Source of the DNA: Desulfurobacterium pacificum
GTDB taxonomy: Bacteria > Aquificota > Aquificia > Desulfurobacteriales > Desulfurobacteriaceae
Direction of reading: 5' to 3'
DNA: 64,000 bases
Assembly: GCF_900182835.1 (NCBI RefSeq)
Contig: NZ_FXUB01000001.1
Span: 1-64,000 of the forward strand
The notes beneath the pieces were generated by a model, which saw only the letters and a list, made by a program, of their open reading frames with translations, made no database searches and was not told the origin of the DNA. Shown here piece after piece: positions 1 through 64,000 of this stretch (position 1 is the stretch's first letter; the number at the start of each line of letters is the position of its first letter). The translations under genes and the position numbers were made by a program.

Positions 1-2
1 CT

Positions 3-77
3 CAAGAGGCTTTAGAGCCTATGATACATGGAGTCCTTGTCCCTCTTTCGCTTTTTGTAGTTTTAACTCTAATATAA
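3..77 (+). CDS. C-terminal end of a membrane protein (partial)
   Basis: An open frame enters from the left edge and stops with TAA at 75-77. The 24 visible residues are mostly hydrophobic (ending PLSLFVVLTLI), like a final transmembrane segment with almost no cytoplasmic tail. The frame stops 25 bases before the next gene, which fits a shared operon. Too little is visible to name a family, and the frame could be fortuitous. Confidence 0.4.
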   Translation, partial: QEALEPMIHGVLVPLSLFVVLTLI

Positions 78-102
78 ACTAATTTTTTGCAGGAGATTAG
101 AT

Positions 103-576
103 ATGGTTAAAGAGGAACTTGCCAAAGAATTCCCGCTGTTTTCTTCGTTTTCTGAAAAAGAGATAGAGGAAATTGCGAAGTATCTTAATTATGAAGTATT
201 TCCGGAAGGAGAAGTTCTCTTTGAAGAGGGAGACCCGGGGGACTGGATATTTTTTATAGTAAAAGGTAAAGTAGGGCTTTTCCGTTCTGACCCTTTTGGG
301 AACGATGTAAAAGTGGCTGCAATTGATGCCGGGACTCCTTTAGGTGAGCTTTCTTTTTTCAGTGACCATTACCATTCTTCTAAAGCGGTTGCTTTGAAGG
401 AAACTCATGCCTTAGTTCTTGATAAAGAAGGGTATGAGAAGTTAAAGCAGGAAGACCCTGCTCTTGCTGTTAAGTTACTTGAAATGATAACACGCGTTAT
501 AGCTGAAAGGTTGAAAGAGATGAACAAAAAATTTGTGGACACAGTGTGCTTTATATGGGGTGGACCTAAAGGTTAG
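103..576 (+). CDS. Cyclic nucleotide-binding-domain protein, stand-alone
   Basis: This 157-residue protein is essentially one Crp/Fnr-type cyclic nucleotide-binding fold (about residues 8-130) with no helix-turn-helix behind it, so it is not a Crp-like transcription factor. The glycine turns of the beta-roll are visible (EEGDPGDWIFFIVKGKVGLF), followed by GELSFFSDHYHSSKAVAL. The arginine that contacts the cyclic phosphate in cAMP-binding members is a serine or lysine here, so it may bind another ligand or none. The start follows an AGGAG-like site. It lies 36 bases before selA on the same strand. Its partner and signal are unknown. Confidence 0.8.
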   Translation: MVKEELAKEFPLFSSFSEKEIEEIAKYLNYEVFPEGEVLFEEGDPGDWIFFIVKGKVGLFRSDPFGNDVKVAAIDAGTPLGELSFFSDHYHSSKAVALKETHALVLDKEGYEKLKQEDPALAVKLLEMITRVIAERLKEMNKKFVDTVCFIWGGPKG

Positions 577-582
577 TATAAT
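577..582 (+). promoter_or_regulatory. Possible -10 element ahead of selA
   Basis: A perfect TATAAT overlaps the end of the preceding gene and lies about 30 bases before the selA start. I see no convincing -35 hexamer at 16-18 bases upstream, so this could be a weak internal promoter or chance in AT-rich DNA. Confidence 0.25.
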
Positions 583-612
583 TGTGCCCACGATTTTTAC
601 AGGGGAGATGGT

Positions 613-2001
613 TTGAAGGAACTTCTAAAGAGGATTCCTAAAGTAGATTACTTTTTGAATGATAAAGATTTGTTGTTTCTTTTGGGGGACAAGCCCAGGT
701 ATCTTCTTCTGAAAGCTATAAGAGATGTTTTAGATGAGGTAAGACAAGATATACTCAGCGGTAAGAAAGTAGAGCCTGAACCTGATTTCCTTAAGGAAAA
801 GATAAAGCAGAAGCTTAAGGGTTTTTTGAGACCTAAACTTCACAGAGTTATTAACGCCACTGGAGTTGTTCTTCATACCAATCTTGGAAGAGCCGTAATA
901 TCTGAAGAGGTAGCAGAATATTTAAAAGAACTTATTACCGGTTATTCAAATCTTGAATATGACCTTCAAAAAGGGAGGAGAGGGTTAAGGTATAGGAATT
1001 TAGAGTGGATATTAAAAGAGCTAACAGGAGCTGAAGACGTTTGTGTTGTAAACAACAACGCTGGAGCAGTTCTATTAGTTCTCTCGGCTCTTTCTAAGGG
1101 AAAAGAGGTTGTTGTTTCAAGGGGTGAGCTTATAGAGATAGGTGGTTCTTTTCGTATCCCGGAAGTTATGGAACAGAGCGGTGCAATTCTGAAAGAGGTG
1201 GGAACGACAAATAAGACACATCTTAGAGATTATGAGAACGCTATTTCTGAAAATACAGGGCTTTTGTTAAAGGTTCATACAAGTAACTACAAAATTATGG
1301 GCTTTACTGCTTCTGTTTCCACAGAAGAGCTTGTTAGATTGGGGAAAAAGTATGGCATTCCTGTTTATGAAGATTTGGGTAGTGGAAGCTTTATAGATGT
1401 GAGGAAAATAGGACTTTCTTACGAGCCTACGGTTCAGGACGTTCTTAAAGCTGGCGTTGACGTTGTTTCTTTTAGCGGTGATAAACTTTTGGGTGGCGCT
1501 CAGGCGGGAATAATATTGGGTAAAAAGCAGTATTTAGAAAGAATAAAGAAGCATCCTTTGAATAGAGCTTTACGTATAGATAAAATGACTTTAGCGGTGC
1601 TTGAAAATACGCTTGTCTACTATCTTGATGAAAAGTTGGCTTTTGAGAAAGTTCCTACGTGGCGTTTGCTTTCTCAAACCCAAGAAGAGATAAAGAGGAA
1701 AGCAGAAAAATTAATTCAGTTATTGAAAGAGAAAAATTTCCCAGCCAGAATATCTTTAGTTCAAGATACTTCAGAAGTTGGTGGTGGAGCTTTACCTACT
1801 CAACAGCTTCCCACCTGGTGTGTTGCTGTCCATCTTTCTCCTGAAAGACTTGATGAGGTTTTAAGAGGTCAGGAGATACCTGTTATAGGAAGGATTAAAA
1901 ATAATCTCTACCTTCTTGATATGAGGACGGTAATGCCTTCGGAGATTTCCGCCCTTTCTGAAATACTTCTAAAGGCTGCAAATTCGGTGAAAATGGTATA
2001 A
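613..2001 (+). CDS. selA: L-seryl-tRNA(Sec) selenium transferase
   Basis: SelA is a PLP enzyme that converts seryl-tRNA(Sec) to selenocysteyl-tRNA(Sec) using selenophosphate, in the cytoplasm. The 462-residue length is normal for the family. The N-terminal tRNA-binding part (about 1-75) is followed by the fold-type-I PLP domain, with INATGVVLHTNLGRA near residue 80 and the PLP lysine in FSGDKLLGG at about Lys291. Translation starts at TTG 613 after AGGGGAG; the nearby ATG at 608 is followed at once by a stop. Its presence means the cell very probably decodes UGA as selenocysteine, which matters for the interrupted gene at 17224. I recognise no selB, selC or selD in this window. Confidence 0.95.
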   Translation: MKELLKRIPKVDYFLNDKDLLFLLGDKPRYLLLKAIRDVLDEVRQDILSGKKVEPEPDFLKEKIKQKLKGFLRPKLHRVINATGVVLHTNLGRAVISEEVAEYLKELITGYSNLEYDLQKGRRGLRYRNLEWILKELTGAEDVCVVNNNAGAVLLVLSALSKGKEVVVSRGELIEIGGSFRIPEVMEQSGAILKEVGTTNKTHLRDYENAISENTGLLLKVHTSNYKIMGFTASVSTEELVRLGKKYGIPVYEDLGSGSFIDVRKIGLSYEPTVQDVLKAGVDVVSFSGDKLLGGAQAGIILGKKQYLERIKKHPLNRALRIDKMTLAVLENTLVYYLDEKLAFEKVPTWRLLSQTQEEIKRKAEKLIQLLKEKNFPARISLVQDTSEVGGGALPTQQLPTWCVAVHLSPERLDEVLRGQEIPVIGRIKNNLYLLDMRTVMPSEISALSEILLKAANSVKMV

Positions 2002-2036
2002 ATAATAAAGGTGAGTAAAGTGTTGAGGAGAAAATA

Positions 2037-4046
2037 GTGGTAAAGAATAAAATTTTTGCTTTTGCTATAGGTGTTCTTTGTTCTCTCTCTTTGAGTTCTA
2101 AGGCGCAAGACAACAATTTCTCTTACTATATGGTGGAAAAAGAGTTAGAGGTCATTTCCGCTACGAAAGAGTACGTTTCTTATACTTCAGTTCCAAGATA
2201 TATGAGAGTAATAACTCGTGAAGAGCTTGATAGATGGGGAGTAAGAAATCTTTTTGATTTGTTGAGGAAGTTTCCTGAGTTCTATGTTAGAAAAACGGAA
2301 TTCTACCTTAATGCTGTTGGAGCTTTAGGGCTAAAACAAAGTTACTTTTCAGAGAAAGTGCAGGTGCTAATAGATGGCATTCCAATGATGGACCCTTCAA
2401 CTGGTTCTTCTTTTAGTACTAACAATAACTTTTCTCTTGATAACGTTAAAAGAGTAGAAATCGTTTATGGACCTATGACTTCTCTTTACGGATTTAACGC
2501 TTCTTTGGCTATTATTAATTTGATAACTTACGATTCTGATGACCTTAATTTCAAGACCGGAACTTATGTGAATACTGATGGCTCAAATGATAGTTATTTT
2601 GTGAAAACCTTCAATTCCAACCATTGGAAGGGATTGTTAAGTTTGGATTACAACGAAGAAAAAGGTCCGTACAAAGAGTATACAGACCCAATCTTTGGTT
2701 TAAGCTCTTCTATATCTGCGTATCATAAGCACTTTACTTATTACGTAAAACTTAAGCACGATTCTGGTTTGTACTTTAACTTTTACGGCGTTAATAGAGA
2801 TTCAACGTTTCCTATTTCTTTAACAGGTTTGATAACTGATGGTGATAATACCTATACAGATAGAGTTGCTTATATAAATAAGATAGGTTTGAGACGTAGT
2901 TTTGGTGAAATAAACGTAGATACTTCACTATTTTACAATTGGTTCTATTTAAAGAGGGGATATAACATCTGTCCTGCTGATTATCCTTATTGTGCTTCCA
3001 TAGATTCTTCTGGTTTAATTGCCACTGAAAAGAGATACGTTAGAAACTACGGAGTAAACACGGAAGTTTCTTTTAGAGCTGCTAACGGAAAAGTAACGAC
3101 AGGTTTTGAGCTTTCTCAGGTGGATATGTATAAAACGGAGATGGCTGCTAATTTTATACCGGCAACAACTCTTACTGCTCTTTTGTTAGGTAATAAAACT
3201 GCTGTTCAGACGTTCCCGTATAGAGAACTTTCAGATGAGGATAAGATTCTTGATGAAGCGGAAAGGACTATAGTATCACCTTATTTTCAGTACTTCTTTA
3301 GTGGAGAAAGATATTCTGTTCTTACGAATGTAAGGTGGGATAGGTCGTCAGATGTGGGGAGTACGCTGTCTTACTCTCTCTCTGGAATGTTTAAGGCTTC
3401 TGAAAGAACGTTCTTGAAATTGAACGTTGGTAAGTCGGTAAGGATTCCGTCTTTTGAGGAGATGTACATTAAAAACAATCCTGTCCTTTTGGGTAATAGA
3501 GATTTGAAATACGAGAAAATTTATTCTTTTATGCCTTCGGTTGAATATACAGGTGATACTTTCAAATTTTCTGCTCTTTTTTACGTTTCTTTAATTAGAG
3601 ATATGATTTATAAGAGGGAGATTTCTAAGATTACACGTAAGTGGGATAACGCCTCTGAAGATGTGAGAGTAAAAGGTTTTGTTCTGTCTTTGAACAAGAA
3701 TTTCTTTGAGGGGGAGGTTTATGGGGAATTGGGGAGGAGAATGAGTTTCAAAGGGATAGAGGGAACTTCCTGTGCTGAATTTCCCTCTTGGAAAGGAGTT
3801 GTAGGTTACTCTTTAATTCGTCAGAAATTTGATTTTGACGTTAATACTGAGGCTTATTCAAGAGTAGGAGACGTTCCAGGATATTACCTGGTTAATATGG
3901 TTTTTACCTTTAAACCGATGCGGTATGCAAGTTTAGGATTGAGAATTGATAACTTGCTTGACAGAAAGGTTCTTTATCCTGTATCCTCTGGCGCGATTGA
4001 AGGGGAAGGGAGAATTTTATGGTTAGGTTTAGATATTTTATTTTAA
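2037..4046 (+). CDS. TonB-dependent outer-membrane receptor
   Basis: This 669-residue outer-membrane receptor has a signal peptide (residues 1 to about 23, ending SSKAQ), a plug domain (about 45-165, with VQVLIDGIPMMDP and VKRVEIVYGPMTSLYG) and a beta-barrel ending in a terminal Phe, as outer-membrane proteins usually do. Such receptors import siderophores, cobalamin or other scarce ligands using TonB energy. The substrate cannot be read from the sequence, and no TonB/ExbBD genes are nearby. Translation starts at GTG 2037 after GAGGAG. The next gene starts inside its last 28 bases, so the receptor, the periplasmic protein and the diguanylate cyclase are probably one transcription unit. Confidence 0.9.
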   Translation: MVKNKIFAFAIGVLCSLSLSSKAQDNNFSYYMVEKELEVISATKEYVSYTSVPRYMRVITREELDRWGVRNLFDLLRKFPEFYVRKTEFYLNAVGALGLKQSYFSEKVQVLIDGIPMMDPSTGSSFSTNNNFSLDNVKRVEIVYGPMTSLYGFNASLAIINLITYDSDDLNFKTGTYVNTDGSNDSYFVKTFNSNHWKGLLSLDYNEEKGPYKEYTDPIFGLSSSISAYHKHFTYYVKLKHDSGLYFNFYGVNRDSTFPISLTGLITDGDNTYTDRVAYINKIGLRRSFGEINVDTSLFYNWFYLKRGYNICPADYPYCASIDSSGLIATEKRYVRNYGVNTEVSFRAANGKVTTGFELSQVDMYKTEMAANFIPATTLTALLLGNKTAVQTFPYRELSDEDKILDEAERTIVSPYFQYFFSGERYSVLTNVRWDRSSDVGSTLSYSLSGMFKASERTFLKLNVGKSVRIPSFEEMYIKNNPVLLGNRDLKYEKIYSFMPSVEYTGDTFKFSALFYVSLIRDMIYKREISKITRKWDNASEDVRVKGFVLSLNKNFFEGEVYGELGRRMSFKGIEGTSCAEFPSWKGVVGYSLIRQKFDFDVNTEAYSRVGDVPGYYLVNMVFTFKPMRYASLGLRIDNLLDRKVLYPVSSGAIEGEGRILWLGLDILF

Positions 4047-4807
4047 TAGTACTTGCATGCATTAGTTTTTCCCCGATTTTCAATCGGGATTCTTACGCTG
4101 CCGATGTATGTATTATTGATTCGTACAAAATAAAGATAACACAGAAAATTAAAGACCAACTTTCTATGGTTCTATCTCAAAATGGGAATGTGTCGTATGC
4201 TAATTATGGAGATACTCGCCAATGTAGAGTAAAGATAATATTGGGAACGCCTGGAGTAGTAAAAGAGTTAAAGAAGGCTTCTCCTTACGAAAAGGTAATT
4301 TATACCTTTGTAATGTTTCCTGAAGTACTGGGTCTTGATAAGAAAAAGAATTTTTATGGGGTGAGGATTTTTCCTCTTCCTATGAGGACTATAAACAAGT
4401 TTTTCTCTTATACTGGTATGAAGAAGAGGAAAGTTGCGGTTATTGTTAGTAAAATGAATGAAAAAATAGCTAAGAAATATCTGCCGTCGCATTCTTTTGA
4501 TATTCTTCTTATAAACTCTCGGGTTGAAGAGGCATTTCCAAAGTTAAATAAGTATAAATACATTTATATTTTTCCTGACCCGGAAGTTTTGAAGTTAGTT
4601 AACGTATTAAGCCTTGTAAATTACGCAAAACATACTGGTAAAATTCTTATAGCAGGGTTACCTGATTTGGATAGGTACGATATCAATTTTATATACGCTG
4701 TTGATTTTCCGGCTTTAACGAGAGAGTTGATTAAACTTACCAGAGAGAATCCGAAAAAGCACATACTACCGTGTCCTGCGAAGGTTAAAGTATGGGTTTC
4801 TCGTTAA
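4019..4807 (+). CDS. Putative periplasmic substrate-binding-like protein
   Basis: The 262-residue product has a signal peptide (about 1-28, ending DSYAA) and then alternating strand/helix segments resembling the two-lobed ABC-type periplasmic binding fold (for example KRKVAVIVSKMNEKI, then IYIFPDPEVLKL and GKILIAGLPDLD). I infer the fold; no motif proves it. It overlaps the receptor gene upstream by 28 bases and the diguanylate cyclase downstream by 16. A likely role is to pass information about the receptor's ligand to the periplasmic sensor domain of the cyclase, as in other receptor / binding protein / GGDEF clusters. That role is inference. Confidence 0.6.
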   Translation: MVRFRYFILIVLACISFSPIFNRDSYAADVCIIDSYKIKITQKIKDQLSMVLSQNGNVSYANYGDTRQCRVKIILGTPGVVKELKKASPYEKVIYTFVMFPEVLGLDKKKNFYGVRIFPLPMRTINKFFSYTGMKKRKVAVIVSKMNEKIAKKYLPSHSFDILLINSRVEEAFPKLNKYKYIYIFPDPEVLKLVNVLSLVNYAKHTGKILIAGLPDLDRYDINFIYAVDFPALTRELIKLTRENPKKHILPCPAKVKVWVSR

Positions 4808-6057
4808 GAGGGCTATTCTTTCTTGTAATTCTTTCTTCTATAGCTATCGGTTCTTTACTTGTTTCTTTTTTTTCTATACGTTTTTCTAACGATGCTGCGA
4901 ATTTTTACCGTAAGGATTGTAAATACATAACTTTTTTGGCTGCAAAGAACCTGCAGTACGCTTTGAGTTTGTATGCTAATGATGCAATTATCTATCAAAA
5001 CTTACAGAATATTCAGTTTCGTTTACAGGATTCTGAAGCTGCATACCTTGAATATAAGGGGAAAAGCTACATTTATCCCGATAATAGAATGGATTTGTTA
5101 AAGATTTTTGATGTATGTAAAAAGGTTGACCAAGAGAAAGTTATAGAAACCGATGCAGGTATAGTTGCCTGTTATCCGTTAAGAGAAGAGCTTGCTTCTC
5201 AATTACTTGGAAGACCTAAAAGAATAGGGACTTTTGCCATTCTTTTCAAGAAGGAGTTTTATGAAAAGGTAAAGAAAGATTGGTTGTTAAAAATTGGTAT
5301 ATCGTTTCTGGCGCTTATTATGGTTTTGACGGGAGGGTATATCTTTTTCTATAAAAAGATTGGTAGAGATTTGAACGTTCTTGATGAAATAATAGCAAAG
5401 GTGAATGAGTTTATAAATTCTGAGAAGAAAGAGGATGAGGATAAACTTCTTGAGGAGCTTAAAGATAGGGTAAGACGAATATTCTTTAAGGAACTTAGAG
5501 AAATAGCCAGTTTAATATATAAACTTTCTTACCGATTTGTGGAGTTGAACAACAGGCTTAAGAGAGAAGCGATAGAAGACCCATTAACTGGTCTTTATAA
5601 TAGGAATTATCTCAAGAAGATTGCTAAGAATTTTATTTCTCTTGCTAAAAGGGAGAATATTCCTTTTTCTGTTGCTATTATAGATATAGATGATTTTAAA
5701 AATATTAACGATACTTACGGGCATCAGAAAGGAGATGAAGTATTGAAGGCTTTAGGAGATGTAATAAAAAGTAGAGTTAGGGGTTCTGATGTACCGATTA
5801 GGTATGGGGGAGAAGAGTTTTTAATTCTATTTATGAATGCTGGTAAAAAGGAAGCTGCTAATGTTCTTGAGGAGATAAAGGATAAGTTTTCTCAGATAGA
5901 TTTTGGATTCAGAAGGAGAGTAACTTTTAGTGGAGGGGTGGCTTCTTTTCCTGAAGATGTCGCCGTTTTAAATTCGCTTGATGATTTAATTGAAATAGCC
6001 GACGAGAGATTGTATACGGCAAAGAGATTAGGTAAGAACAGGATAATTTGGTATTAA
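4792..6057 (+). CDS. Membrane-bound diguanylate cyclase (GGDEF)
   Basis: This 421-residue enzyme should make cyclic di-GMP from two GTP. Order of parts: transmembrane helix 1 (about 7-29), periplasmic sensor region (30-163), transmembrane helix 2 (about 165-187), a coiled linker, and a GGDEF domain (about 257-421). The active-site loop is GGEEF at 339-343, a functional variant. The product-inhibition motif RGSD lies exactly five residues earlier (330-333), so feedback inhibition is likely. Translation starts at ATG 4792 inside the preceding gene. A strong hairpin lies just after the stop. The context suggests it senses something delivered by the two upstream envelope proteins. Confidence 0.92.
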   Translation: MGFSLRGLFFLVILSSIAIGSLLVSFFSIRFSNDAANFYRKDCKYITFLAAKNLQYALSLYANDAIIYQNLQNIQFRLQDSEAAYLEYKGKSYIYPDNRMDLLKIFDVCKKVDQEKVIETDAGIVACYPLREELASQLLGRPKRIGTFAILFKKEFYEKVKKDWLLKIGISFLALIMVLTGGYIFFYKKIGRDLNVLDEIIAKVNEFINSEKKEDEDKLLEELKDRVRRIFFKELREIASLIYKLSYRFVELNNRLKREAIEDPLTGLYNRNYLKKIAKNFISLAKRENIPFSVAIIDIDDFKNINDTYGHQKGDEVLKALGDVIKSRVRGSDVPIRYGGEEFLILFMNAGKKEAANVLEEIKDKFSQIDFGFRRRVTFSGGVASFPEDVAVLNSLDDLIEIADERLYTAKRLGKNRIIWY

Positions 6058-6061
6058 GGAA

Positions 6062-6095
6062 AAATCCCCGGCACCTTCTAACTAACCGGGGATTT
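6062..6095. terminator. Bidirectional hairpin terminator
   Basis: A perfect 10-bp stem (AAATCCCCGG at 6062-6071 with its complement at 6086-6095) and a 14-base loop separate two convergent genes. On the plus strand it is followed by TTTCATCTTTC; on the minus strand it is followed by a run of five T. The stop codon of the minus-strand gene lies in the loop. Confidence 0.8.
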
Positions 6096-6411
6096 CATCT
6101 TTCACGTCTTCGTAAGATTTATAACTCTCATCAGAAAGAATAGAGTCAATAAACTTGTCTATGTCTTCTTTCTCCAAAAATGTTCCTGTTAAAAGACGAC
6201 CTGTATATTGGTCTGCTTTAATTTCCCAGAACATGTAGAAATCTGGATAAATAGCTTTTATCTTTTTGTACGCAACGCCATACTTTGAAGGCTTTTCCGG
6301 GTTTTGTTCAAGGAAAAAGTGAGAAGGGGAAACTACTATTCTCAGTAATTCTACGCCTGTTTTCGTAACTATCTTCTGTAACCTTAGTTCTTTACTTTCT
6401 TTTACTCTCAT
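6082..6411 (-). CDS. Hypothetical protein, small and soluble
   Basis: This protein of about 109 residues has no signal peptide or recognised domain. It begins [11 protein letters not shown] and is rich in aromatic residues in the middle ([15 protein letters not shown]). I chose the ATG at 6411 because it overlaps the preceding stop as ATGA and has AGGAG upstream; an ATG seven codons earlier (6432) has no ribosome-binding site. It is the last gene of a three-gene minus-strand unit with a LysM protein and a coiled-coil protein. Its function is unknown. Confidence 0.6.
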
Positions 6412-7127
6412 CTCTGCTGACACTCCTTGCATAAGAAGTAGTCTGTAGCTGTTTCAGGGATTTCTTCCGCTTTCACAGGATGACCGATTTTCTTAGGTTT
6501 TACGCCTTTAGGTGGAGGCGTTTTAAGAGCCTCTCTCCTTGCAGCTATTATGTCTTCACACGTTATGTCCCTTGGTATGTCAAGTATTTGGTTGGGGAAA
6601 ATCAGGTGAGGATTTTTAATCTTATCAAGGTTGGCTTTATAAATGAGAGGCCACTGCCAAGGGTCTCCATAAATGTAGTCTTTGGAAGCAATTCCCCAAA
6701 GAGTATCTCCCTTCTTAACGGTGTAAGTTTTTGGTAGAGCGTTCCACTTTTCAAGCATAGATTCGCACTCGTTAACTTTAGCTTTTACTGCAGCTTCCAG
6801 TTCGGATAGCTTCTGCATCAAAGCTTCTCTTTCTGCGATTTCCTGCTGTAGTTGTTTTACTTCTTCCGAAAGCGCTCCATACCTTTCTTCAAGCTCTTTC
6901 TTTTTCTCTTCTAACATTGAGAGTTCCTGCTGACACTTTTCAAGCTTTGCCAGTAGCTCTTGGTGTTCTTTCTTCGCTTCTTTGTATGCCTTAATTAGTG
7001 ATTCCGGGTAGAAAGCAAAATCTGGCGGATATAAAACGTACTCTTCAGTTGGATTTGGGCATCCAGCCTGTGCTACTCCTAATCCTGAAAGCATAACTAT
7101 TGAAAAAGCGGCGATTAGTTTTCTCAT
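6408..7127 (-). CDS. Exported coiled-coil LysM-domain protein
   Basis: The 239-residue protein has a signal peptide ([21 protein letters not shown]), a long coiled coil (about 45-130) and a LysM peptidoglycan-binding domain (about 134-188) opening with [13 protein letters not shown] and closing with [10 protein letters not shown]. It likely sits in the periplasm bound to cell-wall glycan, with the coiled coil as a spacer or oligomeriser. It ends in a short Cys-containing tail (CKECQQR), so disulfides or metal binding are possible. It follows the smaller coiled-coil gene by only 3 bases and has a good AGGAGG site. Confidence 0.85.
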
Positions 7128-7130
7128 TTG

Positions 7131-7469
7131 TTACCTCCTGAGTTCCTCTTGTAGCTGTTGAATTTTGCTTATTAACTCATCTTTTGATAGATAGGAAGAG
7201 AGCTTTTGAGTTAAAGACTCTTTTTCCTTAGTTAGTGAGTCAATTTGGGAGTTTAGCGATTCTATCTCGCTTTTGAGTTCTTCTTTCTTTTCACAGCAGG
7301 AACTTAGTTGTTGCTTTAGCTCCTCGTTCTCTTTTTTAAGTTTCTGATACTTAACAGGCAAGGTGTCCTTCTTCGTTTCTGCTTCTGGCTTTACGGTACA
7401 CACTCCTGCAAGAGCAACACTGGAGCTTAATGCTATTCCTAAGAACGCTATAGCCAATTTTCTATACAT
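7131..7469 (-). CDS. Small exported coiled-coil protein
   Basis: The 112-residue protein has a signal peptide cleaved after SVALA, then an almost continuous heptad-type coiled coil (about 40-112) with an adjacent cysteine pair (SSCCEKK). It resembles the N-terminal half of the LysM protein encoded 3 bases downstream, so the two may pair through their coiled coils. Translation starts at ATG 7469 after GGAGGG. It is the first gene after a strong sigma-70-type promoter. Its function is not known. Confidence 0.7.
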   Translation of the reverse strand: MYRKLAIAFLGIALSSSVALAGVCTVKPEAETKKDTLPVKYQKLKKENEELKQQLSSCCEKKEELKSEIESLNSQIDSLTKEKESLTQKLSSYLSKDELISKIQQLQEELRR

Positions 7470-7508
7470 ATTCCCTCCAATTAATTGTCTATGTTTAGCT
7501 TACTTTTC

Positions 7509-7536
7509 AGTATAGCATTTACGTTTTAATAGTCAA
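7509..7536 (-). promoter_or_regulatory. Sigma-70-type promoter with extended -10
   Basis: Reading the minus strand, TTGACT (7536-7531) is separated by 16 bases from TATACT (7514-7509), and TGC directly precedes the -10, giving the extended -10 form TGCTATACT. It overlaps the end of the RND gene and lies 40 bases before the coiled-coil / LysM operon. It is the best match to the housekeeping promoter consensus I found in the window. Confidence 0.7.
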
Positions 7537-10500
7537 GCTTTCCAGCTTCGTTTTTCTATCATATAGTAGATTACTGGAATTACCACCAACGTTAACGTGG
7601 TGGATGCAAATACACCAAAGAGTAGAGATATAGCTAATCCTTGGAATATAGGGTCAAGCAGAATCACTGCAGCACCAACCATTGCAGCAGCTGCTGTTAG
7701 AACAATCGGTCTAAAACGTACTGCTCCTGCTTCAATGATGGAGTCTTTCAATGGTGCGCCTTCTCTCTTTCTCATCAAGATGAAGTCAACTAATATGATG
7801 GAGTTTCTTACAACAATTCCTGCAAGGGCTATAAATCCAATCATTGAAGTTGCTGTAAAGTATGCGGTTTTGCCTAAAAGTTTTGACATTATCCAGTGTC
7901 CGGGAACTATACCTATCATCGTCAGTGGAATAGGTATCATTATTATCATTGGAATTATGAATGACTGGAACTGACCAACTATTAGTAGATAAATCAGGAT
8001 TAACGCTACTGCAAAAGCTGCTCCCATGTCTCTAAACGTTTCGTAGGTTATCTGCCATTCGCCGTCCCACTTCATCATAGGTTTAAAGTCGTCTTTCGGC
8101 ATTGATGGCGGGATAAACGAGTATTTAAGTTTGTAGCCGTCGGGGAGTGGATGTGTAGAGAGGTAGTGGTTTATCTGAAGTATTGGGTATATCGGCGCTT
8201 CATACTTTCCTGAAACATCTGCTATGACGTAAGAAACAGGATGTAAGTTTTTGTGGTAGATGGTTTTATCGGCAAGAACTTTTTTGACTTCTACCAGCTC
8301 TTTTAGTGGAATGAGCTTCCCTGTTTTACTCATAACTGAGAGGTTTAGGATATCTTCTACGTTTTCTCTTTGGTTCCTTGGAAGCCTTACGAAGATGGAA
8401 ACGGGGTCTGAGTCGTACTGGGTATGAGCTTCGGAGACAGAAGCACCTTTAAGTGCCATGGAAATTGTTTGGGCTATTTGGGCTTCCGTTACGCCGGATT
8501 CTCTTGCTTTTCTCCTCTTAACTTTAAATTCGTATTTGTAGTAGTCTGCGTCAACTAACGTATCTACGTCAACAACTCCTGGAGTTTTCTTAAATATCTG
8601 TTCAACCTCTTTAGCTATTCTTCTTCTAACGTTGTCGTCCTTGCCGTAGATTTCTGCAACTAAAGTGGAAAGAACGGGTGGACCTGGAGGAACTTCAACA
8701 ATTTTTACGTTGGCTTTCGGATTTACCTGTCTTGCTACTGCTTGAATTTTAGGTCTTTCCTCTTTTGCTATGTCGTGTGATTGCCTCTTTCTTTCGTGCT
8801 TATCTATAAGGTTTATTCTGATATCTGCTACGTTTCCGCCTTTCCTTAAATAGTAATGTCTTACAAGTCCGTTAAAGTCAAAAGGAGATGCTGTACCGAT
8901 GTAGGCTTCAAAGTCTTTAACTTCTGGTATCGTTTGTAAATAGTTTGAGATGGCTTTTACTACTCTTGCTGTTTCTTCCAAAGAGGTGCCTTCAGGCATA
9001 TCAACAACAACTTGGAATTCGCTTTTATTGTCAAAAGGCAGGAGTTTGACTACTACGTGTTTTGTAACGAAGAGAGAAACTGCACCTAACATAAGTATTA
9101 CTACTGTTACAAGAAAGACTGCTCTTTTAAGAGAAGAATCAAGGAGAGGTCTGACTATCTTGTTGTAGATTTTGTAGGTTCTGGTTTCTTCTAAAACTAA
9201 CTTTTCTTCTTCTTTTTCCGATTCTTTGCGCAGTAAGTAGTAAGCAGCCCAAGGGGATATAACAAACGCTACAATCAGGGAGAAGAACATAGCTATTGAT
9301 GCGTTTACTGGGATGGGTCTCATGTAAGGTCCCATAAGACCGCTGACAAATGCCATCGGGAGAAGTGCAGCTATTACTGTGAAAGTTGCAAGGATTGTTG
9401 GGTTCCCGACTTCTGCAACAGCGTAAATGGCTGCTTGAAGCGGCGGCATCTGTTTCATTTTTAGGTGTCTGTGTATGTTTTCAACTACAACAATTGCGTC
9501 GTCAACCAAAAGACCCAACGTGAAGATAAGAGCGAACAGTGTAACTCTGTTTAACGTATAACCTGTAAGGAGGTCAACGAAGAGGGTTAAGGCTAACGTT
9601 GTTGGTATGGCGATAGAAACGACAAACGCTTCTTTTATTCCTAATGTTAGACCGATGAAGATAACAACGGCAAAGATAGCTACACCTAAGTGGAACATAA
9701 GCTCTTTGAACTTGTCTTCTGCAGTTTTGCCGTAGTTTCTGGTGACGGTTACGTGAACGGAGGGGGGGAGGATTTTGCTTTTTACATCTTTCACTTTGTC
9801 AAGAATCTGCTGAGCAACAACAACGGCGTTAGTTCCTTTCTTTTTAGCTATGGCTATTGTCACTGCAGGGAATTGGTTTCCGTGTTCTTTAAGAAATTCT
9901 TTGCTTACACCGTCTTTTTCGGCGTGGGGACCAAAACCTATATAAACGTAGTTGTTGGGGTCTACAGGAGCATCAACGACTTTTGCTACATTTTTTAAAT
10001 AAACAGGTTTTCCGTTGTAAACAGCTATTACTAAATTTTTCAAATCGTCTAACGTTTTTATGAATTCTCCTGCTTCAACGGGAAATTCTTTATCTCCTTT
10101 GGTTATTTCTCCTGCAGGTAGTTTAAGGTTTGCCGACTTTATTGCTTGTGCTACCTGGAGTAATGTTACGTGATAGTTTTTAAGTTTATTTTCATCTACT
10201 ATTACCTTGAACTTTCTTGTATCACCACCAATTATCCAGGCTTTTGAAACGTTTTCTACTTGCTTAACCTGAAGGCATAGTTCTTTGGCAAACTTCCTGA
10301 GTTCGTAGGGGGGGAGTTTATCGCTCCATAACGTTAGCGTTACTATAGGTACATCATTAATATCCATTGGTTTGACTAAAGGTTGAAGAGCGCCAGGAGG
10401 AAGCTTGTCAAGGTTTGACATCAATTTGTTGTAAAGTCTGACTAATGCGTCTTCCATATTCTCGCCGACTTTGAAGCGGGCAATTATTAAAGCCATGTTA

Positions 10501-10781
10501 GGCTTTGAGATGGAATAGACGTAGTCCATTCCTTTTATTTCCCAAATCAACTTCTCAAATCTCGTTGCTACTTTCCTTTCAACCTCTTTTGCTGAAGCAC
10601 CAGGATAGGGAATGAAAATATCAACCATGGGAACTACAATCTGAGGTTCTTCCTCTTTTGGAGTAAATACTACGGCTGCAAAACCTATTAAAAGAGAAGC
10701 CAACAGGAACAGAGGAGTTAACTTTGACGTTATGAACTTTTTAGCTATGTTTCCTGCTATACCAAGTTCCAATCTTTTCAT
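7533..10781 (-). CDS. RND efflux transporter, inner-membrane subunit
   Basis: This 1082-residue protein matches the AcrB/CusA superfamily of proton-driven pumps. There is a first transmembrane helix (about 20-40), a large periplasmic loop, transmembrane helices 2-6 (about 360-540), a second periplasmic loop and helices 7-12. The helix-4 motif GLLVDDAIVVVEN carries the adjacent aspartates used for proton relay. I see no methionine or acidic pattern that would prove metal export, so the substrate is open. The membrane-fusion subunit is encoded 3 bases upstream; an outer-membrane TolC partner is not in the window. Start ATG 10781 follows GAGAGG. Confidence 0.92.
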   Translation of the reverse strand: MKRLELGIAGNIAKKFITSKLTPLFLLASLLIGFAAVVFTPKEEEPQIVVPMVDIFIPYPGASAKEVERKVATRFEKLIWEIKGMDYVYSISKPNMALIIARFKVGENMEDALVRLYNKLMSNLDKLPPGALQPLVKPMDINDVPIVTLTLWSDKLPPYELRKFAKELCLQVKQVENVSKAWIIGGDTRKFKVIVDENKLKNYHVTLLQVAQAIKSANLKLPAGEITKGDKEFPVEAGEFIKTLDDLKNLVIAVYNGKPVYLKNVAKVVDAPVDPNNYVYIGFGPHAEKDGVSKEFLKEHGNQFPAVTIAIAKKKGTNAVVVAQQILDKVKDVKSKILPPSVHVTVTRNYGKTAEDKFKELMFHLGVAIFAVVIFIGLTLGIKEAFVVSIAIPTTLALTLFVDLLTGYTLNRVTLFALIFTLGLLVDDAIVVVENIHRHLKMKQMPPLQAAIYAVAEVGNPTILATFTVIAALLPMAFVSGLMGPYMRPIPVNASIAMFFSLIVAFVISPWAAYYLLRKESEKEEEKLVLEETRTYKIYNKIVRPLLDSSLKRAVFLVTVVILMLGAVSLFVTKHVVVKLLPFDNKSEFQVVVDMPEGTSLEETARVVKAISNYLQTIPEVKDFEAYIGTASPFDFNGLVRHYYLRKGGNVADIRINLIDKHERKRQSHDIAKEERPKIQAVARQVNPKANVKIVEVPPGPPVLSTLVAEIYGKDDNVRRRIAKEVEQIFKKTPGVVDVDTLVDADYYKYEFKVKRRKARESGVTEAQIAQTISMALKGASVSEAHTQYDSDPVSIFVRLPRNQRENVEDILNLSVMSKTGKLIPLKELVEVKKVLADKTIYHKNLHPVSYVIADVSGKYEAPIYPILQINHYLSTHPLPDGYKLKYSFIPPSMPKDDFKPMMKWDGEWQITYETFRDMGAAFAVALILIYLLIVGQFQSFIIPMIIMIPIPLTMIGIVPGHWIMSKLLGKTAYFTATSMIGFIALAGIVVRNSIILVDFILMRKREGAPLKDSIIEAGAVRFRPIVLTAAAAMVGAAVILLDPIFQGLAISLLFGVFASTTLTLVVIPVIYYMIEKRSWKA

Positions 10782-10784
10782 CTT

Positions 10785-11960
10785 TTACCTCTCTACCTTT
10801 GCTCCATCGCATAGGTTTTCTATGCCTGTCACTGCTATTCTGTCTCCGGGACGCAAACCGGAGATAATCTCAACTTTTCCGTCTATCTTTCTTCCTGTTT
10901 TAACGTATCTTAGATGAGCAACATTGTTTTTATCTATTACGTAAACGTATTCAAGAGCGCCTACTCTATATATAGCTGATTGGGGAATTAGGATTCTCTG
11001 CTCTTTCTCTTGAGGAATAAGGACGGTTGCGTACATTCCAGGAATTACGTTTTTGTAGTTTTTAAGCTTTAGTTTTATTGCAAATTTATGGGATATAGGG
11101 TCGGCGTCTTTGTCAATTTCTACTACTGTAGAAGGAAAGCTTTCGTTGTTTATTATCGTTGTTAGAGAGTCTCCTACTTTTAGTTTGTCTGCGTATTCTG
11201 AATCTATTAATGCCTTTACCTGGAGAGGGAAAGTGCCCACTTTCAAGATTCCTACGCCAGGAGATACTAAGTTACCTTCATCTGTTAATTTTTGTAAAAC
11301 TACTCCATCAACTGGTGATTTCAAATACGTAAAAGATACGTAAGCTTTAGCCTTTTCAAGCATGGCTTTTGCCTGTTCTTTTTTCGCCAAGAGCTGTTTT
11401 TCTTTTGCTTTAAGTTGTCTTTCTTTCGCTTCTACAGCTTTGAGGTTTGCTTTAGCCATTTCGTACTGAGCTTTTACTTCGTCAAATTTCTGCTTTGAAA
11501 CAGCGTCTTCTTTGAGCAGGTTTTTAAACCTGTTGAACGTTTTTTCGGCTAAGTTGAAAGAAGCTTCAGCAGCCTGTTTTTTTGCTTTTACTTCTTCAAG
11601 GGCGTTTTCAATCTCTTTTAATCCGGCTTCCGCCTCTTTTATCGCTGCTAAAGCTCTTTTAACGTCTGGAGTTAGAGCTTTTTTGTCTATTACAGCTACA
11701 GTTTCTCCTTTTTTGACGTTGTCTCCTGCTTTTACCTTTATTTTTAACAAGTATCCAGGGACTTTAGGAGAGATGATAATCTGGTCGGAAGGGATTACTA
11801 CTCCTGAAAATGAATCGTAATCCTTAACGTAGGAAGGCTCTACAGTTTGGATTGAAATACCTTTAACAGTTTTAAATTCCAGTTTTTCTGCTTTTTCTGA
11901 ATGACCGCACGAGAAGAGTAGTAGTGCTGATACGCCTGTTAGTATAAGTTTACGCACCAT
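10785..11960 (-). CDS. RND efflux periplasmic adaptor (membrane-fusion lipoprotein)
   Basis: This 391-residue adaptor has a lipoprotein signal with LLFSC (Cys18 as the lipidated residue), a biotinyl-lipoyl half-motif (ISPKVPGYLLKIKVKAGDNV), a long alpha-helical hairpin (about 85-200, very rich in Lys/Glu/Ala), the second lipoyl half (VSFTYLKSPVDGVVLQK) and a beta-barrel / proximal C-terminal domain. It would bridge the RND pump encoded 3 bases downstream to an outer-membrane channel. A promoter-like pair lies upstream in the divergent gap before thyX. Confidence 0.92.
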   Translation of the reverse strand: MVRKLILTGVSALLLFSCGHSEKAEKLEFKTVKGISIQTVEPSYVKDYDSFSGVVIPSDQIIISPKVPGYLLKIKVKAGDNVKKGETVAVIDKKALTPDVKRALAAIKEAEAGLKEIENALEEVKAKKQAAEASFNLAEKTFNRFKNLLKEDAVSKQKFDEVKAQYEMAKANLKAVEAKERQLKAKEKQLLAKKEQAKAMLEKAKAYVSFTYLKSPVDGVVLQKLTDEGNLVSPGVGILKVGTFPLQVKALIDSEYADKLKVGDSLTTIINNESFPSTVVEIDKDADPISHKFAIKLKLKNYKNVIPGMYATVLIPQEKEQRILIPQSAIYRVGALEYVYVIDKNNVAHLRYVKTGRKIDGKVEIISGLRPGDRIAVTGIENLCDGAKVER

Positions 11961-11994
11961 TGTTTACCTCTCTGAGAATGCGTTTTTACGATAG

Positions 11995-12025
11995 ATTATC
12001 TTATTAGAATTTATTGAGATGTCAA
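11995..12025 (-). promoter_or_regulatory. Probable promoter of the RND operon
   Basis: On the minus strand a perfect TTGACA (12025-12020) precedes GATAAT (12000-11995) with a 19-base spacer, longer than ideal; a poorer AAGATA sits at 17 bases. The position, 35 bases before the adaptor start codon, is right for the RND operon. Confidence 0.5.
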
Positions 12026-12057
12026 GCATTAAATATGGTTTTCCAAACAAGTTTATG

Positions 12058-12063
12058 TATAAT
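12058..12063 (+). promoter_or_regulatory. Probable -10 element for the thyX operon
   Basis: TATAAT directly preceded by TG lies 36 bases before the thyX start, in a 138-base divergent gap. No clear -35 hexamer is present at the expected distance. This would drive the thyX-to-hisE operon. Confidence 0.4.
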
Positions 12064-12098
12064 TTACAGCCTCTTAAGTTACTGTGCTGGAGAAAATC

Positions 12099-12701
12099 AT
12101 GAGAATTGAGTTACTTTCCTTTTCCTGTATTCCTTTAGATGAAGGGGAAGATGCCTTTTTAAGGCATTCTCATTTCTGTTTTTTAGTTGATGGTATATCT
12201 CGTGCCTGTTCTCATCAGCTTGTGAGGCATAGGGTAGCTTCTTACAGTCAGCAATCTCAAAGGTACGTTTCTATGAAAGACTTTCCTTACGTTAAGCCGA
12301 AAACTGTTGAAGGTAAAGTTGTTGAGATTGATGGATTAAAGATGGATTTTGATGGATTGATGAGATTTATAGGTAAGTTTTACGAGGCTTTGGTAGAAGA
12401 GGGAGTACCTAAAGAAGATGCCAGATTTGTTCTTCCTAACGCTTGTTCAACAAGAATAGTGTTTACTATGAATGGAGAAGAGCTGGTTCACTTTTTAAGG
12501 CTTAGAACGTGTAATAGAGCGCAGTGGGAGATAAGGGATATGGCTATAGGAATTTTAAAAATTCTTATTAAGAGATTTCCGAAAGTTTTTTCCAAGGTTG
12601 GTCCTAACTGTTATTATTTGGGATATTGTACTGAAGGAAAGAAGAGTTGCGGTAAGCAGGATGAAGTTAGAGCGTTCTTTTCCAATCTTTCATCAAGTTA
12701 G
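12099..12701 (+). CDS. thyX: Flavin-dependent thymidylate synthase
   Basis: ThyX methylates dUMP to dTMP using FAD, NADPH and methylene-tetrahydrofolate. The signature RHRVASYSQQSQRY fits the ThyX motif RHR-x7-S in its common form, and RLRTCNRAQWEIR near residue 145 is the conserved substrate region. I chose ATG 12099, which has GGAG eight bases upstream, over an in-frame GTG five codons earlier. The result is 200 residues, slightly short of many ThyX proteins. The C-terminus carries extra cysteines (NCYYLGYCTEGKKSCGK). No thyA-like gene is seen. It is the first gene of a plus-strand operon. Confidence 0.95.
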   Translation: MRIELLSFSCIPLDEGEDAFLRHSHFCFLVDGISRACSHQLVRHRVASYSQQSQRYVSMKDFPYVKPKTVEGKVVEIDGLKMDFDGLMRFIGKFYEALVEEGVPKEDARFVLPNACSTRIVFTMNGEELVHFLRLRTCNRAQWEIRDMAIGILKILIKRFPKVFSKVGPNCYYLGYCTEGKKSCGKQDEVRAFFSNLSSS

Positions 12702-12710
12702 GAGGTTAGC

Positions 12711-14039
12711 ATGGAGAAGCTTATAGAGAGGGCTGCAAGTATTCTGAAAAAGCAGAGCATAGAGAATTTTGATATATACGGCGTTGAGTCTAAGGGATTT
12801 AGTGTTGAAGTTAAAAGTGGAAAAGTTGAGAAGATAAAATCGTCCAATAAGAAGGGACTGGCGTTTAGGGTTGTTGTGGATGGGAGGTTAGGATTTTCTT
12901 ATACTTCCGACGTTTCAGATGATGGAATAAAGGTTGCTATAGAGTGTGCGAAAGAGAACAGTAGAGTTGTTTCTCCGGATGAGTACTATTTCTCTATGCC
13001 TGCCAAAGCAGAGGAACTGTTCCCTCTTGCTGATAGTAGGTATGAAGAGATTCCGGTTGAGAGGAAGATAGATATTGCAAAAACTTTGGAAGCTAAAGCG
13101 TTAGAGTATAGTGAAAAAGTTAAAAGAGTTAGAAAGGCTTCTTATGGAGATGGTCTTTCTACTGTTTACTATATGAACTCAAACGGTCACGGTTTCTCTT
13201 ACAGTACTACAAGCTTCTCTTTGAGTATTCTTTTAGTTGCTTCGGAAGGCGAAGAGTCTCAGATGGGGTGGGATTTTGAAACTGTTAGGTACTTCTCGGA
13301 TATTAATCCTGATAAAGTTGCTACAAGGGCAGCAGAGAACGCCGTTGAACTTTTGGGTGCACGTCCGTTAAAGACAGCTAAATTGCCTGTGATTTTTAAG
13401 AATACTGTTTTTGCTGAACTGATAGAAGCTCTTTCTCCAGTATTTTTGGGAAACAACGTTTTAAGGGGTAAATCTCTTTTTGCTGGAAAATTGGGTTACG
13501 AAGTGGCTAACCACGTTTTAACTATTTACGATGACCCGACAGTTAGAGATGGTATCGGGAGTATCCCTTTTGACGATGAGGGTATTCCTACCAGGAAGAA
13601 AGCTGTAATAGATAGAGGAGTTCTTAAAAATTATCTGTTAGATACCTATTCAGCTAAGAAGTTGGAAATGGCGCCTACAGGGAACGGTTTGAGAGCTTCT
13701 CTTTCTTCTCTTCCTCAGCCTGGTATAACCAATTTGGTAGTTGAAAGAGGTGTTTTGGATTTTGACGGTCTTGTTCGGACACCTGAAGAGGTGATAGTTG
13801 TTACAGATGCTATGGGTATTCATACTATAAATCCCATATCAGGTGAATTTTCAATAGGTATAAGCGGAGTTTACTATAGAGATGGGAAAAAAGTTCAGCC
13901 TGTTACTGGAATGACTGTTGCAGGAAATATTAGGGATTTATTGTTTGGAATTACTCAAGTTGGAGCTGATGAAAGGTGGTTGGGGAACGTTTCAACTCCA
14001 TCTGTTCTTATTAAATCGCTTACTGTAAGTGGGGAATAG
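12711..14039 (+). CDS. pmbA: TldD/PmbA family protein, PmbA (TldE)-type
   Basis: This 442-residue protein belongs to the TldD/PmbA metalloprotease family, whose two-subunit enzyme degrades unfolded peptides and matures some modified peptides. It carries typical PmbA segments (VEVKSGKVEKIKSS, RLGFSYTSDVSDDG and NGLRASLSSLPQPGITNLV). It lacks the HExxxH zinc motif of TldD, so it is the non-catalytic PmbA/TldE-like subunit. No tldD is visible here; its partner would be elsewhere. It starts 9 bases after thyX with an AGGAGG site, in operon with rbfA. Confidence 0.85.
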   Translation: MEKLIERAASILKKQSIENFDIYGVESKGFSVEVKSGKVEKIKSSNKKGLAFRVVVDGRLGFSYTSDVSDDGIKVAIECAKENSRVVSPDEYYFSMPAKAEELFPLADSRYEEIPVERKIDIAKTLEAKALEYSEKVKRVRKASYGDGLSTVYYMNSNGHGFSYSTTSFSLSILLVASEGEESQMGWDFETVRYFSDINPDKVATRAAENAVELLGARPLKTAKLPVIFKNTVFAELIEALSPVFLGNNVLRGKSLFAGKLGYEVANHVLTIYDDPTVRDGIGSIPFDDEGIPTRKKAVIDRGVLKNYLLDTYSAKKLEMAPTGNGLRASLSSLPQPGITNLVVERGVLDFDGLVRTPEEVIVVTDAMGIHTINPISGEFSIGISGVYYRDGKKVQPVTGMTVAGNIRDLLFGITQVGADERWLGNVSTPSVLIKSLTVSGE

Positions 14040-14043
14040 TGTA

Positions 14044-14343
14044 ATGAAAAACGTGAGGAGAGAAAGGTTAAAATCGCTTTTAATAAGAGAGATTTCTGAG
14101 ATTATTCGCCGTGACGTAGACCTTCCGGAAACGCTTTTCGTGACGGTTCAGGGAGTAGAGCTTTCCAAGGATAATTCAAAAGCTACCGTTTACATTTCTT
14201 CCTTGAAGAAAGAGGATGCGTTACGCGCCGTTAATATTCTCAACAAGGCTGAAGGGTATATTCATCACCTTTTGGGTAAGAGATTAAAGATGAGGGTTGT
14301 TCCAAGACCTCATTTTGTTGTTGCTCCGGAGGTGTTATTTTGA
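14044..14343 (+). CDS. rbfA: Ribosome-binding factor A
   Basis: RbfA assists maturation of 16S rRNA and the 30S subunit. The 99 residues form the single KH-like domain, with the usual N-terminus (MKNVRRERLKSLLIREISEII) shortened here to its key helix, then VTVQGVELSKDNSKATVYIS. I chose ATG 14044, just after the pmbA stop; a GTG at 14029 is also in frame. Length is slightly below E. coli RbfA, as in many thermophiles. The nrnA-like gene overlaps its stop codon (TTGA), so the two are translationally coupled, a pairing seen in many bacteria. Confidence 0.88.
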   Translation: MKNVRRERLKSLLIREISEIIRRDVDLPETLFVTVQGVELSKDNSKATVYISSLKKEDALRAVNILNKAEGYIHHLLGKRLKMRVVPRPHFVVAPEVLF

Positions 14344-15320
14344 AAAGTTTATCAAGAGAAGAAATGGCTGAGCTTTTAAAGTCTCTGTCTGGAAAAATCC
14401 TCATTACCACCCACAAAAATCCTGATGGTGATGCCATAGGAAGCTCTGTAGGCTGGAGGAATTTCTTAAAGAAATTAGGAAAGAACGTTAAAGTTATTCT
14501 GAGGGATAGAATTCCTTACTTTTTTGATTTTATCCCTGGAATTAACGACGTTGAAGTAAGGGAAGAGATATCTGAAGAATTTGATTGGGTGATAATTACA
14601 GACGTTTCTGAAGCTAAAAGAACGGGGTTTGAATCTCTTCCTGCTAAAAGGTCAATAGTGATAGACCACCATATAACAGCAGAGCCGTTTTCTGATTACT
14701 ACATAGTAGAACCTGAGATTTCAAGTACTTGTGAGCTTTCCTACCATATAATGAAACTAATTGATGAGTCTCTTATAGATAGAAACGTAGCTCTACCTAT
14801 CTATACAGGAATAGTTACAGATACGGGTAGTTTTAGCTATACAAACACTTCGCCTGAAACACACCACGTTGCTTCGGAGCTTATAAAGAGGGGAGCGGAG
14901 CCTTACTTAGTAAGGAGAAACATTTTTGAGAGAAATCGGATAAACAGGTTTAAACTTCTTGAATTGGTTCTTAGAACTTTAGAGTTTGCCCTTGAAGGTA
15001 GGGTTGCTCATATAACGGTTTATAAGAGGTTTTTGGAAGAAACGAAGGCGTATCCTGAGGAAACTGAGGGGTTTATCAACTATCCTCGCTCTATTGAGGG
15101 TGTGGAAGTGGCTGTCTTTTTTAAGGAGATAGAGGAAGGGAAGTGGAAGGTTTCTTTAAGGTCAAAGGGTAGCGTTAATGTAGCTTTTGTGGCTAAAAGG
15201 TTTGGTGGTGGCGGTCACGTTATGGCTGCCGGCTTTGAAACGGAAGGAAATCTTGAAGATATAAAAAAAGATTTATTTAGAGAACTACAAGTTGAATTTG
15301 ATAAAATATCAAAACTTTAA
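14340..15320 (+). CDS. DHH-DHHA1 phosphoesterase (oligoribonuclease NrnA-like)
   Basis: The 326-residue protein is a bifunctional NrnA-type enzyme that degrades nano-RNA and/or dephosphorylates 3'-phosphoadenosine 5'-phosphate. Metal-binding motifs are visible: HKNPDGDAIGS near residue 26, a conserved ITDVSE, the DHH motif in SIVIDHHI, and TDTGSFSYTNTS. The C-terminal DHHA1 domain has the RNA-binding GGGGHVMAAGF. It starts at TTG 14340, overlapping the rbfA stop, with CGGAGGTG upstream. In an organism rich in cyclic di-GMP enzymes it might also clear pGpG, which is inference. Confidence 0.9.
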   Translation: MKSLSREEMAELLKSLSGKILITTHKNPDGDAIGSSVGWRNFLKKLGKNVKVILRDRIPYFFDFIPGINDVEVREEISEEFDWVIITDVSEAKRTGFESLPAKRSIVIDHHITAEPFSDYYIVEPEISSTCELSYHIMKLIDESLIDRNVALPIYTGIVTDTGSFSYTNTSPETHHVASELIKRGAEPYLVRRNIFERNRINRFKLLELVLRTLEFALEGRVAHITVYKRFLEETKAYPEETEGFINYPRSIEGVEVAVFFKEIEEGKWKVSLRSKGSVNVAFVAKRFGGGGHVMAAGFETEGNLEDIKKDLFRELQVEFDKISKL

Positions 15321-16592
<1,272 letters not shown>

Positions 16593-16593
16593 A

Positions 16594-16941
16594 ATGGTAA
16601 ATAGGGAATTATTGGAAAAAATAGACTTTGAGAAAGGTGGCGGGCTTGTTCCTGTTGTAGTTCAGGATATTAATACGAAAACAGTACTCATGTTAGCTTA
16701 TGCAAATAAAGAAGCTTTGATAAAAACTATTGAAACAGGCTACGCTCATTACTACTCACGTTCCAGAAAGAAAATCTGGAAAAAGGGTGAAACGTCCGGT
16801 AACGTTCAAAAGGTTGTAAGAATATTTTTGGATTGTGACGAGGATACGTTACTTTATTTGGTTGAGCAGAAAGGGGTGGCTTGTCATACTGGAGAGTATA
16901 GTTGCTTTTTCAGAACGATTGCGGAGTTTGAGGATGAATAA
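16594..16941 (+). CDS. hisI: Phosphoribosyl-AMP cyclohydrolase
   Basis: HisI opens the adenine ring of phosphoribosyl-AMP, the third step of histidine synthesis. The 115-residue protein shows [17 protein letters not shown], the serine/arginine loop [16 protein letters not shown], and the metal ligands in [13 protein letters not shown] and [12 protein letters not shown] chose ATG 16594, the first after the ahcY stop. It is separate from HisE, unlike the fused E. coli HisIE, but the two genes overlap by 8 bases. Confidence 0.93.
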
Positions 16942-17224
16942 GATGGGAGACGTTCTTGATAGATTGTACAGCGTGATAGAGGAAAGAAAGAGTACGATGC
17001 CTGAGGGTTCCTATACGGCTGAGCTATTTAGAGCTGGAGAGGACAGAATTCTCCAAAAAGTAGGAGAAGAAGCTATAGAGTCCATCTTGGCGCTGAAATC
17101 GGGGGATAAAAATCATGCCATATACGAAGTTGCTGACCTTATTTATCATCTAACCGTAGCGTTAGTTGATAAAGGTATTAAATGGGAAGATATAGGAGAG
17201 GAACTCAATAAGAGAATGAAGTAA
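16934..17224 (+). CDS. hisE: Phosphoribosyl-ATP pyrophosphatase
   Basis: HisE removes pyrophosphate from phosphoribosyl-ATP, the second step of histidine synthesis. The all-alpha MazG-like fold is clear: [32 protein letters not shown] and the metal-binding [11 protein letters not shown] chose ATG 16934, which overlaps the hisI stop and has GGAG seven bases upstream, giving 96 residues. Its TAA stop overlaps the ATG of the next gene (TAATG), so the PocR-GGDEF gene is translationally coupled to a histidine gene. Confidence 0.92.
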
Positions 17225-18444
17225 TGGCTAAAGTTCGTATTGAAAAATTGGAAGATTACATGTCTCCTGAAGATGTAGGGAGATTGCTGCAGAAATTTTT
17301 TATGCATTTAGGCTGTTCTTCTATGGTCTGGAATGAGAAAGGGGAGCTTAAATTTGTTGATTTCGTTACTCCTTACTGTCAGGAGATATATTCAAGGGTG
17401 CCTGAGCGGTGCGAAGAGGATAGAAGAAAACGTTTCAGGAGGGCTTTGCGTTTAAGGAGACCTTTTCTTCACAGGTGTTTTGCTGGAAAGTTGAACTACG
17501 TTATTCCGTTAATGGTTGAGGATAGGAACGACGTTTACTTTTTGGGAGTTGCCGGAGGGTGACAGGGGCTTGATAGGCTTTCCCGTGTGGAAAGGATAAA
17601 AATTAAAAAATTGGCTGAAGAGATAGGTGTTTCTCCTGAAAGGCTTCTTATGTTGGCACAGGAAGATTACGATTACGGTTGTAGAAGGAACGGGAATGTA
17701 GTAGCAAAGGATTTATCAAGAAAGCCTATTCTTATGTTTCAATCAAATCAGTTTCTTAAAGCTTTTAAAAGAAGAATCTTTATATCTCGTGATGAAAACT
17801 TTCCTAAGGACTATTTGGTAATTCTTAACAGGATAGAGGATTTCATTGCCGGAAGGTATAGTAAAAGGTATTTACCTTTGGATAACAGCAAACAGTTAGA
17901 AGTGATTTTTGATGCTTTTAACGACCTTGCCGATTCTATTAACTTTTTCATGTCTGTTGTAGCTCCAGAAAGGATTAAGTATTTAGCTTTTAAAGACCCG
18001 TTGACAGATGCTTACAATAGACATTTCCTATTAGAGCATATTAGGTTCTTGAGTAATTACAACGATTACTTTCCTGTTGGTGTAATTTTTATTGATATGG
18101 ATGATTTAAAGAAGATAAACGATATGTTAGGGCATAAAGTTGGAGATATCTATTTGACAAAAGTTGTGGAAGCTATTAGAAATTCAACGAGGAATAGTGA
18201 TAAGGTATTCAGGATAGGTGGAGATGAGTTTGTAGTTCTTGTTCCAAGGGCTGATAGAGAGATTTTAGAAAGGATAATGGATAGGATTTACAGGCAGATA
18301 GACTATATAAATAGAGTGGAGGAGTTTAATCCTCCACTTTCTGTTTCAATGGGTTATTCTATATGGAGTTCTCCAGAAATTCCATTTACTAAAGCTTTAG
18401 AAAAGGCTGATTTAAGCATGTACAGAAGGAAAAAAGAGGAATAA
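17224..18444 (+). CDS. PocR-GGDEF diguanylate cyclase read through an in-frame UGA; candidate selenoprotein
   Basis: A single frame runs 406 codons with one TGA at 17560-17562 (codon 113). Before it, residues 1-112 look like the first part of a PocR-type ligand-sensing domain: Cys52, Cys63, then FLHRCFAGKL with Cys85, and FLGVAGG ending at the UGA. After it the frame continues without another stop through the last PocR helix (KIKKLAEEIGVSPERL) and a full GGDEF domain (about 258-406), with GGDEF at 332-336 and the inhibitory-site RNSD at 323-326. From memory, many PocR domains read FLGVAGGCG here, so selenocysteine would replace a conserved Cys. A SECIS-like hairpin follows. Alternatives are a nonsense mutation, a sequencing error, or a second gene starting at GTG 17587, which has only a weak ribosome-binding site. 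The start overlaps hisE. Confidence 0.75.
17578..17594 (+). promoter_or_regulatory. Candidate bacterial SECIS hairpin
   Basis: CTTTCC (17578-17583) pairs perfectly with GGAAAG (17589-17594) around the five-base loop CGTGT. The loop starts after 21 intervening bases from the UGA (17560-17562). Known bacterial SECIS elements are short stem-loops within the reading frame, roughly 16-37 bases past the UGA to the loop, with a G among the first two loop bases; this one meets those rules. The lower stem is weak (only A75-T97 and T74-A98 type pairs past a mismatch), so the call rests on the upper stem and on context. Confidence 0.55.
18315..18338 (+). other. Strong hairpin inside the GGDEF coding sequence
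   Basis: AGTGGAGGA (18315-18323) pairs perfectly with TCCTCCACT (18330-18338) around the loop GTTTAA, followed by TTCTGTTTC. It lies about 105 bases before the stop codon, within coding sequence. It resembles an intrinsic terminator but has only a poor T-tract. Its loop is identical to that of the hairpin at 46197-46222. Confidence 0.4.
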
Positions 18445-18786
18445 TTACTTGCAAATCATTGGTCCTAAAGGTTTACCTGCGAAGAAGTGGAAATGTATGT
18501 GGTAAACTTCCTGCCCGCCATCTTTGTTGCAGTTTATGAGAATTCTATATCCTTTTTCATCAACGCCTAATTCTTTCGCTATTTTCTTTGCCACTAAAAA
18601 TATGTGTCCTATAAGTTCTTTGTGGTTTTCCTGTAAATCATTAACGGTTTCTATGTGTTCTTTTGGGATTATAAGAATATGTATAGGTGCTTGAGGGTTT
18701 ATATCGTGGAACGCCATTACTTTGTCATCTTCGTAAACGATTTTTGCAGGTAACTCTTTTTTAACGATTTTGCAGAATACACACAT
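18445..18786 (-). CDS. HIT-family nucleotide hydrolase (HinT-like)
   Basis: This 113-residue HIT protein has the catalytic histidine triad HIHFHFF near residue 97 and the typical N-terminus MCVFCKIVKKELPAKIVYED, where the CxxC can bind zinc. HinT enzymes hydrolyse AMP-linked phosphoramidates and acyl-adenylates. Its stop codon abuts that of the PocR-GGDEF gene on the opposite strand with no gap. Start ATG 18786 follows AGGAGG. It is downstream of, and 3 bases from, the penicillin-binding protein gene. Confidence 0.93.
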   Translation of the reverse strand: MCVFCKIVKKELPAKIVYEDDKVMAFHDINPQAPIHILIIPKEHIETVNDLQENHKELIGHIFLVAKKIAKELGVDEKGYRILINCNKDGGQEVYHIHFHFFAGKPLGPMICK

Positions 18787-18789
18787 CTT

Positions 18790-20058
18790 TTACCTCCTAC
18801 AGGTGTATCGGTAGTTTTTATAAAGTTTAGCAAAACTCATTGCAACTAAGGCAGATAGGTCGTAACCTGTTACGTAGTAACGACTTCCGTTAATTGCAAG
18901 GGAAGAAAAGGCTAATTTTTTGTTTCCTAACTCTAAAAAGCCTGTAAACCATTCACATCTACCTTCAGGATAGGTAAGTTCTGAAAGAGTGCCTGTCTTC
19001 CCGCCTATTGTCAAGTAAGGATACCTTCGCTTTAAAACTCTGAAGTACCGTTTATCGGAAGCTGTACCTACTTTGACGGTTAGTAGCATCATCTTTCTTA
19101 TTTCTTGAGCGGTTTTAGAGGAAATTACGTTTCTGTCTATTTGAGGTTTGAATGAATATATTACTTTACCGTTTTTGAGAATTGTTGATATAAGGGAAGG
19201 CTTTAGCATAGTTCCGTTGTTTTCTATGGTTAGAGCGATTAAAGCTTCGTGAAAAGGGCTTGTGCGGGTCTCACCTAATCCTGCTGCAGTTAAGGCTAAA
19301 TCGTTGTCATCAAGAGGTTTTCTTATTATTCCCCACGGGAAGTTGTAGTCGTGTCTGTTGAAGCCGAACTTTTTAGCGTATTCAAGGAGCTTCTCTTCGC
19401 CTAATAGTCTTCCCAAGTTGCCAAAGAATGGATTTGCTGAGGTGGCGAACGATTGGGCAAAGTTCCGTTTCATTTTATAAGGACTGCTTAACCATACGGT
19501 TGGAGAGCAGGAGTCTCCTTTACCGCCGCAGAGGAGGTTTGTGTCTGGCGTGGCTATTCCTTCTTCAAGGGCAGCTGCTGCAGTGATGATTTTGAAGGTT
19601 GAAGCTGTTGGAAAAGTGTTTTTAGTAGTTAAATCGGGGTAATCAATACTTGATACGGCGGCTAAAACCTTTCCTGTTTTTGGGTCTAACGCTACATAGG
19701 CGCCGTATTTTAGCTTATAGGTTTTAAAGATTTTTTTGACTTTTTCCTGTAATTTCGGGTCTATTGTGAAGATTATTGTGTAGTTTCCTGTTGTATATAT
19801 GTATTTTCCGTCGGTGAGGGTGGATTTTTTGAAGAGGGAATACTGCATTTGAAAATTTGAGAGCAGCTTCTCAACGAACGTTTCTCTTTCTGAAGGCTTG
19901 GGTGCCGGTTTTTCTATTTCTTTTTCTACTTTTGTTTGGATTTGGGTTGAAGCTTCAACGTCGTCGCAGTTTGAAAACAATAGATTTATTGTGCTTGCTA
20001 TTATGTAGAACAGAATACCTGTAAGTAACGGGTAAACAATAAGCTTGCGTCTTTCCAT
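18790..20058 (-). CDS. Penicillin-binding protein, transpeptidase domain only
   Basis: The 422-residue protein has one N-terminal transmembrane helix (about 8-28), a linker rich in Glu/Lys/Pro, a short beta region, and a class B-like transpeptidase domain (about 120-415). The three active-site motifs are present: STFK (serine nucleophile), SAN and KTG within GGKTGTLSE. It lacks the long N-terminal domain of PBP2/PBP3, so it is small for class B and resembles a compact transpeptidase or a class D-like penicillin-recognising protein. It would cross-link peptidoglycan in the periplasm. Start ATG 20058 has GGAGG upstream. Confidence 0.85.
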   Translation of the reverse strand: MERRKLIVYPLLTGILFYIIASTINLLFSNCDDVEASTQIQTKVEKEIEKPAPKPSERETFVEKLLSNFQMQYSLFKKSTLTDGKYIYTTGNYTIIFTIDPKLQEKVKKIFKTYKLKYGAYVALDPKTGKVLAAVSSIDYPDLTTKNTFPTASTFKIITAAAALEEGIATPDTNLLCGGKGDSCSPTVWLSSPYKMKRNFAQSFATSANPFFGNLGRLLGEEKLLEYAKKFGFNRHDYNFPWGIIRKPLDDNDLALTAAGLGETRTSPFHEALIALTIENNGTMLKPSLISTILKNGKVIYSFKPQIDRNVISSKTAQEIRKMMLLTVKVGTASDKRYFRVLKRRYPYLTIGGKTGTLSELTYPEGRCEWFTGFLELGNKKLAFSSLAINGSRYYVTGYDLSALVAMSFAKLYKNYRYTCRR

Positions 20059-20082
20059 TTAAACCTCCACCTTTTCTGGACG

Positions 20083-20088
20083 TATAAT
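20083..20088 (+). promoter_or_regulatory. Probable -10 element for the nurA operon
   Basis: A perfect TATAAT lies in the 53-base divergent gap between the penicillin-binding protein gene and nurA, 23 bases before the nurA start. The -35 region would fall in the start of the divergent gene and is not well conserved. Confidence 0.4.
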
Positions 20089-20111
20089 ATATGCTTGTGA
20101 CGGAGGAAGCG

Positions 20112-21161
20112 ATGAGAATAACAACTTTTCTTTTGCAAAAAGCCAAGTCTTTGACCGGAATTTCTGAAAGTTCGGAACGTTTAGGAGATTGGGAAAGCAG
20201 GGTTTTGGGTGTGTGGAACAGTGATTTTGAGGTTGAGGAGGGGGATTTTTCTCTTGCAGCTGTTGATGGGAGTGGTAATAAAAGAGCGTTTTCTGGGTAT
20301 TGCGTTTACGCCGTTGGAGCTGTTGCTGTTGAGTTTTTCGGCGATGAGAAGAGGAAAGAGGTGTTTATAGCCGATGTTGATGTTTTAAAACCGGAGGAGT
20401 TTTCTGATGCGAGGATGAGGATTTTAATGGGAATCTTGGAAAATAAGGTGGCTTTGAGCGTTATTGATGAAGTTGATTATCTGCTTCTTGACGGTTCTTT
20501 GCTTGCTTCCTTTATAAAGCCTGCCGTTTTTGTTGGAGAGTTAAATGATGAAGAGAGAAAAAAGGTTGAGGGGATTTTTAAAGAGGTTAGAGGAAGATTT
20601 TCTTTAACGGGTATAGATGCTAAGAGTTATTACAGAGAACTTGAGAAGATTTTTGAGGGAATATCTTTTGCTGCGGCTTCAGGGTATCTTGAATATTTGG
20701 AGTACCTTTATTCTTTAGAGCTTTTACTGGAAAGAGGGAAAGGTAAACTAATTTCTGTTTCTAAAAGGTCAAATTCGCGAAATTACGGGTTTGACAGGTT
20801 TTTCCCAGACGCAGCGGTTCTCAACCACCTTCCGTACCTTGAAGGTTACAGTACTCCTTTAAAGGTTAGTATCTCTAAAGAAGTAAAGTTTCAATTTCCT
20901 GAAATGTTTGAGGAGGTTTTTAGGGACTTTGAATTTTCTGTGTTCTTCTATAAGGAAAGGAACTGTCCTGCTTTTAAGGTGGAAACGTTGGTTCCTTTGT
21001 CTGAAGCTTTAAAGGTTATAAGGAGGCACAGGACAGGTGGATATCCTTTTCCTTTAAAGATGGCGCATGATAATGTGAAGATTGGCAAGAAAGATATGGA
21101 AAAAGTTATTTACGCCTTAAAGCATAGGGGAGTTTCAGGGAGGGAGGCACTTGGGGAGTAG
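20112..21161 (+). CDS. nurA: NurA-domain nuclease
   Basis: NurA is a 5'-3' nuclease that resects DNA ends together with the HerA helicase in archaea and some thermophilic bacteria. The roughly 349-residue protein shows the RNase H-like core: LAAVDGSGNKRAF with a metal-binding Asp near residue 50, LLLDGSLLASF, and the C-terminal GYPFPLKMAHDNVKI. I chose ATG 20112 with GGAGG seven bases upstream over an ATG seven codons earlier. No herA gene is in the window. The methyltransferase gene downstream overlaps its end by 11 bases. Confidence 0.85.
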   Translation: MRITTFLLQKAKSLTGISESSERLGDWESRVLGVWNSDFEVEEGDFSLAAVDGSGNKRAFSGYCVYAVGAVAVEFFGDEKRKEVFIADVDVLKPEEFSDARMRILMGILENKVALSVIDEVDYLLLDGSLLASFIKPAVFVGELNDEERKKVEGIFKEVRGRFSLTGIDAKSYYRELEKIFEGISFAAASGYLEYLEYLYSLELLLERGKGKLISVSKRSNSRNYGFDRFFPDAAVLNHLPYLEGYSTPLKVSISKEVKFQFPEMFEEVFRDFEFSVFFYKERNCPAFKVETLVPLSEALKVIRRHRTGGYPFPLKMAHDNVKIGKKDMEKVIYALKHRGVSGREALGE

Positions 21162-21846
21162 CAGAAAGGTATTTGTAGGAGAGAAAGCTTTAAAGTACGA
21201 TGAGTTCTTTTCTACAAAGTATGGAAGAAAGGTTTTTTTGTTAGAAAAGGATTTAATGGCTTATTGTTTGAAAAATTTGAAGGTTTCGTCGGTTCTTGAG
21301 GTTGGTTGTGGAACGGGGGTGTGGGGGGAGTTCTGGAAGGACTATTTGAAAGCAAGATTTGTTGCAGGATTGGATATTTCTTACGATATGTTGAGACTTG
21401 CAAGGACTAAGGGATTTGGGGAATTATTGTTAGGTTCGGCAGAGAGTATGCCTTTTAAAGAGAAGAGTTTTGATTTGGTTGCTTTTGTTACGAGCCTTGA
21501 GTTTATTGAAAATAGGGAGAAGACAGTTTGGGAGGCTTTAAGAGTAACAAAGCGTTATTTGGCTGTTGGGTATTTAAACAGGTTTTCTTTTTTGGCTTTT
21601 AAGAGGAGGGTTAAGAGTTTTTTTCATAGGTCTGTTTATAAGAAAGCTCAGTTTTTGACTGAGAAGGAAATTGAAAAGTTAGTTGGAAGAGTTGCGGAAA
21701 AGATAGGTAAGTCTGTTAATTTGATTAAAGGGGGAACAACGCTTAACTTTTCCACTGAAAGATTTGTTAGTTTGAAATTAGAGAGATTTTTGAGTTTTAA
21801 CTTGCCTTTTGGTGGATTTGGCTTTGTCGTTTTTGAGGTAGGTTGA
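21151..21846 (+). CDS. Class I SAM-dependent methyltransferase, substrate unknown
   Basis: The 231-residue protein has the Rossmann methyltransferase core: motif I VLEVGCGTGVWG near residue 48, the acidic motif II AGLDISYDM, motif III LLLGSAESMPF, and motif IV SFDLVAFVTSLEFI. This is the UbiE/BioC-like type that acts on small molecules or lipids. The C-terminal third (150-231) is basic and has no known specificity. It starts at TTG 21151 after AGGGAGG inside nurA, and selU begins 3 bases after its stop. Confidence 0.82.
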   Translation: MGSSRKVFVGEKALKYDEFFSTKYGRKVFLLEKDLMAYCLKNLKVSSVLEVGCGTGVWGEFWKDYLKARFVAGLDISYDMLRLARTKGFGELLLGSAESMPFKEKSFDLVAFVTSLEFIENREKTVWEALRVTKRYLAVGYLNRFSFLAFKRRVKSFFHRSVYKKAQFLTEKEIEKLVGRVAEKIGKSVNLIKGGTTLNFSTERFVSLKLERFLSFNLPFGGFGFVVFEVG

Positions 21847-21848
21847 GG

Positions 21849-22883
21849 ATGGAGCTTGTGAAAGAGATAGACGTTAAAGATGCTGTTGAAAAAGGATTTA
21901 CGTTGGTGGACGTCAGAACACGGAGAGAATTTGAGGAGTTTCACATTCCCGGAGCTGTAAACGTTCCGCTTTTTGATGAAGAGGAAAGGGAAAAGGTTTC
22001 TAAGGTTTATTACGAGAAGGGTGAGAAGGAGGCGAGGATTTTTGCGCTTGAGCTTGTTTCTCCTAAACTTTCAGGGATTGTCAGAAAGATAAGAGAAATT
22101 AAAGAGAAAAAAGAGAGAGTTGCTGTTTACTGCTGGCGTGGAGGGATGAGGAGTTTAGCCGTTGCTTCTATTTGTAATTTATGTGGCGTTTACGTTTTCA
22201 GATTAAAAGGCGGATACAGGGCTTTCAGGCGGTATGTGTTGGAAGAGATTGAAAGGTTAGTGGAGGATAAAAAGTTTATAGTTCTTTATGGTCCTACTGG
22301 AGTGGGTAAGACGAGGATTCTGAGGAAATTGAAAGAAGGGGGTTTTCCGATTTTAGATTTGGAAGGGCTTGCTGGACATAGAGGGTCGGTTTTTGGTGGT
22401 ATAGGGTTGCGCCAGCCTTCTCAGAAGATGTTTGATTCTCTTTTATGGTTGGAGCTTAAGGAGTTAAAGAACCAGCCTTTTGTTATAGTAGAGGGTGAGA
22501 GCAGGAAGATAGGGAATATTCACCTGCCAGAGCCAGTATGGAAAAAAATGCTTGAAGGAAGAAGAGTTTTAGTAGAACTGCCTTTAGATGAGAGGGTGAG
22601 GATTTCTATGGAGGATTATGGGGTGGGGGATTTTCCGATTTCTGTTTACCTTGATGCTTTGAAAAGGATAAGGAGGATTTTGGGCGATAAGAAGTACTCA
22701 GAAATAAAGGGGTTAATTGAGAGTGGAAAGTTTGAAGAAGCAGTTAGGGAATTGATGGTTAATTACTACGATAAGCTTTATGAAAAATCCACCCCACCCC
22801 CCCACACCACCATTAAAGCAGAAACCTTTAATCAAGCCTACGAATTGCTTAAATCTTTTTTAACCCAGCGTTCAGGTAAATAG
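21849..22883 (+). CDS. mnmH: tRNA 2-selenouridine synthase
   Basis: MnmH (SelU, YbbB) replaces sulfur with selenium in the wobble 2-thiouridine of certain tRNAs through a geranylated intermediate, using selenophosphate. The 344-residue protein has an N-terminal rhodanese domain (LVDVRTRREFEEFHIPGAVN; active Cys95 in VYCWRGGMRS) and a C-terminal P-loop domain (VLYGPTGVGKTRI). The segment LEGLAGHRGSVFGGIG is diagnostic of the family. It depends on selenophosphate, as selA does. I prefer ATG 21849 to the TTG two codons earlier. The last 46 bases overlap the convergent SPOR gene. Confidence 0.93.
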   Translation: MELVKEIDVKDAVEKGFTLVDVRTRREFEEFHIPGAVNVPLFDEEEREKVSKVYYEKGEKEARIFALELVSPKLSGIVRKIREIKEKKERVAVYCWRGGMRSLAVASICNLCGVYVFRLKGGYRAFRRYVLEEIERLVEDKKFIVLYGPTGVGKTRILRKLKEGGFPILDLEGLAGHRGSVFGGIGLRQPSQKMFDSLLWLELKELKNQPFVIVEGESRKIGNIHLPEPVWKKMLEGRRVLVELPLDERVRISMEDYGVGDFPISVYLDALKRIRRILGDKKYSEIKGLIESGKFEEAVRELMVNYYDKLYEKSTPPPHTTIKAETFNQAYELLKSFLTQRSGK

Positions 22884-23722
22884 TAGCACTTTCTAATGAA
22901 AGCTTCTGGATAGATTTTCCGGGCATCTCTCAAGAACTTTTTTGCCGTTTTATAATCGTTCCAGAAACCGGCACGTAGTGAGTAATACTTTCCTATTTTT
23001 TCAATCCTTATGAAAGGAAGAAAAGAAACGTCTTTCAACTTTTTGTCAAAATCTTTTATGGATGTACCTGTGGCAAGTTGAATGCAGTAGTAGGTTTGTC
23101 CCTTTTTTAAGTTTTCATCCTTTCTTTTCTTGATTGTTCTATCCTTTTGCGGAGGCGGTATTATTGTTTTACTTGAAAGAGCTGTTTTTCGCTTGTCGGA
23201 TTTTGTTTTTCTGGTTGTGATACTAATCTGTTTCTCATCAAACGATGAAAATCTGTTGTAGAGTCCGGTAAGGACAAAAGCACCTAAAATAGTAGCTAAA
23301 ACGATAGTTATAACTTTAAGATAGTTTTTTCTCTTCTTTTCGGAAGATTCAAAGTTCTTTAAAGTTTTGCGGATGGCTTCTGATTCTGTGTAATTCATTG
23401 AGTTCTGGGGAACGTAAAGAATCAGTTTTTTGCGAAAACTATCAATGATAAATCTCAGAAGCTTTTGTTGTTTTGGGGTTAGCGATATAAATGAACATAT
23501 ACACTTTCCATCTTCAATACTGCAAGAGAACTTTACGTCCTCTATTACAATTTCGTTGTAAAAATCGTAAGGTATTACTATTTTTCCTGTTAAGAGTTCG
23601 TTTGATTTTGTAAGTTCTCCTGGCGTTGGAATTTCTACTTCAAATCCTTTTTCCCATAATTTTTTGATTCTGTAAACTTCACCGTTAACCTCAAGGTGTG
23701 CGATGAGGTTTACCTTTTCCAT
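22838..23722 (-). CDS. Membrane SPOR-domain protein with a PilZ-like N-terminus
   Basis: The 294-residue protein has a cytoplasmic N-terminal beta-rich region (about 1-115) resembling a PilZ fold but without a clear RxxxR cyclic di-GMP motif, one transmembrane helix (about 136-157), a basic linker and a C-terminal SPOR domain (about 208-282, YYCIQLATGTSIKDF then GKYYSLRAGFWNDY). SPOR domains bind denuded peptidoglycan at division sites. A link from cyclic di-GMP to the wall is possible but is inference. Start ATG 23722 follows GGGGAGG. Its 3' end overlaps mnmH on the other strand. Confidence 0.75.
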   Translation of the reverse strand: MEKVNLIAHLEVNGEVYRIKKLWEKGFEVEIPTPGELTKSNELLTGKIVIPYDFYNEIVIEDVKFSCSIEDGKCICSFISLTPKQQKLLRFIIDSFRKKLILYVPQNSMNYTESEAIRKTLKNFESSEKKRKNYLKVITIVLATILGAFVLTGLYNRFSSFDEKQISITTRKTKSDKRKTALSSKTIIPPPQKDRTIKKRKDENLKKGQTYYCIQLATGTSIKDFDKKLKDVSFLPFIRIEKIGKYYSLRAGFWNDYKTAKKFLRDARKIYPEAFIRKCYYLPERWVKKDLSNS

Positions 23723-23826
23723 TTCCCTCCCCTTTAGTAAAAATTGATATTTGCAAGGAATTATACAAACTCAAATCTTTATAAGAGACTATATTTAAAC
23801 TTGATAACCTTCATTTGGAGAGAAAA

Positions 23827-24828
23827 ATGCCTGCTGTAGAAGGAAAGTACTGGACTGCCTTAGATAACGGTTTTGTAAGGTGTGAACTCTGCCCGAGGCA
23901 CTGCACGATGCCGCCAGGCGGAACGGGATTCTGCCTTGTAAGAAAAAACGTTGACGGGAAGCTAATTACTACCATTTATTCTGAAATAACTTCTGGTGCT
24001 TACGACCCTGTAGAGAAAAAGCCTCTCTACCACTTTTATCCCGGTTCTGTAATCTTTTCAATCGGAACGAATGGCTGCAACCTTGACTGCAAATCGTGTC
24101 AAAACTGGGAAATATCAAGGAGAATAACGTTAAGGGAAGTTTTTACTCCAGAAATGGCGGTTGAATACGCCGGAAGATACGGTTCAATAGGCATCGCTTA
24201 CACTTACAACGACCCGATAGTGTGGTTTGAATACGTTCTTGATACGGCTAAACTGATGAAAGAAGCAGGTTACGTAAACGTTATGGTGACAAACGGCAAC
24301 ATAGAATTAGAGCCATTGAGGGAGTTACTGCCGTTTATTGACGCTTTTAACGTTGACCTTAAAGGTATGGATAGGGATTACTACTTGAAGTTTTCTTCCA
24401 TGCCGAATCCAAACGTATGGCAGGTGTGTGAAGAGATAAAGAAAGTCGGTAAGCACCTTGAACTGACAAAACTTATCGTTCCGGGCTTTGATGAGTTTAC
24501 TCCCGAATACTTTGAAAGGTTTGGAAAGTGGATAAGCGAGAACTTAGGTAAAGAAGTCCCCATTCACTACTCAAGGTTTTTCCCTGCCTACAAGCTTTCA
24601 AATACGCCGCCAACTCCTGTTGAAGTTTTGGATATGGCTTACGACGTTACGAGGGAATACCTTTACTACGTTTACGTTGGCAACGTGGTTGAGCCGGAGA
24701 GGGAATCAACTTATTGTCCTAAGTGCGGGGCGCTTCTTGTGAGGAGAGTGGGCTACAACGTGGAAGTGCTGTTTGGTGAAGATGGAAGGTGTCCACAGTG
24801 CGGCAGGAGGGTGGATTTTGTCTTCTAA
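23827..24828 (+). CDS. amrS: Radical SAM protein of the AmmeMemoRadiSam (AmrS) type
   Basis: The 333-residue enzyme shows an N-terminal CxxC zinc-like site (CELCPRHC), the radical SAM cluster motif CNLDCKSC near residue 79, and a C-terminal zinc ribbon (two CxxC: CPKCG and CPQCG). This arrangement matches the AmmeMemoRadiSam protein AmrS, related to pyruvate formate-lyase activators. The partner proteins AmmeMemoRadiSam A and B (AMMECR1, Memo) are not adjacent. The reaction is not established here. Start ATG 23827 has GGAG upstream; a TTG four codons earlier is less likely. The beta-CASP gene overlaps its end. Confidence 0.85.
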   Translation: MPAVEGKYWTALDNGFVRCELCPRHCTMPPGGTGFCLVRKNVDGKLITTIYSEITSGAYDPVEKKPLYHFYPGSVIFSIGTNGCNLDCKSCQNWEISRRITLREVFTPEMAVEYAGRYGSIGIAYTYNDPIVWFEYVLDTAKLMKEAGYVNVMVTNGNIELEPLRELLPFIDAFNVDLKGMDRDYYLKFSSMPNPNVWQVCEEIKKVGKHLELTKLIVPGFDEFTPEYFERFGKWISENLGKEVPIHYSRFFPAYKLSNTPPTPVEVLDMAYDVTREYLYYVYVGNVVEPERESTYCPKCGALLVRRVGYNVEVLFGEDGRCPQCGRRVDFVF

Positions 24829-26071
24829 CCTTCTCGTACCTTTGGGCGGCGGGAACGAAATAGGTGCCAGTGCCTACCTTTACTTTATCGGCGGCGCAAA
24901 AATCTTGGTTGATTCGGGTATAAGGTTTTCAAAGAAAGACCCCTATCCTGACTTTGAGCTTTTAAAGAACATAACGCCGGAGCTTGATGCGATTTTCCTT
25001 ACCCATGCCCACGTTGACCACTGCGGAAGCCTTCACGTTCTTTCATCTCTCTACCCCGATACGCCGATATTTATGACTCACGAAACTGCGCAGCTTCTTT
25101 CTTTAATGGTGGAAGATGCTATAAAGGTAAAGTATATAAACGATAAGAATTCTCCTGATGAGTGGAGGGAATACAGGCTTTTAGATGAGATGCTGGCGAG
25201 GGTGGAGAGGAGAGATTTTTTTGACGTTGTGAAGATTAAAGATGTTGAGGTGAAAATTTTCCCGGCAGGTCACATTTTGGGGGCAGCTTCCTTCCTTTTC
25301 CGTTATGGCGATTCGCGTAGCCTTTTTCATACTGGTGATATATCTCTGACTGCACAGGAAACTGTAAGCGGAGCGGTGCTTCCTGAAGAGAAAGTTGATA
25401 TTTTAGTTTCCGAAAGCACTTACCTTGAAAGAAGAAAAAGGTTTGACAGGGAAAAATCGTTAGAAGAGTTTTACTCTACGGTTAGGGAAACTATTGAAAG
25501 AAGAGGAAAGCTTTTACTTCCCGTTTTCGCTTTGGGAAGGGCGCAGGAGATAATTTCCATAATCACTAAAGGTATAGAGGAAGGCAGGATTCCGCCTTTC
25601 ACCGTTTATATTGATGGTCTGGCAAGAGAGATATCTACTATTTACGAAAATCTTTTGGACAAGACTTTTTACAACTTTTTCGTTCAGCCCGCGCCGTTTT
25701 TTGAGGGTATTCCGTTTGAAGAAGCCTGCGAAGAAAAGGTTAGAGAAGCAGACTGCATCGTTTCAACGTCTGGAATGTTAATGGAAGGAACGCCTTCCTA
25801 TGTTTACGCTAAAATTATGGGGAAAAATCCCAAGAACACCGTTATTTTCAGCGGTTATATGGTGGAAGAGAGCTTTGGTTACAAGCTTTTAAACGATAGA
25901 AGAGTGCTTAAAAATTTTAAGTTTCAGATAAAGAAGCACCACTTTTCAGCTCACTCTGACGATGAAGAGTTAAAGAAAATAGTTGAGATTTTAGAGCCTG
26001 AAAGGACTGTTTTCGTTCACGGAGTGGGAAATAAGAATCAGACGTTCAACAGAGAGGTGGTCAGGTTTTGA
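24818..26071 (+). CDS. Metallo-beta-lactamase / beta-CASP ribonuclease-like protein
   Basis: The roughly 417-residue protein has metallo-beta-lactamase zinc motifs (THAHVDHCG, then GHILGAASF and HTGDIS) and a beta-CASP insert with motif A ESTYLER, motif B SGMLMEG and motif C VHG, as in CPSF73-like and RNase J-like nucleases. It opens with VPLGGGNEIGASAYL, typical of the bacterial YbcI/Ysh1-like group. It likely cuts RNA, perhaps as both endo- and exonuclease. I chose TTG 24818 with AGGAGGG seven bases upstream; longer in-frame starts lie inside amrS. The next gene overlaps its stop. Confidence 0.88.
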   Translation: MSSNLLVPLGGGNEIGASAYLYFIGGAKILVDSGIRFSKKDPYPDFELLKNITPELDAIFLTHAHVDHCGSLHVLSSLYPDTPIFMTHETAQLLSLMVEDAIKVKYINDKNSPDEWREYRLLDEMLARVERRDFFDVVKIKDVEVKIFPAGHILGAASFLFRYGDSRSLFHTGDISLTAQETVSGAVLPEEKVDILVSESTYLERRKRFDREKSLEEFYSTVRETIERRGKLLLPVFALGRAQEIISIITKGIEEGRIPPFTVYIDGLAREISTIYENLLDKTFYNFFVQPAPFFEGIPFEEACEEKVREADCIVSTSGMLMEGTPSYVYAKIMGKNPKNTVIFSGYMVEESFGYKLLNDRRVLKNFKFQIKKHHFSAHSDDEELKKIVEILEPERTVFVHGVGNKNQTFNREVVRF

Positions 26072-27507
26072 GGTGTTATTTCGGTTATCCCGACTCTTTT
26101 CTGGAAAGAGAGCCGTTCAGGGTAAAGGATTTGTTCCTTGAAGAGATAAACGTTGACTACGGAAGCGTTCCTGTAGAGGTAAAGAGGAAGCTCTTATCGG
26201 TTTTAGACAACGTTCATGAGAGCAACTACCTTTTTATCGGGAACGTGATTTACGATGCGATAGATATTTTAGAGTTTTCTCTGTTTTCGCTTCCTGTCAG
26301 GGAAATCTCTTCAATCGTGCTTTCGGGCTATCTTTACGGAAAATCCACCTTTTTGGTGAGGAATCTGTTTCGCAACACGTTTGCTTCAAACCCTGAAATT
26401 TTCTTTGACTTTAACTTCTTCCCTGATGACTCTCTGGTCGTGAACGTTGGCTACACGCAGACTTCTATTTCGGTTGGTGGTAAGTATCTGTTGAACGTTC
26501 CGATTGGTGAGTTTCACTTCGTTGACGTTTTGGGTAATTACCTGTTTAACAGGTTTATCTACGAGTCTGGCGTTTCAAACGCTTCTTTGAGAAAGAGCGG
26601 AAAGAGGGGTGAAATCCTTGACAGAATGAGAAGCGCTGCTGCCAGGATTTTGTTTAAAGGGCAGAAGAGCGTTGAAGTTAAAGAGTTTGAATACGAAAGA
26701 GAAGTTGAAGAGTGGGAGGTTGATGCGGTTCTTTCAACGGTGGTGGGGAGTTGTGGTTACGGGGATTTTTTTGAAGCGCCTTTTGACTTTTCTACTTCAG
26801 TTGTTCACGCGCTTTACAGATTTGAGGAGATTTTTAAGGAAAGACCCAGAATAAAGAACGTTGCTGTTATAGGAAGGCTTCGCCGTCCGATTGTTAAAAC
26901 GCTTAAAAAGATTATTCCTGTGAAACCTGCAGAGCTTACCGGCGTTGAGTTTGCCGATATGGAGGTTGTGAACAAGAGTTTTAAGCCGGTGTGTGAGAGG
27001 GTGGATTTTCCAAAACTAAGGTGGCAGGGCGAGGAAGTTGTTAATCAGGATAAGGAAGAACCGTCTCTACACCGTTTGCGGTATCTCTTCAATCAGAGAG
27101 ATTTAAAAGGAATAAGCGTGCTGGAAGATTTAGTTGAGAACGGAGATGCAGACGAAAGAGTTGTTTATGAGCTTTTAAGCATTTTGAAAAGGTGTTCCTT
27201 TAAAAGGAAAGAGGATATTGTTTATCTGAACTACGCTATTTCGGCGCTTTCAAAGTTAGAAATTCCAGAAGGAATTCTTCCAAAAGTAATTGAAGAGATA
27301 GGAAAAAAAGCGTTCAGGTGGGAAATACCTTTAAATACGAAAATGAACGTCCTTTACTTTTGTTACAAGTATAAAGAAAAGCTGAATAATACGCTTCTTG
27401 AAATATTTCCTGCCGTTCTTTCAACCTACGTTAGAAACGTTAAACTGCCAGAAGGTGAAAGAAATTTCATTAAGGTTGTTGCCGAAAGCGTTCTCTCTAA
27501 AAGATAA
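26068..27507 (+). CDS. Uncharacterised protein with an ASKHA-like segment
   Basis: I do not recognise this 479-residue protein. Residues of the stretch LVVNVGYTQTSISVGG resemble the phosphate-binding turn of actin/hexokinase/Hsp70-fold ATPases, and a later AVIGRLRRPIVKTL could be a second such element, but a full set of motifs is lacking. The C-terminal third (about 340-479) is all-helical with repeat-like spacing. It starts at TTG 26068, overlapping the beta-CASP stop, so it is coupled to that nuclease. Its last 11 bases overlap the convergent uracil-DNA glycosylase gene. Confidence 0.6.
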   Translation: MRCYFGYPDSFLEREPFRVKDLFLEEINVDYGSVPVEVKRKLLSVLDNVHESNYLFIGNVIYDAIDILEFSLFSLPVREISSIVLSGYLYGKSTFLVRNLFRNTFASNPEIFFDFNFFPDDSLVVNVGYTQTSISVGGKYLLNVPIGEFHFVDVLGNYLFNRFIYESGVSNASLRKSGKRGEILDRMRSAAARILFKGQKSVEVKEFEYEREVEEWEVDAVLSTVVGSCGYGDFFEAPFDFSTSVVHALYRFEEIFKERPRIKNVAVIGRLRRPIVKTLKKIIPVKPAELTGVEFADMEVVNKSFKPVCERVDFPKLRWQGEEVVNQDKEEPSLHRLRYLFNQRDLKGISVLEDLVENGDADERVVYELLSILKRCSFKRKEDIVYLNYAISALSKLEIPEGILPKVIEEIGKKAFRWEIPLNTKMNVLYFCYKYKEKLNNTLLEIFPAVLSTYVRNVKLPEGERNFIKVVAESVLSKR

Positions 27508-28165
27508 GACCTGATAATTTTAAAGCCTGTTCTAAATCTTTCTGAAATTCGGGTTCACCTCTCCTATTTCTGAGCAGATAGGCAGGATGGAATGTTGGGA
27601 TTACTGTAATTTCCTTTCCGCCTATTTCTACTTTTTGCGGTTTGCCTCTTAACTTTGAAATAGCGGTATTTGGTGGTAGGTTCAAAATCGTTCTTGCTGC
27701 AAATGCGCCAAGACAGAGAATAACGTCCGGCGAGATTAATTCTATTTGCTTCTCAAGGTAGGGGTAGCAGGCTTTTATTTCGTCTGGTTGAGGGTTGCGG
27801 TTTCCTGGCGGTCTGCACTTAACGATGTTTGTTATGTAGACTTTATCTCTGCTTACACCGAAAAGGTTTAAAAATCTTGTAAGTAGTTGTCCAGCCCTTC
27901 CCACGAAAGGTCTTCCCTGAAGGTCTTCCTGCTCTCCCGGCGCTTCACCTACAAACATTAAAGGCGTGTTTGGGTCTCCTTCACCGAATACGACGTTGGT
28001 TCTGGTTTTACAGAGCCTGCATTTACAGCAGTTTAGGACTTCCTCTTTCAATTTTTCAAGGGATAGATTACCTTGCTTTTCTTCCTGCACTTCTCCTCCG
28101 CTTACTTTTACCTGCTTATAGCCCATAAGTTCAAGGAATTTTAACGTTTTTTGAAGTTCATTCAT
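27497..28165 (-). CDS. Family 4 uracil-DNA glycosylase (Fe-S)
   Basis: This 222-residue enzyme excises uracil from DNA, important for hot-living cells where cytosine deaminates quickly. It has the Fe-S cysteines in CCKCRLCKTR near residue 45, the catalytic GEAPGEQEDLQGRPF motif, KCRPPGNRNPQPDE, and the C-terminal HPAYLLRN. The 45-residue N-terminal extension is common in the family. It is the last gene of a minus-strand run, 7 bases after an unknown gene. Start ATG 28165. Confidence 0.93.
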   Translation of the reverse strand: MNELQKTLKFLELMGYKQVKVSGGEVQEEKQGNLSLEKLKEEVLNCCKCRLCKTRTNVVFGEGDPNTPLMFVGEAPGEQEDLQGRPFVGRAGQLLTRFLNLFGVSRDKVYITNIVKCRPPGNRNPQPDEIKACYPYLEKQIELISPDVILCLGAFAARTILNLPPNTAISKLRGKPQKVEIGGKEITVIPTFHPAYLLRNRRGEPEFQKDLEQALKLSGLIF

Positions 28166-28172
28166 TGCCTTT

Positions 28173-28991
28173 TTACCCTGTATGAGAAAAATATATGCTT
28201 TCCTCTTCTTTCCATTTCCAGAAGTTATTATTGTAGTAATTCTTCATTGATTCAAGTATTTCTTCTTCAATAGCTTTGTTGAAAATTTCTGGGAATTTCA
28301 TATGCAATTCAAGAGGGTCTAAATTTTCATACTTTTTGAAATCTTCTTCTGATTTAATAATTCCGTTTTTCATTAATACAGCGGATAAAAATTCTTCTTC
28401 AAAAAAATAATCGTCTAGTGCAAGCTCTTTTATTTCTTCCTTTTTATCTTCTATGTAAATGCAAAACATAATTTCTTTGGCTGTCTCTAAAAGTTTTCTT
28501 GAAGTATTTATTCTTTCTTTTATCGCTTGCATTATTAAGTGGAATTTATGGTTGCTATCAGTTAACTTTCCATTACAGTAAAAATCGTAGTTGGGCATTC
28601 CGTAGTAAGCAGTTCCGGTGTATTCTATTGAGTGATTTTTAAAAAGTAAAGAATAGAAATTCTCATGTAGGTTTTGGGGTATGCCTTTTTCAATTATTTT
28701 TTCTTTTAAATCATCAACCAACTTATTCAAAGGTTTGGAATTGTCATCCGGTGGTAGGAGAAAAACTGTTCTTAAACATCTTATAACGTCTAATTCAGCC
28801 AGAAAGAGTTTAGACAGAATCATGACTCCCTTTTCTTTAGTTTTAACAGAGTTCTCCTCTGATATGGATATGGTTTTTTCTAAGATTTTTATAGATGATT
28901 CAGAATCTCTTAACTTTTCAAGAGCTTCTTTCAAGTAAATTCTTCCTGCGAACCATCTTCTGCTTGGATGTAGATTAGGAACGTATCCCAT
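28173..28991 (-). CDS. Unknown protein of the defence island
   Basis: I do not recognise this protein of about 272 residues. It is mainly alpha-helical, with acidic and aromatic-rich C-terminal part (NNFWKWKEEES). No enzyme motif is visible. I chose ATG 28991 because GGAGG lies just upstream; a longer start at 29057 would overlap the preceding gene. Its codons are strongly A-ending, like the two genes before it and unlike the downstream glycosylase, which suggests transfer together. Position makes it a candidate accessory gene of the methyltransferase/helicase system. Confidence 0.6.
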   Translation of the reverse strand: MGYVPNLHPSRRWFAGRIYLKEALEKLRDSESSIKILEKTISISEENSVKTKEKGVMILSKLFLAELDVIRCLRTVFLLPPDDNSKPLNKLVDDLKEKIIEKGIPQNLHENFYSLLFKNHSIEYTGTAYYGMPNYDFYCNGKLTDSNHKFHLIMQAIKERINTSRKLLETAKEIMFCIYIEDKKEEIKELALDDYFFEEEFLSAVLMKNGIIKSEEDFKKYENLDPLELHMKFPEIFNKAIEEEILESMKNYYNNNFWKWKEEESIYFSHTG

Positions 28992-29014
28992 TTGCCCTCC
29001 GTGTTTGCATACTT

Positions 29015-29836
29015 TTAAATTAATCTGAATAAAGTGTAGTTTTCTGTTGCTGGACAATAGCTTAACTGAATATATATTCTGTCAAATCTATTGTTCGCTT
29101 TAGTTTTTCCCTTCAGCAATAAGTCTTTGAGAACTTTTGTGTTTGTTATGTTATCATCTATACGAATTACCAACCATAAAGGATTTTCTTTATAATTCTT
29201 ATTTTCTTTTTTTTGAATTGCTTTTTCTATCCTTCTTGCCAACTGTTCAGGGTCTGATATCCATTTGTTTATTTCAACCTTTAGACAATGGTTTTTCCAT
29301 ATGGTTATTTGTTCTGCGAAAGATAGAACTTGACTGAGTGGTTCAATTTCTTCTAACTTTATAACAAGAGACTTCTTAAAATTAGCATTGTTTATGTATT
29401 GCTTCAAAAATTTAGTAATCTCAAGAGTAAACTTCTCCAAAAACTTTTTTCTTTTCTCAACTTTGAAATAATAGTTTGGGTTAATAAGGATATACATATT
29501 ACTCAACCCTTCTTGCCTTATTGTTTTTTCTACTTTTGTTTCTAGCTCTTCATAAAGTTTGTTCTTGGATATAGTTTTATCATCCGCAGAAAATACTTGA
29601 GTTACTTCAACAAATACAGTTCCTTTTCCCTTAATTTTACATTTAAAGTCTGGCTTGCTTTTCCCGTTTTCCTCAAGCTTCTCGTATTCCAATATTAAAA
29701 GTCCTTCTTTTTCCAGGAGTTGTTTTTTAAATTCATGAAATATGGAAATTTCATCAAGTCTATTAATCTTTTGCTGGCTAAGTTTTTCAGAGTAAAGCGA
29801 GGGTTCTTCTATTTTTCCTATGTTATTGTTTCCCAT
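29015..29836 (-). CDS. Unknown protein with a PD-(D/E)xK-like core
   Basis: The 273-residue protein has a possible nuclease core: an upstream Glu-rich helix, then KPDFKCKIKGKGTVFVEVT. In PD-(D/E)xK nucleases a PD is followed 10-20 residues later by ExK; here the last position is Thr (EVT), a variant seen in some families and sometimes inactive. A strand-helix pattern follows, with a basic middle region. It starts at ATG 29836 overlapping the methyltransferase stop (TAATG), so it belongs to that operon. It may be the nuclease of the system; this is inference. Confidence 0.6.
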   Translation of the reverse strand: MGNNNIGKIEEPSLYSEKLSQQKINRLDEISIFHEFKKQLLEKEGLLILEYEKLEENGKSKPDFKCKIKGKGTVFVEVTQVFSADDKTISKNKLYEELETKVEKTIRQEGLSNMYILINPNYYFKVEKRKKFLEKFTLEITKFLKQYINNANFKKSLVIKLEEIEPLSQVLSFAEQITIWKNHCLKVEINKWISDPEQLARRIEKAIQKKENKNYKENPLWLVIRIDDNITNTKVLKDLLLKGKTKANNRFDRIYIQLSYCPATENYTLFRLI

Positions 29837-32800
29837 TATACACTCCTTGCCTTCTTTAAGCGGTTTTGGACGAGTTCGGCGACGGCGTAGTAGACTTCTT
29901 TGCGTTCTTCTCTGGTTAAGTCAAGGGCGTCAAAGACTATGTCGTCAAGGGCTTTGCGGTCGGGAAGGGGCTTTGGTTCTTGTTCTTTTATTGGTTTATT
30001 CGGGTCAAAGCCAAGCTCGGTGAAAATGGAATGGATTGGTCTATTTTTAATAACGTCAATTATCCTTATGCAAGTATTAGGAGGCAGAATTTGAGGAATA
30101 ACAATGAAACTCATCTCTACTTCATAAACCGTAAGATCTAAAAGTCCTTCACCAAGCCCTTGTCTGGATAGAATCTCAAGAGAAAGAAAAAATATAGGAT
30201 GATTAAAAGAAATAACTAAATTTTCTTTTTTTGAAGATGCATATATTTCATAAAGTCTTTTATCTACGAGAAATTCTTCGTTTTTTACAACTTTAAAACT
30301 ATCGTTGAAACCAGCGGGAATAATAAAATCACTAATTCTTCTTTTTCCGAGTTGCCACCATTCCCTTCTACTCCTACAAGTTGGTCTTTTATGAAATCCT
30401 TGCTCTTCTCCCCACTTTATATAATCAAGAGCAAAAGTTCCTTTTAGTTCTTTTTTGGTTTTGTTACACATGAAGACTCTATACTTTAAATCCTCTTCTC
30501 TTACAATTATTGTTTTAAGTTCTCTTGGACTTTTTATTATAGGTTTCAAAAATTCCCTTTCAATCAGAAAGAGTTTGTAGTCTTTTGTGTTCTTTCCCCA
30601 TTTGCTTGGCTTTGCTATTCGGAGTCCTGCTCTCTTTATTTCTTCAACTGAAGTAAAACCTCTCAAGTTTTCAACTTTTTCAAGTTCTCTATTAGAAAGC
30701 TTATCTGTTAAATCCTCAACATAGAAAAATTCGTTTGCTCCTGTTTTTATTCCAAATCTTATCTCTGCAATGTCTCCAAGTCTTACAAGTTTCCCTTTTC
30801 CTTTTTTGAGAATTGTAAAGAAAATGTCAGGAGCTCTCAAAAACTTCCCACCCCATTTGTTGCCTTCATATTTTCCATCTTTAGTGCCGTCATTTAATAA
30901 ATCTTTCTGTTTCACTGGAAAAACTCTAAAGGCGTCTTTGCTGATAACGTTTTCGGCAAGTTCAGTTAAATCCTTGTTCTCTACTTTCAGTTTTACGTTG
31001 TCTATAAACTGAAGGTATTCTTTGAAACTATGGCTGTTTACTGCTTCGTCAAAAGGTATTTTCCACATTACAAATTTTGCAGTGTTTTCAAGGTTTTCCT
31101 TTTCTTTAGCTTTATCCGTCGGGGCAGAAGAAAAAACAATTACGGTGTTAACGTCTGCTTCCTTAAAGCTTCTCTTACTCTGGTTGTCGTTGATTGAGTA
31201 AATTTTGGTTCTTTTTAAGAAGAATTCCTGCAAGGATTTACCGAATCCAACGTCAAGCCACGAGTTTGAAGTAATGAAGGCAAGAGTTCCTTTTTCGTTT
31301 AAGAGGCTAAGAGCCTTAAAGTAGAAATAGACGTAAAGGTCTGCTTTTCCATCAGGTTTATACTCTTTGCCGTAGAGGTTAACAACCATGTTTTGAAGTT
31401 TCTCTTTATACTCTTTTTTAAGCTTTCTCCATTCAGAAGGTTTGTAGTCTTCTTCGTTTTTGTCAGGAGGGGCAATTTTTTCCTGTCTTACGTAAGGAGG
31501 ATTGCCGATAACTATATCAAAACCGCTTTTGTCTCCGTAGAAAACTTCAACAAAGTCTATATCCCAGATGAAAGGTCTTTTGCCTTTTCTGAGAGCATTC
31601 TCTGCCTGTTTCCATAGATTTAGTTCTTTTTCATATTGTTTTATTTTCTCTATCCTTTGTTTTTCAAATAGTTCCAGTTCCTTTTGTAAGGTTTTACCAA
31701 AAAGGTCTTTTTCAAAAGAAGGTTTACGCAATTTTTCGGAATCTATGTTCTTTCTGATTTCTCTGATTTTTTCTTCTACTATCTCTTTAAATAGATTAAA
31801 TTCTTCCTGTTCAATTTCCCATCTCTTTGGGGCATCAGTCTCATTCCTTGCATACTTCAATTTTTTGTTTTTGAGTCTGCTAATCTTATCTTTCAATCGC
31901 TTTGGAATAGAAAACTTTGACTTAAGTTCTTGTCTTTTGGCTCTTAGAATAGAAAAGTCTATTCCACCAAATTCTTCTATAAGGCTATCTCCTGCGCGTA
32001 ATTTAAAAGAAAGATTGGGAAGAAGTGGCTTTATAAGAACTTCCTCACGAGATAATTCTGTCTCAACTATTAGGAAAAGCCAGAGCCTGAGCTCTGCTAT
32101 TCTTACTGCCCATTCCATTACATCAACGCCGTAAACGTTGTTCTCTATTATCCTTTTCCTGATTGCATAGTTACTTTCTTTGACTTCCGGGTCAAACCTG
32201 TAAAGCTTCTGGTAAAGTTTATAGAGAGTATCCACCATACCAACAAGGAATGCTCCGCTACCGCAGGCTGGGTCAACAACTTTCAGCTCATCAAGAGCTC
32301 TTTTTAGAGTATCAAAAACGTTTCTATCCGCAGGCTTGAAATCATCATCAAAGATGAAATTGTAAATAGTTTCGTCTGGAAGATTGGTATTGTTTTTGAG
32401 ATAGTAAATGAGAGATTGAGTTACCATAAACCTTATTTCAGGTTCTTTTGTATAAACAATACCTTTAAGAATACCTTCGGTATCTATCTCTTTTTCAGGA
32501 TTTTGCAAAGCGCTTGCTGAATCAATGTGAACAAGTTTTTCGTAGACAGTTCCTATAAATTCGGGATTGACTGCAACGTCTCTGTCATCTTCTAAATCTT
32601 CAATGATTGTAAAGTTGTAGCTGTTTAAGAAAGGAATAACTCCTTCTTTTTCTTTATTATAAGGGTCTTCTTCTAAAAAAAATTCATCTGGAATGCTAAA
32701 GGATAATCTGTCAAGGTCATTCTCTTCAAAAAGTCCACCGTTAAGATATGGTGTTTCAAGTAAAACTTTTCTAACATTTTCAGGAAGGTAGCGATATTTT

Positions 32801-33678
32801 GAGTTTATTTCCCCTCTCTTTCCGTTAAAAGCGGAGAAGAAAAGGGGTTTAATCCACTCAGAGTAAAAGGTTCCTTCTTTTTCAGGATTTTGAGCTATGT
32901 AGCTTTTGTATTCTCTAACAAGGAAATCTATTAAGCTTTCTTCTTTGAGAGAATTAAACCACTTTTTTTTCTTTTGAATAAAATAGACAAAAGTTAATCT
33001 GTTTAAAAGCTGATGGGCTGTTTCCTTTGATTTCTTCTCTGATTTTTCTGTTTTGTCTTTTATTTGATTGTAAATTATTCTCCATAAAGTTTTGAAATAG
33101 AGAAGATACCTTCTGAAAAATTCATCATTTATTTTCTCAACGCTGAAGGTTTCTAAAACTTTCTCAATTGTTGGGTTTGGCGTCTTTCCCAGTTTTAAAA
33201 GCTGGTTTAAAGCAGTTTTTGAAGCTTCGCCTTTACCAAGTAACAAAGAAAACCTTTTGGGAGTTGTTGAAACTTCTTTGAGAATTCCTGATTTATCAAA
33301 GGTATAAGTTTTAAAAACAAAAGAGAGTCTCCAGTTCTCAGAATCGGGAACGTAAAAGGCTACTATGGCAGCTTCAGCGTTATATTCATCTATGATTCTT
33401 GCTACAAAGTCTCTTTGAGTTTTTCTTGCTCTTTCAAGAGTTGTTTCTTTATTTAGTTCAACAGTTATAAAAAGAATTCTGTTGTTTTCTTCATCTTCGT
33501 AAGTTCCAAAAATTTCGGCTTTTTTGATGGTTTCTTTAAACCTTTCGGGATAGTTTTCCAAATTTGCTATTTCAAATCTCTCTTCAAAATCTGCTGATTC
33601 AAAAACAGTTTTTAAGAAAGTTTCAAAGTTTGATTTATCAAATGGATTTTCTATTAAGGTTTTTACTATATTTTCCAC
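29836..33678 (-). CDS. Eco57I-type DNA adenine methyltransferase / restriction-modification protein
   Basis: This 1280-residue protein carries an amino-methyltransferase core: motif I VVDPACGSGAFLVG at about residue 466 and motif IV IGNPPYVRQ at about 724, giving N6-methyladenine. The N-terminal 420 residues are a helical region seen in large type IIG/Eco57I-like enzymes; I cannot confirm a nuclease motif in it. The C-terminal part (about 940-1280) looks like a target-recognition domain. It starts at GTG 33678 after GAGGGGAG. With the PLD-SNF2 helicase 500 bases upstream it forms a modification-plus-translocase pair. I find no pglZ, brxC/L or DUF1998 gene, so it is not complete BREX or DISARM. 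Confidence 0.85.
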   Translation of the reverse strand: MENIVKTLIENPFDKSNFETFLKTVFESADFEERFEIANLENYPERFKETIKKAEIFGTYEDEENNRILFITVELNKETTLERARKTQRDFVARIIDEYNAEAAIVAFYVPDSENWRLSFVFKTYTFDKSGILKEVSTTPKRFSLLLGKGEASKTALNQLLKLGKTPNPTIEKVLETFSVEKINDEFFRRYLLYFKTLWRIIYNQIKDKTEKSEKKSKETAHQLLNRLTFVYFIQKKKKWFNSLKEESLIDFLVREYKSYIAQNPEKEGTFYSEWIKPLFFSAFNGKRGEINSKYRYLPENVRKVLLETPYLNGGLFEENDLDRLSFSIPDEFFLEEDPYNKEKEGVIPFLNSYNFTIIEDLEDDRDVAVNPEFIGTVYEKLVHIDSASALQNPEKEIDTEGILKGIVYTKEPEIRFMVTQSLIYYLKNNTNLPDETIYNFIFDDDFKPADRNVFDTLKRALDELKVVDPACGSGAFLVGMVDTLYKLYQKLYRFDPEVKESNYAIRKRIIENNVYGVDVMEWAVRIAELRLWLFLIVETELSREEVLIKPLLPNLSFKLRAGDSLIEEFGGIDFSILRAKRQELKSKFSIPKRLKDKISRLKNKKLKYARNETDAPKRWEIEQEEFNLFKEIVEEKIREIRKNIDSEKLRKPSFEKDLFGKTLQKELELFEKQRIEKIKQYEKELNLWKQAENALRKGKRPFIWDIDFVEVFYGDKSGFDIVIGNPPYVRQEKIAPPDKNEEDYKPSEWRKLKKEYKEKLQNMVVNLYGKEYKPDGKADLYVYFYFKALSLLNEKGTLAFITSNSWLDVGFGKSLQEFFLKRTKIYSINDNQSKRSFKEADVNTVIVFSSAPTDKAKEKENLENTAKFVMWKIPFDEAVNSHSFKEYLQFIDNVKLKVENKDLTELAENVISKDAFRVFPVKQKDLLNDGTKDGKYEGNKWGGKFLRAPDIFFTILKKGKGKLVRLGDIAEIRFGIKTGANEFFYVEDLTDKLSNRELEKVENLRGFTSVEEIKRAGLRIAKPSKWGKNTKDYKLFLIEREFLKPIIKSPRELKTIIVREEDLKYRVFMCNKTKKELKGTFALDYIKWGEEQGFHKRPTCRSRREWWQLGKRRISDFIIPAGFNDSFKVVKNEEFLVDKRLYEIYASSKKENLVISFNHPIFFLSLEILSRQGLGEGLLDLTVYEVEMSFIVIPQILPPNTCIRIIDVIKNRPIHSIFTELGFDPNKPIKEQEPKPLPDRKALDDIVFDALDLTREERKEVYYAVAELVQNRLKKARSV

Positions 33679-33713
33679 AACTCCCCTCTTTTGCAGCTAT
33701 AAATTTTCTGAGA

Positions 33714-33878
33714 CTATTTTATACCGAAATGCTCGCAAATCTCCTTTGTTGTGAGAACTTTAATGTCTGGAGAAAAGAATTTTTTATCATTTGTGAGTAT
33801 TGAATCACACTTTTCCTTTTTTGCAAGAACATACTGGATAGTATCTTCAAGGTTTTTAAAACTGCTGTTATTCTTCAT
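33714..33878 (-). pseudogene. Truncated VapC-like PIN toxin (C-terminal remnant)
   Basis: A 54-codon frame begins with ATG directly after the stop of the ribbon-helix-helix gene. It encodes FKNLEDTIQYVLAKKEKC, ILTNDKKFF and VLTTKEICEHFG, which match the last third of a PIN-domain ribonuclease toxin (the conserved ED pair, the TxD/N motif and the final helix). Roughly the first 90 residues, with the first catalytic Asp, are missing. So the toxin is very probably inactive, left by an in-frame deletion. A short standalone gene is a less likely reading. Confidence 0.7.
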
Positions 33879-34139
33879 TTAGATTTTACTTCCCATTTCT
33901 ACTTTTAGTTCCTGAAAAGTTTTGTTTTCTACAACTCCTTTAAAGTGCTTTCTATACTCTTTTAACCGTTTAAAAGCCTCTATTCTCTTTTTCCTTTCAA
34001 TTTCTTTTATTTCCTCCTCTATCAACTCTTCAATAAGAGCACTTTGGGTTTTGTTATAGGTTTTTGCTAATATTTCAAGGTTTTTTACTGCTTTTGGAGA
34101 CAGCGTAATTGTTTTTCTTACTTTCTCTGCAGTAGCCAT
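33879..34139 (-). CDS. Ribbon-helix-helix antitoxin-like protein
   Basis: The 86-residue protein has an N-terminal ribbon-helix-helix fold (about 1-50: RKTITLSPKAVKNLEILAK then SALIEELIEEE) and a basic helical C-terminal half that would wrap a toxin. It fits a CopG/VapB-type antitoxin that binds DNA as a dimer and represses its own promoter. It abuts the truncated PIN gene. If the toxin is dead, this gene may remain as a regulator of the operon. It starts at ATG 34139 after GGAG. Confidence 0.78.
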   Translation of the reverse strand: MATAEKVRKTITLSPKAVKNLEILAKTYNKTQSALIEELIEEEIKEIERKKRIEAFKRLKEYRKHFKGVVENKTFQELKVEMGSKI

Positions 34140-34186
34140 TATACACTCCAGTAAGTTTTATCTATGCATATCTGCCTATATATAAG

Positions 34187-37100
34187 TTACTGCTGCTTTG
34201 TCAAGTTTCCTCGGTCAACACCGAAATATTGAGATAGTATGACTTCTATATGTGATTCATCGTAAATAGTCTTTTCTTCCTTTTTTTCAAAGCAGTAGCT
34301 TTTTAGAAACTCATCTATGACGTTAATTTTTTTCTCAACGGTGTTAGCTTCTTTAATTTTTTTGCTAAGGTTTTTGAGCGTTCCTTTTGGTATCTTTCCT
34401 GAGTTAATTAAATCCGTTAGGTTTTGAACTAACTTTCTATTTTTCCCATCTTTTAAAGTATTTTTAAGTGCCTTCAACTCTTTTATCAGGTGTTGTTCAG
34501 CTCTTGAGAAGCTTTTTGTAGACTTGCTTTTAGCTAATTCTTCCTGTAAAGATTGGTTAAAAGCTGTTCTGTTTTTTGTCAGAAGGTCGTAATAGCTTTC
34601 AATAGGAATCTTTATCCCTTTTTCTGAGGGTTCTGTTTCCAGTAGTTCAATTGCTTTTAGGAAGTCTATCTCTTGTGGCGGTTTGTCTTTATAGGAGAGA
34701 TAAATTTTCTTTAGGTTTCCTTTACGAAATAGGGTTACAAGAAATTCTCTCTTAAATGCTCTACCAGAACGGGCTTTCTTGGGGAGTCTTTTTATCTTTT
34801 CAAAAAGCTCTGGATTTTCTTTTTTAATTTCTCTTAGTAACTTAACGTATTTAAGAAAGGATTCTTCTTCGTCTTCCTCTTCTTTCACTGAATTGATTTT
34901 TTCAAATAATCCGTGGGCATCAACTTCCTCTTCTTCAGTTAGATACTTTGCATCTTCTCCAAGAGCTTGATGGAAAGCCTGTAGCTTTGCAATAGCTGCT
35001 GCTTCAAGTCCAAGTTCTTTTTCTGTTGTTCCTACAGGGAAGAAGTTGTAAATGTAAATCTCTTTAAAAGAGGTTCCTACTCTGTTGATTCTTCCAACTC
35101 TTTGTAAAACCTTTGTTGGATTCCACGGAATATCGTAATTGATTATGATGTTTGAACGGTGAAGGTTTATACCCTCTGCCAAGACGTCTGTTGTAATCAG
35201 GATTTTAATGTTGTCCTTGCGTTTTATTGCGTTAGGGTCAAAGTTAGCGATAATTTCTTTTCTTACAGATGGTTTTGATTTTGAAGAGTAAACTAAAACG
35301 CAGTTTCCGAAAGTTTCTTTCAGTTTTTTTCCTAAGTATTCTGCAGTTTCGGAAAATTCTGTAAAAATAAGTATCTTTTTTGCTTTACTGAGTATAGAAT
35401 CCTTACCGCTTAATAGCTCTAAAAATTTAGATAGTTTGGGGTCTCTATTTACTTTTAGCCATCTGTTTCGTAAAGTTCTTATTATTTCTGTATCGGTTTT
35501 GAGCTTTTCGTAAAAGTCAGGGGAGAGCTCTTCTTTGGTGTATTCCCTGATTTTTCCTTCTTCTACGAGTTCTAAGAGTTCGTCAATGTTGTCTTCTTCA
35601 AGCAACTCATATACATCAACATCTTTGCTTACAAGGATTTTTCCTTCCTTTTCAAACATGTTCAAGAATCTTTCGTGAGATTCAAGGAATCTATCAAGTG
35701 TTTTTCTAAAGGCTTCAAAGCTGCTTTCAAGGCGTTTTAAAAGAAGCGTTTTCATAAGACCTGAAAGGTTCATTTGAGAAATAAATTCAGGGTCGTTTTC
35801 TTTCAGTTTTGTTTTGAGGTAAAGGGCAGGTCTGTATCTTGCATAGGAAAGGTTCTTTATCGTTTCTATGGTTTTGTTGTATAAGTTATCAAGCTCTTTA
35901 TCTAAAAGGTAGTAAATTCTCTTTGGAGGTTTCACTTCGGGGAAAGAAACTCCCTGAGCTTTTAAATCTTCTTTAAAGAACTTTTCCACTTCTTTTCTGG
36001 TTCTTCTTACCATCACGTATCTTAAAATCTTTGTTCTGATTTCTTTTCCGCATTCTTTGAGGACTTCCTTAAACTTTTCAGGGTTCTTTTTTCTGTCAAC
36101 TCTTTTTATTTTCCATTCAAGATGTTTGAAAAAATTTTCAAGATTAGTGACTCCTGGTATGGTGGAACGATAGCGGTTCTGGAAGAGAAGGAGCTGACTT
36201 TTAATGTCTGATGGCTTATTGTTGTAAGGAGTGGCTGTTATGAGAATTACTTTTTTCCCTTTGCATATTGAGTGTAAAGTTTCGTAGCTTTTGGTTTCTT
36301 CATTTCTAAACCTGTGTGCTTCATCAACGATAACCACAGAATAATCTTTGAATTCTTCTGGCGAGAGGTTTCTTAAAAGTCCTGAAGAGATTACCTTTGC
36401 GGGAACACGGAATTCTCTTAAGGTATCTTCCCAGTATTCTGTAAGGTGAGGAGGAGCGAAAACTAAAATTTTTTTCTGCAGTTTTGCAGCTAACATTGAG
36501 GCGATAAAAGTTTTTCCAAGTCCAACGACGTCAGATAGAAATACGCCTCCATGCCTTTTAAGTTTGGATTCAGCATCGGCAACGGCTTCAAGCTGGTATT
36601 GTAGCTTTTTGAAACCTGGTGGAAGGAAGAGGAATTCATTTTCTTTATCGTAGTCAATCTGGTCTTGAAGGAATTCGTAGAGAAACTTTAAGTAAAGCTC
36701 GTAAGGAGATATAGTTTCGTTAAGATAGGTTTTTTCTTTAATCGTTTTAACAATATCTTCAGAGATGTCCTTACATTCTTTCCATAGAGCTTCAAAGCGA
36801 TTAATGGCGAATTCAACGTCTGCTCTGTTTTTTAATTCTACGTTGAATTCTAAGTTTTCTTTGAGTCCTGAGATTGTAAAGTTTGAAGAACCTGTAATTA
36901 CTCTACCAAGGTCTATTCCACTTCTACTCTTAAAGATGTAGAGTTTCGCGTGAAGCGGCGAATGAGGGTAGTATTTTATCTGAAGTTTTCCGTTTTTTAT
37001 CCATTCTATGAACTTTCTTATGGCTTTTTCCTTTTCTATGGAATCTTCGTAATCTCCTCTTGAAAGTTCTTCCACAACTTTTTGAAGGTATTCATTTCTT

Positions 37101-37351
37101 GTTTCCTCTACGTTTTTTGCTTTTTCTACGAGGTCAAAAACTTCCTTTCCAATTTGCATTCCGACGATAATTCGGATTCTGTCAACTTTTTCAAGTTCTT
37201 CATACAACTGATGAAGTCCAGAAAGGTAAAAGTAGCCAACGATGATATCAAGTTCTTTAGTGTCGTTGAAAAGGGTTTTAAATCGGTCTATCAGTTTTCT
37301 TCCTTCTTCGTTTGTGAAGAAGGTTAAATCATTTGCAAAATTAACGCTCAT
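34187..37351 (-). CDS. PLD-nuclease-like SNF2 helicase
   Basis: This 1054-residue protein joins an N-terminal phospholipase D-like domain (about 1-185; PLHAKLYIF and GSSNFTISGL form a single HKD motif) to a superfamily 2 SNF2-type motor. Motor motifs include VVGLGKTF at about 279, VDEAHRF at about 343, ITATPYNNKPSD, and motif VI QRVGRINRVG. The C-terminus (about 800-1054) is helical. Such proteins translocate on DNA and are found in antiphage operons with methyltransferases. Its ATG overlaps the dapF stop (ATGA), so it is read from a housekeeping operon. Confidence 0.88.
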   Translation of the reverse strand: MSVNFANDLTFFTNEEGRKLIDRFKTLFNDTKELDIIVGYFYLSGLHQLYEELEKVDRIRIIVGMQIGKEVFDLVEKAKNVEETRNEYLQKVVEELSRGDYEDSIEKEKAIRKFIEWIKNGKLQIKYYPHSPLHAKLYIFKSRSGIDLGRVITGSSNFTISGLKENLEFNVELKNRADVEFAINRFEALWKECKDISEDIVKTIKEKTYLNETISPYELYLKFLYEFLQDQIDYDKENEFLFLPPGFKKLQYQLEAVADAESKLKRHGGVFLSDVVGLGKTFIASMLAAKLQKKILVFAPPHLTEYWEDTLREFRVPAKVISSGLLRNLSPEEFKDYSVVIVDEAHRFRNEETKSYETLHSICKGKKVILITATPYNNKPSDIKSQLLLFQNRYRSTIPGVTNLENFFKHLEWKIKRVDRKKNPEKFKEVLKECGKEIRTKILRYVMVRRTRKEVEKFFKEDLKAQGVSFPEVKPPKRIYYLLDKELDNLYNKTIETIKNLSYARYRPALYLKTKLKENDPEFISQMNLSGLMKTLLLKRLESSFEAFRKTLDRFLESHERFLNMFEKEGKILVSKDVDVYELLEEDNIDELLELVEEGKIREYTKEELSPDFYEKLKTDTEIIRTLRNRWLKVNRDPKLSKFLELLSGKDSILSKAKKILIFTEFSETAEYLGKKLKETFGNCVLVYSSKSKPSVRKEIIANFDPNAIKRKDNIKILITTDVLAEGINLHRSNIIINYDIPWNPTKVLQRVGRINRVGTSFKEIYIYNFFPVGTTEKELGLEAAAIAKLQAFHQALGEDAKYLTEEEEVDAHGLFEKINSVKEEEDEEESFLKYVKLLREIKKENPELFEKIKRLPKKARSGRAFKREFLVTLFRKGNLKKIYLSYKDKPPQEIDFLKAIELLETEPSEKGIKIPIESYYDLLTKNRTAFNQSLQEELAKSKSTKSFSRAEQHLIKELKALKNTLKDGKNRKLVQNLTDLINSGKIPKGTLKNLSKKIKEANTVEKKINVIDEFLKSYCFEKKEEKTIYDESHIEVILSQYFGVDRGNLTKQQ

Positions 37352-38178
37352 TTCATTTGCCTTTCTAACAGTTCCTTTTTCAGTTTTCCGTCATAAACGT
37401 AGGTTGTTTCTCCTTCAAGGTAGATGTTTTTAAATTCTCTGTCAAAGTAAATTTTCAGTCTTTCGCCGCTTTTTACTTCAACTTCAACGGGTGATTTTAG
37501 GTTGTAGAGTTTTGCGGCAATTATAGCTGAAGCCGTTGCTCCTGTTCCGCAGGCTAAAGTTTCTCCTTCAACGCCTCTTTCGTAGGTTCTGACGATTACT
37601 CTGTCAAGTCTGACTTCTGCAAAGTTTACGTTTGTGCCTTGGGGGGCGAAGAGGGGGGAGTGGCGGATTTTTCTTCCTATTTCTTCAACGTTAACGCTCT
37701 GAACTCTATCAACGAGAACTACGACGTGGGGAACACCAGTATTGACAAAATGAAGTGTTAACCCTTCCCACTTTATATTTAAATTCCAATCTGTTGGTTG
37801 TGTCAGTTTTACCTTAACAGTTCTACCGCTAACTTCCGATTCTATAATTCCTGCTTTTGTTTCAAATTTGTGCCTTTCCGGGCAGATACCTTTCTCTACT
37901 ACGAACCTTGAGACGCACCTTGCACCGTTTCCGCACATTTCAGCTTCTGAGCCGTCAGAGTTGAAGAATTTCCACTTAAAGTCAGTGTTTGGTATTTCAC
38001 TTTTTTCTATCAGAATTAATCCGTCTGCACCAACGCCTGTTTTTCTGCTGCAGATAATTTTTACGGCGTTTTTAACGTCAAGCGGTTTTATGAATTCGTG
38101 AAATTCGTTGTTTCTGTTATCTATAACAACGAAATCGTTGCCTGTCCCCTGGAGTTTTGCAAAGTTTAGCGTTTCCAC
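37348..38178 (-). CDS. dapF: Diaminopimelate epimerase
   Basis: DapF interconverts LL- and meso-diaminopimelate for lysine and peptidoglycan. The 276-residue enzyme shows both active cysteines: EMCGNGARCV near residue 78 and LACGTGATASA near 217, plus the N-terminal KLQGTGNDFVVID. It starts at GTG 38178, sharing one base with the upstream stop (TAGTG). The defence helicase overlaps its own stop. Confidence 0.95.
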   Translation of the reverse strand: METLNFAKLQGTGNDFVVIDNRNNEFHEFIKPLDVKNAVKIICSRKTGVGADGLILIEKSEIPNTDFKWKFFNSDGSEAEMCGNGARCVSRFVVEKGICPERHKFETKAGIIESEVSGRTVKVKLTQPTDWNLNIKWEGLTLHFVNTGVPHVVVLVDRVQSVNVEEIGRKIRHSPLFAPQGTNVNFAEVRLDRVIVRTYERGVEGETLACGTGATASAIIAAKLYNLKSPVEVEVKSGERLKIYFDREFKNIYLEGETTYVYDGKLKKELLERQMK

Positions 38179-39758
38179 TATTCAACCTCGTTCCATACCT
38201 GTGGTAGTAAGAACCTTCTCAGTTTTCCTATTCTCGTTCTCGGTAGTTCTCTGTCAACGATTTTGAACTCTTTTACCTTTTTGTAAGGTTGAAGGTGCTT
38301 TGTATATTTGTGGATTTCTTTTTTGATAAAGTCTTTAACGTTTTCTATTCCTTCTTCCATTAAGAGTTCAAAGTCTGGGCGGACAAGGGCTTTCATTGTT
38401 CCATCGTAAAAAATCCCCACCTCCAACACATAAGGACTCTTCAAAATCTCTATTTCTATATCTTCCGGATAAACGTTTTTCCCGTTATCCAAAACGATAA
38501 CTTCCTTCGCCCTTCCGGTTATATGAATAAACCCATCTTCATCAACAAAGCCTAAGTCTCCCGTGTAAAACCAGCCGTCTTTTATCACCTTTTTTGTTTC
38601 TTCCGGCTTGTTGTAGTAGCCTTTCATTACGTTTGGACCTTTAACGATAATCTCGCCCTTTTCCGTTGTTTTAACTTCAACTTCATCAACAGGAGGTCCT
38701 GCCGTTCCTATCTTCTTGGCATCAGGTCTGTTTACCGATATAAGCGGAGATGTTTCTGTCAGCCCGTAACCTTCTAATATGTTAAATCCAAAAGCTTCAA
38801 AATCTTTCCATACTTCCTCGCTCAGCTTTGCTCCGCCGCTTATCATGTATCTCAAATTTTTCCCTATGCGGTTGTGTATTTCTTTAAATACTTTTTTCTC
38901 AACAGGTTTAACGTCAAACTTTCTGAATAGTTTTAGCGCACTTATGACTAACCTCCTCTTTAAAGGTGGAAGCTTTTTAATTTCAGCCATTATGTTGTGG
39001 TGGATTACCTGATAGAGTTTCGGAACGCCTATCAAAATGGTTACTTTCTGCTCATTAATCGTTGAAAGTATGTCTGTTGGCGTTAGTTTCTCTATAAACG
39101 CTAAGGGAAGCCCTAAAGCTGTTGGTAGTAAAACTGTTGTCATTAATGGATAGGTATGGTGAAATGGAAGGATAGCAACGAACCTGTCATTTTCGTTCAG
39201 AAATCCTAAGTTCTCCACTGCTCTTACGTTATGGTCAAGGTTACCGATTGTTAACATTACGCCTTTTGGATTTCCTGTCGTTCCGGAAGTGTAGAGTATT
39301 ACAGCAACGCTATCTTTGTCTCTTGCTAAAAACTGGATTTTTCCTTCTTCTGCTTTTAGTTCATCAACGTTGATTATTTTTACATGGTATCCCATGTCTT
39401 TTATTGCTTCTTTTGCTTTTTCTACGTTTGCGTTTGAAGTGATTATGTATCTTGGTTGAGAGTCTTTTAAAATGTTAAATAATTCTTCTGTAGAGAGGAG
39501 ATAGTCAACGGGAACGTTTATTCCTCCTTTAAACGTGGTGGCGAAAAATGCAGCTATCCACTCGGGTCTATTTTCCATAAAAATTGCTACTCTATCTTCA
39601 GGTTCTAAGGGAGTTAATTTTTCCTGGATTGTTGCTATTAAATTCCCGAATTCTCTGTAGGTTATGGTTCTGTATTTGCCGTTTTTCTTCTCAATGAATG
39701 CCTCTTTGTCTGAAAGCTTTTCTACATTCTCATAAACTCTTTCAACGAACGTTTTCAT
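38178..39758 (-). CDS. AMP-dependent acyl-CoA (or acyl) ligase
   Basis: The 526-residue enzyme belongs to the adenylate-forming superfamily. It has the P-loop ILYTSGTTGNPKGVML near residue 155, the LEGYGLTETSP core motif, TGDLGFVDEDGFIHITGR and the C-terminal lysine region. Such enzymes activate fatty acids to acyl-AMP then acyl-CoA. Chain length cannot be read. Although many Aquificota degrade no fatty acids, these ligases can recycle membrane lipids. It starts at ATG 39758 after AAGGAG and is followed by dapF with a one-base overlap. Confidence 0.88.
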   Translation of the reverse strand: MKTFVERVYENVEKLSDKEAFIEKKNGKYRTITYREFGNLIATIQEKLTPLEPEDRVAIFMENRPEWIAAFFATTFKGGINVPVDYLLSTEELFNILKDSQPRYIITSNANVEKAKEAIKDMGYHVKIINVDELKAEEGKIQFLARDKDSVAVILYTSGTTGNPKGVMLTIGNLDHNVRAVENLGFLNENDRFVAILPFHHTYPLMTTVLLPTALGLPLAFIEKLTPTDILSTINEQKVTILIGVPKLYQVIHHNIMAEIKKLPPLKRRLVISALKLFRKFDVKPVEKKVFKEIHNRIGKNLRYMISGGAKLSEEVWKDFEAFGFNILEGYGLTETSPLISVNRPDAKKIGTAGPPVDEVEVKTTEKGEIIVKGPNVMKGYYNKPEETKKVIKDGWFYTGDLGFVDEDGFIHITGRAKEVIVLDNGKNVYPEDIEIEILKSPYVLEVGIFYDGTMKALVRPDFELLMEEGIENVKDFIKKEIHKYTKHLQPYKKVKEFKIVDRELPRTRIGKLRRFLLPQVWNEVE

Positions 39759-39769
39759 AGAACACTCCT

Positions 39770-40057
39770 TTATAAGAGGTCTATAATGTTTTTCAAGTCT
39801 TTTCTCTTTTCTTCCAAGATTTCAATCAGCTCTTTAGATTCTTTTTTTGAAACGTTTTTTGTAGATGGAACTTTAACAACTTTGAATTTAATATACTTGG
39901 AGATTGTATCTATCTCTATAACGTCATTTTCAGATATCTCTTTTGCCGCTTTTGCCTTTTTCCCGTTTACTTTTACAACGCCTTCATCACACATTTCCTT
40001 CGCCTGAGTTCTTCTCTTTACTATTCTCGCCAACTTCAGGAACAGGTCCAGCCTCAC
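39770..40057 (-). CDS. S4-domain RNA-binding protein (HslR-like)
   Basis: The 95-residue protein has an S4 RNA-binding domain (RLDLFLKLARIVKRRTQAKE, CDEGVVKVNGKKAK), followed by a short charged helix. HslR/RqcP-like proteins bind the 50S subunit with stalled peptidyl-tRNA. It begins at GTG 40057 within the preceding LapA-like gene, overlapping it by 71 bases in another frame, which is unusually long. A GGAAGG site lies just upstream. Confidence 0.85.
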   Translation of the reverse strand: MRLDLFLKLARIVKRRTQAKEMCDEGVVKVNGKKAKAAKEISENDVIEIDTISKYIKFKVVKVPSTKNVSKKESKELIEILEEKRKDLKNIIDLL

Positions 40058-40304
40058 CTTTTACCTTCCTTTTCTTCTTTAATGTTTCTGGGAGTGTAAT
40101 GATTTTAAGTAACAGAGACAAAATACCTGCAGTTAAAAATCCTGCGATGAAAGAGAAAACGATTACTACGAAAAGCTTTGTATGGAAAACGCCAACGAAC
40201 GGAATGGCAACGTTTACATCTTGAAAATTTTGAAGAGCAAACAAGGTTACTGCTACAACTATAAGAGCTACTACAAATGAATAGACCGTTTGTTTAAACG
40301 TCAT
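39987..40304 (-). CDS. LapA-like (DUF1049) membrane protein
   Basis: The roughly 105-residue protein has two transmembrane helices (about 8-28 and 42-66) and a charged cytoplasmic tail, matching the lipopolysaccharide assembly protein A family. LapA tunes LPS synthesis through LpxC stability in E. coli. I chose ATG 40304, with GAGG upstream; a longer start at 40364 overlaps the previous gene. The tail rich in Lys/Glu/Gly/Pro is encoded in the region overlapping the S4 gene. Confidence 0.75.
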   Translation of the reverse strand: MTFKQTVYSFVVALIVVAVTLFALQNFQDVNVAIPFVGVFHTKLFVVIVFSFIAGFLTAGILSLLLKIITLPETLKKKRKVKGEAGPVPEVGENSKEKNSGEGNV

Positions 40305-40315
40305 TTTTACCTCAC

Positions 40316-40783
40316 TTAAAAGGTTAAAAATAGAGAAGTTATTCCTAATACCATCCATAGACACAGTAATGTAATAGAGTTTAGTAGCATAGAAATTTTA
40401 TGGATTTTGAGGAAGGAGTCGTATTTCTCTTTGCTGTTAGTCTCATAATATTCAACTTTCAGTTTAACAGCTTTGGGATATAGATAAAAGCCGTTGATAA
40501 GATTTAACATTCCTGCTAAAAGGAGAAGTAGGATATTGAATGCGGAAGCGAAAGATAAGTTGTTCTTTATCAATAGGTAAAAGCTCGTTATAGACAGCAT
40601 ACTAAGTATAAAACATAAAGAAAAGTATTTGCCTAAAAGGAATTCGGTGTACCTTCCAGCTTCTTCTTTTGGAAAAACTTTGAATGCTGCGGGTGCTGAA
40701 AATAGAGTAACGAAGAAAGCGCTACCGCTCCAAAGGGCGATTGCGTACAGATAAAATGACTTCAGTATGTAATAATATAGCAT
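40316..40783 (-). CDS. DUF4149-like four-helix membrane protein
   Basis: The 155-residue protein has four predicted transmembrane helices (about 8-30, 50-70, 82-100, 130-152). The pattern ALWSGSAFFVTLFSAPAAFKVFP near the start fits DUF4149/TMEM205-like proteins of unknown function. It lies between a ferredoxin gene and the lapA-like gene in one minus-strand run. Confidence 0.7.
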   Translation of the reverse strand: MLYYYILKSFYLYAIALWSGSAFFVTLFSAPAAFKVFPKEEAGRYTEFLLGKYFSLCFILSMLSITSFYLLIKNNLSFASAFNILLLLLAGMLNLINGFYLYPKAVKLKVEYYETNSKEKYDSFLKIHKISMLLNSITLLCLWMVLGITSLFLTF

Positions 40784-40798
40784 TGTTTGGCTACTCCT

Positions 40799-40993
40799 TT
40801 AAAGGTCAGACCATTTCATAGTGATTGCATCAACAGGGCAGTTTTCAACACAAATATCGCAGCCGTTGCACTTTTCTGGATACATGACTACAGCTTTTTC
40901 ACTGCACATTACAAATACGTCCTTAGGGCAAACGTCAGCGCAGATTCCACATCCAATACATATCTGTTGATTAATGTAAGGTACAGTTTTCAA
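40799..40993 (-). CDS. 2[4Fe-4S] ferredoxin
   Basis: The 64-residue protein has two CxxCxxCxxxCP clusters: CIGCGICADVCP near residue 12 and CNGCDICVENCP near 43. It is a small bacterial-type electron carrier, suited to an anaerobe. It starts at TTG 40993, overlapping the folD stop (TTGA). Its redox partner is not evident from the neighbours. Confidence 0.92.
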   Translation of the reverse strand: MKTVPYINQQICIGCGICADVCPKDVFVMCSEKAVVMYPEKCNGCDICVENCPVDAITMKWSDL

Positions 40994-41847
40994 ATGTTCA
41001 TCCTCATTTTGTAAGCTTTAACTGTATTATATAAAAGCATTGCTATTGTCATGGGTCCAACTCCACCTGGAACAGGGGTTATGGCGTAAGCCTTCTCTTT
41101 CACGTTTTCAAAATCCACATCACCAACTATTTTACCGTTTACTCTGCTTATACCAATGTCTATTACTACGGCTCCCTCTTTGACCATATCAGCTTTTATA
41201 AGGTGAGGAACACCTGTTGCAACGCATAAAATATCAGCTTCTTTTGTGAAAGATGCCAAATCTTTTGTGTAAACGTGGCATACAGAAACAGTAGCATTTG
41301 CGTTTATCATCATGTTGGCTAAAGGTTTTCCAACGATGTTGCTGTGACCAACCATAACTGCGTTTTTACCTTGAAGTTCTATTCCGTACTCTTCAAAAAT
41401 TTTCATCACTCCAGCTGGAGTGCAAGGCATAAGTCCTTTTTCGTACAATCCTAAAAGGCATTTACCTGCGTTCTCTGGATGAAATCCATCAACGTCTTTT
41501 TCAGGTGAGATGTACTCTATTACTTCTCTGCAGGAAAGATGTTCTGGTAGCGGAAGCTGAACGATTATTCCATCTATTCCTTCGTCTTCATTAAGTTCTT
41601 TAACTATATCGTTTAGCTTTTCTTGAGTTATATCTTCTGGCAGTTTTACATCAACGGAACGAATTCCAACAGCTTGACAGGATTTTATCTTGTTTCTTAC
41701 GTAAATTTCACTTGCTGGGTCGTTGCCTACCAAGACAACGGCAAGTGCTGGTTCTCTCAATCCCTGCTTTTTGAGGTTTTCTACTTCTTCTTTTAGTTCC
41801 TTTTTAATCTTCTCCGATAGCTTTTTCCCGTCTAATATAACTGCCAT
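40990..41847 (-). CDS. folD: Methylenetetrahydrofolate dehydrogenase / cyclohydrolase
   Basis: FolD interconverts methylene-, methenyl- and formyl-tetrahydrofolate with NADP. The 285-residue length is typical. Visible motifs include the catalytic YVRNKIKSCQAVGI, the substrate-site VQLPLPEHL, DVDGFHPEN and the family signature PVPGGVGPMTIAML. It feeds one-carbon units to ThyX and other enzymes. It starts at ATG 41847 inside ymdB (44-base overlap), with AAGGAG upstream. Confidence 0.95.
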   Translation of the reverse strand: MAVILDGKKLSEKIKKELKEEVENLKKQGLREPALAVVLVGNDPASEIYVRNKIKSCQAVGIRSVDVKLPEDITQEKLNDIVKELNEDEGIDGIIVQLPLPEHLSCREVIEYISPEKDVDGFHPENAGKCLLGLYEKGLMPCTPAGVMKIFEEYGIELQGKNAVMVGHSNIVGKPLANMMINANATVSVCHVYTKDLASFTKEADILCVATGVPHLIKADMVKEGAVVIDIGISRVNGKIVGDVDFENVKEKAYAITPVPGGVGPMTIAMLLYNTVKAYKMRMNI

Positions 41848-42622
41848 CTTCTCTCCTTACGTAGAATTCCTGTATTCTTTCAAAATTGGAAACGTCGCCT
41901 TCTTTATCTATTTCAAAAGAAACTCCGCAAAATTGTATCAATTTTGGCTTTTCGGGGACTTTAAACTTTACGGGTAGCTGTTTTACGAAGCGAAAAATCC
42001 CCTCCTCTACCCCCATTCCAATTACAGATTCCACTGCTCCGCACATTCCAGCATCTGTTATGTAAAGGGTTCCTTTGGGCAGTTGTCTCAGGTCGGCAGT
42101 CTGAACGTGGGTATGAGTTCCAAAAACAGCGGTAGCCCTTCCATCAACGTAGTAGCCGAACGCCTGTTTTTCTGATGTAGCTTCGCCGTGAAAATCCACC
42201 ACCACCACATCCGCTTCCGTTTCTTCAACTATTCGGTCAAAAGTCCTGAAAGGATTATCAAGACATTCAACGAAAACTCTACCCATTAGATTGATAACCA
42301 AAACTTTCTTCCCACAGACTTCAAAAACATCAAAACCCTTCCCGGGAGTTCCTTCAGGATAGTTAGCCGGTCTCAGTATCGGATACTTATCTATAAACTG
42401 ATATATCTCCTTTTTGTCAAAGGTATGATTGCCGCCGGTTATTACGTCGGCGCCGTACGATAGCAAAGCTTTCGTTATTTTTTCCGTTAAGCCGAACCCT
42501 CCGGCTGCGTTCTCTCCGTTAAGAATGCAGAAGTCGTACCTATTTCTGTTTTCTTCTAAAAACTGGTGAACCGCTTTTCTTCCTGGTCTTCCTACAACGT
42601 CACCTATGAAAAGTATTCTCAT
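41804..42622 (-). CDS. ymdB: YmdB-family metallophosphoesterase
   Basis: The 272-residue protein matches the TIGR00282/YmdB family of metal-dependent phosphodiesterases, reported to cut 2',3'-cyclic nucleotides. Metal motifs: FIGDVVGRPGR, NGENAAGG, GGNHTFDKKE, DFHGEATSEK and GTHTHVQTAD. It is followed by folD in most related operons. It starts at ATG 42622, 3 bases after coaE. Confidence 0.92.
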   Translation of the reverse strand: MRILFIGDVVGRPGRKAVHQFLEENRNRYDFCILNGENAAGGFGLTEKITKALLSYGADVITGGNHTFDKKEIYQFIDKYPILRPANYPEGTPGKGFDVFEVCGKKVLVINLMGRVFVECLDNPFRTFDRIVEETEADVVVVDFHGEATSEKQAFGYYVDGRATAVFGTHTHVQTADLRQLPKGTLYITDAGMCGAVESVIGMGVEEGIFRFVKQLPVKFKVPEKPKLIQFCGVSFEIDKEGDVSNFERIQEFYVRREDGSYIRREKAIGED

Positions 42623-42625
42623 CTT

Positions 42626-43195
42626 TTACTCCGTGACCTGTTCTATAAGCCTTTCAGATTGCTCTTTAAGGTGCAAAAGGTTTTTAGTGTTGCATATAAG
42701 ATAGTCGGTATACTTGAATTTAACAGCGTAAGGTAACTGCATTCTGTCTCTCAAAATGGCGTTTTTCAATCCGAATTTTTTGGCAGCTCTTAAAAGCCTC
42801 TGTCCCCGATATGCGTAAACGGTAACTATGGCATCAAAAATTTCCTGCCAGCCGTATTCAACTATAACTGCAGCTTCAAAGAAGATGGTTTCCTTTTTCT
42901 TTTTCAGTTTTTCTATCGTTTCTAAAACGAACGGATGGATTATAGCCGTCAGCTCTTCTAATTTCTCTTTATTGTTGAAAACCAAATTTCCCAACTTTTT
43001 TTTATCTATTTCACCTTCGCCGTTTAATATTTCTTCTCCAAAAGTTTTAACGACTTTGTCGTAAACTTCGTGTCCTTTCTTTAGAAAACTTTTTGCTAAT
43101 TCATCTCCGTTGATGACTTTAAACCCTTTCAAACGTAAAAACTTGCAAAAAGTACTCTTTCCGCTACCTATGTTGCCCGTTACTCCAATTAACAC
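42626..43195 (-). CDS. coaE: Dephospho-CoA kinase
   Basis: CoaE phosphorylates dephospho-CoA in the last step of coenzyme A synthesis. The 189-residue protein opens with the P-loop GVTGNIGSGKSTF, then the conserved GDELAKSFL, and HPFVLETIEKL. It starts at GTG 43195 and overlaps the AI-2E transporter gene by 32 bases. Confidence 0.93.
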   Translation of the reverse strand: MLIGVTGNIGSGKSTFCKFLRLKGFKVINGDELAKSFLKKGHEVYDKVVKTFGEEILNGEGEIDKKKLGNLVFNNKEKLEELTAIIHPFVLETIEKLKKKKETIFFEAAVIVEYGWQEIFDAIVTVYAYRGQRLLRAAKKFGLKNAILRDRMQLPYAVKFKYTDYLICNTKNLLHLKEQSERLIEQVTE

Positions 43196-44234
43196 TTCCG
43201 TTCTCCTTCTTCTCTATGAAACTTTCAAAAACCGGTACAACCATAACAGCTATCGGAACGGCAATGACTATTCCCAAAAATCCCCCTAAATACCCTCCAA
43301 CGAAGATAGAGAACAGAATTAGCAGTGGATTTATTCCTGTTGTTCTGCTCATTATTATTGGATAGATTAGATTTTCCAAACCTACTTCTGTAAGAAAAAC
43401 CGTTAAAACACCGATAACTGCCGTTAAGGTACCGTTATCAAAAATCGCCAAAAGAACTGAAGGAATTAATCCGGAAAAGAATCCCACGTAAGGAATCATA
43501 TTTAGAACGCCGGCGACAAAGCCTATAAGGAAGGCATACTTTATTCCAACAATGTAAAGCCCTAACGCTATGTAGATTCCGACGAAAAGTGCGACAAACA
43601 TTTGACCTATAAGGTAGCTGGAAAGGGCGTCGTGAACCTTGTCTATCAGTTTCCTCAACTCATCTTTAATAGAAATTGGGGAAAGCAGTAGATATAACTC
43701 CTTTATTTTCTCTGCGTTTACCAGCATATAGTAAGTTATAAGAGGAACTAAAACTGCGTTTATTGTTATACTGATAGCTGAAAAGACGCCGCTGAAAAGT
43801 CTTTGAATAAGGTTTCCTATGGGCATAGAGCCGAGCTGGGTGTACAAGCCTTTTAGTATGGATTGAAAGGTCAAAGTGCCTGTTGAAAACTTTTTAAAGA
43901 AATGTTCGCCGAAAAATCCGTATATAAAAGTGTCCACTTTTTTAATAAGATGTGGCAGGAATTCAATAAAACTTTGAACCTGAGATACAACTGTTGGGAG
44001 GATGATGAAAAGAACTATAAAAATTACCCATAAGACTGTTGCTAACGTTAGTACTGCTGAGATTCTTCTTCTACCATTTGTTACTTTTGAAAAGAACCTG
44101 AAAAGTGGATGGGAAACGTAGGCAAAAGCAGAACCTAAAAAGAACGGCATTACTGCCGGTTGCATCAAAAACAGAGATAAGACGAGAACGGCGAGAGTTC
44201 CTATAAAGTAAATTTCACTCAGGTATTTCCTCAT
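43164..44234 (-). CDS. AI-2E family (PerM/YdiK) membrane protein
   Basis: This 356-residue protein has about seven transmembrane helices, an N-terminal pair, a mid soluble segment and a C-terminal block with the family signature GFVAGVLNMIPYVGFFSGLIPS. Members export AI-2 or act as Na+/H+ antiporters or permeases; the role here is unknown. It overlaps pgsA by 20 bases and coaE by 32. Confidence 0.88.
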   Translation of the reverse strand: MRKYLSEIYFIGTLAVLVLSLFLMQPAVMPFFLGSAFAYVSHPLFRFFSKVTNGRRRISAVLTLATVLWVIFIVLFIILPTVVSQVQSFIEFLPHLIKKVDTFIYGFFGEHFFKKFSTGTLTFQSILKGLYTQLGSMPIGNLIQRLFSGVFSAISITINAVLVPLITYYMLVNAEKIKELYLLLSPISIKDELRKLIDKVHDALSSYLIGQMFVALFVGIYIALGLYIVGIKYAFLIGFVAGVLNMIPYVGFFSGLIPSVLLAIFDNGTLTAVIGVLTVFLTEVGLENLIYPIIMSRTTGINPLLILFSIFVGGYLGGFLGIVIAVPIAVMVVPVFESFIEKKENGSVNWSNGQHR

Positions 44235-44763
44235 TACTTAACTCCCGAATTCCTTTAACGGTGTAACCAACTGCTGATGCTACGGTAAATGCAGCTGTTG
44301 TTAAGTATAGACCTTTTAAAAATTCTGCGGGTACTCTGAAGTTTAAGCTAATAAGCGTAATGAAAACTGTGAAAAACTGGAAAAATGCAGTTAATTTTCC
44401 CAAAATTGAAGGCTTAATTCTTTTAACCTTTCCGAAAACGGTAAGCAACCATCCTCCCACTATTATTAAAACATCTCTACTTAAAACCAAAATTGTTAAC
44501 CATACAGGGATGATTTTATCAATGTACGAAAGCATAACAAACGCCGAGTTGATTAGGAGTTTATCTACTATCGGGTCTAATATTACTCCTATTGTTGTAA
44601 CTTGGTTTAGTCTTCTTGCTAAAAAACCATCAACAGCATCGCTTACCGCCGCAAGTAGAAATATCCACGTTGCTAATTCAAAGTTTCTGTAGAAAATGGC
44701 TATAATGAAAGCTGGTATCATAAAAGCTCTAAAAGCGGTTATAATGTTTGGCAGGTTTACCAT
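44215..44763 (-). CDS. pgsA: CDP-alcohol phosphatidyltransferase (PgsA-like)
   Basis: The 182-residue integral membrane enzyme has the CDP-alcohol signature DAVDGFLAR followed by G and DPIVDK. PgsA makes phosphatidylglycerol phosphate from CDP-diacylglycerol and glycerol 3-phosphate. The opening MVNLPNIITAFRAFMIP is typical of PgsA. It is the first gene of the long minus-strand run and is divergent from nadC across 25 bases. Confidence 0.9.
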   Translation of the reverse strand: MVNLPNIITAFRAFMIPAFIIAIFYRNFELATWIFLLAAVSDAVDGFLARRLNQVTTIGVILDPIVDKLLINSAFVMLSYIDKIIPVWLTILVLSRDVLIIVGGWLLTVFGKVKRIKPSILGKLTAFFQFFTVFITLISLNFRVPAEFLKGLYLTTAAFTVASAVGYTVKGIRELSNEEIPE

Positions 44764-44788
44764 AGAGTAGCTCCTTTTCGGAGGAATT

Positions 44789-45627
44789 ATGAATCAGCTC
44801 TATATAGAACGGTTAATTTTATCCTTTCTTGAGGAAGATTTAGGCTTTCAGGGAGATTTGTCTTCTGCACCTTTGCCAGAAAAAGAATGCACGGCAGAAG
44901 TTATAGTCAAACAGAACTGCCTTGTGTGTGGAATCGGTTTTTTTGAGAAGGTTTTTCTGCTTTTAGACTCGGAAACGACTTTTGACTGGCGCGTTAAAGA
45001 TGGAGATGAAGTTTTAGCTGGTTCGGTAATCGGTTATATTAAGGGAAACTTAAAAGCCGTTTTGCAGGGCGAGAGGACAGCTCTTAATATACTTCAAAAG
45101 CTTTCAGGTATTGCTACAAATACGGCAAAGTACGTTGAGCTTTTAAAAGGTTCTTCTATAAGGCTTTTGGATACGAGAAAGACAACTCCAGGCTGGAGAG
45201 TTTTAGAAAAGTACGCTACAAGAGTCGGTGGAGCTTTAAATCACCGTTTTGGTCTTTACGATGCGGTTATGATAAAAGATAACCATATTAAAGCTTACGG
45301 TTCTGTTAAGGATGCTGTTTTGAAGGTGAAAGAGGTAATTCCTGTAACTACAAGAGTTGAGGTAGAGGTTGAGAACGAGGAACAGTTGAAAGAAGTTCTT
45401 GAGGTTTTAGATTACGTTGATATAGTTATGCTTGATAACTGGGATTTAGAAAATATCTCTCCTGCGGTTTCCGTTTTGAAAGAACGGAAGAAAGACGTTA
45501 AGATAGAACTTTCAGGTGGAATTGATATTGAGTCTCTTAAAAAAGTAAGAGACTTGCCGATTGATTATGTATCTACGAGTAAAATTATTACTACTGCTAA
45601 TTGGATTGATATAAGTATGGAGTTGCT

Positions 45628-45631
<4 letters not shown>
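44789..45631 (+). CDS. nadC: Nicotinate-nucleotide pyrophosphorylase (carboxylating)
   Basis: NadC makes nicotinate mononucleotide from quinolinate and phosphoribosyl pyrophosphate. The 280-residue enzyme shows EDLGFQGDLSS, ERTALNILQKLSGIAT, LLDTRKTTPGWRVLEKYA, the GGALNHRFGLYDAVMIKDNH active-site stretch, and ELSGGIDIESL. Its stop overlaps the ATG of the cvpA-like gene. An AGGAG site precedes the start. Confidence 0.95.
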
Positions 45632-47228
<1,597 letters not shown>

Positions 47229-47244
47229 TTAGTTTGTTGACTCA

Positions 47245-47273
47245 ATGATAAACTTTATGGGAGTAATGTTCAA
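47245..47273 (-). promoter_or_regulatory. Probable gap promoter
   Basis: On the minus strand TTGAAC (47273-47268) and TATCAT (47250-47245) are separated by 17 bases, 29 bases before the gap start codon. It is a good match to the sigma-70 consensus and spacing. Confidence 0.6.
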
Positions 47274-47287
47274 ATGCACATTTATGT

Positions 47288-47322
47288 TATACTTAGCTAA
47301 ATAGTATTCTGATGGGGGGGGG
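47288..47322 (+). promoter_or_regulatory. -10 element and poly-G ribosome-binding tract
   Basis: TATACT at 47288-47293 could serve as a -10 for the gene at 47325; the -35 is weak. Directly ahead of that gene, nine consecutive G (47314-47322) replace a normal ribosome-binding site, two bases before the ATG. A G-run can pair with the anti-SD tail and can vary in length by slippage. Confidence 0.45.
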
Positions 47323-47324
47323 AA

Positions 47325-47732
47325 ATGACTTCAAAGTCCTTAATCGGAACGTTTATGAGGGCTTATAAAGATGCATTAGAGAGAGAATCAAGCAGCATTA
47401 CTGAGCTACAAAATCCTATATTGAAGCAAAATATTTTAGATATTGCTGTCAAGGTCTTATCAGAGATAGAAGATTCTTTTCTCTTAGAAAAACAATCACA
47501 TGAATTCCAGGCTCTTACTGAGATTCTCCTGTTGAGGATAAAGAAATTAATAGATGAGAGAATTACTGAGAAAAACAAAGAAATTCTTAGTAGGATAGAC
47601 GAAAAGCTTAGTACTATAGAAAATATACTTGAAGAGCTAAAAAAGATAGAAGATAAGATAGAAAGCAAAATGTCAAGAGCCTCCGTCATATATAACTATT
47701 ACGATGAAGAAGAGGAAGATATGATAGACTAA
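47325..47732 (+). CDS. Unknown acidic coiled-coil protein
   Basis: The 135-residue protein is all-helical, with a C-terminal coiled coil (about 70-115, IDEKLSTIENILEELKKIE) and an acidic tail DEEEEDMID. I know no family for it. It lies beside the CRISPR-adjacent SNF2 helicase on the opposite strand and is preceded by a G9 tract. It might be a small accessory gene of a mobile or defence unit; nothing proves this. Confidence 0.55.
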   Translation: MTSKSLIGTFMRAYKDALERESSSITELQNPILKQNILDIAVKVLSEIEDSFLLEKQSHEFQALTEILLLRIKKLIDERITEKNKEILSRIDEKLSTIENILEELKKIEDKIESKMSRASVIYNYYDEEEEDMID

Positions 47733-47764
47733 TTATTAACTAATAAGGACAAAGTATTGTCGCT

Positions 47765-49819
47765 TTATTGCGCGGTTTTCTGTTGTGTTAAATTTTCAAC
47801 GTATTCAACAGCCAAGTTAATGATATCTTCTTTAGATTTTGTTGAAGAAATAGCTTCGTCTATCATCTCTTTTTTTAATAGAAGTTTTTCGTAAATTTTC
47901 CTATCAATTGTTAGACAATCCCTTTGAGCAGCTCCTCCAACAGAAGGATTCAATTTACTGAGAAGGATAAAGTAATCAACGTAAGACGCCTCTTGACCTA
48001 TTCTATGTATTCTATCCATAGATTGTGAGAAATTTTCAAACCTGTAGTCAAGGCTTGTGTAAATAGCAGCGTCTGCAGCTGTTAAGTTTAATCCAGCACC
48101 TACTGTTTGCGGATGTGCAACGATTACCTGTAAACTTCCATTTTGAAAGTCAGAAATTATTTCTTTTCTTTCATTAATGGGAACATCGCCGTCTATTTTA
48201 GCCGCTTTATAACCTTTTTGAGTTAAGTACCTGCATATTCTATCTATTTCAAATCTATAAACTGACCATATAACCGTCTTTTTCTTTCCTCTTTCCTCAA
48301 GAATATCTTCAATTACTTCCAATTTTTCATTACTTACAACTAACGGTTCTGCTTCAGGGGATTCTTTTATGAAACCTGAAGTTATTTGATTAAGTTTGTT
48401 AAGCAAAGCCCAGATATGTGTGGCGAAAACAATAGCTTCTTCCTTAACTTTATTTTTTCTCCATCCTTCAATCTTCGCAATTAAATCCTTTTCTAATTTA
48501 AGATAGTATTTGGTAGTTTTTTCTTTAAGGAGAACGTCCCTTATTAAAAATCTTTTAGGAGGAAGTTCACTTAAAACCTCCTCTTTTTTTACAATAAAGG
48601 ATATACCATCAATAAGCTTTCTAAATTCCTTTCGTTTATTAAAGTAAATTTCCTCAACGCCGCTTTCCGAATCAATAAAGTAAGAACGAAAAATCGCTTT
48701 ACTCCTTAAAGCATGCGGGTGTAGAAATATCATTTGAGCATATATATCTTCAGGACTTCTTGTTATAGGAGTCCCAGTTAATATGTATCTTCTTCTGCTT
48801 ACTCTGGATAAGTAATAAATCCCTCGTGTTCGCTTAGAAAAAGTATTCTTAATTTTTTGAGACTCATCAGCTACTGTAACTTCCACAGTATTCATCACTT
48901 TTAGAGCTAAAAGAGCATCACTTATTAGCTTTCCTATTTTTCCAAATCCCTGTCTTTGTAACAGTTCAAGTTCGTAAATAAGTTTTTCCCTTTTCTTTTT
49001 TGAAAAGAGAGCTTTTCTAAAACCGCTTTTAAGCTTCTTTAAGAAGCTTTTAAGTTTATTGTTTGCATATCTCTGGCTACTGTCTTCTCCCGGGAATTTT
49101 CTAAATTCAGGTAAGAGTCTCCACCAGAAATCGTAGCTTAAAAAAAGATAGTTCAATCTATCTTTTGGACTTTCAACCCAATCCAAGATTTTTTTCCTTT
49201 TTTCTTTTCTATTCCCATCAATTGCAGGAAATACGTTAAAAGGAACCGTTTGGTTTTTCTTGATTTCTTCTATCCAGGTACTGTATATAACCGATACAGG
49301 AGCGAAAACCACGACTTTACTTATATTTTCTGTAAGAAAGAGATAATTCAACGTGTCTATCAGTGCCTTTGTTTTTCCTGTCCCTTGTTCCATAAATAAA
49401 GCGTATTGTCTATTCAATATCAAAAGCGTAGTTGCAATTTTCTGATGAGCATAAGGCTTTACTTTAGAAGGATAATCAAGCGGAAAATAAGAAGTTGAAC
49501 CAGTTAAATTAGCTTTAACTTTCTGATTGCAAAGATACAATAAACTAAGCTGTACAACCTCATCTTCTATTCTTTTCCTTTCTTCAAAGTCATCAGTTTC
49601 TGCAATTGTAAACTTTTCTAAAAGTTCATAATCCTCAGATTCTTGGTAAGGTTTGTAAAAAAACTCATAGGCGTAAAAGGGCAATTTAGCGACTATATCA
49701 CTTTCTTCATTGTATTTCTTTCTAACGTATAATGGTATAGGGTCAAATTCTCCAAACTGACCTTTCCTTACTAAAAAGTGGTCAGGGTTTGATTTTATTA
49801 TCATTCTGCTTCTTCCCAC
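47765..49819 (-). CDS. SNF2-family helicase, phage/plasmid-like
   Basis: This 684-residue protein is a SNF2 motor: Q-like YAHQKIATTLLIL near 123, P-loop EQGTGKT (145-150), motif II VADESQKIKN (an ADES variant of DEAH), motif III LTGTPITRSPED, motif V HPQTVGAGLNLT, and motif VI QSMDRIHRIGQ. The N-terminal 120 residues are novel to me. An insert at about 250-310 is basic. Such short SNF2 proteins occur in phages and plasmids. It stops near a coiled-coil gene and starts 46 bases from the end of the CRISPR array. GTG 49819 is used here; ATG 49804, with GGGAAG upstream, is equally plausible. Confidence 0.82.
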   Translation of the reverse strand: MGRSRMIIKSNPDHFLVRKGQFGEFDPIPLYVRKKYNEESDIVAKLPFYAYEFFYKPYQESEDYELLEKFTIAETDDFEERKRIEDEVVQLSLLYLCNQKVKANLTGSTSYFPLDYPSKVKPYAHQKIATTLLILNRQYALFMEQGTGKTKALIDTLNYLFLTENISKVVVFAPVSVIYSTWIEEIKKNQTVPFNVFPAIDGNRKEKRKKILDWVESPKDRLNYLFLSYDFWWRLLPEFRKFPGEDSSQRYANNKLKSFLKKLKSGFRKALFSKKKREKLIYELELLQRQGFGKIGKLISDALLALKVMNTVEVTVADESQKIKNTFSKRTRGIYYLSRVSRRRYILTGTPITRSPEDIYAQMIFLHPHALRSKAIFRSYFIDSESGVEEIYFNKRKEFRKLIDGISFIVKKEEVLSELPPKRFLIRDVLLKEKTTKYYLKLEKDLIAKIEGWRKNKVKEEAIVFATHIWALLNKLNQITSGFIKESPEAEPLVVSNEKLEVIEDILEERGKKKTVIWSVYRFEIDRICRYLTQKGYKAAKIDGDVPINERKEIISDFQNGSLQVIVAHPQTVGAGLNLTAADAAIYTSLDYRFENFSQSMDRIHRIGQEASYVDYFILLSKLNPSVGGAAQRDCLTIDRKIYEKLLLKKEMIDEAISSTKSKEDIINLAVEYVENLTQQKTAQ

Positions 49820-49865
49820 TTCAATTTTCTAGTTAATTATAGCGCTTTTCCCCAACCCTTGTACT

Positions 49866-50925
49866 GCAATCCCTTCCACTTTTTAGGGCATTTCAACCTA
49901 TGGTAGCAATTACGCCAGAGCAGTTTGAATTTGAGTCGCAATCCCTTCCGCTTTTTAGGGCATTTCAACGGAGAATATTCCGCCCAGACTTTGAATATGT
50001 AATTATCCTAAAGTCGCAATCCCTTCCACTTTTTAGGGCATTTCAACTTACGAACAGACGAGGATAGAAGTGTTTCTTACTCTACCCTCTGGAGCCAGCA
50101 TAACCCTCAGGTGGAGCTACTGGTTAATCGGGTCGCAATCCCTTCCACTTTTTAGGGCATTTCAACCTGCAAAAACCGGTTTAGAAGTAGTAGCAATCAC
50201 TCGGTCGCAATCCCTTCCGCTTTTTAGGGCATTTCAACTTACTTAAAGAAAAATGAATTGGTAAAAGTAGCAATTAATGAGTCGCAATCCCTTCCGCTTT
50301 TTAGGGCATTTCAACTGGGAAATTTTAGGTTGGAAAAATGAAATTATCAATCGTGGGTCGCAATCCCTTCCGCTTTTTAGGGCATTTCAACTATTCAAAG
50401 TTAGCCGAAATACATCGCAAAGATAATGGAATTTGTTGCAATCCCTTCCGCTTTTTAGGGCATTTCAACTCGTTGTGAAGATGAAAGCCTTTGGGAATGG
50501 TTTATTGAGTCGCAATCCCTTCCGCTTTTTAGGGCATTTCAACTTAAGGGAGATATAAAGGAATGCACAGAGTTAGTTCTTGTCGCAATCCCTTCCGCTT
50601 TTTAGGGCATTTCAACTCTTTTTTGAATTTCCATCAGAAGTTTAATTCTTGCGGGCAGTCGCAATCCCTTCCGCTTTTTAGGGCATTTCAACTCTGAAGA
50701 GGTGAGAGTTGAGTAAACGAACGGAAAAGGTCATAGGTCGCAATCCCTTCCGCTTTTTAGGGCATTTCAACTTTCGCAAAGAAGGCAAAGAAACCATAAT
50801 GTTTACCTCCAAAAAGTCGCAATCCCTTCCGCTTTTTAGGGCATTTCAACGAGAAGTATTAAAACAAAAAGGCTGGATAATAGTATCCAGGTCGCAATCC
50901 CTTCCGCTTTTTAGGGCATTTCAAC
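49866..50925 (-). CRISPR. CRISPR array, 14 repeats and 13 spacers
   Basis: Repeats are 35 bases. On the plus strand they begin GTCGCAATCCCTTCC and end AGGGCATTTCAAC, with CCCT and AGGG able to pair. Repeat starts: 49866 (first, 5' end degenerate), 49935, 50013, 50132, 50204, 50281, 50357, 50435, 50509, 50582, 50658, 50737, 50816, 50891. Spacers are 37-44 bases except the third (50048-50131, 84 bases). The distal repeats 1, 3 and 4 carry A in place of G inside the loop, and repeat 8 has GTTGC. The degenerate repeat at the left and cas genes on the right place the leader at the right, so transcription should run on the minus strand. Confidence 0.97.
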
Positions 50926-51099
50926 CCTATCCTTAACCTTAAGTATTTATTTTCAAAGGATTTAAAGTTAATTAAACTTCAGAGAGAAAGGTTTTAAGCC
51001 GTTGTTACACAGTATATTTCTAAGTATATAAAAGTTAGATTCCCCTAATTTCCCTATTCATCTTTCAAAGAACCGTTTCTTAACTCAAGTTTAAATTTT
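50926..51099 (-). promoter_or_regulatory. Putative CRISPR leader
   Basis: These 174 AT-rich bases separate the last repeat from the tandem Cas2 stop. No gene fits. The position next to the best-conserved repeat and to the adaptation genes makes it the likely leader, holding the array promoter and the integration anchor. On the minus strand TATAAA-like and TTAAAT-rich runs occur, but I cannot assign one -10. Confidence 0.55.
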
Positions 51100-51714
51100 T
51101 TAAATCAAAAAATCAAGTTTTTGATAAGGAGTTCCTATTCTTATAGTTTTCTTTTGGCTTTTATAATCAAGCGGATATATGTTAATTTTCCCGTAGTAAG
51201 AATAAGGAATCAATTCATTTATCAGATGTGGAATTAGTATTGGTTTACTGTCTATCTCAAACACGCTCAATTGAACTCTAATACCATAAGATTCAAGGAT
51301 TTGGGAAAGTTCTTTTCTAATGCTATTGTTGTGTATGTCATAAACTATCAGGTATCTACTTATTCTTTTGTTAGAGGTAAGCTGATAGTATATCTCTTCG
51401 TTTAGCATAATTTTTACCTGGTACTTTTCTGCTCTCGGAAATTCATTCTTTATCTCTCTGAGTACTTCTTTTACCTTTTTGGGCAAATAAACTATATTCT
51501 TCTTAGCCCATTTACTTATTGGGTAAAAGAAAACCCTGTCGTCCTTTTCTATCCACTCCTGGATTTTAAGAGTTATTATTTCTATTTGATTTTCGTAGGG
51601 AGAATAAATTTCAAAGCAACTATATTGAACTCGTTTACCGTATTCTTCAAGATAATGTGCTATTTTGTTTCTTATACGGTCATCTGTTATATCGTAGGCT
51701 GCTACATAGAACAC
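51100..51714 (-). CDS. cas2: Tandem Cas2-Cas2 protein
   Basis: Cas2 is normally 80-110 residues. This protein has 204 and contains two Cas2 ferredoxin-like domains. The first (about 1-77) has VAAYDIT with Asp8 and YGKRVQYSCFEI (25-36). The second (about 119-195) has LIVYDIH with Asp126 and YGIRVQLSVFEI (143-154), nine of twelve residues identical to the first. Both end with a strand of the YPISKW / YPLDYK type. A 40-residue charged linker joins them. A Cas2 dimer sits between two Cas1 dimers in the integrase, so the fusion could supply the dimer as one chain. It starts at GTG 51714 overlapping cas1 by 13 bases. Confidence 0.88.
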   Translation of the reverse strand: MFYVAAYDITDDRIRNKIAHYLEEYGKRVQYSCFEIYSPYENQIEIITLKIQEWIEKDDRVFFYPISKWAKKNIVYLPKKVKEVLREIKNEFPRAEKYQVKIMLNEEIYYQLTSNKRISRYLIVYDIHNNSIRKELSQILESYGIRVQLSVFEIDSKPILIPHLINELIPYSYYGKINIYPLDYKSQKKTIRIGTPYQKLDFLI

Positions 51715-52607
51715 TTTCTTCTCACAATTAGAGTTAACCAGTTTAAAAATTGCAGGGAAAAAGATTCTATTTCTTCCCTAATGTCTTCTTCCAACAGGAT
51801 TTCAAGAATTCCTCTAATAGCTTTTTTATCTATTCTGATTCCAGCGTTGGTTTTATAAAAATCCTTTTCTTTAAACAATCCTTTAGAAAACATCTTTCCT
51901 ACTAATTTGATTATTGGAGGTCGCGAGAGTTCAATTATGTCTGAAGCAAGAGTGGCATGCGTCCCCCTCCTGCAGTGGAAGAAACCTTTGAAAGGTTCGT
52001 AACCTTTCGCCAAGATGGCACACAGAATATTCAGGGTAAAAATTGAAAAGGAAAAGCTTAAGACAGAATTCACTTCATCTTCCGGAGGATGGTAGCTCCT
52101 TTTTGTAAATTTGAATGGAGGTGGAATTTCTCTTCTAATCTCATCGTACATGATTCTTCCCATCTCTCCATCAATTGTCAAAAAGTCATTTAGCGTCTCC
52201 GCAACTTCTATTTTCTCGCTTAAAGAATGGAATTTTTCTTCTCTTAAGAAGAAATAACGCTTTATCACAACAAGCTTCCTTCTCAACAACTCTCTTATTA
52301 AAAGGTTCTTTTCACTTTCAAAAACTTTGAACTGACACATTTTTAGGTTTAAAGTTTCACTTTTAAGTTCCCAGGGATTAACAAAAGCTTGAACTTGGAG
52401 CTGATTATTAACAAAGATAACAGGTCTTTTGTGTTTCGTTAGAAATCTCACAGCAGATGCACTTATTTCCACTCCGGGTAGTAGAATGAGATGACTAATT
52501 ATTCCCAATGGAATCTTTGTCTTTGCGCTTTCACTTACAATAATTAAACTGCTAGCTTCTTTTCTTACCTTTTTGCCGTAGCCAGTTACAAGGATGGGTT
52601 TTCTCAA
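51702..52607 (-). CDS. cas1: CRISPR integrase Cas1
   Basis: Cas1 is the nuclease-integrase that inserts new spacers. The 301-residue protein has an N-terminal beta domain and a C-terminal helical domain. The metal residues are visible as Glu148 (GEMGRIMYD), His211 (GYEPFKGFFHC) and Asp223 (ASDIIELSRPPI). It starts at TTG 52607 with AAGG close upstream. It overlaps the tandem cas2. No cas3, cas4, cas5-8, cas9 or cas10 gene is in the window, so the subtype cannot be set. Confidence 0.95.
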   Translation of the reverse strand: MRKPILVTGYGKKVRKEASSLIIVSESAKTKIPLGIISHLILLPGVEISASAVRFLTKHKRPVIFVNNQLQVQAFVNPWELKSETLNLKMCQFKVFESEKNLLIRELLRRKLVVIKRYFFLREEKFHSLSEKIEVAETLNDFLTIDGEMGRIMYDEIRREIPPPFKFTKRSYHPPEDEVNSVLSFSFSIFTLNILCAILAKGYEPFKGFFHCRRGTHATLASDIIELSRPPIIKLVGKMFSKGLFKEKDFYKTNAGIRIDKKAIRGILEILLEEDIREEIESFSLQFLNWLTLIVRRKCSM

Positions 52608-52700
52608 CCTTACCCCAGAATTCCAATTATGTAGATTATAGTTTAGGTTCTTTATTTATGGAATACTAAATAGCTTTTTTAGACAGAAATTTAATGTTGT

Positions 52701-52729
52701 TTGGTTTTTGCGTAAAGACGCATTATATT
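52701..52729 (+). promoter_or_regulatory. Promoter with inverted repeat ahead of the chorismate enzyme
   Basis: TTGGTT (52701-52706), a 17-base spacer and TATATT (52724-52729) form a plausible promoter 34 bases before the start. Inside the spacer TGCGT-AAAG-ACGCA (52709-52722) is an inverted repeat that could be an operator. The gap to cas1 is 155 bases. Confidence 0.45.
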
Positions 52730-52762
52730 TTTCTGTTCAAGTAAAATAAGCGGAGTTTGGGT

Positions 52763-54046
52763 TTGAAAGTATTAAGATTGGATTATGTAAACCCTTATCA
52801 AGTTTTCCTTTTCTTGCGTTCTTGCGGTTATCCTGTCCACCTGTTTTTAGATTCGGCTTTTGTGAATGAAAAAACGGGAAGGTTTTCCTTTATTGCTATC
52901 GGTAAAGAGGAAGAGTTAGTTCTTAAAAGTGATGTTGGGGCGTTTGAAAAACTAAGAGCGTTTGTTTCTAAATTGAGGGAAAAGTACATTATTCCTGAGC
53001 TTCCTTTTGGCGTTTTTGGTTTTATCTCCTACGATGCCAACGTTTTTATAGAGCCTTCTGTTAAATCTGGGCAGGTTGATGATATTGGTTATCCTGACGT
53101 TTATTTCTTTTTACCGGAGACGCTGTTTATTTTTGATAACGTAGAGAAGAAAGCCTGGTGTATTACTTTTTCAAAGCTTTTAGAAATTGGTTTGATTTCA
53201 AAGCCTGAAGGAACGTTCAGCGCTAAAGTTTCTAACTTTAACATGACAAAAGAGTATTTCGTTTCGGCTGTGGAGAAAATCAAAGGTTACATAGCTGCTG
53301 GGGATACTTTTCAGGTTAACTTTTCTCAGAGGATTGACGTTGATTTTGAGGGGGATTTTTTGACTCTTTACCACGTTCTCAGAAGTATTAATCCTTCGCC
53401 ATTTTCATTCTTTCTGGACCTTGGGGATATTAAGGCTGTTTCCTGTTCACCAGAAAGGCTTGTGTTGAAGAAGGAAAATTTTGTTGAAACGAGACCTATA
53501 GCTGGAACGAGACCGAGGGGAAGAAGTAAGGAAGAGGAGGAAAAATTACAGAAGGAACTGCTTTTGTCAGAAAAGGAAAGAGCGGAACACATTATGCTTG
53601 TTGACCTTGAAAGAAACGATTTGGGCAGGGTTTGTAAGTACGGGACGGTAGAGGTGGATGAGCTTATGGTTTTAGAGAAATATTCTCACGTTATTCATAT
53701 AGTCTCAAACGTTAAAGGGGAGTTGAAAGAAGGAGTTGACGAGGTTGACGTTATAAAGGCGATGTTTCCTGGTGGAACGATTACTGGCGCTCCAAAGGTG
53801 AGAACTATGGAGATAATAGCGGAGCTTGAACCTACAAAGAGGGCTTTATATACCGGTTCTGTCGGTTATATAGGGTTTAACGGAGTTATGGATTTTAATA
53901 TTGTTATAAGGACGCTGCTTTTTAATGGGGGACGGGGATTTTTGCAGGTAGGCGCTGGAATTGTTTGGGATTCAGACCCTGTTAAAGAATATGAAGAAAC
54001 TCTTCACAAAGGTGAAGCCCTTTTAAAGGCGCTTTCTTCATTTTAG
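52763..54046 (+). CDS. Chorismate-utilising enzyme, PabB/TrpE family
   Basis: The 427-residue protein is component I of aminodeoxychorismate synthase or anthranilate synthase. Motifs: [43 protein letters not shown] and [13 protein letters not shown]. Length favours PabB, but the active loop reads PIAGT as in TrpE rather than the PIKGT of E. coli PabB, whose lysine forms a covalent intermediate. Some PabB proteins lack that lysine, so the two cannot be separated. I chose TTG 52763 with CGGAG seven bases upstream. Confidence 0.82.
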
Positions 54047-54994
54047 GATTCTCCTTCCTAAGATGTCGTGCAGGTGAAGTATACCTTTTACGTTGCCTTC
54101 TTTGTCAACCACAGGTAAAACGGTAATTTTATGTTTTTCCATCTTTTCTATCGCTTTTTCTGCAAAGATATCTTCTTCTATTGTTTTTGGGTTTTTGGTC
54201 ATTATCCCTTCAGCTTTAGTTTCAAAATTAACGCCTTTTTCCATTGCTCTTCTTAAGTCTCCATCGGTTATTATCCCAACTAATTTTCCTCCGTCCATTA
54301 CTAAAGTTGAACCTAACTTCTTTGAGGACATTTCAAGAATAACTTCTTTTAAAGGTGTTTGTGGCGAAACGACAGGTATTTCTTTTCCTGTTCGCATTAT
54401 ATCTTTTACTTTTGAAAGTCTTATGCCCAACTTTCCGCCTGGATGAAACTTAGCAAAATCTTCGCTTTTGAATCCTTTAAGTTTCATTAAGACTACTGCC
54501 AACGCATCTCCTAAGGCTAACGTTACTGTAGTTGAAGTTGTTGGAGCTAAGTTTAAGGGGCAAACTTCTCTGTCAACGTGAAGGAGTAGCGTAACGTCTG
54601 AAAGTTTCGCTAACGAAGAATTAGGGTTGTTGGTTATTGCAATTACCGGAATTCCAAAGCTTTTTATGACTGGAATTATGTTAAGTAGTTCGGCAGTTTC
54701 TCCGCTGTTTGAAACAGCTATTACGGTGTCGTCCCCTTTTAGCATTCCTAAATCGCCGTGTGCTGCATCGCCGGGATGGAGGAAGAAAGCTGGAGTACCT
54801 GTGCTTGAAAGGGTAGCTGCTATCTTCTTACAGATAAGACCGGATTTTCCTACGCCTGTTAAGACTACTCTACCTTTTGTGTTGAGGAGGATTTTTACCG
54901 CTTTTTCAAAGTTTTCGTCTAACTTTTCTGCAAGTTTATTTAAAGCTGTTGCTTCTTCATTTAAGACTCTTCTTGCTTCCTTTAGTATCTCCAT
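54038..54994 (-). CDS. kdsD: Arabinose-5-phosphate isomerase (KpsF/KdsD)
   Basis: The enzyme converts ribulose 5-phosphate to arabinose 5-phosphate for Kdo and LPS. The 318 residues comprise a SIS domain (about 35-170; LTGVGKSGLI, SSTGTPAFFLHPGDAAHGDLG shortened here to STGTPAFFLHPGDAAHGD) and two CBS domains (about 205-318). It starts at ATG 54994 after AGGAGG and overlaps the M48 gene by 38 bases. It converges with the chorismate gene by 9 bases. Confidence 0.93.
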   Translation of the reverse strand: MEILKEARRVLNEEATALNKLAEKLDENFEKAVKILLNTKGRVVLTGVGKSGLICKKIAATLSSTGTPAFFLHPGDAAHGDLGMLKGDDTVIAVSNSGETAELLNIIPVIKSFGIPVIAITNNPNSSLAKLSDVTLLLHVDREVCPLNLAPTTSTTVTLALGDALAVVLMKLKGFKSEDFAKFHPGGKLGIRLSKVKDIMRTGKEIPVVSPQTPLKEVILEMSSKKLGSTLVMDGGKLVGIITDGDLRRAMEKGVNFETKAEGIMTKNPKTIEEDIFAEKAIEKMEKHKITVLPVVDKEGNVKGILHLHDILGRRILK

Positions 54995-55799
54995 TAAGCC
55001 TCCTGAGGACTATCTCTCTGTATCTATCTTCGTTGAAGGGATTTGTGAGCCAACTTTTAGGGAACGTGGAAATAAGTCTGTTTAACCTTTCTATCCTCTC
55101 TCTGTTTGTTGGATGGTCCATAAATAGTTCTGTAATGCCGTTAGGCTTGAACTTCATTAGGGAGTCAAGGAGTTTTATCGTTTCTACCGATGCAACTGGG
55201 TTCCAGCCTGCCTTTCCGGTGAAGTAAGCGCCCATGGCATCCGCTTCAAACTCTTCTTTACGGCTGTAGCCTGCTACTACTATTCGGTAGAGAACGTTTA
55301 ATATTTCTTTTTCTGCCACTGTTGGCTGGTGTTCCCTGAATGCGAGGGAGAGCAAAAGGTTTATACCGTAGATGAGTTGAAGCCTCCTTATTGCATGTCT
55401 GCCTACGATGTGACCTACTTCGTGTCCTAAAACGAAGGCTAATTCCGCTTCGTTATCAAGGTGCTTTAAAAGTCCTGTATATATGTAGACCCAGCCTCCT
55501 GGTAAGGAAAAAGCGTTAAGTTCATCGGATTCTATAACTTTAAAGTGGTATGTTATATCGTGACGTCCGCAGACGGCTACTATTTTTTGACCTACTTCTT
55601 GAACGTAACGGTTGATTACAGGGTCTTTACAGAGTTTAGCCTTCCTTTCTATTTCTGCGGCAGCCTGTCTACCTATTGCTACTTCTTGAGAAGTTGGGAT
55701 AAAAATAAAGGACTCTTCACCGAACGGAGACGTGCGAACGACACCACAGGCTGATATAAAAAGGGCAATTACCGTAATCAGGGTATAAATTTTCTTCAT
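54957..55799 (-). CDS. M48-family metalloprotease lipoprotein
   Basis: The 280-residue protein has a lipoprotein signal ending ISAC (Cys18), then an M48 domain with the zinc motif GHEVGHIVGRH near residue 125 and the third-ligand region EFEADAMG. It resembles BepA/LoiP-type periplasmic proteases that monitor outer-membrane assembly. No TPR repeats are present. It starts at ATG 55799, divergent from rpoN across 32 bases. Confidence 0.9.
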   Translation of the reverse strand: MKKIYTLITVIALFISACGVVRTSPFGEESFIFIPTSQEVAIGRQAAAEIERKAKLCKDPVINRYVQEVGQKIVAVCGRHDITYHFKVIESDELNAFSLPGGWVYIYTGLLKHLDNEAELAFVLGHEVGHIVGRHAIRRLQLIYGINLLLSLAFREHQPTVAEKEILNVLYRIVVAGYSRKEEFEADAMGAYFTGKAGWNPVASVETIKLLDSLMKFKPNGITELFMDHPTNRERIERLNRLISTFPKSWLTNPFNEDRYREIVLRRLNGDTKGSKKSLK

Positions 55800-55831
55800 A
55801 GCAGTGAAATTCTACCAACAGCAGAGGAGCA

Positions 55832-57109
55832 ATGGAACAGGGTTTAAATCAGAATTTAGAGCTATCTCTGCAGCTGAAGCTCACGCCTGGGCTTTACCTG
55901 CAGTTGGAGCTTTTGCAACTTCCGATACTGAAGCTTGAAGAGGTTATAAAGAACGAGTTGGAAGAAAATCCTTTTCTTGAAGTTGAAGAGGAAGAAAAAG
56001 AGGTTAACGCTGAACCTATTCCCGACTTTATTTTTGAGGGAGGGAACGTTTTTGTCAGCGATGAGGAGGTGGAGCAGCCGATACCGGATAGGAAATCTTT
56101 AAGGGATATTCTGCTTCAGCAGGCAAGGTGGGACTTAACTGAAAAAGAGTTTAAGGTTGCAGAATTTATTGTGGATAACCTGGAGTATAGAGGCTTTCTA
56201 ACGTTAAAGGAGGAGGAAATTGCTGATAAGTTGGGCGTTCCTGTTTCTCTCGTTAGGAAAGTAAGAGAGTTTGTGAAGAGTTTAACGCCTGTTGGGTGTG
56301 CCTCTTATACGGTTAAAGAAGCCTTTGAAGCGCAATTGAAAGAGTTGGGCGCTTCGGATAAATATGTAAAAGCTGTTGATTACCTTGATGTTCTGGCGAA
56401 ATCGCGAGAAGAGTTTAGAGAAAAAAGTGGGCTGTCGGAAGATGAATTAGAGGAATTTCTGTCTTTTTTAAGGCGCCTTGACGCGGAACCGGGCAATATG
56501 GGAGATTTTAATCCTGTTATTTCTCCTGATGCTAAGGTTTACCTACTGAAAGGAAAAGTAATTGTTGAAATTACAGAACCGCCAACCTTTAAGCTGCGAG
56601 TTAATCCTTTTTACTTAAAGTATGCAGATAATAAAGAGCTAAAGAAGTACGTTAACGAGAAGTATCAAAGGGCGCTGTTTATCTATAAAGCCATTCAGCA
56701 GCGGAAGGAAACGTTAAGGAAGATAGTGGAATGCGTTTTTAATGAGCAGATAGAGTTTTTGAAGGACGGTAAAACGGTAAAACCTTTAAATTACAGGCAG
56801 ATAGCTGAAATGACTGGTATGCATGAATCAACAGTGAGCAGGGCTGTTAAGGATAAGTTCGTAGAGACGCCGTTTGGCGTTTATCCGTTAAAGTTTTTCT
56901 TTAAAAAGAGCGTTTCTGGAACGTCTGTTGATGCTGTAAAGGAAAAAATCAGAGAAATAATAGATAAGGAGGATAAGAGAAGACCTCTTAGCGATAGTAA
57001 GATAGCTGAAGAGTTAAAGCGTTTGGGCATAAAGATTGCCAGGCGAACTGTTGCCAAGTATAGAGAAGAGATGGGTATTCCTGGGGCTTTTGAGAGGAGG
57101 AAGCGGTGA
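55832..57109 (+). CDS. rpoN: RNA polymerase sigma-54 factor
   Basis: Sigma-54 directs transcription at -24/-12 promoters with enhancer-binding activators. The 425-residue protein has the Gln/Leu-rich region I (QNLELSLQLKLTPGLYLQLELL), an acidic region II, the core-binding domain (about 85-250), a helix-turn-helix (YRQIAEMTGMHESTVSRAVK) and the RpoN box ARRTVAKYRE near residue 408. Its TGA overlaps the glnE GTG. No HPF or PTS genes follow, unlike in proteobacteria. Confidence 0.95.
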   Translation: MEQGLNQNLELSLQLKLTPGLYLQLELLQLPILKLEEVIKNELEENPFLEVEEEEKEVNAEPIPDFIFEGGNVFVSDEEVEQPIPDRKSLRDILLQQARWDLTEKEFKVAEFIVDNLEYRGFLTLKEEEIADKLGVPVSLVRKVREFVKSLTPVGCASYTVKEAFEAQLKELGASDKYVKAVDYLDVLAKSREEFREKSGLSEDELEEFLSFLRRLDAEPGNMGDFNPVISPDAKVYLLKGKVIVEITEPPTFKLRVNPFYLKYADNKELKKYVNEKYQRALFIYKAIQQRKETLRKIVECVFNEQIEFLKDGKTVKPLNYRQIAEMTGMHESTVSRAVKDKFVETPFGVYPLKFFFKKSVSGTSVDAVKEKIREIIDKEDKRRPLSDSKIAEELKRLGIKIARRTVAKYREEMGIPGAFERRKR

Positions 57110-59787
57110 ATTTTCTTTTGGAAAGTTTGAAGAGAAATTTGGGAGAGGGCTGGGAAGGAATACTTTCATTTGTGGAAAGAGAGACTCTTCCTTCAAAAAG
57201 AAGAGCTTTACTTTTTGTTGAGAAGTTGGCTAATAGGTTGGGCAGTGAAGAGTTTGAGGAGTTGGGGGAGGATTTTGTTAAAGATGTAGTAAAGTTGGCT
57301 TCCTATTCTCAGTTTTTGGGAGACTTTATAGTAAGGCATCCTGAACTTTTAAAGGATTTAAAAGAGGTTTACAGAAAAAAATTTCTGTCTTTGGATTTCT
57401 CGTTTCATAAGAAGGATTTTAAGAGTGAGAAAGAGTTTCTGAACGCACTTAGGATTCATAAGCATTTTCATATGTGCAGAATTGTTTTGAGGGATATTCT
57501 TTCTCTTGCGCCTTTTGAGGAGCTTGTAAGGGACGTTACTATAGTTCACGATGTTGTAGTTAAAGAAGCTTATCTTTACGCTTTGAACGAGCTTGTTAAA
57601 CGTTACGGTGAGCCTTCATGCGGTTTTGTCGCTGTTGCCATGGGTAAAGCAGCCGGTTTTGAGCTTAATTACTCTTCCGACCTTGACCTTATCTACGTTT
57701 ACTATACAAGGAGGGGAGAAACTAAGGGAGGGACTTTAGGGAAACTTCAGAATCACGATTTCTTTACGTTGCTTTCTAACAGGATAACAGAAATCCTTTC
57801 AAAGCAGACAGAAGAAGGAGTTTGTGCGGTTGTTGATACGAGATTGAGACCTAACGGAACGATGGGTCCTGCCTGTAATGACATTGAAGCCCTTGAGCAG
57901 TATTACACTGCCGTTGCAAGACCTTGGGAGCGTTTTGCTCTGCTTAAATCACGCCCGGCGGCTGGAGATTTAAAAGAAACGGGAGTAGAGTTCGTTAAGC
58001 TTGCAAAAGCTTTTGTTTTCCGAAAGTACGTTGATTTAACGCTTATAGAGGAAGTTCTCAGACTTAAAGAGAAAATAAAGGCGAAAGTAAGGAAAAAGGG
58101 AGAGAAAATTGACCTTAAGCTTGGAGAAGGAGGAATAAGAGAGGTAGAGTTTATCGTTCAGGCGTTTCAGTTGATATACGGAGGGAAATATCCATTTATA
58201 AGGGCAAAGCACACGTTGACTGCTTTGAGGAGGTTGAGGAGGTGGGGATTTTTAAGGGAAAGTGAATATAGAGATTTAAGAGATGCTTACCTATTTTTAA
58301 GGAGATGTGAGCATATGCTTCAAATTACTTATTTCCGCCAGACCCAAACGTTTCATCCTGAAAGTGAGGAAGCTGAAGAGTTAGCTGTAAAAATGGGATT
58401 TCCTTCACGGGAAAAGTTTTTAAGCGTTTTAAAGAATTATATGGAAAGGGTTAACTATTATTTTAATAGGTTTTTCCCGACTGGAGACAATAAACCGCTT
58501 TCTTCTGTTGATGTTGAAGAGTTAAAGAAAATGGGATTTAGAGAGCCTGAAGAAGTAAAGAGGTTTATTGACGTTTTGCTTCATTCCCGATTCCTTTCTC
58601 CTTCAGAGATAAATCGTCTTGACGTTATGGGAAAGAGATTTTTGGAGTTTCTCTATGAAGCACCTAATTCCAAGAACGCTATGAAGAATTTAATTTCTTT
58701 TCTTGAAAGGGAAGAAGGACGCGTTTTCTTCTTTTCAATTTTGACTGAAATTCACGCTTTGAAAATTCTTTTCTTTTTACTATCAACAAAAGAGTTTTTT
58801 ATAAAGCGTTTTAGAGAGACTCCAGAAATCGTTGATTTTATGTTTGAACCTGCTTTTATAGAAAATGGCGTTTTAAAAGAGAGAATTGGAGATTGTGTTG
58901 GAAAGTTGTCTTCTAACCTTCTCTTTTTGAAAAATCTGTTTGAAGTGGTGGCTGTTGTTAGGTATTACCTGAAAAGGACAGAAATTGAAGAGTTTTTATT
59001 GGAGTTTACCGAAGTTGCGGATTACTGTATTGATAGGATTTATGATGGAGTGGGAGGGGATTTTTCTCTTGCTTCTGTAGGGAAACACGGCAGTAGGGAA
59101 ATGAACGTAGGTTCAGATATAGACTTGCTTTTCTTTACAGACTCTTTAGAGAATAGAGAGAAAGAAACAGAGAAAGCATTGAAGTTAATTGGAGAGCTTG
59201 AATCTTTAGGGTATGAAGTTGATACGAGGTTGCGTCCTTTCGGTGAAAAGGGTGATTTGATTTTTACAGTTGACTACTTTGAGAGATACACTAAAGAAGT
59301 TGCAAGATTGTGGGAAAAGCTTGCTTTCACGAGATTTAGATTTTTGAATGGAAGGATAAAAGGAGAAGTTGAAAAAGTTGTAGAGGAGTTTCTCTTTTCT
59401 GAGCCTTTTACTCTTGAGATTTTGGAAGGGATTACCTCAATGAGAAAGCGTCTTGAATCTGAATTGGGGAAAGGGAAAAACGATATTAAGTACGGTAGAG
59501 GAGGGATTGTAGACCTTGAGTTTGTTTCTTATACGTATCAGCTGTTTCTTAAAGAAAAGATAGGTAATACGTTTGCCGTGCTTAAAAGGCTTGCTGAGGA
59601 AAGAGCTGATTTTTCTGAAGGAGTAGAACTTTACAGGGAGTTAAGGAAGGCGGAATTTGAAAAAAGAGTGTTTGGAGAGTTCATTGAATACGGTGATAAA
59701 ATTGCTTCGCTTAAAGAGAGAGCGAGAAAATTTTACGAAGGTTTTGTGGAATGGGTAAGAGAGAGGATTTCAACGAATATCTCGTAA
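57106..59787 (+). CDS. glnE: Glutamine synthetase adenylyltransferase / deadenylylase
   Basis: GlnE adds and removes AMP on glutamine synthetase in response to PII. The 893-residue protein has two nucleotidyltransferase domains: the N-terminal with YSSDLDLIYVYY near 190 and TRLRPNGTMGP, the C-terminal with VGSDIDLLFF near 670 and TRLRPFGEKG, each followed by a helical regulatory region with EGGIREVEF or GRGGIVDLEF. It starts at GTG 57106, overlapping rpoN, so nitrogen control genes are coupled. Confidence 0.92.
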   Translation: MNFLLESLKRNLGEGWEGILSFVERETLPSKRRALLFVEKLANRLGSEEFEELGEDFVKDVVKLASYSQFLGDFIVRHPELLKDLKEVYRKKFLSLDFSFHKKDFKSEKEFLNALRIHKHFHMCRIVLRDILSLAPFEELVRDVTIVHDVVVKEAYLYALNELVKRYGEPSCGFVAVAMGKAAGFELNYSSDLDLIYVYYTRRGETKGGTLGKLQNHDFFTLLSNRITEILSKQTEEGVCAVVDTRLRPNGTMGPACNDIEALEQYYTAVARPWERFALLKSRPAAGDLKETGVEFVKLAKAFVFRKYVDLTLIEEVLRLKEKIKAKVRKKGEKIDLKLGEGGIREVEFIVQAFQLIYGGKYPFIRAKHTLTALRRLRRWGFLRESEYRDLRDAYLFLRRCEHMLQITYFRQTQTFHPESEEAEELAVKMGFPSREKFLSVLKNYMERVNYYFNRFFPTGDNKPLSSVDVEELKKMGFREPEEVKRFIDVLLHSRFLSPSEINRLDVMGKRFLEFLYEAPNSKNAMKNLISFLEREEGRVFFFSILTEIHALKILFFLLSTKEFFIKRFRETPEIVDFMFEPAFIENGVLKERIGDCVGKLSSNLLFLKNLFEVVAVVRYYLKRTEIEEFLLEFTEVADYCIDRIYDGVGGDFSLASVGKHGSREMNVGSDIDLLFFTDSLENREKETEKALKLIGELESLGYEVDTRLRPFGEKGDLIFTVDYFERYTKEVARLWEKLAFTRFRFLNGRIKGEVEKVVEEFLFSEPFTLEILEGITSMRKRLESELGKGKNDIKYGRGGIVDLEFVSYTYQLFLKEKIGNTFAVLKRLAEERADFSEGVELYRELRKAEFEKRVFGEFIEYGDKIASLKERARKFYEGFVEWVRERISTNIS

Positions 59788-60377
59788 ATTTAAAAGATAC
59801 TGTTGAAGCTGCATTTCCTGGAAGGTTTATCTTTAAAGGTGTTAACGATAGACAGATAGTGCAAGAATGGTTTGACCTTGAAATTCCGAATCATCTTGTT
59901 CCGCTTATTTTGAGTGATTTAGATGATGAAGGTAGGTTGCCGAGGATTTTTTCATTTTCGGACGTTAATGAGGAAGTTAAAGAAGGTTATAAAAGGTATT
60001 CAAAAAAGGAAGCAACAGAGGCTGCAGGAAGAATAAAGGAAGAGACTATTCCCTACAAGAGGATAGAAAGTCTTGCAAAAATCCTCCGCTCCATCCTCTT
60101 AGAAGCTGGAATAAGAAAGTACAAACTAATAAAAGAGTTAGAAAAACTAAAGGAAAGCGAAAATTTAGTGCTGATTGAGGAAAAACTTTCGGAAATGGAA
60201 GAAGCTTTTTATCAGTTGCTTTCTGAAAAATATCCTGAATGTAAAAAAATCGCCGAAAAGAAAGTTTCTCCTTACAAATTTTACTGGCATCCGAAAATTT
60301 ACGAGATTACCTTAAAAGCGGTGGAAATGAAATGTCTGAAAGAAAAGTTCAAAGTTCCAGATTTCACGATTCTCTGA
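59751..60377 (+). CDS. Hypothetical protein after glnE
   Basis: The 208-residue protein is largely helical and charged, with no motif I know. It overlaps glnE by 37 bases and the following kinase-like gene by 46, so it is part of that operon. The start at 59751 has only a weak ribosome-binding site. Function unknown. Confidence 0.55.
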   Translation: MGKREDFNEYLVNLKDTVEAAFPGRFIFKGVNDRQIVQEWFDLEIPNHLVPLILSDLDDEGRLPRIFSFSDVNEEVKEGYKRYSKKEATEAAGRIKEETIPYKRIESLAKILRSILLEAGIRKYKLIKELEKLKESENLVLIEEKLSEMEEAFYQLLSEKYPECKKIAEKKVSPYKFYWHPKIYEITLKAVEMKCLKEKFKVPDFTIL

Positions 60378-61033
60378 ATTATTTCCTTGACTATCCTCTT
60401 GGTCGTAGAGAGGTTGTAGAGAGAAGGCTTGGAAAATTAGAAGAAGTGGGCGTAACTTTAATTTCTGTAGTTGCGAAAGGTTATAGAGGCGTTGTGTTCA
60501 AGGGAAAAACTTCAGACGGCAGTTTAGTGGCTATAAAGTTTAAAAGGTCAGATACGGTTAAGAACGTTATAGAAAAGGAATTACAATTCCTTGAATTTTT
60601 AGACGCTTTTAGCAAGAAAGTAAACATTCCCAATCCTGCTCCAAAGGTTTTAGCTGCCGATAAAGATTTTATCGTAATGGAGTTTATAGAAGGTGAAAAA
60701 ATTGTAGACTTGCAGGGTGAAAGATTAAAAGAAGCGCTCTTATCGACTGTTGATAGCTGTTACTTTTTGGATTTAGCCAGAGTTCAGCATAACGAGATAA
60801 AAGGTGGAAAACACCTTATTTTTAGCGGTCAGCATGTGAAAATTATAGACTTTGAAAGTGCTAATTTTTCTAAAAAAACGAGAAACCTTTTCCAGTTTGT
60901 GGGTTATTACTTGGTCGGTAAAAAGCTTTTACCTAATCTTAATTTGAAAGAAATTTTAGCTTTACTACAAAACTATAAAAAAGACCCGGAAAAAACTGTT
61001 GAAACTCTTAAAAATTACCTAAAAACCGCTTAA
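60332..61033 (+). CDS. COG2112-like predicted protein kinase
   Basis: The 233-residue protein has a small kinase-like fold: [22 protein letters not shown] (shortened: [10 protein letters not shown]) with the VAIK lysine near residue 68, an Ile/Met hinge IVMEFIEGE, and [10 protein letters not shown] as the DFG-equivalent. The catalytic loop reads [11 protein letters not shown] rather than HRD, as in archaeal-type COG2112 kinases. The substrate is unknown. It converges with lpxD, overlapping by 26 bases. Confidence 0.7.
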
Positions 61034-62012
61034 TCTTCTCGTAGATTTCTGGTAATCTATCCACCAATGCCTGAATTTTTCTCCACTCTCTGTAAGGTTT
61101 TACGGGGAATCCTGCGTAAACTCCCGGTTCTTTTATGCTTTTTGTGACGCCTGACTTCGCTCCTACTGTAACGTTACTTGCTATTTCAATGTGTCCGGCA
61201 ACGCCTACTTTACCGGCTAACGTCACGAAATCTCCTATTTTCGTGCTGCCAGAGATTCCTACCTGGGAAACGATGAAGCAATACTTTCCGATTTTTACGT
61301 TGTGACCTATTTGAACTAAGTTATCTATTTTTGTTCCTTCCCCTATTACAGTATCTCCTATCGTCCCTCTATCTATTGTAGTATTTGCACCGATTTCAAC
61401 AAAATCCTCTATTACCACTCCTCCGGTTTGAGGAACTTTAAAAACTTTCATCTCTTTTTTGCTAAAAGCGTATCCGAACCCATCAGAACCTACTACGCTT
61501 CCGGCGTGTATTCTTACCCAGTTTCCTATTTTGACGTTGTGGTAGATAACGACGTTTGGAAAGATGACAGAGTTATCTCCCACCTTGCTGTTTTTTCCTA
61601 TATAGACGCCGGGGAATAGAATGACGTTGTCGCCTATTACTGCGTTTTCTTCAATGACGACGTTGTCACCTATGTAACAGTTGTTTCCCACTTTGGCAGA
61701 TGCTGAAATTGTAGCTTTAGGAGAGATGTGTGGTGAAGGTAAATCTTCCGGGTAAAAGATTGAAAGCGCTTTAGCAAAAGCCACGTAAGGTTCTTCGCAG
61801 ATTAATTGGGTGATTTCCAGCCCTTTAATGGGTTTTTCAACTATTATTGCTGAAGCTTTAGTCTTTTCTAAGTATTTTTTGTACTTGGGGTTAGTGAGGA
61901 AGGTAAGGTCACCTTCCTCAGCGTTTTGAATTTCGGATATGCTATTAATTTCTACATTTTCGTTGCCTAAAAGTTGACAGCCTAAGATTTGTGCTAACTC
62001 TTTTGCCTTCAC
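61008..62012 (-). CDS. lpxD: UDP-3-O-acylglucosamine N-acyltransferase
   Basis: LpxD adds the N-linked acyl chain in lipid A synthesis. The 334-residue protein has an N-terminal uridine-binding domain (about 1-95) and a left-handed beta-helix of hexapeptide repeats (about 100-290; [12 protein letters not shown]). The catalytic histidine lies in [12 protein letters not shown] near residue 235. It starts at GTG 62012, sharing a base with the ompH stop. Confidence 0.95.
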
Positions 62013-62554
62013 TACTCTCCGCTCTCCTTATTATAGAGGTTGATTATTGTGTTTGTTAAATCGTACTTAGGGTCGGCGGAAATTATTCCGGCAGTCCTTT
62101 TGTCAACTATCATGGGTATTCCTTTCTCTTTGCGGTATTTCTGGATGAGTTTGACAACTTCTCCTAAAATCTCCTGGGTGTATTTGTTCTCAAGTTCTGC
62201 AATTTGTTCTTGAGCGTTTTGCTGTTCCTGTTGGTAGGCGAGGATTTTTTGCTGTAGGAGATTTTCCTTTTTCATTCTTGCCTGTTTGCTGAGAACGGGG
62301 CTTTTTAATTCCTGACGTAATTTTTTGATTTCGTCTCTGAGCTTTTGGAGTTTCTTGGAGAATTGCTGATATTTGGCGTTTATAACAGATTTTGCTTGTT
62401 TACCTTTGTTGGATTTGACTAAAATTTCCTGAAGGTCAACGTAGTAAACTGCGAACTGCTTAACCTGTTTTGTTGCTGCAGAAGAAGGTGTGAACGCTGC
62501 AGGAATACAGGTTATTAACGATGCTAACAGCGCTGTTGTAACAAGTTTTCTCAT
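62012..62554 (-). CDS. skp: Skp/OmpH-family periplasmic chaperone
   Basis: Skp carries unfolded outer-membrane proteins to BamA. The 180-residue protein has a signal peptide (about 1-27) and a long helical coiled coil (about 55-130) with the family's Gln/Lys-rich pattern ([17 protein letters not shown]), then a short beta tail. It lies between bamA and lpxD, the usual order. Start ATG 62554 has GGAG upstream. Confidence 0.92.
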
Positions 62555-62575
62555 AATTTACTCCTCCATCTATGT

Positions 62576-64000
62576 TTAGAAATAGCTACCCATTCCAAAG
62601 TGCCATTCAGAAGAACTTTCTCCTGGACGTCTGTCAAGTTTCCATCCAAGGTCAAGTCTGATTGGACCCATAGGTGTTAGTACTCTTAGTCCAACACCTG
62701 CAGATTTTCTCATGTCTCCTAATTCATATCTATCCCACCAGCCGCCGCCTACGTCAACGAAAGCTATAAGACGAAGCATTTTGGTTACATCGTAGCCAAC
62801 CTGGAAGTTGAACACCAATTCTCTGTTCGCACCTTCAGGGTCACCGTTTGAATCTTTTGGTCCTGCTTCACCCCAGCGGAAACCTCTAACTGTGTTATCT
62901 CCTCCAACGTAGAATCTGTAATCAAGAGGCAAGGAAGAGGTGCTACCGAAAGCGTCAGCGTATCCTATCTTGGCGTGGAAAGATGCTACAAAAGGTAGTT
63001 CAATGTCTATTGGTAAATCGTTAAGGTTGAAGTAGTAAGCGTAGTCTCCTACTAACTTGTAGAAATCTTCATCTCCACCGAACACGCTTGAAGCAAGCTG
63101 AGTTGTTAGCCTGTAGTATTCTCCTTTATGAGGAAGGAATCTGTTGTCTCTAACATCTTTAGAGATGAAGAATGTAGTCATACCTATTGTTCTACTTCCA
63201 TATTCTTCTTTTATCAGGTCAGATGCATCTTCTGCTATATCTGTTACTTTATCTCTTTCAATCAGGTATCCTAATCCAATGTGCCAGTCTTCCCAGATTC
63301 TTCTTGTTACCATTACTGAGAAACCTGTTTTCTTACTCGTGTATGTGAAATACTCGTTTCTTCTGTTGTAGAGGGCAAAAGATAGTGTTTGAGGTTTATC
63401 TAACCACCATCTGTGGCTGTAGTTAAGGTCAAAGTAGAAAACTTTTGAACCTGCTTGGAGAGATATAGCGCCGGAATCTCCTGTTCCGAAGATGTTTCCC
63501 TTGGAAACGCTAACCATTCCAACCAACTTTGAAACGGAACTGTATCCTGCACCGATGGAGAACATTCCTGTCAAGCGTTCTTTTAAGTTGACGTTTACAT
63601 CAACTTTGTCTTTGCCTACAACTTTTGGTTTAACATCAACATTTTCAAAGTATCCTGTGTTGAACAGTCTCCTTATAGACCTTTCAAGTCTTACTGTATT
63701 GAAAATACCTGTTTCGTAAAGGTCTAATTCTCTTCTTACTGTTCTATCTCTTGTTGCTACGTTTCCGTGAATGTTTATCCATCTGACGTATGCTCTGTTG
63801 CCTTCGTAAATATGGAAAATAACGTCTGCTGTGTGGGTTTTTGGATGAACTTTTATTTCTGGAACTACGTTGGCGAAGATAAAACCTAATTCTCCGTACT
63901 TTCTTATGATTTTTCTAACCAGTTTATCAACTAATTTTTGGTTGAACGTTCTGCCTGGACGAATCTTTTTTGATAATTTAAGGAGGTCTTTTGAAGAGAA
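62576..64000 (-). CDS. bamA: Outer-membrane assembly factor BamA (5' end beyond window)
   Basis: BamA inserts beta-barrel proteins in the outer membrane. The 474 visible residues, read to the window edge without a stop, include two POTRA domains (for example RTFNQKLVDKLVRKIIRKYG and GNVATRDRTVRRELDL) and the C-terminal barrel, ending in Phe. The VRGF motif of the L6 loop is present (GGDNTVRGFRWGE). The N-terminus lies past position 64000. Confidence 0.95.
   Translation of the reverse strand, partial: FSSKDLLKLSKKIRPGRTFNQKLVDKLVRKIIRKYGELGFIFANVVPEIKVHPKTHTADVIFHIYEGNRAYVRWINIHGNVATRDRTVRRELDLYETGIFNTVRLERSIRRLFNTGYFENVDVKPKVVGKDKVDVNVNLKERLTGMFSIGAGYSSVSKLVGMVSVSKGNIFGTGDSGAISLQAGSKVFYFDLNYSHRWWLDKPQTLSFALYNRRNEYFTYTSKKTGFSVMVTRRIWEDWHIGLGYLIERDKVTDIAEDASDLIKEEYGSRTIGMTTFFISKDVRDNRFLPHKGEYYRLTTQLASSVFGGDEDFYKLVGDYAYYFNLNDLPIDIELPFVASFHAKIGYADAFGSTSSLPLDYRFYVGGDNTVRGFRWGEAGPKDSNGDPEGANRELVFNFQVGYDVTKMLRLIAFVDVGGGWWDRYELGDMRKSAGVGLRVLTPMGPIRLDLGWKLDRRPGESSSEWHFGMGSYF

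Follow-up and report, generated by a model that had tools for sequence, protein, structure and literature searches.

A fused Cas2-Cas2 protein beside cas1 in Desulfurobacterium pacificum, a probable single-chain Cas2 heterodimer

Two Cas2 domains in one chain

A gene of the heat-loving vent bacterium Desulfurobacterium pacificum raises the question of how a single protein that carries the Cas2 motifs twice would fit into the Cas1-Cas2 integrase. The gene lies in the window, which is the whole stretch of 64,000 nucleotides analyzed here. The features around it are as follows.

49863..50925, minus strand: CRISPR array, 14 repeats of 35 nt (GTTGAAATGCCCTAAAAAGCGGAAGGGATTGCGAC) and 13 spacers
50926..51099, minus strand: leader, ~170 nt from cas2-cas2 to the first repeat, containing TTCTTTGAAAGATGAATA
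51100..51714, minus strand: fused cas2-cas2 gene, 204 aa with a GTG start, from profile matches and the AF2 model
51481..51714, minus strand: N-terminal Cas2 domain (residues 1-78), RVQYSCFE and YPIS, matching the first separate cas2 of relatives
51370..51480, minus strand: helical linker (residues 79-115), from AF2 secondary structure (helices 79-91 and 97-113)
51100..51369, minus strand: C-terminal Cas2 domain (residues 116-204), RVQLSVFE, YPLD and a D-hydrophobic C-terminal tail, matching the second separate cas2 of relatives
51702..52607, minus strand: cas1, 301 aa, in which the Asp of TIDG replaces the first catalytic Glu and the His and Asp ligands are retained

The first-pass annotation had proposed two complete Cas2 domains in this chain, and profile searches with each part alone bore this out. 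Residues 1-104 scored 63.4 bits and residues 105-204 scored 40.6 bits against Pfam PF09827 (cut-off 23.8), and the N and C halves scored 47.2 and 40.7 bits, respectively, against NCBIfam TIGR01573 (cut-off 24.5). Since both halves exceed both cut-offs, a single-domain Cas2 with an unrelated tail was ruled out. The motifs that had been claimed for each domain were also found, with YDI and YGKRVQYSCFEI in the N half, YDI and YGIRVQLSVFEI in the C half, and a YGxRVQxSxFEI block in each half of the 204-aa chain. The Asp after the first strand (YD, conserved in Cas2) occurs in each half of every one of the five fused proteins that we identified, and the closest solved relatives of either half in the PDB are Cas2 chains. 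The two halves have diverged, as had been suggested, and are 35-42% identical to each other inside each fused protein.

The reading frame has no internal stop across its 204 codons, and its start overlaps the 3' end of cas1 by 13 nt. Four other full-length, uninterrupted fused orthologues, 38-53% identical to the window protein, were found in four more genomes; therefore, the fused frame is neither a chance event nor an assembly error. A frameshift artefact was likewise ruled out by the intact chains in five genomes.

Structure prediction of residues 1-204 alone, which the annotation had put forward as a check, gave an AF2 model with a pLDDT of 88.4 and a pTM of 0.83 when second-gene rows were added. 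The model contains the ferredoxin-like Cas2 fold twice, joined by a helical linker of ~36 residues, and Foldseek matched it to Cas2 structures with a probability of 1.00. The pTM suggests that the predicted Cas2 domains hold a defined mutual placement. A first AF2 model built from five sequences was set aside, as its pLDDT was 68 and its Foldseek matches were uninformative.

The window locus and a type III-A locus elsewhere in the genome

On the minus strand, cas1 is followed by cas2-cas2, the leader and the CRISPR array. The fused gene, with cas1 on one side and a leader and array on the other, is thus part of an adaptation module. The coordinates given for cas1 by the first-pass annotation (52607-51702) were correct. 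PF01867 is the sole domain match of this 301-aa Cas1, and a reverse transcriptase domain is absent. In the array, 12 of the 13 spacers are 37-44 nt long and one is 84 nt, and the repeats diverge toward the distal end. The 84-nt spacer (50048-50131) is twice the usual length, perhaps from a lost repeat. Beyond the array lies a gene for an SNF2-type helicase (47765-49819, minus strand). A similar protein (L038:5207-7222, minus strand) adjoins the fused module of G017, with csx3 in between.

No effector genes were found among the ORFs read from 44 to 60 kb of the window. Another locus in this genome, L005 (~284-294 kb of the contig), encodes Cas10/Csm1, Csm2-5, Csx3 and a further Cas1, together with two Cas2 proteins of 90 aa and 107 aa from separate genes that overlap; an array lies after them. 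A Cas6-like protein of this locus falls just below its NCBIfam cut-off, and a CARF-like protein is a weak match. The repeat of the L005 array differs from the window repeat at few positions, and TTCTTTGAAAGATGAATA is common to the leaders of both arrays. Because the repeats are alike, the type III-A effector ~240 kb away probably uses the crRNAs of the window array and would serve both arrays.

Distribution of fused and separate cas2 pairs

The 22 Desulfurobacteriaceae genomes hold three kinds of adaptation module. In nine genomes a lone cas2 accompanies cas1; in the second kind, cas1 is joined by a pair of neighboring cas2 genes, and in the third by the fused gene. The fused gene, which five genomes carry (G000, G009, G015, G017 and G018, D. 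pacificum included), is always beside cas1 and has an array alongside in four of the five. It links two distinct Cas2 domains to one Cas1, making this a dual-Cas2 module. In other Aquificota families, two different cas2 genes flank a cas1 of the same clade (cas2-cas1-cas2), as seen at the 11 loci examined (L127, L130-L134, L138 and L140-L143).

Elsewhere in Desulfurobacteriaceae, L005 included, cas1 is followed by two separate, neighboring cas2 genes, and these correspond to the N and C halves of the fused protein in the same order. Diagnostic columns hold C with S or T (SCFE/YPIS) in the first genes and N halves, and V with D or E (SVFE/YPLD) in the second genes and C halves. The D-hydrophobic C-terminal tail is common to the C halves and the second separate genes. 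N halves scored best on first-gene profiles, and for the C halves, second-gene profiles gave no higher scores than first-gene profiles; the second separate genes align along the fused C half. An alignment that combined first and second separate cas2 genes was dropped since the second genes fell on the wrong half.

The search for other Cas2 chains with two domains, which had been suggested as a further check, yielded only the four additional Desulfurobacteriaceae genomes. A single-sequence scan of the genome contigs found no fused forms elsewhere, and profile scans placed fused chains only in Desulfurobacteriaceae, within what was searched. There was no match in viral contigs or phage records, and the matches in plasmids were all single-domain. 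Four samples of 396, 400, 386 and 394 genomes (~1,580) from other phyla, chosen as those of four other loci, gave single-domain matches or none at E<=1e-16; fusions of distant sequence may have escaped this threshold and the restrictive peptide patterns. The annotation had known of no described Cas2-Cas2 fusion, and none was found in the literature searched or among the PDB matches.

Several neighbors of the fused modules were noted. A SAVED-domain protein (L155:6765-8150, minus strand) adjoins one of them and a weak HEPN-like protein (L039:5483-5860, plus strand) another. Two leader-proximal repeat-spacer units at L039:5134-5273 are identical, which is a duplication. In G015, the fused module is preceded by a separate cas2b (L155:1377-1620) that seems frameshifted, with a 75-aa frame compared to ~107 aa; a sequencing error is possible.

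A proposed single chain in the place of the Cas2 dimer

We consider it very probable that the fused protein is a naturally occurring single-chain Cas2 heterodimer, which replaces the Cas2 dimer at the center of the Cas1-Cas2 integrase. One fused chain would occupy the place of two Cas2 proteins, giving (Cas1)2-(Cas2-Cas2)-(Cas1)2, and its halves would pair within the chain in the canonical geometry of the Cas2 dimer. This integrase would write spacers into the array directly downstream, presumably using its own neighbor.

Spacer length is predicted not to change if a single chain stands in for the Cas2 pair. Spacers beside fused modules had a median of 40 nt (35-44 nt, n = 21, one 84-nt spacer excluded), which agrees with this: on the assumption that every array receives spacers from the module beside it, their lengths could not be told apart from those beside separate pairs (n = 116, median 41 nt; p = 0.21 by Mann-Whitney). 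An array might also receive its spacers in trans from the other adaptation module. A tighter spacer-length ruler in the fused modules was unsupported (Fligner p = 0.47).

The canonical Cas2 homodimer (as in 4P6I, 7KFT and 8D3L) shares with the fused protein the Cas2 fold and motifs of each half, a gene directly after cas1 and the same expected place in the integrase. It consists of two identical chains, whereas here two non-identical domains are joined in one chain by a helical linker. The separate cas2a and cas2b of Desulfurobacteriaceae, such as those of L005, are alike in Cas1 clade, order of the halves, similar repeats and spacer length, but they are two overlapping or adjacent genes, and the fused C half lacks an insertion that follows YDI in the second gene. 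Cas2 is also known in longer chains as Cas2-Cas3 (type I-F) and Cas2-DEDDh (some type I-E), where the partner is a nuclease or helicase rather than a second Cas2.

In dual-Cas2 RT-Cas1 modules (Methylococcaceae, Nitrospirota and Vibrio), cas1 is also followed by two different cas2 genes. These modules carry a reverse transcriptase on Cas1 (RVT_1 was found in the examples), keep their Cas2 proteins separate and lie on other branches of the Cas1 and Cas2 trees, in contrast to the window module, which has no reverse transcriptase and a fused Cas2. One 779-aa ORF (L041:3991-6327, plus strand) combines reverse transcriptase, Cas1 and Cas2 and is followed by a separate second cas2. The type III-D RT-Cas1 module of V. 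vulnificus reportedly needs both of its Cas2 proteins for acquisition, and a dual-Cas2 integrase therefore has precedent. The single-chain form is without precedent as far as we searched and at the thresholds used. Distinct paired Cas2 proteins are an established theme in Aquificota, with three gene layouts within one Cas1 clade on a branch apart from RT-Cas1.

Possible functional asymmetry of the halves and spacer orientation

The canonical integrase is two-fold symmetric and, therefore, one-sided mutation is hard. In a single-chain Cas2 heterodimer, each half could be changed alone, which would open the ruler, the polarity of prespacers and the orientation of spacers to direct tests. The protein thus offers a natural means of asking whether the integrase halves differ in function, and the hypothesis that asymmetry sets spacer orientation is now well posed.

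As an addition to the heterodimer reading rather than an alternative to it, the halves may be non-equivalent, as the first-pass annotation had suggested, with their asymmetry picking the prespacer end for the leader side and, thereby, the spacer orientation. It is possible that asymmetry acts in this way, although we rate it as unlikely. The half-specific differences are constant across the five fused and twelve separate pairs, and the reported need for two distinct Cas2 proteins in V. vulnificus points in the same direction. The C half retains the free tail of the second gene, and the linker replaces the tail of the first. The C-terminal tail of Cas2 is the region that contacts Cas1 in known complexes. 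Because only the C half has a free tail, the two Cas1 contacts of the fused chain are unlikely to be identical. Against a role in orientation, a review describes adaptation in RT-active type III systems as without strand bias outside rRNA genes (PMC9048733). The search of the window array against phage records gave no match, so protospacers offered no reading of orientation. In its strongest form, which we hold to be similarly doubtful, the proposal is an obligately asymmetric integrase core, in which non-interchangeable Cas2 halves in one chain and an Asp-variant Cas1 would give a built-in direction (leader versus spacer side) and one spacer orientation without Cas4 or a PAM.

Origin of the fusion

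A different account of the fused chain is tandem duplication of one Cas2 domain, which would leave the halves functionally equivalent. The 35-42% identity of the halves is compatible with it, and in the Cas2 tree (92 columns) a clade of all fused halves was not rejected by the AU test (p-AU 0.175). Each half, however, carries the diagnostic residues of its own counterpart among the separate genes, in matching order, the C half with the tail as well, and separate tandem cas2 genes in that order with cas1 are widespread in Desulfurobacteriaceae. The Cas2 trees, which are weaker than the Cas1 tree, also placed N and C halves in separate groups, with C halves joined to the second genes (84/97). 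Taken together, these findings make duplication quite improbable.

The Cas1 tree (296 columns) placed all Aquificota dual-cas2 modules examined in one clade (100/99). The Desulfurobacteriaceae dual-cas2 clade is nested in it (100/99), the five fused modules form a clade inside the latter (100/99), and the single-cas2 modules of Desulfurobacteriaceae are placed elsewhere. Since the fused modules are one Cas1 clade, a single fusion of an already divergent cas2 pair is the likeliest history on sequence grounds. An ancestor of these Desulfurobacteriaceae would have had two divergent, adjacent cas2 genes downstream of cas1, which fused in frame via a helical linker. The earlier reading of a complete chain with diverged halves stood, but the divergence does not seem to belong to the fused chain: it is probably older than the fusion because relatives and L005 encode the halves as separate adjacent genes.

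Asp-variant Cas1 and Cas1-like proteins

The first metal-binding position is Asp in 15 of 15 Cas1 proteins from Desulfurobacteriaceae dual-cas2 modules and Glu in all 89 other aligned Cas1 proteins (sister cas2-cas1-cas2 clade, RT-Cas1 and single-cas2 modules). The codon of this Asp in the window is 52170-52172, and the variant is also present in L005 (8804-9742), L155, L160 and L038. The other ligands, His and Asp, are retained in these proteins. Because the first catalytic Glu of Cas1 is Asp, its integrase activity is putative.

The substitution in the linked Cas1 and a second complete module in the genome with a similar repeat and leader could be taken to mean that the fused Cas2-Cas2 has left spacer acquisition for another role, such as nuclease or scaffold, while the type III-A module maintains the array in trans, but this is the least probable explanation and very unlikely given that all 15 dual-cas2 Cas1 proteins share the Asp, some beside arrays of 24 and as many as 45 repeats, and that cas1, fused cas2 and array are kept together in four genomes.

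A Cas1-like protein of 272-273 aa (L160:6360-7178 and L159:6045-6866, both plus strand) matched Cas1 at 90.7% by hhalign and has no recognizable His or Asp ligands; judged from these residues, it is possibly a catalytically dead Cas1. It sits upstream of separate cas2a and cas2b genes in two genomes; in G009, a single array lies between it and the fused module, and the two face each other.
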